32,517 bases of DNA from Patescibacteria group bacterium (lineage in GTDB: Bacteria; Patescibacteriota; Patescibacteriia; SG8-24): assembly GCA_028714475.1 (NCBI GenBank), contig JAQTNC010000006.1:47553-80069 (forward strand), in the 5' to 3' direction. Made by a program: the position numbers and the translations under genes. Below the pieces are notes generated by a model, which saw only the letters and a program-made list of their open reading frames with translations, was not told where the DNA came from and did not search any database. Shown piece after piece: positions 1 to 32,517 of this stretch. Numbering within the stretch: the stretch's first letter is position 1; the number at the start of each line of letters is the position of its first letter.

Positions 1-16
1 CTCCAGCACCTTACCT

Positions 17-2206
17 TCACGCCGACGCGCGACGCCTCTTGGGCCAGCGGATCATCAGCGAATTGAGGATGACGGAAATGGAAGAGAAGGCCATCGCGGC
101 GGAGGCAATCATGGGCGTGAGCAGCCCGGCCGCCGCCAGCGGAATGGCCAGCACATTATAGAAGAAAGCCCAGAACAGGTTCTGGCGGATGATGCCGAAG
201 GCGCGCCGCGAAAGCTCCAGTGCCTCGACCGCCTTCGCCGGGTCGCCCGACAGCAGCACGATGTTGCCGGCCTCGATGGCGATGTCGGTGCCCGTGCCGA
301 TGGCAATGCCGAGATCGGCCTGCACCAGCGCTGGCGCGTCATTGATGCCGTCGCCGACGAACGCGACCTTGCGCCCTTCCGCCTGCAGCTTGGCGATCTC
401 CTTGGCCTTGCCTTCCGGCAGAACCTCGGCGATGACCATCTCGATGCCCAGCTCCTTGCCGACGGTTCTCGCCGACAGGACGTTGTCACCAGTCAAAAGG
501 CCGACGCGATAACCGCGGGACTTCAGGCCAGCCACAACATCCTTGGTTCCGGGCTTCACGACATCAGCAACGGCAATGATGCCGACCGTATGGCCGTCGG
601 CGGAAAGGCGCACCACGGTCTTGCCGGAGATTTCCAGGCTGGCCGTATGGCAGGACGCCTCGGCCGTGTCGTCAGACGGAGGAACGAGATGCGAATTGCC
701 AAGTGCCAAGTGTTTTCCTTCGCATTCGCCGGTAATGCCCTTGCCGGGCACGGCGGAAAAACCGCTGACTGCTGCCGGCTCCAATTGTTGTTCAGCGGCC
801 GCCGCCAAAACCGCCGCCGCGAGCGGATGCTCGGACATCTTCTCGAGCGAAGCCGCCAGCCGCAATATTTCCTTGTCGGTATAACCGGCCACGCACGAAC
901 TGACGTCAGTCACATGTGGCCGCCCCTCGGTCAACGTGCCGGTCTTGTCGAAAACCACCGTATCCACCGCCCGCGCCCGCTCCAACGCTTCTCCGTTCTT
1001 GACGAGGATGCCAGATGAGGCACCGACTCCGGATGCGACCAAGATGGCCGTCGGCGTGGCCAGACCCAAGGCACAGGGACAGGCGATGACCAAAACCGAA
1101 ACCGCCGGCAGCAACGCCGCCGCCAGATCCCCGGTCCGCCAATACCAGGCGATGAAAACCAAAACCGCGATGCCGAGCACGACCATGACAAAGATGCCCG
1201 CCACCCGATCAGCCAGCTTCTGCACCGGCGCCTTTCGCCCTTGGGCATCCTCGACCAGCCGAACGATCTGATCCAAAACCGTATTGCCAGCCGCCTTGAC
1301 CGCCTCGATGACCAACGCCCCGGTCTGGTTGACCGTGCCGCCATAGACGAAATCACCCGGTTGTTTGCGGCGCGGCATGCTCTCGCCAGTCAGCATGGAC
1401 TCGTCCACGGACGTCTCGCCCTCCAACACGCGTCCGTCGAGCGGAATACGTTCGCCCGGCTTCACCGCCAGACGGTCGCCGATGGCGACATGCTCGACAC
1501 CGACCTCCTCATAAGTCCCGTCCGATCGGCGCACGCTGGCTTTCTTGGCACCCATCTCGAGCAGCCGCGAAACGGCCGTCGAGGCCTGGCCGCGGCTCTT
1601 GGATTCCAAATAACGGCCGAGCAGGATGAAGGCAATGACCGATGCGGCAGCCTCGAAATACACGAAAACCTGACCGCCGAACATCGCTCCGACACTGTAG
1701 AAGAAGGCGGCTAGCGTGCCGATCGAGACCAAGGCGTCCATGCTCAAGGTACGATGCCGAAGCTGTCGCAGCATGGCCAGATGAAACCCTGCCCCCAACC
1801 AAAAAACAGAAACCGCCGTCAAGACCATCTGCAGCCAAAGCCCGATGGCGTGGCCAAGGAAAGGCATAACCAACAGGCGCCCGGACATGGCGAACAGGAT
1901 GACCGGAATGGCCACGACAATGGCGGCGGCGGCGCGCACGGCGGCGGCGTCGGCTTCCCGCTGGGTGGAAACGCGAGGATCCAGAGGCGCTCCCGAGCCG
2001 GCCTCGTAGCCGGCGTCAGCCACGGCCGCCCGGATTATCCCCTCATCAGTGCGTTCTGGATCATAAAGCACCGTCGCATTACGCAACGCGAAATTCACGT
2101 TGGCCTCCTCCACGCCGACCACGTCGCGCAAACTGCGCTCGAGGTTGACGGCACAGGAGGCACAATGCATGCCGCTGATCTCCATCCTAAGATTCTTCAT
2201 ACCCAA
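17..2206 (-). CDS. copA: Cu+-translocating P1B-type ATPase
   Basis: This is a heavy-metal P-type ATPase that exports cuprous ions across the cytoplasmic membrane at the cost of ATP. It is 729 aa and complete. An N-terminal HMA domain carries the metal-binding MHCASC motif (C15, C18). The actuator TGES is at 274-277, the membrane CPC at 376-378, the phosphorylation site DKTGT at D420, the HP motif at 460-461 and GDGIND at 618-623. The YN pair near 683 and the MxxSS motif near 705 are the helix 7/8 signature of the Cu+ subgroup (P1B-1). The longest frame begins at a TTG; the ATG two codons later (2198-2200) is the more likely start. No strong ribosome binding site is visible. It lies 60 bp downstream of the HMA/TauE-like/cupredoxin gene on the same strand, so the two probably form a copper operon. 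No CsoR- or CopY-type regulator is seen in the window. Confidence 0.95.
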
Positions 2207-2266
2207 AAATTAAGGGGGTTTCCCTCTTATTATTGTATCACGGTTGGCACCGGCCGACGATAACGA

Positions 2267-3814
2267 CTACGAGGCGGGCACGACATCGATCACCCCGCCG
2301 TACATGCCCATCGAACAGCTGAAACGGTACTGGCCGGAGCGGTCGGCGGTGAAATCAACAGTATTGGCGCCGGGCTTGAGCTGGACGTTCAGGCCCAATT
2401 GCCGGGAGACAAGGAAAGAGAGGCAGCCGGAAGTGGCCTGTTGGTCAATCTCCCAACGCACCGGCACACCCGCCCGGACGGTGAAGTGGTCCGGCGAGAA
2501 GGCGGCGTCGGCGGCGCCGACAGTCATGCGGATAACCTGTCGGCCGTCCACAATGGGCGGCAGGCTCACGTCGGCAACGACGGTTTTGGTGGTCGGCCCG
2601 GTCGGCCAACCCAAACCGGCGAGAGCCAGGCCGCCGCGCATGGTGAAGATGCCGAGTATCAGAAGGATGGCTCCCGCCGCCCACACGGCCCATTGACGCG
2701 TGGTGCCGCGGATGGAGGCGGCCGCCATTCCGACCGCCATGATGGCCGGCAACGTCCCGAGCGCGAAACCGCCCAACACCGACGCCCCGGCCGCGGCAGA
2801 ACCGGCGGACAAGGCGAAAATCTGGAATGACTGGGTGAAGCCGCAAGGCAGGAAGAAAGTCGCGCCGCCGATGAGAAAAGGCGCGACGGTCGGATGCCGG
2901 TCCGCAACAGCCAAGAGGCGGCGACCTGTATTGGATGCCGAGGTGGGCCAAAAATTTTTCAGCGCCTTTGGCATCAGGCCCAACGAATCAAGGCCCATGA
3001 GCAGCATGACGATGGCGGCGGCCAACATGAGCGCGCTGCTCACGGCCGGGCTAGGCGCGAAAAAATGACCCAACGCGCCGATGGCCGCGCCGAAGCCGGC
3101 ATAAGAAACCAGCCGCCCGACGGCGAAGGCCGCAATCGGAGCGGTTGACCGGCGTTTCTGGCCGCTTAATCCGGTCGCCAAAGAAAGGACCAGACCACCG
3201 GTCACGGCCAAGCACGAGGAAAATCCGGCCAACAGCCCGACAGTCACGGCCGTCACGAAACCAGCCGTGCCCGTGGCCGAACCGAAACCGGCACCGAGAT
3301 GTCCATAGGTCAGCCAGACCAAGCCGGCCGCGGCGGCCAACAGCCCGGCCAAAGCCGTGAGCGGCGGTCGCTTCGCCTCGCCATCACGAACGCCGTTCGT
3401 TTCGCCGACGCGATAGCCGGCGGCCGCAATCTCCGCCGCCACGTCCGCATCATCAAGACGGTCGGAATCATAGGTAATCTCGACATGGCCGCGGTCGGCG
3501 TCAGCCTTGACGGATTTCATCCCCGGCAAACGCATCAGCCGCCGCTCCAGGGTAATGCCGCAGCTCCGGCAATCCATGCCCGCCACGGCTAAGGTCTTTT
3601 CTGCGTCCGCGATTTTCGTCACGCGCGGTGATGCGACGTGAGCACCAACCGCCGCCACACACGCGTCAGCAACCTCTTCCTTTTCCGCCACGACGATGAC
3701 CCGTTCCGGCCAGACATCAACCTGACGAACGCCGGGCACGGTCGCCATCCGGCGATCCAGTTCCTCCATCTCTCCGTGACTCTTGCTTGGATAATCAATT
3801 TCGATGCGCCACAT
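2267..3814 (-). CDS. HMA-TauE/SafE-like (DsbD_2)-cupredoxin fusion protein
   Basis: A 515-aa membrane protein that joins three copper-related modules. Residues 1-60 form a ferredoxin-like HMA fold without the CxxC. Residues 75-135 form a second HMA domain with GMDCRSC (C82, C85). Residues 150-400 hold about six hydrophobic helices of the TauE/SafE or CcdA/DsbD_2 type, including a PCG motif at 323-325 and a lone Cys at 201. Residues 420-515 form a cupredoxin-like domain with candidate ligands C464, C500, M502 and M504. Related fusions are annotated as sulfite exporter TauE/SafE family proteins, but a copper-relay role is more plausible here: HMA binds Cu+, the membrane core moves it or reduces it, and the cupredoxin holds it outside. 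The gene is promoter-proximal in a two-gene operon with copA. Function is inferred from domains and neighbour. Confidence 0.85.
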   Translation of the reverse strand: MWRIEIDYPSKSHGEMEELDRRMATVPGVRQVDVWPERVIVVAEKEEVADACVAAVGAHVASPRVTKIADAEKTLAVAGMDCRSCGITLERRLMRLPGMKSVKADADRGHVEITYDSDRLDDADVAAEIAAAGYRVGETNGVRDGEAKRPPLTALAGLLAAAAGLVWLTYGHLGAGFGSATGTAGFVTAVTVGLLAGFSSCLAVTGGLVLSLATGLSGQKRRSTAPIAAFAVGRLVSYAGFGAAIGALGHFFAPSPAVSSALMLAAAIVMLLMGLDSLGLMPKALKNFWPTSASNTGRRLLAVADRHPTVAPFLIGGATFFLPCGFTQSFQIFALSAGSAAAGASVLGGFALGTLPAIMAVGMAAASIRGTTRQWAVWAAGAILLILGIFTMRGGLALAGLGWPTGPTTKTVVADVSLPPIVDGRQVIRMTVGAADAAFSPDHFTVRAGVPVRWEIDQQATSGCLSFLVSRQLGLNVQLKPGANTVDFTADRSGQYRFSCSMGMYGGVIDVVPAS

Positions 3815-3858
3815 AAGTGATTAGCGGTCAGCCACCCTCGGCCGACCATGAAAAACAA

Positions 3859-3887
3859 ATCATACTAAAACGGTAGGAAATTATCAA
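3859..3887 (-). promoter_or_regulatory. Predicted promoter of the copper operon
   Basis: On the minus strand TTGATA (3882-3887) and TATGAT (3859-3864) are separated by 17 bp. This matches a sigma-70-type promoter at 5/6 in each hexamer. Transcription would begin about 38 nt before the fusion-protein ATG. No clear copper-repressor operator was recognised beside it. Confidence 0.55.
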
Positions 3888-3955
3888 ATGCCCTTTTATC
3901 AGACGACGCAAAAGGCTGCACCGCCCTCAAAAACAGGCGAAAAATGCAATAAGAT

Positions 3956-3971
3956 GGGCTGTTTCCAGCCC
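3956..3971 (-). terminator. Hairpin after the YfbR-like HD gene
   Basis: A GC-rich 6-bp stem with a GAAA tetraloop on the minus strand lies 11 nt beyond the stop of the HD-domain gene. It is followed by a broken T-rich stretch. It probably acts as a weak terminator before the copper operon promoter. Confidence 0.4.
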
Positions 3972-3982
3972 GTTAAGCCGCA

Positions 3983-4561
3983 TCAGCGATCCCTCGCGTC
4001 GATTTTCTTCAGGCCCTTCCACCAATCGCAGAACGAGACTGTCTCCAGTTCGGCAAACAGCCGCTTGGCGGATTCGGTCTTGAGGGCGCGCCCGATGTTG
4101 TTAATCCAATCCTGCGCTTCGCCATGGCCTTTCTCGATGTACTCCTTCGCCAGATACGCCATCTCCAGGTAATCCGCATCCTTGGCGATGATGCCGGCCG
4201 TGGTATCGCGCTTCTCCATTTGCGACCAAAGCCGCTGAAGGCGTTCTCCGAGCTCCGCCAAAGGGGCCGCCTGCTCCGACACGGCCCGTTCCTTGTCCGC
4301 CGTGACATAACGATTCGCAACGCGATGGACATCGCCGATGCGGCACTCCTCCAGCTCATGGAACACAACGATGGACGCGACCTCGTCCGGCCGCTCGTAG
4401 CCTTCCATCACCGCCAGCACAAAACCGATCTGCGCGGCGCGCAAGCTGTGTTCGGCAACGGAGTCCGGATGTTCCACGCCAGCCAGCCGCCAGCCCTCGT
4501 GCTTGATGCGCCGCAGCTGGGCAAGCTCAAAGATGAAATTCGCGATGTTTTTTGCGTCCAT
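3983..4561 (-). CDS. HD-domain nucleotidase-like protein (YfbR/HDDC2 type)
   Basis: A 192-aa HD-superfamily protein resembling YfbR 5'-deoxynucleotidase and HDDC2, which dephosphorylate dNMPs. The N-terminal HPDSVAEHS segment (H31, H38), the central FHELEECRIGD segment (H68, E69) and KDADYLEM (D128, D130) correspond to the metal and substrate positions of this family. The classic HD doublet is HE here, a conservative change that could alter metal affinity. The frame extends 21 codons upstream, but that extension reads through the divergent promoter and encodes a hydrophobic, Arg-rich stretch. The ATG at 4559-4561 fits the family start. It is divergently transcribed from the DUF3592 gene. Confidence 0.8.
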   Translation of the reverse strand: MDAKNIANFIFELAQLRRIKHEGWRLAGVEHPDSVAEHSLRAAQIGFVLAVMEGYERPDEVASIVVFHELEECRIGDVHRVANRYVTADKERAVSEQAAPLAELGERLQRLWSQMEKRDTTAGIIAKDADYLEMAYLAKEYIEKGHGEAQDWINNIGRALKTESAKRLFAELETVSFCDWWKGLKKIDARDR

Positions 4562-4594
4562 AGAATAAGCGCGTCGCGTGGTGAAAATTAATAA

Positions 4595-4603
4595 TGGTAT
4601 AAT
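4595..4603 (+). promoter_or_regulatory. Extended -10 promoter of the DUF3592 gene
   Basis: A perfect TATAAT (4598-4603) preceded by TGG gives an extended -10 element. No good -35 is present at the right distance, as is usual for extended -10 promoters. Initiation near 4610 would leave either no leader (ATG at 4613) or a leader of about 24 nt (ATG at 4634). Confidence 0.6.
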
Positions 4604-4633
4604 TACAAATAGATGGTAACGCATTTATCAAAT

Positions 4634-5374
4634 ATGCCCAACTACCAAAACAAACCGACTCCTCTTTGGCTGGCGATAATATTCGCCTTAATCGGCCTGA
4701 CCATGGCGGGGTTTGGCGCGAAGATGGCCGTGGACACGCGGCAATTTCTGGCAGTCGCGAGCCGCACCACTGGCGAGGTGGTTGACGTCGAGGAGTCGCA
4801 GAGCGACGATTCGACAACCTACCATCCGGTGGTCGAATACTCCCGACCGGACGGCCAGATGAAGCGCTTCCGCTCCTCGACCGGCTCCAATCCGCCGTCA
4901 CATTCCATCGGCGATCAGGTAACGGTGCTGTATGACGTCGTGAGCGACCGGGAAGACATCGATGCCTTTTCCGACCTGTGGCTCGGCCCCATCATCCTGG
5001 GCGGCATGGGCCTGCTCTTCGCGCTTGTCGGTCTCGCCCTCCTGCCGCGCGCCTTGAGGGAAAGCCGTTATCGCCGCTGGCTGCGCGCGAACGGACGGCG
5101 GCTGACGACAATTGTGGCGGGCGTGGAACCAATCGGCAGCGCGCCAGCGGATATGACCGGCCGTTGGCGTCGCCTCAAGCAATACCAACGCGGCTGGCGT
5201 CTCGTTACGGCCTGGACCGACGAAACCGGCGCCAAGCGCACTTTCGCCAGCCCGCCCCTGCAGTTCGACCCGACGCCCAAGGTGCAAATCGGCGCCACGC
5301 CCGTCGAAGTGATCGTTGACCCAGGCAATTTCGGGCAATACGAGATGAACCTGAAGACGCTGAAACTGCGCTGA
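4634..5374 (+). CDS. DUF3592 membrane protein
   Basis: A 246-aa protein with two hydrophobic segments, near residues 11-30 and 115-138. Between them is the extracytoplasmic domain typical of DUF3592, with the TTGEVVDVE and YHPVVEYS type blocks. A second soluble domain of about 100 residues follows the second helix. The molecular role of the family is unknown. The frame can also start 7 codons earlier at 4613. I prefer 4634 because the peptide then begins like other DUF3592 proteins, but the position of the -10 box makes both possible. A diverged copy of its last 16 codons occurs at 10375-10427, on the far side of the giant surface-protein gene. Confidence 0.8.
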   Translation: MPNYQNKPTPLWLAIIFALIGLTMAGFGAKMAVDTRQFLAVASRTTGEVVDVEESQSDDSTTYHPVVEYSRPDGQMKRFRSSTGSNPPSHSIGDQVTVLYDVVSDREDIDAFSDLWLGPIILGGMGLLFALVGLALLPRALRESRYRRWLRANGRRLTTIVAGVEPIGSAPADMTGRWRRLKQYQRGWRLVTAWTDETGAKRTFASPPLQFDPTPKVQIGATPVEVIVDPGNFGQYEMNLKTLKLR

Positions 5375-5391
5375 ACAGCGATTCATCGATA

Positions 5392-5421
5392 AAATACCAC
5401 GGGCTAAAGTCCGTGGTATTT
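5392..5421. terminator. Bidirectional terminator between convergent genes
   Basis: A perfect 11-bp inverted repeat (5392-5402 and 5411-5421) with an 8-nt loop sits between the stop of the plus-strand DUF3592 gene and the stop of the minus-strand surface protein. A/T tracts flank both sides, so it can serve both directions. Confidence 0.75.
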
Positions 5422-5440
5422 CACAACTTTTGTTGTTCAG

Positions 5441-8400
5441 CTAGCGATGTTTCTTTGTGTCTTGAACGCTATTCGGAAACTTCGCTCTCTCCCCGACCTC
5501 CGCCGCCCTAGCGGACCATTTCGGGACAAGTGCCTTCACGCGGCTCCTGACGCCCTTCTCTATCCCCGCCTCCATGCGGCTGCGCATGCCCTCGAGCGTG
5601 GCGTTGACCCTGGTCGGCGCCTTGCCGGGGTGGCTGGCGGTGAGCGTGAGGCCGAAGTCCGGCTCCGGGCTGCCGACGTCCACGGCGCGGAAGAGGAAGA
5701 CCCTCGACTCGTTGCGGAGCACGGTGCTCACGCAGTCCGCCGTCGTGACGACGTCGCCGTTCTCGTCGAGCACTCCCGCTATCTCGTACCCCGCCGGCAC
5801 CTCGAGGCAGGCGTCCACCGTCCAGCCGTTGTCGTCGGCGGTCAGCACGAACGGGTACAGCTCCTCCTCGCCGCTCCAGACCACGTAGTCGGGCCGGAGG
5901 ACGTCGAGCCTTGAGCCCGTGACGACCGTCAGCTTCCCGCCGTCGAGCTTCACTTCCCCGTTCTTCTTGATGTGCTTGATGACGTGGAGGTTCTTGGTGA
6001 GGGTGAGGAAGTTCGGGTTGACGTCCTCGAACACGTCATCGTCGTCGTCCTCGGCGTCGTACGCGAGACGGACGGACTTGCGGAACTCCTTGAGCTTGCC
6101 GGTATAGACGGACTGCGTCCCCTCGGAATACTTCATGACCACGAGGAAGCGGCCGGGGTGGTCCTCGCCGGCGAGGCAGGTCCCGGCGGCGTCGGTGACG
6201 CACGCGCCCACGAGGCCGACGCCGGACTCATAAATGTCGTCCATGAGGTGCTTGGCCGGCCTCCGGCCGCCGAAGGCCGAGATGAAGTCGGCATTATCGC
6301 GGTCGAAGACCTTGACCGTGACTCCCGCGAGGGGCCTGGTGCATTCGACGATCGGCCTGCCGTCGGGCCTGTACCCGCACTCGCCGGTCTTGGCCGAGTC
6401 GATTATCCTCATGTCCACGTTCGTCCGGTCGGCGAAGGGGCAGCCGTTGCGCTCCGGCGCACCGGCGACCGCGGGGCAGTCGTCGTCGGCGTCGAGGACG
6501 CCGTCGTTGTCCTGGTCGGGGCTGACGACGGTCCAGTTCCAGATTGCGGGGGTCTGGTCGGCGTTGCCGGCGGGGTCGGAGGCATAGACGGAGAAGGAAT
6601 GGGCGCCGAGCGCGAGGCCGGAATACTCCTTGGGGCTCGCGCACGGCTCCGCGGCGGCCCCATCGAGCGAGCAGGAGAACGCGCTCCCCTCCTCGGTGGC
6701 GGCGAAGGCGAACGCCGCGGACGTTTCCGTCGTGGTCGCCGCCGGGCCGGAACCGATCGTCGTGTCGGGCGCAACCGTATCGAGGGTAACGGAGACGCTG
6801 ACCGTCGTACTGTTGCCAGATGTGTCGGTCACTGTGGCGGTCAGGACGTTAGCGCCTTCGGTCAACTGGACGCCGGCACATGTCCAGATGCTTTCGGCAA
6901 TTTCGCAATTCGCGCCGTTCACGCTCACGGAGGCGACGCCGGAGCCGGAATCGGAGGCCGAGCCGGAAACCGTCACGGTCGGCTGGTTCGTGAGCAGGCC
7001 GTCGGCGGGTGCGGTTATCGAGACGTTCGGCACAGCAGAATCGATCTTGATTTCCAGCGATTTCGTCGTTTCGGAATTTCCGGCGTTGTCGCGCGAGCCG
7101 TACAGGATGGTATGGCTGCCGTCGCCGGAGACCTCGAACGGCTCGGCATACGTGGTCCAGGTCAGCCCGCCGTCAACGGAGTATTCGGTAGAGGTGACGC
7201 CGGTGCCCTCGCCGTCGTCGGCGGAGAGCGTCACGGTCACCGGGCCGAGATGCCAGCCGTTCTGTCCGGCCGGATCGGAGACGCTCGCTCCGGTCACGGG
7301 AGCTGCGTCGTCCACCACGCCCGGCTCTATGACCGGCGCGCCTGTTTCATCCACGGACATCTCATGCACGACCTCGACCCCCGGCTGGATGACCTGGTCC
7401 TCAAGCGTCGCGGAGGTGAGGATGCCGGTGGCCGGGTCAATCGTGCGGGCGTATATCGAGTACGAGTCGGACGGGTCGGGAATCTGCGCGGCGATGTCTG
7501 GGTTGGCGGCAAGGAACGCCTCGTTGTCGTGCGCGGAGACCGAATACCTGCATCCGGCGTTCTCGGGGATGGCCGGAACGTATATCCACTCCGGTGCGCC
7601 GCCATTATCACCGGACACCAACGACCCATCCACCTGATTTTCGAACTCCCCGGTGGCGTAATTCATGCCGACATGTCGTCCATCGGGACAATTCAACTGA
7701 AGATGCAGACCTAACTGAATCTGGTCGACGGATGGCAGATTTGCTTCGTTAGGATCGGGACGATGGCGATCAAAATATATGAATTCATCGCCCCTCATTT
7801 TCAACAACTCACTCGCGATAGACGCGGCACAAACACCAATGAAGAGAAGCAGCGAAATACCCCAAACAATCCTTACAAATATCCCGGGGCTATACTTCTT
7901 GCTTCGACGCCTTGCGCGCCACCAACTATAAACCGCTACAACCAGAAGAATTAGACTGGGAACAGACGACAGGGTTAACCACATCCCGAGGTAGCCTCTT
8001 AGCATCCACACGTAATCCAGTAATGACGGAGAGGGTGCCAGTCCGCTAACGGCCGACGCTTGCCCGCCTCCGCCAGACAAATGTGCGGATTGGCTTCTTG
8101 TTGAAAACCAAGCCCGCATTAACTTTGATTCCCCACTTAAGACCGCCCCCCAGTACTTGGCCTCAAAAGAACCTTCGTCAATCATGCTAATTTGAGCTCG
8201 AACCTCGTAACCTCCACCAGCATTTTCCTCACCCAGGTCGGTAAACTTCACCAGATTGTTCAGGTCGCGATACACCTCGCCATGTGCGAGAACGCCGTCG
8301 TTTAAAACTGACGATTCAGGACTTTGAGACTTGTTTCCCGGTATCGTAACTACCGCCGGATTCCGCGAATCGCCCGCATCATCGACATAATAGAGAAGGA

Positions 8401-10210
8401 AATCGTACACCGGCGGAGTTTCGGGCAGGGGGGTGTCCCAATCCGTCAAGCCTGTCGCCCGAGTTCTTGTCTCCAGAAGGTAGTATTTCGACACGGCCAG
8501 ACTGTCGCTTTCCTCAAGGTTATAGCGCGTCACGTAACCGCCGAACTGACTGGCCTCAAGTGCGCCAATTCGATATTGGTCGCCGTAGGCGGATTTGGGA
8601 TAAGGTCGCTGGTTGAGCCAGCCAAGGAAGATCCTCGTGAACGAGCTCGTGGGGGCGGGATTAGTACCATCGCCGAGTATCGGGCCGACGTCCGTTATTC
8701 CTCCGTTGTTTGAACCACTGGCCATGACATCCCACTTCTCCACACCCCCGATTTCATAAAGGTCAGGCGCACGCAATGCGTCGGGCGTCACTACGACGCC
8801 GATGGCATGACCCAGCTCATGTGCCCAATGTCCGACCGTGCCGCCCTCGGAAATTATCGACTTCTGGGCATGCTCCTGCGGAGGCAACGTGACGGTACGA
8901 ATTTTCGTATAATCGGGAATCGACTTTTCTCGTGGTTCACCCGCATGAACGGCTATGACAACGTCATATTGAGTCTCATCGATTCCGGCAGCCGCAATGG
9001 CATCAAACGCGAAGGCCGACTCTTTTTCCGACCCGGCATAATAACTCTCTGTCTTCCATGATTCAGGTATTTTGTACCAAGCACCTCCATTATCAAGGAT
9101 GGTGAAATCCAAGGTGATTTTCCCGTATGCCTGCTCATTATAATAATCTTGAACGCAGGTCTTCAGGTCGTTGTAGTAGTCCCATGAATGGCCGCTGTAG
9201 GTCTTCGCGGGAGTCGCTTCAAGTTTGCATGGTCGGTCGTTGATTTGTCCGCCTTTGTGTGATATGTCGTTGGGTTCAGCCAGCACCACGGCAACTTTAA
9301 TATGGCGAGAATAGGAGACGATGAAATCCGTATTCCCCGCAGCCCCGAACTCGTTCCAGCCCGACTCCCGGCCGATGTCGTCAACCGCGCGGGCGCGCCA
9401 GTGGTACTGGCCGTCCACCAGATTGCCGGACGTAACACTCGTAGTCGATCCCGACGGCACTAGGTCGGAGAGTAGCGTCCCACTCCCATCGAACGGCGTC
9501 CCAATCGGCTTCGCCTCGACCTGCAGGCCCACCTGATGGCCCTCGGGCGAGGAGACCGAGGCCTTGAACGTGATTGTTTTTTCGTCGGTGGATTCGCCCT
9601 CCGCGATGACCGTGGTCTTGTCGGCCTTGAACTGCCCGAGTCCGGAAAAGGCTGGGGCTGGATTCCAGAGGTCAAGCTCGATGGCCGGGAAGGCGTTCGG
9701 CCACCAGGACGGCTTCCATTCCCAGCCGGAGGGTGCGGCAGCCGCGTACCCGAACTGCAGGCACGAATAGAAGTCGGAGCTCCAGTTCAGGTCGATCTTG
9801 CCGAAGGTCTCCACCGTAAGGCCGCTGCCGCAGGTGAACTCGACCGGCCCTTCCGTGCCGCCGGCGACGACCAGGCCGTAGTGGCACCAGCCCGCCGCCT
9901 GGGTGTTCAGGTGAAGGTCAACCTTCAGCGAGTTCGGGCAGGTGTTCTTTATCCACATCCGCCCGGACGTGACCGTCCCGCTGCCGCCGGGGACGAACGG
10001 CCCGGCCCAGTCGAGGGTCAGGCCGCCGCTCCACCACGCCGGGTAGTAGGCGGCTGCCGGGTAGCCGACGGTCTCCGCGCGGGCGGGCGGGGCGGCGAGA
10101 AGGAGCCCCGCGAGCAAAACAAAACCGGCGACGAGGGCCGGGCGGGCGACGCGGCGGGTTGTCTCATTATTGAAAACGCGGGCGAACTGAAACGAAAGGC
10201 GCCTGAACAT
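5441..10210 (-). CDS. Giant secreted/membrane M6-like metalloprotease with Ig-like and calcium-binding domains
   Basis: A 1589-aa protein with a signal peptide (hydrophobic 25-42, AxA-type site near 45). Residues 200-300 look like a Fn3/Ig module. Residues 300-660 carry the zinc protease motif HELGHAIG (H464, E465, H468) with APDLYE at 481 and KWDVMASGS at 492. That combination is the M6 (immune inhibitor A) signature. Two membrane helices (about 743-762 and 780-800) are separated by a strongly basic loop, predicting a hairpin with both large halves outside the cell. Residues 960-1230 contain Ig-like repeats. Residues 1231-1247 form a thrombospondin-3-type Asp-rich calcium loop, and an acidic run lies at 1387-1393. 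The rest is unrecognised. Likely a cell-surface protease or adhesin acting on a host or neighbouring cell. The middle third of the gene is less GC-rich than both ends. Confidence 0.85.
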   Translation of the reverse strand: MFRRLSFQFARVFNNETTRRVARPALVAGFVLLAGLLLAAPPARAETVGYPAAAYYPAWWSGGLTLDWAGPFVPGGSGTVTSGRMWIKNTCPNSLKVDLHLNTQAAGWCHYGLVVAGGTEGPVEFTCGSGLTVETFGKIDLNWSSDFYSCLQFGYAAAAPSGWEWKPSWWPNAFPAIELDLWNPAPAFSGLGQFKADKTTVIAEGESTDEKTITFKASVSSPEGHQVGLQVEAKPIGTPFDGSGTLLSDLVPSGSTTSVTSGNLVDGQYHWRARAVDDIGRESGWNEFGAAGNTDFIVSYSRHIKVAVVLAEPNDISHKGGQINDRPCKLEATPAKTYSGHSWDYYNDLKTCVQDYYNEQAYGKITLDFTILDNGGAWYKIPESWKTESYYAGSEKESAFAFDAIAAAGIDETQYDVVIAVHAGEPREKSIPDYTKIRTVTLPPQEHAQKSIISEGGTVGHWAHELGHAIGVVVTPDALRAPDLYEIGGVEKWDVMASGSNNGGITDVGPILGDGTNPAPTSSFTRIFLGWLNQRPYPKSAYGDQYRIGALEASQFGGYVTRYNLEESDSLAVSKYYLLETRTRATGLTDWDTPLPETPPVYDFLLYYVDDAGDSRNPAVVTIPGNKSQSPESSVLNDGVLAHGEVYRDLNNLVKFTDLGEENAGGGYEVRAQISMIDEGSFEAKYWGAVLSGESKLMRAWFSTRSQSAHLSGGGGQASAVSGLAPSPSLLDYVWMLRGYLGMWLTLSSVPSLILLVVAVYSWWRARRRSKKYSPGIFVRIVWGISLLLFIGVCAASIASELLKMRGDEFIYFDRHRPDPNEANLPSVDQIQLGLHLQLNCPDGRHVGMNYATGEFENQVDGSLVSGDNGGAPEWIYVPAIPENAGCRYSVSAHDNEAFLAANPDIAAQIPDPSDSYSIYARTIDPATGILTSATLEDQVIQPGVEVVHEMSVDETGAPVIEPGVVDDAAPVTGASVSDPAGQNGWHLGPVTVTLSADDGEGTGVTSTEYSVDGGLTWTTYAEPFEVSGDGSHTILYGSRDNAGNSETTKSLEIKIDSAVPNVSITAPADGLLTNQPTVTVSGSASDSGSGVASVSVNGANCEIAESIWTCAGVQLTEGANVLTATVTDTSGNSTTVSVSVTLDTVAPDTTIGSGPAATTTETSAAFAFAATEEGSAFSCSLDGAAAEPCASPKEYSGLALGAHSFSVYASDPAGNADQTPAIWNWTVVSPDQDNDGVLDADDDCPAVAGAPERNGCPFADRTNVDMRIIDSAKTGECGYRPDGRPIVECTRPLAGVTVKVFDRDNADFISAFGGRRPAKHLMDDIYESGVGLVGACVTDAAGTCLAGEDHPGRFLVVMKYSEGTQSVYTGKLKEFRKSVRLAYDAEDDDDDVFEDVNPNFLTLTKNLHVIKHIKKNGEVKLDGGKLTVVTGSRLDVLRPDYVVWSGEEELYPFVLTADDNGWTVDACLEVPAGYEIAGVLDENGDVVTTADCVSTVLRNESRVFLFRAVDVGSPEPDFGLTLTASHPGKAPTRVNATLEGMRSRMEAGIEKGVRSRVKALVPKWSARAAEVGERAKFPNSVQDTKKHR

Positions 10211-10289
10211 ACGCTCTGGCTCGACGAAAAACGCCGGGCGACTAGGCGGGGGGTGGTAAAACAGCCTCCCCCGGATTACTTAACGCGCT

Positions 10290-10319
10290 GATTATAGCAT
10301 TTGTAACTGATCGGTCGCA
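10290..10319 (-). promoter_or_regulatory. Predicted promoter of the surface protease gene
   Basis: A perfect TATAAT on the minus strand (10290-10295) has TTGCGA (10314-10319) 18 bp upstream. The predicted leader is about 70 nt. Two palindromes (10332-10343 and 10353-10365) lie just upstream and could be regulator sites. Confidence 0.5.
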
Positions 10320-10374
10320 AAAATGCTGTGTGGAAAATTTTCCCTAATGTAATGTGCCTGGCACAGCTAATTCG

Positions 10375-10427
10375 GGCAATTTCGGGCAATACGAGATGAA
10401 TCTGAAGCAGTTGAAACTACGCCGATA
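10375..10427 (+). pseudogene. Remnant of a DUF3592 gene 3' end
   Basis: In frame this encodes the last 16 residues of a DUF3592-like protein and its stop. It matches the end of the gene at 4634-5374: the first 26 bases are identical to 5324-5349, and the rest differs at a few positions. The in-frame sequence upstream is unrelated and soon hits a stop, so only the tail survives. Together with the intact gene it forms a direct repeat bracketing the surface-protease segment. Confidence 0.75.
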
Positions 10428-10432
10428 ACCGC

Positions 10433-10459
10433 AAAAACGCCCCAATCGGGGCGTTTTTT
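10433..10459. terminator. Bidirectional intrinsic terminator
   Basis: A 6-bp all-GC stem (10438-10443 and 10448-10453) with an AATC loop is flanked by A5 on the left and T6 on the right. It can end the minus-strand gene at 10470-11222 and also the plus-strand DUF3592 remnant. Confidence 0.85.
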
Positions 10460-10469
10460 GATTTGCTTA

Positions 10470-11222
10470 TCACTGCACCTGCCGCCGGAACTGCTTGAGC
10501 ATGTCCGGCTCCTTGATGTCGTACTGCGGGGTCGGCTGGAGCGACTTCAACTGCTGAACCAGCGTCAGTTGGTCGCCGTTCAGGACATAGCGGTACCAAT
10601 GCGTTATCCCGCCGCTCTCGCCGCTGCCGCAATAGAAATAAATCGTCTCTCCGCTGACCGAATCCACAAACGCCCGGTCAATCAGGCAGTTCTGGTCATA
10701 CGCCTCGCCGTATAAGCCGATTTTCTTGCCCGACTCGACATACTTGAGCACCTTGGTCTTGGGGTTGAGCATGCCGATAGCATCCTGGTCGCAGGCGTCC
10801 CAACAGGCTTCCGGCGAATCCGGCGTCGGCTTGGTGAGGACCTTCTTAGCCATGATGAAGGCGATCGTGTCCATGTCGTCATCGTGACAAATCGCTTTCG
10901 GCACGTAACCCTTGCCCAGAATGTTCCCGAACCCCATGGCCTCCAACTCCTTCTGTTCCGGCATGGCCTGTTCCAGCGCGCCGCATGCCGACAGGTCGGC
11001 CACCGCCGCGTCAAAGAGGCTGCTGGACGGGGTGCCGGCGGTCGGCTGCTCAGCGAGATGGGAATTGACGATCGTTTCGTTGGCCGTGAGCCGCTGCTCA
11101 AGGTTGGCGATGGAACTGGCAACCGTGGCCGCCGTCTCGCGGTACTTCATGGCAATGAATAGTGACGCAACGCCGACGGCGAGCGCCAGCAGACAAAGTG
11201 ACCAGAGAAGCTTATCTTTCAT
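10470..11222 (-). CDS. Anchored protein of unknown function
   Basis: A 250-aa protein not matched to a known family. Residues 6-24 form one membrane helix after a short basic start, so the protein is probably N-terminally anchored with the rest outside. Residues 28-58 are heptad-like and may form a short coiled coil. The C-terminal 150 residues contain six cysteines (including a CWDAC pair) suited to disulfides, and a YFYCGSGESGG motif. Transcription is toward the DUF3592 remnant and the shared terminator. A cell-surface or lipoprotein-like role is inferred only from the topology. Confidence 0.6.
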   Translation of the reverse strand: MKDKLLWSLCLLALAVGVASLFIAMKYRETAATVASSIANLEQRLTANETIVNSHLAEQPTAGTPSSSLFDAAVADLSACGALEQAMPEQKELEAMGFGNILGKGYVPKAICHDDDMDTIAFIMAKKVLTKPTPDSPEACWDACDQDAIGMLNPKTKVLKYVESGKKIGLYGEAYDQNCLIDRAFVDSVSGETIYFYCGSGESGGITHWYRYVLNGDQLTLVQQLKSLQPTPQYDIKEPDMLKQFRRQVQ

Positions 11223-11268
11223 ATGCGGTTTTGCGTTTTGCGGCAGTTAATTCGCGTCTATTCTTAGT

Positions 11269-11763
11269 TTACCACTTTTCCGGGTGGATGCGTTGGGGGT
11301 CGTGCTCTTCGGGTCGGTGCGGCTCCGGCACCTCGGCCGGACGTCCGACCGGCAGAAGGTTGATGACCGTCATGCTTTCCGGAATGCCGAGCCGCCGTTT
11401 CACTGCTTCCACCCACTCCGGCTGGAGGTGTTTCCAGACCGTGCCCAAACCCATGGCCGTGGCCTGCAGCATGATGAACGCCGAGGCGATGGAAATGTCC
11501 TGGATCGGCTGATGTGTCTTGCTTGGGTCAGTGACTGGAATGACAAGGATTGGGGCTTGGCGGATGAAATCCTGTCCAACGACCTGAAACAAATCCTCCT
11601 TGGTTGCCGCATCGCGCACCACAATAAACTCGACGGCGCGGTTGTTGCGCGAGGTCGGCGCGTACATGGCGGCTCGCAACAATTCCCCGATTTCCTCGTC
11701 GGAAACCGACACGTCCGAAAAATCACGGATACTGCGGCGGCGGCTGATGGCGTCAATCAACAT
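11269..11763 (-). CDS. Nitroreductase family protein
   Basis: A 164-aa flavin-binding oxidoreductase of the nitroreductase superfamily, which uses FMN and NAD(P)H to reduce nitro compounds, quinones or similar substrates. RRRSIRDF (8-15) is the N-terminal phosphate/FMN-binding motif, PTSRNNRAVEF (36-46) follows, and the GLGTVW segment (105-110) is the usual C-terminal FMN contact. The length is at the short end for the family but nothing obvious is missing. It lies 91 bp downstream of the bacteriohemerythrin gene. Both relate to oxygen or redox handling, so a joint oxidative or nitrosative role is possible but not shown. Confidence 0.85.
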   Translation of the reverse strand: MLIDAISRRRSIRDFSDVSVSDEEIGELLRAAMYAPTSRNNRAVEFIVVRDAATKEDLFQVVGQDFIRQAPILVIPVTDPSKTHQPIQDISIASAFIMLQATAMGLGTVWKHLQPEWVEAVKRRLGIPESMTVINLLPVGRPAEVPEPHRPEEHDPQRIHPEKW

Positions 11764-11787
11764 ATTACGACAGCGTCTTCCATATAT

Positions 11788-11817
11788 ATATTAGACCCGG
11801 CGTGGCGCTGGGTGCAA
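11788..11817 (-). promoter_or_regulatory. Possible promoter of the nitroreductase gene
   Basis: TAATAT (11788-11793) with TTGCAC (11812-11817) 18 bp upstream on the minus strand. A perfect 10-bp palindrome at 11828-11837 lies just upstream of the -35 and could be an operator. Confidence 0.35.
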
Positions 11818-11854
11818 AAGCGTCGGCAGAATATTCTATTTAGAAAACATTGTC

Positions 11855-12253
11855 TTAATACAACCCATGCGCGTTGAAACAAGCCACGTACTTCTTGTCA
11901 TGCTCCATGAGATGCACGGACAGCCAATCCACCACGAAACGGAAAGCGTCATCCGTCACGTCTTCGCCGGTCTCGAACCGCTGTAGATATGTCTCAATCT
12001 TGGCCAGCATCGCCCGGTGCTCAAGGGTGTGTTCGATCTTCTCCTCATAATCGAACAGGATGAAATACTTCTCCTCGGTCTTGAAATGAAACTCGGCGTA
12101 AGACCGGAGCTTGGCGAGCACGGCATCCAGCACCGCTCGCCGCGCAACCTGATCATAAATGCCGAGCAACTCGTTAATGATGCCTACAAAAACCTGATGT
12201 TGGACATCTATCTCCTTGACGTTAACGCTCATTTCCTGTGTCCATTGGAACAT
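11855..12253 (-). CDS. Bacteriohemerythrin
   Basis: A 132-aa single-domain hemerythrin that binds O2 at a non-heme di-iron centre. All seven ligands are present with correct spacing: H19, H56, E60, H75, H79, H114 and D119. It starts with FxWxxxxSVxVxxID, the usual N-terminal arm of bacterial hemerythrins. Possible roles are oxygen storage, oxygen sensing or delivery to an oxidase. No sensory domain is fused. The nitroreductase gene follows on the same strand. Confidence 0.92.
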   Translation of the reverse strand: MFQWTQEMSVNVKEIDVQHQVFVGIINELLGIYDQVARRAVLDAVLAKLRSYAEFHFKTEEKYFILFDYEEKIEHTLEHRAMLAKIETYLQRFETGEDVTDDAFRFVVDWLSVHLMEHDKKYVACFNAHGLY

Positions 12254-12346
12254 ACTTCGGTTGGGTTTGGCGCGGCGGCCGAGCTTGATAAAACTAATGT
12301 CAATATCATATCATCGTTTTTCCCGGTCGTCACATGAACGCAAGGT

Positions 12347-12393
12347 GAAAAACAAATGCCCTGCGGATCCCGACATTGATCGGTCCACAGGGC
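12347..12393 (-). terminator. Intrinsic terminator after the HD-GYP-like gene
   Basis: On the minus strand GCCCTG (12388-12393) pairs with CAGGGC (12358-12363), with further pairing inside the loop. A T-rich run (12347-12357) follows. It lies between the HD-domain gene and the bacteriohemerythrin gene. Confidence 0.65.
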
Positions 12394-12482
12394 TTGGCAC
12401 TTGTGAAGAAGAAAAATCTGTCCTGATTTGCGCAAGTCACGTGCGACGGCCAGTCAAAGGCGGTCGCGCCACCGGCACCTTA

Positions 12483-13157
12483 CTAGACGAGAACCGTCGT
12501 GAACAGTCCGGCCTCGTAGAACTGACGCGTGAGCGCGGCTTGTTCTGGTCTGATTTCCAACATGCACTGACGAATCTGTTCGCCAGTCCGCCGCGTCGGC
12601 GCGTGATGTCGATCATGAACCCGATGCAGGGAGTCGTACAGGTCCACTAACGAGATGACGCCCGCAAGACTCTCAACAAGACCCGCCTCCATGGCCCCGG
12701 ACAAAGGCGGCAACTCATCCGGATACGCGTGAGGCTGGAAACGGTGGTGGCGCACGACGACATCGGCCACGTCAGGAAACACGTCAACCAGTCTCCGGTA
12801 GGCGTCCATGGGATGTGGACGAAGGGCGGCGTAATCTTCCGCGACCCAAGGTTCCATCTTGCCCAGGACGGACAAAGGCACGCTGTCCTTGCCGATGTCA
12901 TGGAGCAAGCCGGACAGGAACAGACAAACCGTGCTTTGCCGCGACATCTGCAGGTGCGTCGCTGCGGCCAAAGCCACCAGTCCGGTCCGCAGGCAATGCT
13001 CGTAAAACTGAAACGTAATCGGGCTTTTGTGCTTCAAGGGAGCCAGGAACGCCATGGCCCGCGCCTGATCCACAAAGTCAATCCGCAGTCCGTCGAACGC
13101 CGCCCCAACAAGCTCATCCAGCGACCTCGTCGATGCGATGTAGTTCTGAAAGATCAT
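12483..13157 (-). CDS. HD-GYP-like metal-dependent phosphohydrolase
   Basis: A 224-aa HD-superfamily protein close to the HD-GYP class. H54 and the HD pair at 86-87 followed by IGK (88-90) are canonical. H115 and the HH pair at 137-138 supply further metal ligands. The usual HHExxxGxGYP block is shortened to HHR...AYPDELPP, so the GYP triplet is degenerate though YP remains. D172 fits the last ligand. HD-GYP proteins cleave cyclic di-GMP and related nucleotides; whether this one does is unclear because the motif is altered. Start is the ATG at 13155-13157, preceded by an excellent GAGAGGAG ribosome binding site. It is divergent from the radical-SAM-like gene. Confidence 0.8.
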   Translation of the reverse strand: MIFQNYIASTRSLDELVGAAFDGLRIDFVDQARAMAFLAPLKHKSPITFQFYEHCLRTGLVALAAATHLQMSRQSTVCLFLSGLLHDIGKDSVPLSVLGKMEPWVAEDYAALRPHPMDAYRRLVDVFPDVADVVVRHHRFQPHAYPDELPPLSGAMEAGLVESLAGVISLVDLYDSLHRVHDRHHAPTRRTGEQIRQCMLEIRPEQAALTRQFYEAGLFTTVLV

Positions 13158-13279
13158 GATTAGCTTCTCCTCTCTGCCACCGGTCGGCAGCGAAGCTTAT
13201 ATCAGTAAACCCCTATCGAGGAAAAACGTCAATGCTGGGAGGACAAAAACGCTGCCCCAACCGCCCCTTGACGCTTTCG

Positions 13280-13307
13280 TTGACCTGCGCTACCAGAGCA
13301 GTAAGAT
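13280..13307 (+). promoter_or_regulatory. Possible promoter of the radical-SAM-like gene
   Basis: TTGACC (13280-13285) and TAAGAT (13302-13307) are separated by 16 bp. Initiation near 13314 would give a leader of about 47 nt containing the AGGAG ribosome binding site. It would exclude the alternative upstream start at 13232. Confidence 0.4.
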
Positions 13308-13360
13308 TGCGGATAAGTTCCTTGTTTGGCTTTTCACAATTCTACGCGAGGAGAACAGCC

Positions 13361-14206
13361 GTGGAACATAAACGACTCCCGGTCTTCGGAAACAAGCGCG
13401 TGCCGGTGACGGTTCCGAATGGTTACGGCCCATACCTGTACAATCCCAAGACGGAAGGGGTTGCTAGGGACGGATCCAAGAAGCCTTCCGGCATCATCTG
13501 CTGCATCCCCCATCCTAACCGCTGCCCGGGCCGTTGCGGTGATTGTTTTTTCCAGGGCGACGGCAAAGACGAGGCCACCCGCTCTTACTTGAGCCCGAAC
13601 GGCGATCCCCTCGAAGATCACCTGCCCAACATGCCCACCCTCGAACAGGTCGGCAGGCAGGTCGTCAGGGTGAACGACGGTGGCGATAGCTCGGACAACC
13701 AGGCGCTGGTCCTGGCCAGGACGGCCATGTTCCCGCTGCGGTTCTACAACACCAGCATGGTGTTCGGCACCAACCTGGCGGACTTCGGCGAGCCGGTGGT
13801 CCTGACCCTGAACCCGTCGGGAATGACCTACAGGCGGATTCACGTCGTGGATCCGGTTCCACCCAACCTCATGTTCGTGCGCTTGAGGGTCACCACCTGG
13901 AATCTCCATCTCGTCGACCAGGCCGTGGAGCACTACACCGCCCGGGGCATCCCGGTGGTGTTGACCTTCATGGCGTTTTACACGACGAAGCCCGTCGAGG
14001 CATACGCCGATGACTACGTCTGGTCGCAACGGACGACCAACAGCTACTGGGTCATCAAGCCCGAAGCCTGGCAGAGGGTCATGGACCGCTACCGCGCCAA
14101 CTCGCTCGTTTACTCGTGTGGAATCAGGTCGAACGTCCATGCCTGCTCCGCCTGCGGCAATTGCCTGCGTGAGTTCTGGAGAACCTACCGGCAACTGCAC
14201 GGCTAG
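13361..14206 (+). CDS. Radical-SAM-like iron-sulfur protein, unassigned family
   Basis: A 281-aa protein. C55, C59 and C62 form a CxxxCxxC motif (CPGRCGDC), the hallmark binding site for the catalytic [4Fe-4S] cluster of radical SAM enzymes. A VNDGGDS stretch at 104-110 could serve as the SAM-binding GGE-like motif. The C-terminus holds C253, C262, C265 and C268 (CxxCxxC), suitable for an auxiliary cluster of the SPASM or twitch sort. The frame opens at 13232, but the first 43 codons encode an Arg-rich, non-conserved-looking stretch. GTG at 13361 with AGGAG 8 nt upstream is preferred. Substrate unknown; no precursor peptide or maturation partner is evident nearby. Confidence 0.7.
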   Translation: MEHKRLPVFGNKRVPVTVPNGYGPYLYNPKTEGVARDGSKKPSGIICCIPHPNRCPGRCGDCFFQGDGKDEATRSYLSPNGDPLEDHLPNMPTLEQVGRQVVRVNDGGDSSDNQALVLARTAMFPLRFYNTSMVFGTNLADFGEPVVLTLNPSGMTYRRIHVVDPVPPNLMFVRLRVTTWNLHLVDQAVEHYTARGIPVVLTFMAFYTTKPVEAYADDYVWSQRTTNSYWVIKPEAWQRVMDRYRANSLVYSCGIRSNVHACSACGNCLREFWRTYRQLHG

Positions 14207-14236
14207 CCTTTCGGCCCTGACTTCAGGGCCTGACCA

Positions 14237-14260
14237 ACGAGCCGCCTTCGGCTCGTTTTT
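14237..14260 (+). terminator. Intrinsic terminator
   Basis: An 8-bp stem (14237-14244 and 14249-14256) with a CCTT loop and a T-rich tail, 30 bp beyond the stop of the radical-SAM-like gene. Confidence 0.85.
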
Positions 14261-14347
14261 GGTTTAAAAATAGGCGCCGCCCTTTATTGGTTGCACCCCC
14301 TATTTTCGTCGCGGCTTCGGCAGGACGACGGCCAAGCAATGTGCGCG

Positions 14348-15799
14348 TCATCCGCTGATGTCAACTGGCACGCCGACCTCGGCCCAATCATAAATCCATT
14401 TGATGTTGGTCAAATTGACGTTGATGCAGCCGTGACTCATGCGCCGCCCGAAATTGTTGTGCCAAGGGGCGTAGTGGATGTAAATATGAGGCATGATCGA
14501 AAGGTTCCAGGGGGTCAAGCCGAGATCGTAATTGTTGGGGTCGTCCGGCCCGTAAGACCAGCGGTAGAGCACATACGGCTTCTTGGCCAGAACCGAATAA
14601 TTTCCAAGCGGGGTCGGGAAACTGCGCGTGCCGGTGGAAACAAGGAACGTCTTGACCTCGCGGCCATATTCGTAAGCGTGCAGGCGCTGTTCGGTGATGT
14701 TCACGGTTATGGATTTTGGTTCAGTCGGCCTGTTGACGATGCCTGTGTCGGCAGGCACGGCCAGGATCAGCTTGTCAGCGGCGGTCAGGTGGCCAGCCGC
14801 GACCAACAGTTCATCGGCATGCTGAACCTCGCCGGCATGGAAACTTGTCCGGAGTTTTCCAGTGCGGTCAAAGACCGACACTCGCGCGGAACCCGACCCG
14901 TTGGACGCGACGAGAATCTCGGCCAGACCGTCGTCATCAAGGTCGACCGAGTCTAAATTCAGGCCTGCGGCCGACCCGTCACCAACCTTGAATTCCCCGA
15001 CCGGGGTGCCGGGATCGGCGGCTTCAAAAATCCGTACGAGCGGATTAACGCTGACCGCAGGGACGGCCAGTATTTCCTCTCTGCCATCGCCATCGACATC
15101 TCCGGCGGCGATATCGACGCCCACGGTTACCTGCTTATCGAAAGCCATGAGATCAGCAATGGGCGCGGAAAACGGTTTTTTCCAAACCATGACCCGCGGC
15201 TCACCGCCTGGTCCAGCGGCGGTGATGATCTCCTCAAGACCATCACCGTCGACGTCACCAGCGGCGACGGACACTCCGCCGCGAAATTCACGGCCGAAGG
15301 GGAAGAAGCCGCCGGCGATCGATTTCATCCTCCCTTGATCATCGAACACCAAAACATGCGCCGCGGCTCCCGGTCCGGTCCCAGTGATGATTTCCGCGCG
15401 GCCGTCGCCGTCAATGTCTCCGGTGGCGACGTTCACCCCCTTCTTCATGCCGGGATCATAGACGGCGAATCTTAAGAGCAAAGACCCGTCGGCGCGGAAA
15501 ATCCCGACCGAAGGCTCCTGATTAAAGCCGGAGCCGACGACGATCTCGGCGACATCGTCGCGATCCAAATCTTGTACAGCCACGGAGCCGACCGATGAAC
15601 TCGCGAGGGTTTTGAAATCGCCGGGTATCCGAGACGGATCTCCGGAAAAAACCGGCTTCCATAAACCAACTTCCGGACGAACGACTTCGGTCTTGGCCGG
15701 TCCAGCGGCAAATGCTGTCGTCATCGGGCAGGCGAACAAGGCCGAGACAATGACGGCGGTCAGAATAATTCCGATGCTTTTGCCTCTGCGGTCGAACAT
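14348..15799 (-). CDS. L,D-transpeptidase (YkuD) with N-terminal FG-GAP/VCBS repeats
   Basis: A 483-aa exported enzyme. Residues 8-32 form a signal peptide or anchor. Residues 60-345 contain about five FG-GAP-type repeats with Asp-rich calcium loops (around 77, 127, 181, 233 and 284, roughly 53 residues apart), expected to fold as a beta propeller. Residues 362-483 form the YkuD domain with IHYAPW (H442) and the active-site SHGC (S455, H456, G457, C458). YkuD enzymes make 3-3 peptidoglycan crosslinks or attach proteins to the wall. The propeller probably positions the enzyme on a wall or surface ligand. The gene has its own promoter that would leave almost no leader. Confidence 0.9.
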   Translation of the reverse strand: MFDRRGKSIGIILTAVIVSALFACPMTTAFAAGPAKTEVVRPEVGLWKPVFSGDPSRIPGDFKTLASSSVGSVAVQDLDRDDVAEIVVGSGFNQEPSVGIFRADGSLLLRFAVYDPGMKKGVNVATGDIDGDGRAEIITGTGPGAAAHVLVFDDQGRMKSIAGGFFPFGREFRGGVSVAAGDVDGDGLEEIITAAGPGGEPRVMVWKKPFSAPIADLMAFDKQVTVGVDIAAGDVDGDGREEILAVPAVSVNPLVRIFEAADPGTPVGEFKVGDGSAAGLNLDSVDLDDDGLAEILVASNGSGSARVSVFDRTGKLRTSFHAGEVQHADELLVAAGHLTAADKLILAVPADTGIVNRPTEPKSITVNITEQRLHAYEYGREVKTFLVSTGTRSFPTPLGNYSVLAKKPYVLYRWSYGPDDPNNYDLGLTPWNLSIMPHIYIHYAPWHNNFGRRMSHGCINVNLTNIKWIYDWAEVGVPVDISG

Positions 15800-15809
15800 A
15801 AGTATATAA

Positions 15810-15838
15810 ATTATATCAAAAAATATTCATTTTTACAA
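15810..15838 (-). promoter_or_regulatory. Promoter of the L,D-transpeptidase gene
   Basis: Perfect TATAAT (15810-15815) with TTGTAA (15833-15838) 17 bp upstream on the minus strand. The -10 box ends 10 nt before the ATG, so the transcript is probably leaderless or nearly so. Confidence 0.65.
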
Positions 15839-16047
15839 AAAAATTCAAGCCCCTCCGGGGCCGGGTACCCATGGTCTCTGGGATGGCCAATGGGAATTCC
15901 GCGCCCCGACGTCGAATACGTCGGGGCTTGTCCGGGGTCGTCGCGCGTCCTGCGCCGGCTCGGACGCGCTCGCGCTCGGACTTCGCCGCTGGTCGATGCG
16001 GCTCGTCCTCGCTTACGACCCGTTCGATTCCCATTGGCCCTGCCAAA

Positions 16048-16084
16048 TAAAATGTCCGACCCCATTAAGGGGTCGGACATTTTA
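16048..16084. terminator. Terminator-like hairpin, repeat copy 1
   Basis: A perfect 16-bp stem (16048-16063 and 16069-16084) with a 5-nt loop and A/T ends on both sides. It duplicates the tRNA-His terminator as part of the 206-bp repeat. Confidence 0.7.
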
Positions 16085-16253
16085 TGGGGTGGCCAATGGG
16101 AATTCCGCGCCCCGACGTCGAATACGTCGGGGCTTGTCCGGGGTCGTCGCGCGTCCTGCGCCGGCTCGGACGCGCTCGCGCTCGGACTTCGCCGCTGGTC
16201 GATGCGGCTCGTCCTCGCTTACGACCCGTTCGATTCCCATTGGCCCTGCCAAA

Positions 16254-16290
16254 TAAAATGTCCGACCCCATTAAGGGGTCGGACATTTTA
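16254..16290. terminator. tRNA-His terminator (repeat copy 2)
   Basis: The same 16-bp stem-loop, directly following the encoded CCA of tRNA-His on the minus strand. It is the natural terminator of the tRNA transcript and the template for the copy 206 bp away. Confidence 0.8.
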
Positions 16291-16366
16291 TGGGGTGGCC
16301 AATGGGAATCGAACCCATATCAGCGGGACCACAACCCGCTGTGCTAACCGTTGCACCATGGCCACC
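16291..16366 (-). tRNA. tRNA-His (GTG)
   Basis: A full cloverleaf on the minus strand. The 7-bp acceptor stem (16295-16301 with 16359-16365) closes perfectly, the anticodon loop TTGTGGT gives anticodon GTG, and the T arm has GGTTCGATTCC. The CCA end is encoded (16291-16293). The extra G-1 characteristic of tRNA-His is at 16366, opposite C73 at 16294. Confidence 0.95.
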
Positions 16367-16401
16367 ATGCTTGGGCATTTTGGCACACTTTCAAAAATTC
16401 A

Positions 16402-16878
16402 TCAAGATGCGGCAGAGGCATGCTTTTTGGCCAACGCGATCTCAATCTTTTTGGAACTTACCATAGCCTCCCTGATTGTTTCCCTAATTAATGCCATGGC
16501 CATCTCTCTGTCTTCCGGCGCACTCTTTGCTACCTTTTTTGCCAATCGGTACATTTCTTTTGGGCCCAAGACCAACCATTTCTTGTTGAGCAACAAAAAT
16601 ATCAGCAACGTTGTGACGGCAAGCCTTTTGTTTCCGTTCTGGAAAGGGTGGTTCTTAATCAAAAGATAGAACAGAACCGCGGCCTTACCGACTAAATTCG
16701 GATATAGTTGCTTCCCGCCAAATGTCTGAAATGGCTCCTTTAAGCTGCTTTCCAAAACATTCGGAAACCTAGTGGAAAAATCCGGTATCGGTTCGTTCCA
16801 TTCCATTGTTTTTCTAGCCAGTTCAAAAGCAGCAAACTCAACCATTTCCGGCGTCATCTGAATTTGTCTGAATCGCAT
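16402..16878 (-). CDS. Fic/Doc-family toxin
   Basis: A 158-aa Fic-fold protein of the death-on-curing type. The core motif HPFQNGNKR is at 77-85; catalytic H77 and the anion-hole GNKR are intact. Fic proteins transfer AMP to targets, while Doc kinases phosphorylate EF-Tu. The K-containing motif resembles Doc. The N residue at 81 replaces the usual acidic residue of the motif. The frame extends 17 codons upstream, but the ATG at 16876-16878 has an AAGGA ribosome binding site and begins 1 nt after the stop of the HTH gene. The two are thus a coupled operon, consistent with a toxin-antitoxin module. Confidence 0.82.
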   Translation of the reverse strand: MRFRQIQMTPEMVEFAAFELARKTMEWNEPIPDFSTRFPNVLESSLKEPFQTFGGKQLYPNLVGKAAVLFYLLIKNHPFQNGNKRLAVTTLLIFLLLNKKWLVLGPKEMYRLAKKVAKSAPEDREMAMALIRETIREAMVSSKKIEIALAKKHASAAS

Positions 16879-16879
16879 A

Positions 16880-17161
16880 CTATTCCTTACCCAACATCTT
16901 AAGTGTCTCGCCGTAATCACTAATGACACGGCTTACACCCTTTGAAATTTCGCTTTTCAACTTATCCGTTAGCGTGTTCGTCACGATGTCAACAATGACT
17001 TTGGCTGGAATCATATATTGATGCCCCACTTTCTCGGCTGACAGGCGGCCTGACTTAATTTGCTTAATTACAGCCACCCGTGTGACGCCTAACATTTTTG
17101 CGGCCTCACTAACAGAAAAATAGTTCTTGTTTAGCTTAATTTCAGTATTTTTGTAAACCAT
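16880..17161 (-). CDS. HTH (excisionase/MerR-like) antitoxin-type protein
   Basis: A 93-aa protein whose residues 14-52 match the excisionase-type helix-turn-helix (YFSVSEAAKMLGVTRVAV and the winged IKSGRLSAEKVGHQY stretch). The C-terminal 40 residues are charged and helical, suited to binding a toxin. It directly precedes the Fic/Doc gene with a 1-nt gap, so it is most likely the DNA-binding antitoxin and autoregulator. It lacks the (S/T)xxxE(G/N) inhibitory motif of Fic antitoxins, as expected for a Phd-like binding mode. Confidence 0.78.
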   Translation of the reverse strand: MVYKNTEIKLNKNYFSVSEAAKMLGVTRVAVIKQIKSGRLSAEKVGHQYMIPAKVIVDIVTNTLTDKLKSEISKGVSRVISDYGETLKMLGKE

Positions 17162-17169
17162 ATGTTTTT

Positions 17170-17198
17170 AGGTTATCAAATATAAATATTAGTGTCAA
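17170..17198 (-). promoter_or_regulatory. Possible promoter of the HTH/Fic operon
   Basis: TTGACA on the minus strand (17193-17198) is followed after 17 bp by the weaker TAACCT (17170-17175). The stretch between is almost pure A/T. Initiation near 17163 would give almost no leader before the ATG at 17161. Confidence 0.4.
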
Positions 17199-17283
17199 TG
17201 TTTATAAAAATGGGTGTCCGGCATCAAAATTACGAACCTAAACGGCCACGCCACGAGAACGCCAGTGTTTGTCTAGTAAAGGC

Positions 17284-17318
17284 CCCGTAAAATGACCTGC
17301 TTCGCAGGTCATCACGGG
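17284..17318. terminator. Extended hairpin beyond tRNA-Arg
   Basis: A 9-bp perfect hairpin (17292-17300 and 17304-17312) closed by an outer CCCGT/ACGGG pair. It lies between the HTH/Fic promoter and the tRNA-Arg terminator. It could be a second terminator or an uncharacterised structured RNA. Confidence 0.45.
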
Positions 17319-17320
17319 AC

Positions 17321-17355
17321 ACGTAAAAACGCCAGACAGGCTGGCGTTTTTACGT
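17321..17355. terminator. tRNA-Arg terminator
   Basis: A perfect 15-bp stem (17321-17335 and 17341-17355) with a 5-nt loop and A5/T5 tracts inside the stem. It immediately follows tRNA-Arg on the minus strand and overlaps the last base of its CCA. Confidence 0.85.
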
Positions 17356-17429
17356 GGTACCCCCGGATGGAATCGAACCATCGTAGCTAGCTTAGAAGGC
17401 TAGCGCTCTATCCGTTGAGCTACGGGGGC
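17355..17429 (-). tRNA. tRNA-Arg (TCT)
   Basis: A cloverleaf on the minus strand with D arm, a 5-bp anticodon stem, loop CTTCTAA (anticodon TCT) and a T arm with GGTTCGATTCC. CCA is encoded at 17355-17357. The first acceptor pair is G1:U72 rather than G:C. No variable long arm is present. Confidence 0.93.
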
Positions 17430-17437
17430 ATGTGTTA

Positions 17438-17540
17438 GTTGACAGTTGTCAGTTGACCGTTGACGGTTGCGATGCCTGTTGGACATCATCCTGCTCCAAT
17501 TTGTCCGCAACTGTCAACTGTCCACTGTCAACTTTTTTTT
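17438..17540. repeat. Long imperfect inverted repeat with T8 tail
   Basis: The left arm (17438-17471) is built of tandem GTTGAC/CAGTTG-type words. The right arm (17506-17532) is its imperfect reverse complement and is followed by T8 (17533-17540). The right arm overlaps the last codons of the recombinase gene. It can act as a terminator, but the internal repetitiveness suggests a dispersed repeat family. Confidence 0.6.
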
Positions 17541-18460
17541 CCATGATACTTCTCATACACCTCCTTCAACCGCTCATCCGTGATGTGCGTGTAGATCTGC
17601 GTCGTGGTGATGGATGAATGGCCAAGCATCGTCTGAACGCTCCTGATGTCCGCGCCATTCCGAAGCAAGTCGGTCGCGAAGGTGTGACGCATGGTGTGCG
17701 GCGTGATGCGTTTCGTGATGCCGGCCGCCTTGGCGTAATGCTCGACCAGGCGCTGAATGCTGCGCGGCGTGAGCCCGCCGTCATCGCGTCCCTTTTTGGC
17801 GCGATCGTGGCTCACGAACATGTGTGGATCAACATCGCCACGTTTGTCCAGATATTCCTTCAGCCACTTCTTCGCGTTTTCAGAAAGGAAAACCACACGC
17901 GGCTTGTCGCCCTTGCCTCGCACCGTGAATTCCGCCTGCTTCAGGTTGATGGAATCGCGCTTGAGTCCCGCGAGCTCCGACACGCGCAAGCCGGTCGAGA
18001 ACAGCAGTTCCAGAATCGCCTTATCGCGCAAGCGCACGAGCGATGCCGTCGCCGTCTCGCCGGTCGGCGTCTTGAGCGGCGCCGCCAGAAGCCGCGCCAA
18101 CTCCTCCTCGCTCAAAAACTCCACCGTGCGCTCCGGCATCCGCGCCAACTCAATCTTCTCCGGCGCCAACGTCTTGATGTCGCGCTTAGCCAGGTATTTC
18201 AAGAACGACCGCAACGCGATGAGATGATAATTCTGCGTGTTCTTCTTCATCCCCTCCCCGCGCTCGTCCTTCCAGCGATTCAGCCAAACGCGGTACTGCC
18301 GCACCATGTCGAGCGTCACCGCCCCCGGCGCCGCCCATTTCGCCCATTCGAAAAACCGCTTGAGGTAGAAATCATAATTCCGCACCGTCCGCTCCGAACG
18401 GTTGCGCTCCACCTCAAGGTAAGTGAGGAAATCGCTGATGAGTTGTTTGGCGTCGGCCAT
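17528..18460 (-). CDS. Tyrosine recombinase, XerC/XerD type
   Basis: A 310-aa site-specific recombinase. Residues 1-100 form the SAM-like DNA-binding domain and residues 115-300 the catalytic domain. R159 (STGLRVSEL), K183, H255 and R258 (HTMRHTFAT), H281 (LGHSS) and the nucleophile Y290 are all present. Length and motifs fit chromosomal XerC/D-type enzymes that resolve chromosome dimers, more than phage integrases. It is the only recombinase here. It lies on the 5' side of tRNA-Arg, not at its 3' end, so an island integrase is less likely. The -10 box ends 7 nt before the ATG, predicting a leaderless mRNA. Confidence 0.9.
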   Translation of the reverse strand: MADAKQLISDFLTYLEVERNRSERTVRNYDFYLKRFFEWAKWAAPGAVTLDMVRQYRVWLNRWKDERGEGMKKNTQNYHLIALRSFLKYLAKRDIKTLAPEKIELARMPERTVEFLSEEELARLLAAPLKTPTGETATASLVRLRDKAILELLFSTGLRVSELAGLKRDSINLKQAEFTVRGKGDKPRVVFLSENAKKWLKEYLDKRGDVDPHMFVSHDRAKKGRDDGGLTPRSIQRLVEHYAKAAGITKRITPHTMRHTFATDLLRNGADIRSVQTMLGHSSITTTQIYTHITDERLKEVYEKYHGKKS

Positions 18461-18467
18461 AGATATT

Positions 18468-18473
18468 ATTATA
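18468..18473 (-). promoter_or_regulatory. -10 element of the recombinase gene
   Basis: A perfect TATAAT on the minus strand, 7 nt from the ATG at 18460, so transcription would begin at or just before the start codon. No good -35 at the standard spacing. Confidence 0.5.
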
Positions 18474-18543
18474 CGACACTTAAAGCAAAAGGCAATCCTG
18501 CGCAGACACTATTTCCGTTTTCGATCCCTTTTCGATGCGACTG

Positions 18544-18572
18544 TTGACAAATCACCCCAATTGTGGTTAAAG
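18544..18572 (+). promoter_or_regulatory. Promoter of the first NYN gene
   Basis: A perfect TTGACA (18544-18549), 17-bp spacer, and TTAAAG (18567-18572) with a TG extension. It is divergent from the recombinase promoter. The leader of about 38 nt contains an AGAGAGGA ribosome binding site. Confidence 0.55.
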
Positions 18573-18616
18573 TGCGATTACGACTCTGACCCTTCAACCC
18601 AGAGAGGATAAGATCG

Positions 18617-19318
18617 ATGGCCCGCCACGGTCACCATAATAACAGGAGACAAAGAGGTGGGGTAAGAAGACATCAACTGCTGTCGTCCGCGGTAGAAGGA
18701 CGATCAATGAACCGCTGGCGGGACCAAGCCGCCGGGTTCCTAAGCACCAACCACCGACGGCGCGAAAAACACCGTGCCGACAAAAATGGCGGCAGGCCTA
18801 AGGTGGCCATCGGCAGTCCAGTCGTGCCGTTCAACGCCAATCACCGCGTTCTCATGGTGATTGACATGGCGAACGTCCAAGCCTGTGCTACGGAAAACGA
18901 CGTGGCGGTGGATTACGAGACCATGCTCTACGCGCTCGTAGCCCAACGTCAACTCTCGCGCTCCGTGGCCTACTGCGTCAGGCCGCGCGGAAAAAATCGC
19001 GGAGCCGATGCCCTCGAGGAGCGCCTTAGGGAATGCGGCTGCGAGATCGAGACAAAAATCATCCGCGAAGGCAAGGCCAACTGGGATGGCGGGATGATTG
19101 TCGACGTCATGGACGCCATCCATGCCTGCCCCAGGGAATTCGACGTCTTGATCCTCGTGAGCGGCGACAATGACTTCACGGACCTGGTTCACCGCTGCCA
19201 CCTAGATAACCTTCGGGTGGAGGTGGCGGGCTTCAGCGGTCACACGGCGTCGCCACTCCGAGAGGCGGCCGACCAATTCACTGACATCCGCCGTTTCACC
19301 TCCGCCTTGGAGGAATGA
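18617..19318 (+). CDS. NYN-domain (LabA/DUF88-like) nuclease family protein
   Basis: A 233-aa protein. The first 70 residues are very basic and look disordered, a probable RNA-binding extension. The NYN domain (PIN-like nuclease fold) spans 75-225: VIDMANV gives D83 and N86, ANWDGGM gives D157, and VSGDNDF gives D184 and D186, the metal-binding acidic set. LabA-like proteins are thought to act in RNA processing. A second, shorter NYN gene lies on the other side of rpsO. Start is ATG 18617 behind AGAGAGGA. Confidence 0.85.
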   Translation: MARHGHHNNRRQRGGVRRHQLLSSAVEGRSMNRWRDQAAGFLSTNHRRREKHRADKNGGRPKVAIGSPVVPFNANHRVLMVIDMANVQACATENDVAVDYETMLYALVAQRQLSRSVAYCVRPRGKNRGADALEERLRECGCEIETKIIREGKANWDGGMIVDVMDAIHACPREFDVLILVSGDNDFTDLVHRCHLDNLRVEVAGFSGHTASPLREAADQFTDIRRFTSALEE

Positions 19319-19400
19319 ACCAATTACGCGACCCGCCGGAACTCGGTTGGGTCGCTTGTATATTTGAATGATTGCGCAAATACCCCACCTCGGTCCGGCC

Positions 19401-19429
19401 TTGCCAATTTTCACGCCATCTGATAGATT
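19401..19429 (+). promoter_or_regulatory. Promoter of rpsO
   Basis: TTGCCA (19401-19406), 17-bp spacer, TAGATT (19424-19429) with TGA extension. The predicted start near 19436 gives a leader of about 97 nt that is very GC-rich and able to fold. Confidence 0.5.
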
Positions 19430-19435
19430 TCTTCT

Positions 19436-19532
19436 GCTAATCCAGCGGCGCCTTGGCGCGCGGCAATTCCGCCCGCGCTCGGACGACCGCGATAATTTGG
19501 CGCCCCGCCGCGCGCGGACGGCCCAGACGACT
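19436..19532 (+). promoter_or_regulatory. Structured leader of rpsO, candidate S15 autoregulatory site
   Basis: The leader contains several complementary GC-rich blocks (two GGCGCC words, and GCGCGCGG facing CCGCCCGCGC) and no evident ribosome binding site. In several bacteria S15 represses its own translation by binding a leader pseudoknot or three-way junction. The sequence shows folding capacity, not the binding site itself. Confidence 0.35.
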
Positions 19533-19793
19533 ATGCTCGACAAGGCACAGAAGGAAAAAATCATCGCTAAGTTCAAGACCCACGAGTCCGACACCGGCTC
19601 ACCGCAGGTTCAGATCGCCATCCTGACCGCGGAAATCAAGGATCTGACCCAGCACCTGCTCGGCCACAAGAAGGACTTCTCCTCCCGCAAGGGGCTCCTG
19701 CGCAAGGTCGGCGAACGCCGCCGCCTGCTCAAGTATCTGGAACGCGAGGACGCCAAGGGTTATGCCGACCTGATGGACAAGCTCAAGATGTGA
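19533..19793 (+). CDS. rpsO: 30S ribosomal protein S15
   Basis: An 86-aa protein with the full S15 fold. It starts MLDKAQKEKII and contains the THESDTGSPQVQIA block, where the HxxDTGSxxxQ residues contact 16S rRNA helix 22, and the GLLRKVGERRRLLKYL block. An in-frame extension to 19368 exists, but it does not resemble S15 and covers the leader. No Shine-Dalgarno is visible. In many bacteria pnp follows directly; here pnp is about 3.1 kb downstream, behind a NYN gene and three minus-strand genes. Confidence 0.97.
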   Translation: MLDKAQKEKIIAKFKTHESDTGSPQVQIAILTAEIKDLTQHLLGHKKDFSSRKGLLRKVGERRRLLKYLEREDAKGYADLMDKLKM

Positions 19794-19798
19794 TTCAG

Positions 19799-19823
19799 TG
19801 CCGGGCATAACCGCCCGGCATTT
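19799..19823 (+). terminator. rpsO terminator
   Basis: An 8-bp GC-rich stem (19799-19806 and 19813-19820) with a 6-nt loop and a short T tail, 5 nt after the rpsO stop codon. Confidence 0.75.
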
Positions 19824-19860
19824 GGTATAATATAAGTAGGCTCATCGTCCTGCTGAAAGC

Positions 19861-19925
19861 GGCCCTCCACAAGGTCGGGCCAGAACCTAGTTCTTCCCCG
19901 AGCGGAGCGCAGCGGAGTCGAGGGG
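19861..19925 (+). repeat. REP-like modular repeat, copy A
   Basis: Two modules. The first (about 19861-19889) and the second (19890-19925, partly palindromic with the GAGCGGAGC...AGCGGAGTC core) both recur near 30610-30675 in reverse orientation and swapped order. The second module differs by only one base in 36 between the two sites. Confidence 0.7.
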
Positions 19926-19974
19926 TATCCTAAAAAATGAAATAATTTTATTTAACTTGGCGTATTTTACGCAT

Positions 19975-20583
19975 ATGCTCAAACACAAGAGTCAGCGCGT
20001 CGGGGTTTTCATCGACGTGCAGAACATGTACTACTCGGCGCGGAACATCTATGACCGCCGGGTGGATTTCGGCGCCGTGCTCGAGGCGGCCGTCGCCGAA
20101 CGCCAGCTCATCCGCGCCCTCGCCTATGTCGTCCGGGCCACGGGCGAGGAACACGCGTTCTTCGAAGCCCTCTACCACCGCGGTTTGGAAATCAAGGAAC
20201 GCGAACTGCAGGTCTTCGACTCCGGCCACAAGAAGGCCGACTGGGACGTCGGCATCGCCGTTGACGCCATCCGCATCGGGGAAATCCTCGACGTGGTCGT
20301 GCTCGTCTCCGGCGACGGCGACTTTGTCGAGCTCGTCGAATACCTCAAGCATCATGGCCGCAAGGTTGAGGTGCTCGCCTTCCGCCAGTCCTGCTCGTCA
20401 AAGCTCATTGCCGCGGCGGACGAGTTCACCGACCTGTCCGAGGATCCGGATCGCTACACCATCGCCGCCCGCCCGCGTGCGGCGCGCGGCGCCCAGCCCG
20501 AACCCGAAACGCCCGCTGAAGATGAGTCTCTGACTCCCCAGCGCGGACACTGGCTCAAGCCAGTGGGAAATATCGAGGAATAA
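19975..20583 (+). CDS. NYN-domain (LabA/DUF88-like) protein
   Basis: A 202-aa NYN/PIN-fold protein. VFIDVQNM gives D14 and N17, ADWDVG gives D89 and D91, and VSGDGDF gives D114 and D116. Residues 160-202 form a low-complexity Pro/Glu/Arg tail. The frame opens at a TTG (19957), but the ATG at 19975 fits the family. The -10-like TATTTT at 19963-19968 sits 6 nt before this ATG, so the mRNA may be leaderless. It is more typical of the family than the first NYN protein, which has a long basic N-terminus. Confidence 0.88.
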   Translation: MLKHKSQRVGVFIDVQNMYYSARNIYDRRVDFGAVLEAAVAERQLIRALAYVVRATGEEHAFFEALYHRGLEIKERELQVFDSGHKKADWDVGIAVDAIRIGEILDVVVLVSGDGDFVELVEYLKHHGRKVEVLAFRQSCSSKLIAAADEFTDLSEDPDRYTIAARPRAARGAQPEPETPAEDESLTPQRGHWLKPVGNIEE

Positions 20584-20631
20584 GAACATCGCAAACACCG
20601 GCCGCGAGGCCGGTGTTTTGGTTGCTGTTAA

Positions 20632-21162
20632 TCAACTAAGAAATGCGCGTATCTTTTCTGCCGTCTTGTTTGGAAAGCGCCGATTTATCCCAATGAATTC
20701 GGCCTTGATGTCGGCCGCGCGCATCTGATGACGCAAGGCCTGGATGAACCAACCGCTCTGTTCGTACTGGCCGCGCCGACGATCGAACTGCCGCAATACC
20801 GAACACGACGGCGACAACTCGACGCCGATGACGACGGCGACGGAATATCCTTTGACAAGAATCGTCTTCATCATCTCGACAGTCTCCCCCGCCGCCTGTT
20901 CACAGACGGAGCGGAAAGCATCCTGGTCATACCATTTATATCCGTGCGGCTCGCGCGCCAGCCCAGCAAGCCGGCTCTCCGGACACGGCATCTGGATGAT
21001 GTTCACCCCGCTCGCCATGAGTGCCTCGACAACCGGCGTGATCTGCGCGGGATAATCGCGCACCAGTCCCTTTGCCTGAAACGCCTGCGCAAACAAACAG
21101 AAAGGAACGAACGCGAACCGTCCGCTCCTGATATCCGGCGACTTGGCGATTTTCTTGCTCAT
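20632..21162 (-). CDS. TudS/DUF523-like cysteine-motif protein
   Basis: A 176-aa protein with three cysteines in contexts like those of TudS/DUF523: C22 (FVPFCLFAQ), C60 (QMPCPES) and C120 (ELSPSCSV). In TudS these hold a [4Fe-4S] cluster that removes sulfur from thiouracil. Overall similarity outside the motifs appears low, so this may be a separate subfamily. The frame extends 51 codons upstream inside the preceding gene, but the ATG at 21160-21162 overlaps the preceding stop as ATGA, giving translational coupling with the PP-loop gene. Probable partner of that ATPase in sulfur or nucleobase chemistry. Confidence 0.65.
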   Translation of the reverse strand: MSKKIAKSPDIRSGRFAFVPFCLFAQAFQAKGLVRDYPAQITPVVEALMASGVNIIQMPCPESRLAGLAREPHGYKWYDQDAFRSVCEQAAGETVEMMKTILVKGYSVAVVIGVELSPSCSVLRQFDRRRGQYEQSGWFIQALRHQMRAADIKAEFIGINRRFPNKTAEKIRAFLS

Positions 21163-21869
21163 GTGATTTTGGACCAGCTGGCACCTTGTCGGAACCGCTC
21201 GTCCTCCATCATAGCACGCATTTTCGGAAGAAGGTGCTCCCGCAGGCAACGCGCCACGGCGATAACCGACTCGGACGACAGACCGCCCGCTGGCAACGGC
21301 ACGCCGATCAAGCACTGCGGCTCGATGGTCTTTGGCACGACGCCTCTTTGCAGGAGGGCGTTCTTGCGCTGTCTGTCATCGGTCAGGTGGTTGACCGGAA
21401 GAACCAGACTAATGCCGTAAGTTCTGGCAAAGCCCAGAAAACTATCGACCGAGGACGGCTGTTCGACGCCGAACCCCTGCGACCAGCGCGTGCCAGTCGC
21501 CAGGCAGGAGATGCCCTCGCTCTGGCAAACCATCACCGCCATCACGTACATCGCCGCCCGACAGCTCAAGCAGTTGAACTGCGACAGCGTGACGTTGCCC
21601 CAACGGCAGATAATCTCATTGAGCGGAAAGTTGGAGAATTCCGCCTTGAGCTCCCGCCACAGGCCCGCCGTCCGATAGGCGCTGTAACCGATGACGTCGG
21701 CGCCGTATTTCTGCCTCAACCGTTCGGCCGTGACAGCGGCGTTCTCCACGCCCTGCATACAGCCGTTGTCGAAACAGACCAGCTCGACGCGAAACCCCCG
21801 CTCCACGAGCAAACAGGCTGAAAGGAACGAATCGCGGCCGCCCGAAAACATCAACAAGGCCTTTTCCAT
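21159..21869 (-). CDS. PP-loop ATPase (adenine nucleotide alpha hydrolase family)
   Basis: A 236-aa protein with SGGRDS (residues 9-14), the PP-loop that adenylates substrates in QueC, TilS, ThiI, TtcA and similar enzymes. A CxxC pair (C100, C103) lies in NCLSCRAAMY, and C36, C88 and C186 are further candidate thiols. It is not clearly QueC or an established tRNA thiolase. Start is ATG 21867-21869 behind a perfect AGGAGG. It is translationally coupled to the TudS-like gene, so a two-protein sulfur-transfer or base-modification step is likely. Substrate unknown. Confidence 0.8.
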   Translation of the reverse strand: MEKALLMFSGGRDSFLSACLLVERGFRVELVCFDNGCMQGVENAAVTAERLRQKYGADVIGYSAYRTAGLWRELKAEFSNFPLNEIICRWGNVTLSQFNCLSCRAAMYVMAVMVCQSEGISCLATGTRWSQGFGVEQPSSVDSFLGFARTYGISLVLPVNHLTDDRQRKNALLQRGVVPKTIEPQCLIGVPLPAGGLSSESVIAVARCLREHLLPKMRAMMEDERFRQGASWSKIT

Positions 21870-21961
21870 TTTGCCTCCTAATCTTGGGCTAGATTAACGC
21901 CTCCACCACGGAACGTCAAACATAACACAAAGCGGCGACCAGCGGCCGCCGCCAAACGTGC

Positions 21962-22525
21962 TTACTCCCTCGGCCAAGCTAGGCCGAGTCGGGAAAGAAT
22001 CAGGTCGAGATTCGGCGTACGGCCGAGATGGACCTGCTTTACCGCCCGCCCGATGAGTTCCGCCAAGTCCTCCGCGTCGCGCTGTAGCATTCCCTCTTCC
22101 CGACGGGCTTTGAACAGTATGCGCCGAATCATGCACACTGCGCCGTCGTCGTCCGGTCGCAATTCGCATCGGCCGCATTTACTGCTGTTCTTGCCCAAGG
22201 CCGTCAGCCAAACCCGGTCTTCAACCTCGGCAACCGAACGCCAAACCGCCAGCCGTGCGGCCTCGGCTTGGGAGCCATACACCTCGCCCACGGCGAAGGT
22301 TTGGTCGAAGGTGCCTTCCCGATAAATGGCGAGGTCATAGCCCGTGGTCAGGATGCCCTGACGCTGTTCGTCGCCACAGCCTTCCAATAACGCCAACCGG
22401 ACAGCCAAGACCGTGACTTCCCTAACATAGAATTCCCTGGGACCTTTTTGCCTGATAACCCAAACAGATTGGCCAACCTCGAACTTCGGCTCGGTTCCCG
22501 GAAAAAACGATGGTAAAGAACCCAT
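21962..22525 (-). CDS. Protein of unknown function
   Basis: A 187-aa protein with no recognised family. Residues 15-60 are beta-rich and resemble a small SH3-like barrel (VGQSVWVIRQKG...FYVREVTV). A CxxC (SSKCGRCE) near residue 120 could bind a metal. Residues 140-185 are helical and charged. The open frame reaches 22591 (TTG), with internal ATGs at 22544-22546 and 22523-22525. The last was chosen because it precedes the first conserved-looking block and has a weak GGAG upstream, but the choice is uncertain. It lies upstream of the PP-loop gene on the same strand with a 90-bp gap. Confidence 0.55.
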   Translation of the reverse strand: MGSLPSFFPGTEPKFEVGQSVWVIRQKGPREFYVREVTVLAVRLALLEGCGDEQRQGILTTGYDLAIYREGTFDQTFAVGEVYGSQAEAARLAVWRSVAEVEDRVWLTALGKNSSKCGRCELRPDDDGAVCMIRRILFKARREEGMLQRDAEDLAELIGRAVKQVHLGRTPNLDLILSRLGLAWPRE

Positions 22526-22591
22526 GATATCTCGTTTCTCCGCCATTTTTAGCGGCGGACAAACCTTACCGAAAATCGCCGCTATCGGCAA

Positions 22592-22910
22592 TATAAGCCC
22601 TACCTAAAAAGGAGCCGCCTTTCCGGACAAAATCTACCCGGCATATTTAGGCTTAAAACTGCCGGGTAGTTTTGGGGCAAAAACTGCCGGGTAGTTTTGA
22701 ATGGCTGTGGATAAAGAGTGCATAAATGCTTTTTCCACCCCCAACCTCTTGCCAAAACCGCCCCAAAGTGATTTAATTCACGCGAACTATATTAAGGAAT
22801 AGCTAACCCGACCGGCGTCAGCCTCGCCCGAAGACACGTAGACCGACTGGTTCCATGAGCCAAGTGGTCTAAAGCCTTCCGACGATGCCGCGAGCCGGCG
22901 ACAATTCATT
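22592..22910. other. Intergenic region before pnp
   Basis: 319 bp without a credible gene. It holds the competing hairpin arms, an exact DnaA-box match (TGTGGATAA, 22706-22714) and a small palindrome (22768-22781), followed by a possible -10 TATATT at 22788-22793. No good ribosome binding site precedes pnp. Confidence 0.6.
22634..22694 (+). promoter_or_regulatory. Competing hairpin arms upstream of pnp
   Basis: One arm (22634-22643) is a perfect 10-bp complement of two separate downstream copies (22660-22669 and 22685-22694). Each right arm is followed by TTTT. The arrangement permits two alternative hairpins, both terminator-like. It lies about 220 bp before the pnp start. Confidence 0.45.
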
Positions 22911-25205
22911 ATGGAAGCCAAGAACTTCCAGACCCAGTGGGGCGGCAAGACCTTGTCCGTCGAGGTCGGCAAACTCGCCCAACAGGCCAACGCCTCCTGC
23001 GTTGTCCGCTACGGCGATACCGTTGTGCTCGCCGCCGCGACCCAGGCGCACAATGCCCGCACCGGCATCGACTTCTTCCCGCTCTCCGTCGAGTACGAGG
23101 AGAAGATGTACGCCGCCGGCAAAATCAAGAGCTCGCGCTTCATCAAGCGCGAAGGCCGGCCGACCGACGAGGCCGTCATGACTGGCCGCATGATCGACCG
23201 CGCCCTGCGCCCGATCTTCCCGCACGGCATGCGCCATGAGGTGCAGGTCGTGATTGAGTGTCTTTGCGTCGATCTCGAGAACGATTCCGACATCCCGGGC
23301 CTCGTCGCCGCCTCCTGCGCCCTGAACATGAGTGACATCCCGTGGAACGGTCCGATTGCGGCCATCCGCGTCGGCCGCGTGAACGGCGAGTTCGTCGTCA
23401 ACCCGACCTTCGAACAGCGCACCCAGAGCGACCTTGACGTCATCGTCGCCGGCACCGCTGACAAGGCCATCATGATCGAGGCCAACGGCAAGGAAATCCC
23501 CGAAGCCGTGATGTATGAAGCCATCATGTTCGGCGAGAAGAACCTCCAGCCGGTCATTGACCTCATCAACCAAGTCCGCGCCGCCGTCGGCAAGCCGAAG
23601 GCTGACGCCGAAAAACTCAAGGGCGAGGATCCAAACATGACCGACGAGCTACGCCGCGAAATCGCGGACCTGCAGGCGAAGGCCAAGGCATTCCTCGACC
23701 AAGGCTTCAAGGCCGCCCTCTTCACCGGCGCCAAGGTCGGCAAGCTCGAACGCTATGCCGCCCTCGACAAGCTTCAGGAAGAGATGAAGAAATATTTGAA
23801 GACGCTCACCGACGACGAGGACAAGGTTGCCAAGGCCGCGTCCATCTTCGACGAGTATTGCGACCGCGCCGTCTCGCTCGCGATCCTCGACCGCGACGAG
23901 CGTTGCGACGGCCGTTCGCTCACCGACATCCGCCCGCTCTCGGCCGAGGTCGGCCTGCTCCCCCGCACGCACGGCACCGGGCTGTTCTACCGCGGCGAAA
24001 CGCAGGTTCTCTCCATCGTCACGCTCGGCGGTCCGGGCGACGCCCAGATTCTCGATGGCATGGATGACGTCGGCAAGAAGCGCTACATGCATCACTACAA
24101 CTTCCCGCCGTACGCCGTCGCCGAAACCGGCCGCATCGGTTCCACTGGCCGCCGCGAAATCGGCCACGGCGGTTTGGCCGAACGCGCCCTCATCCCCGTT
24201 TTGCCCGAAAAAGAGGCGTTTCCGTACACCATCCGCGTCGTCTCCGAAGTGCTCGGCTCGAACGGCTCCAGTTCGCAAGGCTCCATTTGCGGTTCGACGC
24301 TCGCGCTCATGGACGCCGGCGTGCCCATCAAGCGGCCGGTCGCCGGCATCGCCATGGGCATCGCCACTGACGAAGCCACCAATCGCTGGAAAGTGCTGAC
24401 CGACCTGCAGGATCTAGAGGACGGCGAAGGCGGCATGGACTTCAAGATCGGCGGCACCGCGAACGGCATCACCACTATCCAGCTCGACACCAAAACCACC
24501 GGCCTCAATGCCGAAATCGTCAAGCAAACCCTGGAACAGGGCCGCGACGCGCGCCTGAAGATTCTCGACGTCATGGCTTCCGCCATCGCCGCGCCGCGTC
24601 CGGATCTCTCGCCATACGCGCCACGCATCGAGACCATCAAGATCGATCCAGAAAAGATCCGCGACCTCATCGGTCCCGGCGGCAAGATGATCAACAAGAT
24701 CATCGACGAGACCGGCGCGACCATCGACGTCGAACAGGACGGCACAGTGACGGTCTGCTCGGTCAACAAGGCCATGCTCGACAAGGCCGTGAAGTGGGTC
24801 AACGACATCACCCGCGAAGTGCAGGCCGGCGAACTGTTCGAGTCCGGCAAGGTCACGCGCATCCTCGACTTCGGCGCGTTCGTCGAATTCCTCCCGAACC
24901 AGGAGGGTATGGTCCATATCAGCGAACTCGCGCCGTGGCGCGTCAACAAGGTCACGGATGTCGTGAACGTCGGCGATGTCGTGCCGGTGAAGGTCATAAA
25001 GATTGACGAACTCGGCCGCATCAACCTGTCACTCAAAGCCGCCAAGGAGGCGCTCGGCCAAGAGCAGAAGATGCCGGAAGGCTACGAGCCGGACAGCGGC
25101 GGACGCGGCTTTGGCGGAGGTGACCGTGGCGGATTCGGCCGCGGCGGTGACCGTGGCGGTCGCGGAGGCGGCGGATTCCGTCGTGACGACCGGCCGCGAC
25201 ACTGA
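22911..25205 (+). CDS. pnp: Polyribonucleotide nucleotidyltransferase (PNPase)
   Basis: A 764-aa trimeric 3'-5' exoribonuclease that degrades RNA phosphorolytically. Order: RNase PH domain 1 (about 10-140), helical linker (240-320), RNase PH domain 2 (325-555) with the SNGSSSQGS loop (450-458) and GGMDFK (507-512), KH domain (575-635, GPGGKMI at 588-594) and S1 domain (640-710). The last 40 residues are a Gly-Arg-Asp tail with RGG-type repeats, which usual PNPases lack. They may give extra RNA binding. Start is ATG 22911; no Shine-Dalgarno is visible. Confidence 0.97.
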   Translation: MEAKNFQTQWGGKTLSVEVGKLAQQANASCVVRYGDTVVLAAATQAHNARTGIDFFPLSVEYEEKMYAAGKIKSSRFIKREGRPTDEAVMTGRMIDRALRPIFPHGMRHEVQVVIECLCVDLENDSDIPGLVAASCALNMSDIPWNGPIAAIRVGRVNGEFVVNPTFEQRTQSDLDVIVAGTADKAIMIEANGKEIPEAVMYEAIMFGEKNLQPVIDLINQVRAAVGKPKADAEKLKGEDPNMTDELRREIADLQAKAKAFLDQGFKAALFTGAKVGKLERYAALDKLQEEMKKYLKTLTDDEDKVAKAASIFDEYCDRAVSLAILDRDERCDGRSLTDIRPLSAEVGLLPRTHGTGLFYRGETQVLSIVTLGGPGDAQILDGMDDVGKKRYMHHYNFPPYAVAETGRIGSTGRREIGHGGLAERALIPVLPEKEAFPYTIRVVSEVLGSNGSSSQGSICGSTLALMDAGVPIKRPVAGIAMGIATDEATNRWKVLTDLQDLEDGEGGMDFKIGGTANGITTIQLDTKTTGLNAEIVKQTLEQGRDARLKILDVMASAIAAPRPDLSPYAPRIETIKIDPEKIRDLIGPGGKMINKIIDETGATIDVEQDGTVTVCSVNKAMLDKAVKWVNDITREVQAGELFESGKVTRILDFGAFVEFLPNQEGMVHISELAPWRVNKVTDVVNVGDVVPVKVIKIDELGRINLSLKAAKEALGQEQKMPEGYEPDSGGRGFGGGDRGGFGRGGDRGGRGGGGFRRDDRPRH

Positions 25206-25222
25206 ACAATCAATCATCACCC

Positions 25223-26548
25223 ATGAGGGCCTTCGAGAGACGGCAAAAAAGAACAACGATCGAGGGTGGCGGACATCGGTCTGCCGCCCTCTTCGGGCTG
25301 TTGGTTGTCGTCGCCCTGCTGGCTTACGCCGTCATCATCGGCAAACTGACGAGCACGGAAGACCGGCTGATTGCTTTCGTGCCCGGCCATGCCGCCGTCT
25401 ATCTCCACGAGCGCAATGGGGATTCCAGCCAATCGCCACTGCTTGATCCGCTCAACACCGGCGCCGTCGAGAAATCGCGCTTCGCCGTCCTTGACGCCGA
25501 GAAACGACTCTCCTGGGCAAGCCTTGTCCGGCTTGGAAAAAATTCCGCGAGGGCGAAAGAAGCCCTGAAACAGAACGGCGCCGTCAAATTATCAAAGGAC
25601 GTTTACGCCTACGGCGACGCCGTCGCCATGAATGCACTCACCGAGGCGGCCGGTCGCGCCCCGTCTTTGGCGGAAAGAGAAACCGCCGCTAAAGCCCTGG
25701 CCAACCTCAACGCCATCATGCCGATGCAGATTTACGCGACGCCCGCGGCCATGTCGGCCATGTCCAGCGACCCAACAAACGCCCTGCCCGTATCCGAGGC
25801 GGTCGTCGGCGGCACCAACAAGGCCGGCAAACTGGCCCGGCTCCTGACCGAAAACGCGGCCGCAGCCGGCATCTCTTCGGCCCAGGCCAAAAACGCCCGC
25901 GCCGCGCGCACTCAAGGTCAGCCCATTTGGAGTGCCGACCTTCGCCCCGGCATCATTAACCCGCTGTCCATGGTTGACGACGGCAGCCGCGCGAATAACC
26001 TCGTTGGCGGCAAGGAGGCGGCAGACGCCCTCTTCAGGTCGTTGAACCAGCCGCTGCAAGCCTCACTTTGGCTTCGGGACGGCTCTCTCGGTTACCAGCT
26101 TAAATTCTCATCCCCCAGGACGGCAGCCCTGGCTGACGCTTGGCTCGACTACCTAAACGCCACCCAGCATTCCACCACCTCCTTAAGCCTGCCGGATGGG
26201 GATATAGCCACCGAGATTCGCCGCAAAAATCGATATTCATTCACTGATGACGGCGGCTGGCTCAAGTTGTCTGATCTAGAGAACCAATCAGCCAACCTGA
26301 ATTTTTGGCTTAAAAAGGAAAAAGATGGCCTAATCGTCACAAATTCACGCAATTCTGGCACTACGCCGGAAACCCAACCCCCGGACATCGCCTGCCCAAT
26401 AATCAACGATGATTGGCTTAAATTAGACAAAAATCTCTCAAAAAACCTCAGGGCCAAAGTTCCGGTCTTGTTGTTCGTTACCAGTCCTGAAGCAGCGAGT
26501 ATGGTTATCTACAGGATTGGGGATAACAACATCATGATTTGTGGATAA
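25223..26548 (+). CDS. Membrane-anchored protein of unknown function
   Basis: A 441-aa protein. After a basic start, residues 21-42 form one membrane helix; the rest is predicted outside. No known motif was recognised. The body reads like a paired alpha/beta repeat of the kind found in DUF3352-type surface proteins, but I cannot assign it. It starts 18 bp after pnp without a clear ribosome binding site. The last 130 codons are visibly more A/T-rich than the rest and run straight into the candidate origin, whose third box contains the stop codon. Confidence 0.65.
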   Translation: MRAFERRQKRTTIEGGGHRSAALFGLLVVVALLAYAVIIGKLTSTEDRLIAFVPGHAAVYLHERNGDSSQSPLLDPLNTGAVEKSRFAVLDAEKRLSWASLVRLGKNSARAKEALKQNGAVKLSKDVYAYGDAVAMNALTEAAGRAPSLAERETAAKALANLNAIMPMQIYATPAAMSAMSSDPTNALPVSEAVVGGTNKAGKLARLLTENAAAAGISSAQAKNARAARTQGQPIWSADLRPGIINPLSMVDDGSRANNLVGGKEAADALFRSLNQPLQASLWLRDGSLGYQLKFSSPRTAALADAWLDYLNATQHSTTSLSLPDGDIATEIRRKNRYSFTDDGGWLKLSDLENQSANLNFWLKKEKDGLIVTNSRNSGTTPETQPPDIACPIINDDWLKLDKNLSKNLRAKVPVLLFVTSPEAASMVIYRIGDNNIMICG

Positions 26549-26665
26549 ACGGGTATATATGTGGATAAGTTTCGAGGTTTTTTGAACATATTTCTTATTC
26601 ACAGGCTTGTACATAAATTTGTATCATCATTTTCTCTGCTAAACAATCGTATTTTTTTATCAATT
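26505..26665. other. oriC: Candidate replication origin (DnaA-box cluster plus AT-rich tract)
   Basis: Five DnaA-box-like 9-mers lie within 100 bp. Two are exact TGTGGATAA (26540-26548 and 26560-26568). Three have one mismatch: 26505-26513, 26518-26526 and 26595-26603. An A/T-rich stretch of about 60 bp follows (26604-26665), fit for unwinding. dnaA and dnaN are not in the window, so this is a candidate only. Gene direction is broadly divergent around it, with exceptions such as pnp. Confidence 0.5.
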
Positions 26666-26736
26666 ACAACCGTTGACCAAACAGAAAAGAGTTGATACAC
26701 TTAAACCAGTGATGAATGCTCCTTACATCTTCAACG

Positions 26737-27075
26737 AGGATCTGAAGAGACCTCGTCCCAAGCCCGTCTTGGAACGATATCTCTCTTCTTTACTCATCCT
26801 TTCGCCACGTCAAGAAATCAAAACAAAATTTCGAAAACCGGCGGTGGTATCCCTCATTTTACCTTAGAGGGTTAATACCGGGGGTCGGTAGAGGAGGTCA
26901 GATCCTTTTCCGCAGGAACTTTGGTTATCAACCCGGCGCAATGCCTTTTCTTCTTCACGAAGGAGGCAAGACACTGCGCCGCTAGATACCACCCTGTGGA
27001 TCTTGCGGCGCAAGTGAGCCTTATATTATTTCAAATCGGGCAAAAACTTCTTGCGCCGCTATTCTTTTTGCTCAA
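26737..27075. ncRNA. Highly structured non-coding region, unassigned
   Basis: No convincing protein is present. A 9-bp long-range pair joins 26737-26745 and 26898-26906. Between them is a hairpin at 26845-26880 with two stem blocks. Downstream, 26975-26982 pairs perfectly with 27005-27012, and 27005-27014 pairs perfectly with 27050-27059. 26935-26940 can pair with 26975-26980. These stems exclude each other. This could be a leader of the DksA-like gene, an independent RNA, or part of the origin. It did not match tmRNA, RNase P, SRP or 6S consensus features I could check by eye. Confidence 0.4.
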
Positions 27076-27181
27076 TATTGCTCAGAGCCTATCCCAACAG
27101 GTCTTCCCGGCCCGCCAATTTGCTAATTTTGACCGGTAACTGTAAGCTTCCATCTGATGAAGTCAATCGACCTAAACGATT

Positions 27182-27553
27182 ATGCAAACCGCTTTCGTCA
27201 AGGAAATGGAGGGCAAACTGGAGGCTGAAAAGGAGCGCTTGACACGCGAGCTCCAAGATTTCGCCAAGCAAAACCCAAAAAACGCTGATGACTATGAGGC
27301 CATGTTCCCGAACCTCGGCGACAAAGAGGACGAGAATGCCGAAGAGGTGGACACCTTCAGCACCAACCTGACCCTGGAGCGAACGCTGGAGGCGGAACTT
27401 CGCGATGTGGAAAAGGCGTTGGATCGCATTAAGGGCGGCAGTTACGGCATCTGCAAGTACTGCGGCAAGGACATCGACGAGAAGCGCCTGCGCGCGCGGC
27501 CAGCGTCAAGCTCGTGCGTGGAGTGCAAAAAATCCTTTACACAGGAGATGTGA
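27182..27553 (+). CDS. TraR/DksA-family zinc finger protein
   Basis: A 123-aa protein with an N-terminal coiled coil (about 5-30 and 65-85) and a C-terminal C4 zinc finger: C91, C94, C112 and C115 (CKYCGKD...CVEC). Family members bind in the RNA polymerase secondary channel and modulate transcription, often with ppGpp. The acidic tip residues of DksA are not evident. It overlaps lspA by one base pair in the TGATG arrangement (stop 27551-27553, start 27553), so the two are co-transcribed and coupled. A large structured region lies upstream. Confidence 0.88.
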   Translation: MQTAFVKEMEGKLEAEKERLTRELQDFAKQNPKNADDYEAMFPNLGDKEDENAEEVDTFSTNLTLERTLEAELRDVEKALDRIKGGSYGICKYCGKDIDEKRLRARPASSSCVECKKSFTQEM

Positions 27554-28056
27554 TGGCGGAAAAGGCCATGATTAGCAGACATTGGCCGCGGCTACTCGGG
27601 TACGCCGCGGCTTTTGGTTTTCTCCTGGATCGCCTGCTTAAGGCGTTGACTTTGGCTTATCCCGCGCCACATGGTTGGGTTGGTGTTGCCGAATTCACGC
27701 TGTTCCTGAACCGAGGCATCGCCTTCAGCATCGGCCTGCCAAAGCCGATTTTCTGGCTGGCGGTTGTTGGCGCCGCGGCGGTAGTGCTGGCGGCTTTTGT
27801 CCAAGCCTTTCGACAAAAACAGAAATTGTCTGCGGCCTTCCTCATCGTGGTCATGGCCGGCGCGGCCTCCAACTTAATTGATCGGATTCTGTATTCAGCA
27901 ACGATTGATTACCTGCTGTTCTTCGGCGTCTCGGCCGTTAACCTTGCCGATGGATTAATCATCGCTGGCTTGATCGGTTGGGCATGGCAGCAGCGGGCCA
28001 CGCCGACGAACGCCGCTGCGACCAAACTCCATGAGACTCCTGGCAACAATCTCTGA
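27553..28056 (+). CDS. lspA: Lipoprotein signal peptidase (signal peptidase II)
   Basis: A 167-aa integral membrane aspartyl protease with four hydrophobic segments. The catalytic aspartates are in SNLIDR (D110) and NLAD (D133), and the LFLNRGIAFSIG block (50-61) corresponds to the family NxGxAF motif. It cleaves prolipoprotein signal peptides after lipid attachment. The frame opens 13 codons earlier, but the ATG at 27553 has AGGAG upstream and overlaps the previous stop. It overlaps the NUDIX gene by 26 bp. Confidence 0.92.
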   Translation: MAEKAMISRHWPRLLGYAAAFGFLLDRLLKALTLAYPAPHGWVGVAEFTLFLNRGIAFSIGLPKPIFWLAVVGAAAVVLAAFVQAFRQKQKLSAAFLIVVMAGAASNLIDRILYSATIDYLLFFGVSAVNLADGLIIAGLIGWAWQQRATPTNAAATKLHETPGNNL

Positions 28057-28570
28057 TTACTGTTGCGCTGACGGCTCCTGCGGCACGAGGTTTAAGTTGC
28101 GCGAGGCGGCGCGGGCGATTCTGCTCGACGACAAAGGTCGCGTAGCTTTATTGAACGTCTCTAAGTATGGCTATTTCAAATTACCTGGTGGCGGGATTGA
28201 CCCAGGTGAGACAGTTTTGCGGGCCCTGCGCCGGGAGCTGCTTGAGGAGACTGGCTGTGAAGCAAAAATTGATCCGTCGAGCGTTGGCGCCACCATTGAA
28301 CTGCGCCGTCAATTAAAGCTTTTCCAGATTTCCTATTGTTTCATCGCCCGCGTCTCCGGAAATAAATGCGCGCTGAAACTAACGCCGGACGAGAGGCGCG
28401 AGGGCTTCAAGCTGGCTTGGGTTAAGCCCGACCAGGCGCTGCGCTTGCTCCGGGAACGCCATCCGCGCAACTACGAGGGCCACTTCATCGTTAACCGCGA
28501 CGCGATTCTAATGAAGGCGGCGATGCAAAAAACGTCTGGCCGCAAACGCTCATCCAAAATTGTCTCATGA
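28031..28570 (+). CDS. NUDIX hydrolase
   Basis: A 179-aa protein with an exact Nudix box: G54, E60, R68, E69, E72, E73 and G75 within GGIDPGETVLRALRRELLEE and the following TG. It hydrolyses a nucleoside diphosphate linked to another moiety; the substrate cannot be told from the box. The C-terminal 20 residues are basic. It begins inside the end of lspA and its stop overlaps the next start as ATGA, so it belongs to a tight operon. Confidence 0.88.
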   Translation: MRLLATISDYCCADGSCGTRFKLREAARAILLDDKGRVALLNVSKYGYFKLPGGGIDPGETVLRALRRELLEETGCEAKIDPSSVGATIELRRQLKLFQISYCFIARVSGNKCALKLTPDERREGFKLAWVKPDQALRLLRERHPRNYEGHFIVNRDAILMKAAMQKTSGRKRSSKIVS

Positions 28571-29016
28571 GACTCTTCATTGACGAAGGCGGCAGCGAGC
28601 CGATCAAATCCTTCTTCATCTCCACGCCGACAGCCGTGCCGAACGATTGGCTGTCTTTTGACTGGACCTCCAAGGGTCATCGTGTGCTTATCCAACGGCT
28701 GGTCGAAACAGGCGTGAAAACGCCCGACCATCCGGCTGACGCTGAATGGAATACGCTGATCATCGAGGACGGAAAACTGGCTGGCAAAGAACATTGCGTG
28801 TGGTTTGATTTCGATACGCGCGACCTGGTCAACGACGAGATGTGGGAACAAATCCAGGAATGGCCGCTCGATGCGGATGTGGCCGAAAAGATGCTCGACC
28901 TGACCCGCCGTATCAGGTTGAATCCTGATGATGTTGACCTGATCAACCACGCCGCCGATGAACTGGAAAACCTTATCAGGCCGGAAGCGAAACGCCTCGG
29001 GGTCGTCTTGGCATAG
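28567..29016 (+). CDS. Protein of unknown function
   Basis: A 149-aa acidic protein with no recognised domain. Notable segments are FIDEGGSEPIKSFFI near the start and HCVWFDFDTRDLVNDEMW in the middle. The C-terminal 45 residues are predicted helical. The ATG at 28567 overlaps the NUDIX stop (ATGA), so it is co-translated with that enzyme. No membrane segment or cysteine cluster. The context suggests a cytoplasmic accessory of the NUDIX cluster; this is inference. Confidence 0.65.
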   Translation: MRLFIDEGGSEPIKSFFISTPTAVPNDWLSFDWTSKGHRVLIQRLVETGVKTPDHPADAEWNTLIIEDGKLAGKEHCVWFDFDTRDLVNDEMWEQIQEWPLDADVAEKMLDLTRRIRLNPDDVDLINHAADELENLIRPEAKRLGVVLA

Positions 29017-29034
29017 GCGAATTGATTGATAATT

Positions 29035-29562
29035 ATGGAGAATGTTCCTGTCCACGAAATACCAATCCCTGAATACAACGTCAAAGACAGGCCCGACCAT
29101 GCTGCGGTTGGGGCGAAGATTGACGACGTCCTTAAGCATCATTTTCTCGGCCAACATGTCGCCGTGCGTTGCATCGGTTCGCAGGAGCACCCTGACAAAA
29201 CCGCCGATGAGCTAATCGCCATTATCAAAACGATTGGCCACGACCGTTACGAACCGGATCGAAAAGGCGATCGATACGAGAACGTCGAAAACAAGCATAT
29301 CGATTTCTTCGCGCTTGATTTCGTCATTGAACCCGAAGGTCGATATCTGGAACAATTCATCGAACCGTTTTATGAGTGGCCCAAACGGGCTGGGAGGGAG
29401 CCAGTGCGTCTAGACATCGTTCTTGTTTATGACTTCTCTGCCCTAGAGGTTGTCGAGCACCGGTATGAAGGCAGGGAGAGCGAAGTCAAACGCGATGGTT
29501 TTGTGTTTAGGAATCACGACAAGAAAACGGAGGCACTCAAAACAATCATCAAGATACTGTAA
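29035..29562 (+). CDS. Protein of unknown function
   Basis: A 175-aa acidic protein without a recognised family. It is rich in His, Asp and Glu (for example HAAVGAKIDDVLKHHF, NVENKHIDFFALDF), with no membrane helix. The frame opens at TTG 29026, three codons earlier; the ATG at 29035 is preferred though no good ribosome binding site is visible. It begins 18 bp after the previous gene and is probably in the same operon. A hairpin with a short T-rich tail (29594-29625) follows. Confidence 0.6.
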   Translation: MENVPVHEIPIPEYNVKDRPDHAAVGAKIDDVLKHHFLGQHVAVRCIGSQEHPDKTADELIAIIKTIGHDRYEPDRKGDRYENVENKHIDFFALDFVIEPEGRYLEQFIEPFYEWPKRAGREPVRLDIVLVYDFSALEVVEHRYEGRESEVKRDGFVFRNHDKKTEALKTIIKIL

Positions 29563-29593
29563 TAAATGACGCAGGACTTTGCTGATGCTGACT

Positions 29594-29625
29594 AAGCCCC
29601 AAACCCAAAGATGTTTGGAGCTTTA
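29594..29625 (+). terminator. Possible terminator
   Basis: A stem with one mismatch (CCAAAC/GTTTGG at 29599-29604 and 29613-29618, extended by AAGC/GCTT) and a short T-rich tail. It would end the dksA-lspA-NUDIX cluster. Confidence 0.5.
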
Positions 29626-29741
29626 TGTAATCAAAACAACGCGTAGCGGCCAGCTTTTGACTATTTTAGCTAAAAAAAGTAAATTATTCATGTAATGGTT
29701 ATGTAATTTGATGAGGGTGTCGAAGCCCCTTGTTCCCTCAT

Positions 29742-29771
29742 TTGACAGGCTCAAACGAGACCTGATATAAA
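29742..29771 (+). promoter_or_regulatory. Promoter of the PIN toxin-antitoxin operon
   Basis: A perfect TTGACA (29742-29747), 18-bp spacer, TATAAA (29766-29771) with TGA extension. An inverted repeat (29711-29717 and 29735-29741) ends at the -35 box and could be an operator. The leader would be about 19 nt. Confidence 0.6.
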
Positions 29772-29796
29772 ACGACCTACTAACCCAACACTGCTT

Positions 29797-29973
29797 ATGA
29801 CTAGGAAAGACAAAGAAATCTTTAAGGATTTCATGTCGCCGCCGGCGCCCCCCACCGGAGAACCCAAGCCTTGGACTAACGACGACACAAAAAAATTCAT
29901 CAAGGCGGCAAAGGCCATCAGGCCAATCATTGAGAAAGCGGAACGAGAGGGGCGATTCTGTGGCGGGCATTGA
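29797..29973 (+). CDS. Small antitoxin-like protein preceding the PIN gene
   Basis: A 58-aa reading frame (MTRKDKEIFKDFM...), highly charged, with a Pro-rich stretch at 15-24 and helical ends. It is too short to place in a family. Its stop overlaps the PIN gene start by 14 nt and a good promoter lies upstream, the usual layout of a VapB-type antitoxin. No DNA-binding motif is recognisable, so the role is inferred from position and size. Confidence 0.6.
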   Translation: MTRKDKEIFKDFMSPPAPPTGEPKPWTNDDTKKFIKAAKAIRPIIEKAEREGRFCGGH

Positions 29974-30484
29974 TTTACACGATAGGCACATTCTCCTAGA
30001 TACGAATGTGCTTATTGGTATTTCTAAATATCCTGACGAATTTAAGAGTGTTCTTTCTAGCCTTTCCGGGGCGCATGTGTACTATTCGTCTGCGACAAAA
30101 TTTGAGATTCTGCGCGGAGCCACGATAAGAAGCGAGTATTCAAAACTGTTAGACGGCATCAATTGCTTTAAGTGTCTTGAAGTCGACGCAAAAACGATGA
30201 AGCGTGCCGCGATTTATGGTTGCATGATAAACAAAAGCTGCGGCAAGGGTGCGGAACTCACCGACTGTATTAATGCAGCCTTAATTACAGGAAAAATGAT
30301 GGATGAAAATGAGATGTGGGTTCTGATTTCCGCTGATTATCGTCATTATCCGCTGACGATATTCGACTGGATTCATTTTGAGGCCGTAAATCAAAAAAGT
30401 GACGGCGACGGGATGCCATATGGGTTTGTCGAACCAAACAAAGAGAAATTTGCTGATAGGTTCAGACAATGGCGCAAACACTAA
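29960..30484 (+). CDS. PIN-domain ribonuclease, VapC-type toxin
   Basis: A 174-aa PIN-fold protein. HILLDTNVLIG supplies the first Asp, KFEILRG the Glu, ELTDCINAAL the second Asp and LISADYRHY a later acidic residue, the expected metal-binding set. VapC toxins cut tRNA or rRNA. The frame opens at TTG 29930, but GTG 29960 has GAGAGGGG upstream and places the domain at the usual distance from the start. It is longer than most VapC proteins (about 130 aa). Confidence 0.72.
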   Translation: MAGIDLHDRHILLDTNVLIGISKYPDEFKSVLSSLSGAHVYYSSATKFEILRGATIRSEYSKLLDGINCFKCLEVDAKTMKRAAIYGCMINKSCGKGAELTDCINAALITGKMMDENEMWVLISADYRHYPLTIFDWIHFEAVNQKSDGDGMPYGFVEPNKEKFADRFRQWRKH

Positions 30485-30502
30485 AAAGGCCTCTTATTTC
30501 GA

Positions 30503-31885
30503 CTAGACAGCTGACCCCAGAAGCGGCACCGAGAGGTGGCGCCTTTTTGTTTCTCCGGGCAGGCGGTGGAGCTTGCGCCAAGGAATCTCGCTGCGTTCGG
30601 AACACAAATAGTTCTGGCCCGACCCGAGTGGAGGGCCTGCCCCTCGACTCCGCTGCGCTTCGCTCGGGGAAGAACAAAGGGGCGAAGGGTGGTGTGCCGC
30701 GGCCGCGCCGGCAGTATATACGCAATGCTTGCCGTAGGCGGCGGCAATCTCGTCCACGGCGCGATAGAGTTTCGAGAGCTTTTCCAGGCGCAGCGGCGGC
30801 TCGAACAAATCGAGCTGGGTCGCACCAGCTGACTGCAACCCGGTGAGTACAACGCCGGTGGCGCGGTACGGCGTGCGTTGACGAAACAATTGCACAAACA
30901 TGTTTTCGACAACCGCTCCCATTTCGAGCGGATACGCTGATGGCCGATTCAGGGTCGCCTCGGCCCCGACCGAACGGTAGTCCTGGCCGACGAGCCAAAT
31001 AGCGAGCCCGGTCGCGACCAGGTGATGTCGCCGCGCCTTGATGGTGGCGTTCTCCAGATTCTTGAGCAGTTGGGCGCGCACGAAAGCCGGATCGGTCGAA
31101 GGCGGCGTGAAGGTCTTGGTCTTGCTCACGGTGGCGTAATCCGACTTGTCTTCGGTCGCAATCTCGAAAACCGCTTCGCCATTCAGTTCGCGCCATGTTT
31201 CCTGAAGTGGCTTGGTGAATTTCGCCATGATGAATTCCTCGTCGCGGCGGGCGAAATCAAGCGCCGTGCGGATATTAAGTTGTCGGCAATAGGCGGACGT
31301 CTGCGGACCGATGCCCCAAATCTTCTCTACCGGCAGTTTCTCGAGGTACTCATGGATATGGCGGCCGGAAATCGCGGTGAATCCGGCTGGCTTCTGCCAT
31401 TTCGACCCGACCTTGGCGAGCGTCTTCGAAAGCGACAGCCCGACGGAAACGGTGAGGCCGAGTTCGGCATGGATGGCGGATTGCATACGCCGCGTGATGC
31501 CTTCATAGGAATCGCGCAGTGATCGCCGCAAACCGGTGATGTCGGCAAAACCCTCATCAATCGAATATTCCTCGACGACCGAGGTGAAGCGCCTCATGAT
31601 GGCGAACATTCTTTTCGAAAAAAGGCTGTAAGTCTCGTAGTCAGAGGGAACAATGATGGCGTCCGGGCACAGCTTGGGCACGTCACGCAAGGACACGCCG
31701 CGGGTGACGCCCCGCGCCTTCGCCTCGTAGCTCGCGGCCGCGACAATGCCGCGCTCCTTCCCCGTCACGACCGGCCGCCCGCGCCACTCCGGATGCACGG
31801 CCTGCTCGCAGGACGCGAAAAAAGCGTCACCGTCCAGATGAAGGATCGCGCGCGGCCAAGAGGAAATCATGATTGGGGCAGACAT
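30503..31885 (-). CDS. dinB: DNA polymerase IV (Y-family) with repeat-derived tail
   Basis: A 460-aa error-prone polymerase. HLDGDAFFAS (D18) and YSIDEGFAD (D110, E111) hold the catalytic metal ligands. The thumb with GIGPQT and the little-finger domain follow to about residue 395. The last 65 residues do not look like polymerase: they are the translation of a REP-like repeat and flanking sequence, so the original stop has probably been lost. No beta-clamp motif is obvious in the tail. The gene lies next to a LexA-type gene, suggesting SOS control. Start is ATG 31883-31885, with ATG 31868-31870 as an alternative. Confidence 0.9.
   Translation of the reverse strand: MSAPIMISSWPRAILHLDGDAFFASCEQAVHPEWRGRPVVTGKERGIVAAASYEAKARGVTRGVSLRDVPKLCPDAIIVPSDYETYSLFSKRMFAIMRRFTSVVEEYSIDEGFADITGLRRSLRDSYEGITRRMQSAIHAELGLTVSVGLSLSKTLAKVGSKWQKPAGFTAISGRHIHEYLEKLPVEKIWGIGPQTSAYCRQLNIRTALDFARRDEEFIMAKFTKPLQETWRELNGEAVFEIATEDKSDYATVSKTKTFTPPSTDPAFVRAQLLKNLENATIKARRHHLVATGLAIWLVGQDYRSVGAEATLNRPSAYPLEMGAVVENMFVQLFRQRTPYRATGVVLTGLQSAGATQLDLFEPPLRLEKLSKLYRAVDEIAAAYGKHCVYTAGAAAAHHPSPLCSSPSEAQRSRGAGPPLGSGQNYLCSERSEIPWRKLHRLPGETKRRHLSVPLLGSAV
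30610..30675 (-). repeat. REP-like modular repeat, copy B (inside dinB)
   Basis: The two modules of the repeat at 19861-19925 recur here on the opposite strand and in swapped order (30610-30636 and 30640-30675). The second differs by one base in 36 from copy A. It lies within the 3' end of the polymerase IV frame. Confidence 0.7.
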
Positions 31886-31887
31886 GG

Positions 31888-31916
31888 TTGACAGCCGGGA
31901 TATTATCTGTTAGGTT
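31888..31916 (+). promoter_or_regulatory. Promoter of the small gene at 31962
   Basis: TTGACA (31888-31893), 17-bp spacer, TAGGTT (31911-31916) with TG extension. The -10-like GATAAT of the divergent polymerase gene (31902-31907, minus strand) lies within the spacer, so the two transcription units share control sequence. Confidence 0.4.
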
Positions 31917-31961
31917 ACAAAAAGTAATATCTCAATTGGCTCCTTCAGAAAGGGCTGTTCC

Positions 31962-32240
31962 GTGACAAAGATAACTAAACTGATTGCGTTGGCCAGTTGG
32001 ATCCTCGGCAAGTGGAGTTCGGCGAACGAGCCGACACAGCGTCTTCTTCAGGAAACCCTGCGGGAATGTCTAGATGCCGGCGCGGCGCCGCTGGGATATC
32101 GCCCATGTTTGATGGGCGGCGGTGCCAACTCATACTACTGGCTGGTCTTTGACACAACCAAGATGGAAGTCGGGGCGCGCAGTGTCTACATGAAATCACG
32201 CACGCCGCCGGGCTGTACGATAACCGTCATCGTCATCTGA
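31962..32240 (+). CDS. Small protein of unknown function
   Basis: A 92-aa protein with a GTG start behind AAAGGG. The N-terminal 20 residues are amphipathic to hydrophobic. The middle has CLMGGGANSYYWLVFD, and the end is beta-rich and hydrophobic. No family recognised. It is divergent from dinB with a shared promoter region and is followed by a strong terminator, so it is a single-gene unit. Confidence 0.55.
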   Translation: MTKITKLIALASWILGKWSSANEPTQRLLQETLRECLDAGAAPLGYRPCLMGGGANSYYWLVFDTTKMEVGARSVYMKSRTPPGCTITVIVI

Positions 32241-32256
32241 CCGTCAGTCACAACCT

Positions 32257-32287
32257 GGATTCGCCCTCTCGGCGAATCCGGTTTTTG
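32257..32287 (+). terminator. Intrinsic terminator
   Basis: A perfect 9-bp stem (32257-32265 and 32271-32279), 5-nt loop, and GGTTTTTG tail, 17 bp after the stop of the small gene. Confidence 0.88.
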
Positions 32288-32314
32288 TTATGACGACAAA
32301 CAAGGAAACCCCTT

Positions 32315-32371
32315 CGACAAGCTCAGGGTATATATTTTATCCCCTGAGCGGAGCGAAGCGGAGTCGAAGGG
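32315..32371. repeat. REP-like palindrome
   Basis: The left half ends in a GCTCAGGG word and the right half begins CCCTGAGC. The outer arms CCCTTCGAC and GTCGAAGGG also pair, so the whole forms a long imperfect hairpin. The right half (32341-32371) shares the GAGCGGAGCGAAGCGGAGTC core with copies A and B. It ends one base before the stop codon of the LexA-type gene. Confidence 0.7.
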
Positions 32372-32517
32372 TCACCCCAACTTCCTGATTACCGCCGTCA
32401 CGACACCGGCGACGCGCATCTCGTCGCGCGGCTCGATGGGGCGATATTTACGATTGGCCGGCAGGAGCCGCACGCGACCGCCGCGCTTCTCGAAGAACTT
32501 GATGGTCCACTCCTTGT
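32372..32517 (-). CDS. lexA: LexA/UmuD-type S24 peptidase, C-terminal part
   Basis: The last 48 codons of a gene continuing beyond the window end. The peptide KEWTIKFFEKRGGRVRLLPA and the following NRKYRPI...VAGVVTAVIRKLG match the C-terminal catalytic domain of LexA, including the Lys of the Ser-Lys dyad in the TIK context. LexA represses SOS genes and cleaves itself on DNA damage. Whether the DNA-binding N-terminus exists cannot be seen, so UmuD is an alternative. It is near dinB. Confidence 0.82.
   Translation of the reverse strand, partial: KEWTIKFFEKRGGRVRLLPANRKYRPIEPRDEMRVAGVVTAVIRKLG

Follow-up and report, generated by a model that had tools for sequence, protein, structure and literature searches.

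A question was raised by the tRNA-His locus of the window (the whole stretch of DNA analysed here, 32,517 nucleotides): what is the 206-bp unit that stands twice behind an intact tRNA gene, and what could have brought it there? The locus, its relatives in other genomes and the candidate modes of action are described in this order. Labels beginning with L and G denote loci and genomes, respectively.

The tandem units beside tRNA-His

The features of the locus were collected in Table 1. The two units abutted tRNA-His and the preliminary description had claimed that they were identical, which held with 100% identity over 206 bp. Its claim of a 14-base word from the tRNA 3' end, TGGCCAATGGGAAT, at 15884, 16090 and 16296 held as well, and the full repeat was found to be 19 nt long, corresponding to tRNA positions 58-76. 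The claimed 18-base inverted copy, which reads GTTCGATTCCCATTGGCC on the + strand, was verified in both units as tRNA 3' sequence from position 53 in inverted orientation; in unit 1, this guide complemented the T-loop, the T-stem and part of the acceptor of tRNA-His. The strong hairpins, including the terminator-like one, were also confirmed, and the unit folded far better than its shuffles (z = -10.1 on the tRNA strand and -8.7 on the opposite strand). In the core of unit 1, the P2 helix was formed by 16221-16227 with 16141-16147 and enclosed a variable P3 hairpin and a covarying P4 hairpin. The covariance model R1 matched unit 1 with 152.5 bits (G000:C6:63638-63800).

Table 1. Coordinates of the tRNA-His locus and of the nearby recombinase gene in the window
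Feature	Position	Strand	Basis and remarks
Intact tRNA-His (GTG), CCA encoded	16291..16365	-	ARAGORN and Rfam tRNA; positions 58-76 are 16291-16309
Unit 1 (proximal), T-loop type	16085..16290	-	Terminator-like hairpin, guide, core, copy of tRNA 58-76
Terminator-like hairpin, unit 1	16253..16291	-	Inverted repeat; 17-bp stem, 5-nt loop
Guide, unit 1	16228..16245	-	Sequence, inverted repeat, family rule
Core, unit 1	16141..16227	-	Fold and covariation
Single strand after P2, CGGACAAG (consensus RGGACA), unit 1	16133..16140	-	Conserved in two alignments
P5 hairpin with conserved ATTCG loop, unit 1	16109..16133	-	Inverted repeat; compensatory changes in alignment
Copy of tRNA-His 58-76 closing unit 1	16085..16103	-	Direct-repeat family
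Unit 2 (distal)	15879..16084	-	Same 206 bp as unit 1; R1 match 154.6 bits
Terminator-like hairpin, unit 2	16047..16085	-	Inverted repeat; 17-bp arms, 5-nt loop
Guide, unit 2	16022..16039	-	Inverted repeat
P5 hairpin, unit 2	15903..15927	-	Inverted repeat
Distal copy of tRNA 58-76, unit 2	15879..15897	-	Repeat family, 95%; one mismatch to the tRNA
XerD-like tyrosine recombinase	17528..18460	-	PF00589 search and ORF list; action on the element not shown

Because the two copies are identical, the doubling was probably a recent tandem duplication, most simply by recombination between the tRNA-end repeats, as is inferred from sequence alone; the recent origin proposed earlier fits this identity. 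The one-base difference in the distal tRNA-end copy makes the flanks of the two units distinguishable. Dimerisation or an assembly artefact as the whole story was ruled out by the relatives found throughout the class, and the exact doubling is the least informative part of the locus.

Several observations were made in the surroundings. Between tRNA-His and tRNA-Arg (window 16402-17161), a Fic-like ORF and a small HTH ORF were found; the syntenic locus of G007 was without them at this place and carried a 39-nt repeat of the tRNA-Arg 3' half instead. A second repeat family, named the A element (CCACGTAAAAA-hairpin-TTTTTACGTG...CACGTGGCGCAGCCA), has copies that begin where a tRNA ends at its 3' side and was seen next to tRNA-Arg (window 17249-17357), at L023 (1084-1203) and at about 20 further places of the genome, with 39 BLAST matches. 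Window 5441-10210 encodes a protein of 1589 aa, in which an M6-like metalloprotease part and repeated Ig-like segments were recognised by eye.

A family with arms customised to the adjacent tRNA

The preliminary description had proposed a search for the unit at tRNA genes of relatives, and this search was positive. Two covariance models with rough E-values were used, R1 built from six copies of the window's own genome and R2 from 20 diverse copies. In the source genome (1.41 Mb, 43 contigs), 13 covariance-model matches were obtained. Elements were read behind tRNA-Glu (two), tRNA-Met (two genes), tRNA-Arg(CCT), tRNA-Lys(CTT) and an intron-containing tRNA-Tyr, and the covariance model added those behind tRNA-Ser, tRNA-Cys and tRNA-Lys(TTT). 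R1 matched 16 of the 57 genomes in the search of relatives, the own genome included. Of 286 genomes in the class, R2 matched 68, with no more than 11 matches in any one of them; in a phylum-wide sample of 380 genomes it matched 19, which all belonged to the own class or to two other families of Moranbacteria type. Among named genomes, a fixed 19-mer of the core was present in 31 contigs, 29 of which came from Patescibacteria or unnamed bacterial bins and had the family arrangement, some of them decayed or cut by the contig end; Moranbacteria, Kerfeldbacteria, Komeilibacteria, Uhrbacteria, Doudnabacteria and others were represented. The two matches outside Patescibacteria (L120, L121) lacked arms and core and were rejected as chance. 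These results showed a family of non-coding elements of about 100-170 nt tied to tRNA genes in Patescibacteria.

The identity of the family with a known RNA was ruled out by Rfam at both gathering and E-value thresholds: above the gathering threshold, no family except tRNA was found at the window or at the searched copies, and the comparison of all 4227 Rfam families with the tRNA-Lys and tRNA-His copies gave no intron family at E up to 5. An origin from a virus or plasmid was likewise rejected, since IMG/VR searched with two core patterns and the phage records gave no match and the plasmid search only two short weak ones. No description of such an element was found in the open-access literature searched, subscription journals and preprints being outside its scope. 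The family is therefore likely to be undescribed, a judgement that rests on Rfam and on the literature searched.

Among the R1 matches in relatives, 43 of 53 followed an intact tRNA of the same strand at a distance of no more than 300 nt. R1 and pattern matches together gave 67 elements with such a neighbour, and the arms were readable in 66; overall, 14 tRNA isotypes were represented. The T-loop form was ordered on the tRNA strand as intact tRNA, short spacer usually with a terminator, guide, core and copy of tRNA 58-76. The left arm, or guide, was the complement of its own tRNA at 91-100% per position from 53 to 62 and at 86% at position 63, fading beyond. The right arm, or copy, matched positions 58-74 of the own tRNA at 86-98%, with a sharp start at 58. 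At guide position 59, the match to the own tRNA was 98.5% compared with 31.8% in shuffled pairings, while the acceptor part of the copy (66-73) reached 90.9% against 39.2%; in 2000 shuffles of elements and tRNAs, the observed guide or copy match was never reached. All six tRNAs with A57 had a guide with the matching T, though position 57 is absent from the copy. It should be mentioned that placing the left arms by best match favours positions 53-63. In addition, TCGAAC is fixed in the pattern-scan set, which leaves only the model-based set as an independent source on position 57; all six A57 cases come from that set. These data showed that guide and copy are customised to the adjacent tRNA, a property that the preliminary description could not see.

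The copy extended past the tRNA even at loci that do not encode CCA (L101, L104) and in many cases took in the downstream trailer or terminator, and therefore was derived from the gene or precursor rather than from the mature tRNA. In recent copies, the guide also paired with the acceptor stem, which implies that it was copied from the target and not chosen by pairing alone. Within the own genome, the cores were alike and the arms different, each arm set matching the adjacent tRNA. The Met and Arg copies of one genome had almost the same core with different arms, which implied that the core spread between tRNA genes and the arms were rewritten. With relatives at many tRNA genes, in this and other genomes, the earlier reading of a tiny element that recurs at tRNA 3' ends was supported, its insertion being inferred. 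Decayed copies also exist.

Introns and fragments of tRNA genes were noticed as well. Introns of about 270-630 nt were seen in tRNA-Tyr, tRNA-Asn and tRNA-Thr (L024 562-958, L060 755-1455 and L203 885-1225, oriented); by eye, those of Tyr and Thr (L024, L203) look like group I introns. 5' tRNA fragments (D-arm or anticodon arm) occurred upstream of intact tRNA-Glu and tRNA-Lys (L020 900-1090, L023 960-1010), and could perhaps be decayed 5'-side elements.

Conserved fold, variants and arrays

On the tRNA strand, helix P1 was formed by the guide with the copy (58-63), and P2 had the consensus GGGCAG/CUGCCC. Beyond P2, the element contained an AAGCGAG...CGAGCG element, the variable P3, the covarying P4, RGGACA and usually the P5 hairpin. 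The covariance analysis of the internal hairpins, which had been proposed beforehand, revealed strong compensatory covariation. For P2, P4 and a small adjoining helix, 96.9% of the cells were paired compared with 81.6% after shuffling in 20 sequences; in the larger set of 78 sequences, whose alignment was fitted to the model, the values were 95.0% and 74.0%, with 326 double changes against 85. The suggestion of a structured RNA unit was thereby supported, its transcription not being shown. In P4 and the adjoining helix, the tRNA strand had 28 G.U pairs and only 7 A.C mismatches. Of the tetraloops, 37 of 156 were of the GNRA type on this strand but 0 of 144 on the opposite one. Because both signals are strand-specific, an RNA of the sense strand is the likely form, though no transcript data are at hand and single-stranded DNA of the top strand was not excluded. 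Stable GNNA loops are known in DNA too, and the GNRA excess is therefore not decisive. A long-range pairing of the P3 loop with CGGAC was considered and dropped, as inspection showed that it was not kept in the His and Glu copies.

The orthologous element behind tRNA-Leu(CAG) in two genomes of genus g8 was 87.7% identical without gaps, compared to 76% for the spacer, 73% for the 60 nt that follow the element and 75% for 900 nt upstream, and its P5 showed a compensatory change. Since it was better conserved than its flanks, this element was concluded to be maintained there rather than decaying.

Besides the common form, with its junction between 57 and 58, a short subtype was found with the junction near 55/56 and without P5 (e.g. 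L053, L058, L159). Two further forms had also been out of view in the preliminary description. The D-loop form (L201-L203, L244, L248, L250, L251) consisted of tRNA 1-18, a GTC...GAC hairpin, the same P2-P4 core, AGGA and tRNA 20-30, followed by the complete tRNA; both flanks were direct copies and a separate guide was not evident. The variable-loop forms came after tRNA 1-47 (L163, L170, L204). These two forms show that the family addresses tRNA loops in general. In D-loop forms the hairpin stood to the left of the core, in T-loop forms to its right, possibly as if the same three-way junction had been opened through a different stem, which is our reading only. A few core copies were without a nearby tRNA (L257, L259); these two, both in G080, had almost identical cores, and one stood directly behind a terminator-like hairpin.

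Tandem or spaced arrays recurred; some were bare tandem units and others held genes, whose names were read by eye from translations and not by family search. An EutH-like transporter gene lay between near-identical elements in a tRNA-Ser array (L159), several ORFs between the elements of a tRNA-Asp array (L160), and ABC transporters between those of a tRNA-Gln array (L161); such cassette genes could be on either strand. The tRNA-His array of G007, syntenic with the window (XerD, tRNA-Arg, tRNA-His), contained a diversity-generating retroelement (DGR) and a Fic gene. At this place (L071/L088, G007:C33 14339-22000), tRNA-His was followed by a decayed element, the DGR with variable protein, template repeat and RT, and then two more elements.

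Modes of action and comparison with known systems

Candidate enzymes were searched by domain. The XerD-like gene was the sole Phage_integrase (PF00589) match in the window's genome, and all 57 relatives had at least one. RVT_1 (PF00078) had no match in the window's genome and matched some carriers and non-carriers among the 57 relatives; in the same search, Y1_Tnp (PF01797) had no match in the window's genome. As these searches were empty, no dedicated helper of the RVT_1, Y1_Tnp or extra-integrase kind was seen in a genome with 13 matches, and retrotransposition, HUH transposition and a dedicated integrase were left unsupported there. A casposon-like insertion was considered and dropped: the repeats reach into the terminator and exceed a usual target duplication in length.

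The explanation we prefer, at a probability of only about 0.42, is an intron-like mobile RNA that addresses tRNA loops by base pairing; catalysis, transcription and movement are all inferred. The core would act as RNA on the tRNA strand, as a minimal intron-like mobile element, and the guide would find the tRNA loop by base pairing, as the internal guide sequence of group I introns does. It would bring the last bases of the tRNA 5' fragment (53-57) up against the 58-76 that the element itself carries, and joining at 57/58 would yield a normal tRNA. If a half-reaction took place on the pre-tRNA and its product were copied into the DNA next to the gene, repeats of the tRNA end, often with the terminator, would remain, and the tRNA would be usable with or without splicing. 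Once two tRNA-end repeats were present, recombination could give tandem arrays like the 206-bp pair. A joining device at 57/58 was suggested by three observations: the guide extends across the junction and covers five bases of the tRNA half missing from the element, the copy is kept to the tRNA end although the guide no longer pairs there, and the fold is kept on the sense strand. Against this reading, the core had none of the tested group I features, no catalytic motif was recognised in it and no Rfam family matched. The terminator, moreover, usually lies between tRNA and element, so that the element may be rarely transcribed, and a current route by reverse transcription is unsupported in the window's genome because of its 13 matches without RVT_1. 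There is no direct evidence of a transcript, of splicing or of cleavage. Two further points count against it: a separate guide is not evident in D-loop forms, and the pairing of recent guides with the acceptor stem speaks against a choice of target by pairing alone. A bolder version is conceivable, in which the family is a new class of small catalytic or splicing RNA: the guide would cut or join tRNAs at loop positions (57/58, D-loop, variable loop), the RNA would spread from one tRNA gene to another by having its guide re-copied from each new target, and the spare tRNA end would keep the host alive.

The strongest rival, which remains possible, is a trailer RNA useful to the host, that is, a cis-acting or small RNA that aids expression, processing or quality control of the tRNA; one way to do so would be to pair with its T-loop and acceptor strand before it is processed. 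It is favoured by the conservation of orthologous elements beyond their flanks with compensatory changes, by the guide being kept only over the T-loop and the first T-stem bases, by the common orientation of element and tRNA, and by the lack of any dedicated mobility enzyme found in the window's genome. It is opposed by the sporadic distribution (68/286 in the class, 19/380 in the phylum sample) with different tRNAs in different genomes, by tandem arrays, orphan copies and gene-carrying arrays, and by the spread implied by near-identical cores with different arms at Met and Arg in one genome.

An integron-like DNA site is still a live alternative but an unlikely one. Here, a recombinase (perhaps XerD) would be offered the tRNA end in double-stranded form by the folded single strand, and the units, gene-bearing or not, would be cassettes strung behind the tRNA. 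The genes between near-identical elements at L159, L160, L161 and G007 and the presence of a tyrosine recombinase in every genome speak for it. However, a universal XerD cannot explain the sporadic distribution, an extra integrase is missing from the window's genome, and the conserved, covarying core differs from the tip of attC sites, which is variable. The bias of G.U over A.C, the junctions in the D-loop and variable loop, which are not typical recombinase sites, and the cassette genes on either strand also count against it. A by-product of template switching, in which replication or repair at stalled tRNA genes gives fold-back and direct copies with the core as a passenger, would account for the palindromic order of tRNA end, terminator and inverted tRNA end and for decayed copies, but is very improbable given that the core is conserved throughout the class and covaries strongly, that an orthologous copy is under selection and that the junction is fixed at 57/58.

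The element suggests an RNA-like parasite or tool aimed at tRNAs. Activity as RNA would make it a mobile or splicing RNA of a new kind. Activity as DNA would make it a system that captures genes, with tRNA genes as its anchors and no integrase dedicated to the task. As a host RNA, it would add tRNA-specific control in a very large bacterial phylum, most of which is uncultivated. Each option gives sharp, testable predictions, and the targets can be read directly from the sequence of the customised arms.

Four known systems were compared. Like tRNA integrative elements with attL and attR, the family has direct repeats of the tRNA 3' end that flank the insert and leave the tRNA intact, whereas the insert may be only about 190 nt, gene-free, with an inverted tRNA copy and a conserved fold. 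An integrase of its own is lacking, with no gene fitting the 206-bp unit and a single integrase in the genome. With integron attC sites and cassette arrays, it shares structured sites arrayed behind an anchor site, sometimes with genes between them; differently, the anchor is a tRNA gene, the conserved core is long and the arms are customised to the host tRNA. The paired RYYYAAC/GTTRRRY boxes of attC were absent: by inspection, the left arm was the complement of GTTCRANTCCC and the right arm had no GTT box. No integron integrase was seen either, by a PF00589 search only, with the IntI-specific domain outside it. MITE, REP and PATE repeats are likewise short, non-coding, palindromic, multi-copy and probably non-autonomous, but the window's genome had no Y1 transposase match and both ends of the present element are rewritten for each tRNA; to our knowledge, no other structured element has both ends rewritten to match each host tRNA.

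For group I introns, RNA-based spread by reverse splicing has been proposed (PMC3984707). Compared to them, the element is about half the size and has no P3-P8 core, no P/Q/R/S elements and no Rfam match. It also lacks the U.G at the proposed 5' site, position 57 being almost always a G or A with C or T as its partner, and the base that precedes 58 in the element is mostly A instead of G. Since one half of the tRNA is duplicated, the element leaves the tRNA uninterrupted. What both share is a contiguous guide 5' of the core, complementary to both sides of a tRNA-loop junction, and a 3' exon that lies 3' of the core; the present guide fits this scheme, being complementary to 53-63 across 57/58 and customised per tRNA.

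Follow-up and report, generated by a model that had tools for sequence, protein, structure and literature searches.

A candidate stand-alone structured RNA gene beside dksA, shared by many Patescibacteria

Background

Bacterial 6S RNA is one long rod with a central bubble. OLE, raiA, ROOL, and GOLLD are orphan large bacterial RNAs. A large part of bacterial diversity belongs to the Patescibacteria, whose small genomes hold many genes of unknown role.

Here we describe a folded stretch beside dksA in a 32,517-nucleotide window (the whole stretch of DNA analysed) from a Patescibacteria genome. The stretch very probably encodes, as a gene in its own right, a structured non-coding RNA about 360 nt long. 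Judged by sequence comparison, it represents a new RNA family, spread through the Patescibacteria and lacking a catalogued counterpart. Comparative support for the gene's existence is good; that it is expressed, and what it does, we infer.

The locus and its relatives

Two adjacent units, both on the plus strand, define the locus:

26708..27070, plus strand: predicted transcript of the RNA gene, from promoter to terminator (ends deduced from sequence; folding z -5.64, equalled by 0 of 100 shuffles)
27182..27553, plus strand: gene for a DksA/TraR zinc-finger protein (PF01258), the downstream neighbour and a separate unit

The protein matches PF01258, and the DksA and YteA families score below cut-off. 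Protein coding by the stretch itself was rejected: the longest start-to-stop frame is 29-68 aa per sequence in nine sequences, compared by length only, and no one frame is common to them.

Within the family of the host genome, blastn found matching DNA in six other genomes (7 of 10 with its own). All of these matches sit upstream of dksA and adjoin a gene for a protein of about 430 aa, which gave no Pfam match in the two examples tested. Covariance model R1, built from seven sequences, matched 11 of the 12 genomes of the order, including four of the five outside its training set, two of them from another family; the sole genome without a match, G009, belongs to the host's own family.

A scan of public genomes with a DksA alignment then supplied 80 named loci, mostly from Candidatus Uhrbacteria, Magasanikbacteria, and their relatives. 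These loci were picked by dksA, so their linkage to dksA reflects selection. At E<=0.0053, model R2 (19 sequences) matched 53 of the 80, in each case on the strand that carries dksA. Eighteen of the 53 had been used in the model, leaving 35 of 62 as new. By eye, an A-rich core lies at most 600 nt from dksA in nine of the 27 loci that R2 missed; model R3 recovered five of these nine and matched 57 of the 80 loci overall, both at E<=0.01.

Whole-genome searches with R2 matched 109 of 380 genomes of the class, some of which contain sequences that are also in the model, and 15 of 379 phylum genomes. With R3 the phylum count was 39 of 379. Of these genomes 31 lie outside the class; 21 of the 31 have E<0.001, and four of these 21 were used in the model. 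E-values are rough, and at E<=0.01 about four matches among 379 genomes should be false, so these counts are approximate. Nearly all matching genomes have one match; a second, weaker one occurs in G256, G033, and G053. The majority gave none: 271 of 380 class genomes with R2, and 340 of 379 phylum genomes with R3. A strict first filter and divergence may account for part of the non-matches, and loss for the rest. On this sequence evidence the family is common to many Patescibacteria; universality is not claimed.

Promoter, leader, and terminator

The predicted transcript is delimited, and its start marked, by three elements:

26673..26701, plus strand: sigma70-type promoter, TTGACC, 17 nt, and TG-extended TACACT; same layout in relatives
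26718..26729, plus strand: boxA-like motif in the leader, scoring a weak 8 of 12 in the window but strong in many relatives
27005..27070, plus strand: terminator, a hairpin (27005-27014/27050-27059) with a U tract after it; conserved, covarying stem

An extended -10 sigma70 promoter scoring at least 10 of 13 is present at 51 of 54 loci, compared with 5.4% of 1080 shuffles, and its spacer is 17 nt in every one of the 51. The leader motif, GUUCUUU with an A-rich tail, was scored against what we take to be the boxA consensus, and its identity as boxA rests on that assumption. Scores of at least 9 of 12 occur at 42 of 53 loci of the class (8.9% of shuffles; L046 omitted, having no promoter) and at 20 of 22 loci outside it (20.3% of shuffles). 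Among rRNA leaders inspected by eye, one per genome, that of G175 has no clear boxA and that of G437 a loose one.

At the other end, 53 of 54 loci have a T-rich tract, 99-210 nt downstream from the core. A simple terminator scanner, which takes loops of 3-8 only, was silent on 27005..27070.

Repeated DNA was noted at two places in the window. Just past the terminator, the 31 nt of 27084-27114 are identical to an end of a roughly 165-bp intergenic element that has inverted ends of about 40 nt; two more occur in the genome (L003 1499-1664 and L004 1501-1662), and the window seems to hold just one end. Separately, 15879-16309 is a tandem duplication (period 206, 2.1 copies, 99% identical) that adjoins a tRNA-His gene.

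A conserved, covarying fold

The first-pass annotation had called the density of pairing striking, and the arms that it named are all present. Positions 26700-27100 indeed fold far better than chance (z -6.64; 0 of 100 shuffles as good), and the sequences of two relatives gave z -6.3 and z -9.0. The minus strand also folds well (z -5.0), as expected of hairpin-rich DNA; the plus strand is taken as the RNA strand because the conserved promoter points that way. The predicted elements are:

26746..26784, plus strand: hairpin HP1; two-sided changes at 14 of 15 pairs over 28 sequences
26785..26896, plus strand: long stem P2 (26785-26799/26882-26896), with P3 and the A-rich strand inside it; two-sided changes at 12 of 15 pairs over 28 sequences
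26817..26829, plus strand: A-rich unpaired strand, with the core AAAACAAAA in the window and AAAACAAAAACAAAA in many relatives
26846..26879, plus strand: hairpin P3 (GGUA...UACC), from predicted pairs and covariation
26934..26981, plus strand: domain 2 hairpin (CGGCGCA/TGCGCCG), 6-10 bp in 9 of 9 sequences

Compensatory changes across relatives, which the annotation had proposed as a check, are plentiful. In a first alignment of seven sequences, 40 of 84 predicted pairs show two-sided changes. The later alignments were fitted to the model's structure, as the first was not, and so lean towards it: two-sided changes occur in 19 of 36 pairs with 11 sequences, in 30 of 36 with 28 sequences, and in 31 of 36 with 22 sequences, including four from beyond the class. 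In the 28-sequence alignment 90.5% of cells are paired, 0 of 500 shuffles do as well, and slid controls gave 9-17 pairs changed on both sides.

Part of P2 hardly varies. Its ACU/GGU triplet is nearly invariant (A-U in 28 of 28 sequences, C-G in 28 of 28, and a U.G wobble in 27 of 28), and next to it lies the A-rich strand, for which AAAACAAAAACAAAA is the typical sequence among divergent members. In the 3' domain, two hairpins in succession are retained by 9 of 9 sequences.

A leader of dksA-lspA?

The annotation had also pointed to mutually exclusive stems, and suggested a riboswitch-like leader. According to this explanation, the stretch is a cis-acting riboswitch or attenuator of the dksA-lspA operon whose hairpins switch between terminator and antiterminator. 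Within the window both pairings are possible: arm 26975-26982 (TGCGCCGC) can pair with 27005-27012 over 8 bp, its first six bases can pair instead with 26935-26940, and arm 27005-27014 can pair with 27050-27059 over 10 bp. The relatives distinguish the two stems. Among nine sequences, the window included, the terminator stem (27005-27014/27050-27059) has 98.9% of cells paired and two-sided changes at 6 of 10 pairs, with 0 of 500 shuffles as good. By contrast, the alternative stem (26975-26982/27005-27012) has 73.6% of cells paired, a value equalled by 316 of 500 shuffles. The exclusive pairing is therefore a property of the window that its relatives do not conserve, although L008 and L028 have 8-bp alternative pairings, each in its own register, so that a switch confined to single species is conceivable. 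Moreover, most of the structure that covaries is remote from the terminator.

A long-range pair and a hairpin upstream, likewise named by the annotation, are both present:

26736-26745/26898-26907, plus strand: 10-bp long-range pair (earlier given as 9 bp), which stands out in the window alone of nine sequences

The pair is not conserved in the eight relatives, and was rejected as a conserved feature.

Gene order speaks on both sides. In 52 of 54 loci (again, loci picked by dksA) the distance from the end of the core to dksA is 191-558 nt, a terminator precedes dksA, and the order of RNA and dksA is seen again outside the class, where the downstream genes are dksA-lspA in, for example, L166, L167, and L180. 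However, a histidine-phosphatase gene (PF00300) stands between the RNA and dksA in L008, and unnamed ORFs separate them in L009; outside the class, gmk is downstream of the RNA in L165, and a small ORF followed by pheS in L164. A cis role for dksA alone does not account for such intervening or other neighbour genes. Upstream neighbours also change: outside the class the gene is DinG-like or, in L180, recA (the DinG label reflects weak matches, well under NCBIfam cut-offs, with PF13307 over its cut-off in L166 only).

A riboswitch would show conserved mutually exclusive stems and a position within the 5' UTR of its regulated gene; here the terminator stem is conserved and its alternative is not, and different genes intervene or follow. 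With a conserved promoter and terminator of its own, the RNA is quite unlikely to be a leader of dksA-lspA, and a riboswitch or attenuator built on exclusive stems was rejected on covariation together with gene order. A separate RNA gene is the preferred reading. In its support, comparison of sequences offers compensatory changes, a conserved promoter and terminator, a copy number that is usually one, and retention when neighbours change.

DnaA-like boxes and the replication origin

Upstream of the RNA promoter lies a further group of motifs:

26540..26603, strand unassigned: DnaA-box-like 9-mers, TGTGGATAA at 26540 and 26560, and TTATTCACA at 26595

Such boxes (at most one mismatch) are concentrated at -300..-120. 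The 53 class loci hold 131 of them against 3.4 expected (51 loci have at least one; L095 of the 54 was omitted, its upstream sequence being missing), and the 22 out-of-class loci hold 27 against 1.1 expected (18 loci). The window's GC skew goes from negative to positive at 26-28 kb, and a local skew turn occurs at the locus in G011. These observations suit the annotation's proposal of an origin-linked structure, in which the RNA or its DNA hairpins would be a structural part of the replication origin and aid initiation. The boxes are indeed just upstream in most loci, but the RNA itself can be far from the skew minimum: in G175 the skew is lowest, and the boxes cluster most densely, near 190-210 kb, but the RNA is at 395 kb; in G437 the position of the RNA (275 kb) is not that of the minimum. 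The global minimum of G011 (34% sample) lies near 600 kb, not 829 kb. The covariation, promoter, and terminator, moreover, fit an RNA rather than DNA hairpins. Weakened by all three genomes, an origin element is a very improbable identity for this stretch. The cluster of boxes could be a sign either of the origin, in the lineage of the window, or of control of the RNA by DnaA.

Known RNA families

The annotation's proposed Rfam comparison was made for the window and 33 loci with Rfam 15. No family reached its gathering cut-off, permissive thresholds gave only sub-threshold hits, and the known RNA families were rejected as its identity. The only sub-threshold match overlapping a homologue is MIR2275 in L160 (E 0.3). 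Elsewhere, L009 2647-2790 matches a Wolbachia sRNA family on both strands, but its 30 bits are under the cut-off of 65, and it is probably a palindromic repeat. Phage records gave no match to the region.

A literature search of partial coverage found no report of such an RNA, though one may exist elsewhere; term searches within PMC11109978, PMC8321541, PMC11665869, and PMC10633639 yielded nothing on it. We call the RNA a new family because there is neither an Rfam match nor a literature report. The annotation was right, then, to list an unknown structured RNA among its options: the fold covaries, has its own promoter and terminator, and matches no Rfam family.

In the host genome neither 6S RNA (RF00013) nor SRP RNA, small or large (RF00169, RF01854), was found; the models also miss several of 14 control genomes, so that these absences are weak evidence. 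Hfq (PF17209) was also not found, as in all but five of the 14 controls, and Hfq binding through the A-rich strand was set aside with none detected in the host.

The jobs of 6S and SRP RNA thus appear unfilled, and a very divergent 6S (or SRP) RNA, unrecognisable to public models, might fill one of them. The sigma70-type promoter would suit 6S RNA, as would the usual neighbour in the class, DksA, which is named after a regulator of RNA polymerase. The several domains, however, do not resemble a single bulged rod, and the 6S and SRP models have no match in the window region even at E<=10. We consider this identity unlikely, and retain that of a new family.

A proposed role

The following sequence of events would account for the conserved features. 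Transcription would start at the extended -10 promoter, and the boxA-like leader would recruit Nus factors, so that transcription of the untranslated RNA is not ended early. The RNA would then fold into HP1, the branched P2/P3 core, domain 2, and the 3' terminator hairpin, with the A-rich strand predicted to dock against the invariant ACU/GGU part of P2. Finally, the RNA would act in trans as a ribonucleoprotein scaffold with a presumed protein partner.

On present sequence evidence, we favour a protein-bound, trans-acting housekeeping RNA. The process that it serves is possibly, and only tentatively, global control of transcription or translation, as exerted elsewhere by RNAs such as 6S. More speculative, and doubtful as it stands, is the proposal of a Patescibacteria housekeeping RNA as old as the phylum and of the rank of tmRNA and RNase P RNA, which performs a global task (such as 6S-type polymerase control) where 6S, SRP, and Hfq are unrecognisable, and whose expression is tied to DnaA.

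The fold has been kept over several lineages while its neighbours changed, so the RNA must do something important. The family gives experimenters something definite to aim at, and its covariance model can be used to annotate the phylum. Moreover, it raises a testable question: did Patescibacteria replace 6S or SRP RNA?

Comparison with known systems

Like 6S RNA (RF00013), this is a single-copy, stand-alone structured RNA with a sigma70-type promoter; unlike it, it is about 360 nt long with several separate hairpins, and its own genome has no 6S match. It resembles tmRNA (RF00023) and RNase P RNA (RF00010) in length and in its housekeeping-like spread, but the host has copies of both elsewhere (the true tmRNA at G000:C8 and the true RNase P RNA at G000:C18), and neither model matches here; the tRNA-like ends and tag ORF of tmRNA are absent from the region (ARAGORN, Rfam). 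The host RNase P RNA (L001 1501-2088) spans 588 nt for a model of 367 positions, and therefore carries a large insertion.

The leader invites comparison with rRNA leaders with boxA, since both have a boxA-like motif early in a long untranslated RNA; here, however, no rRNA follows, and the window's match to the assumed consensus is weak. With OLE, raiA, ROOL, and GOLLD the RNA shares length, complexity, conservation, and a function that is hard to guess, whereas it has no Rfam match and occurs in Patescibacteria.
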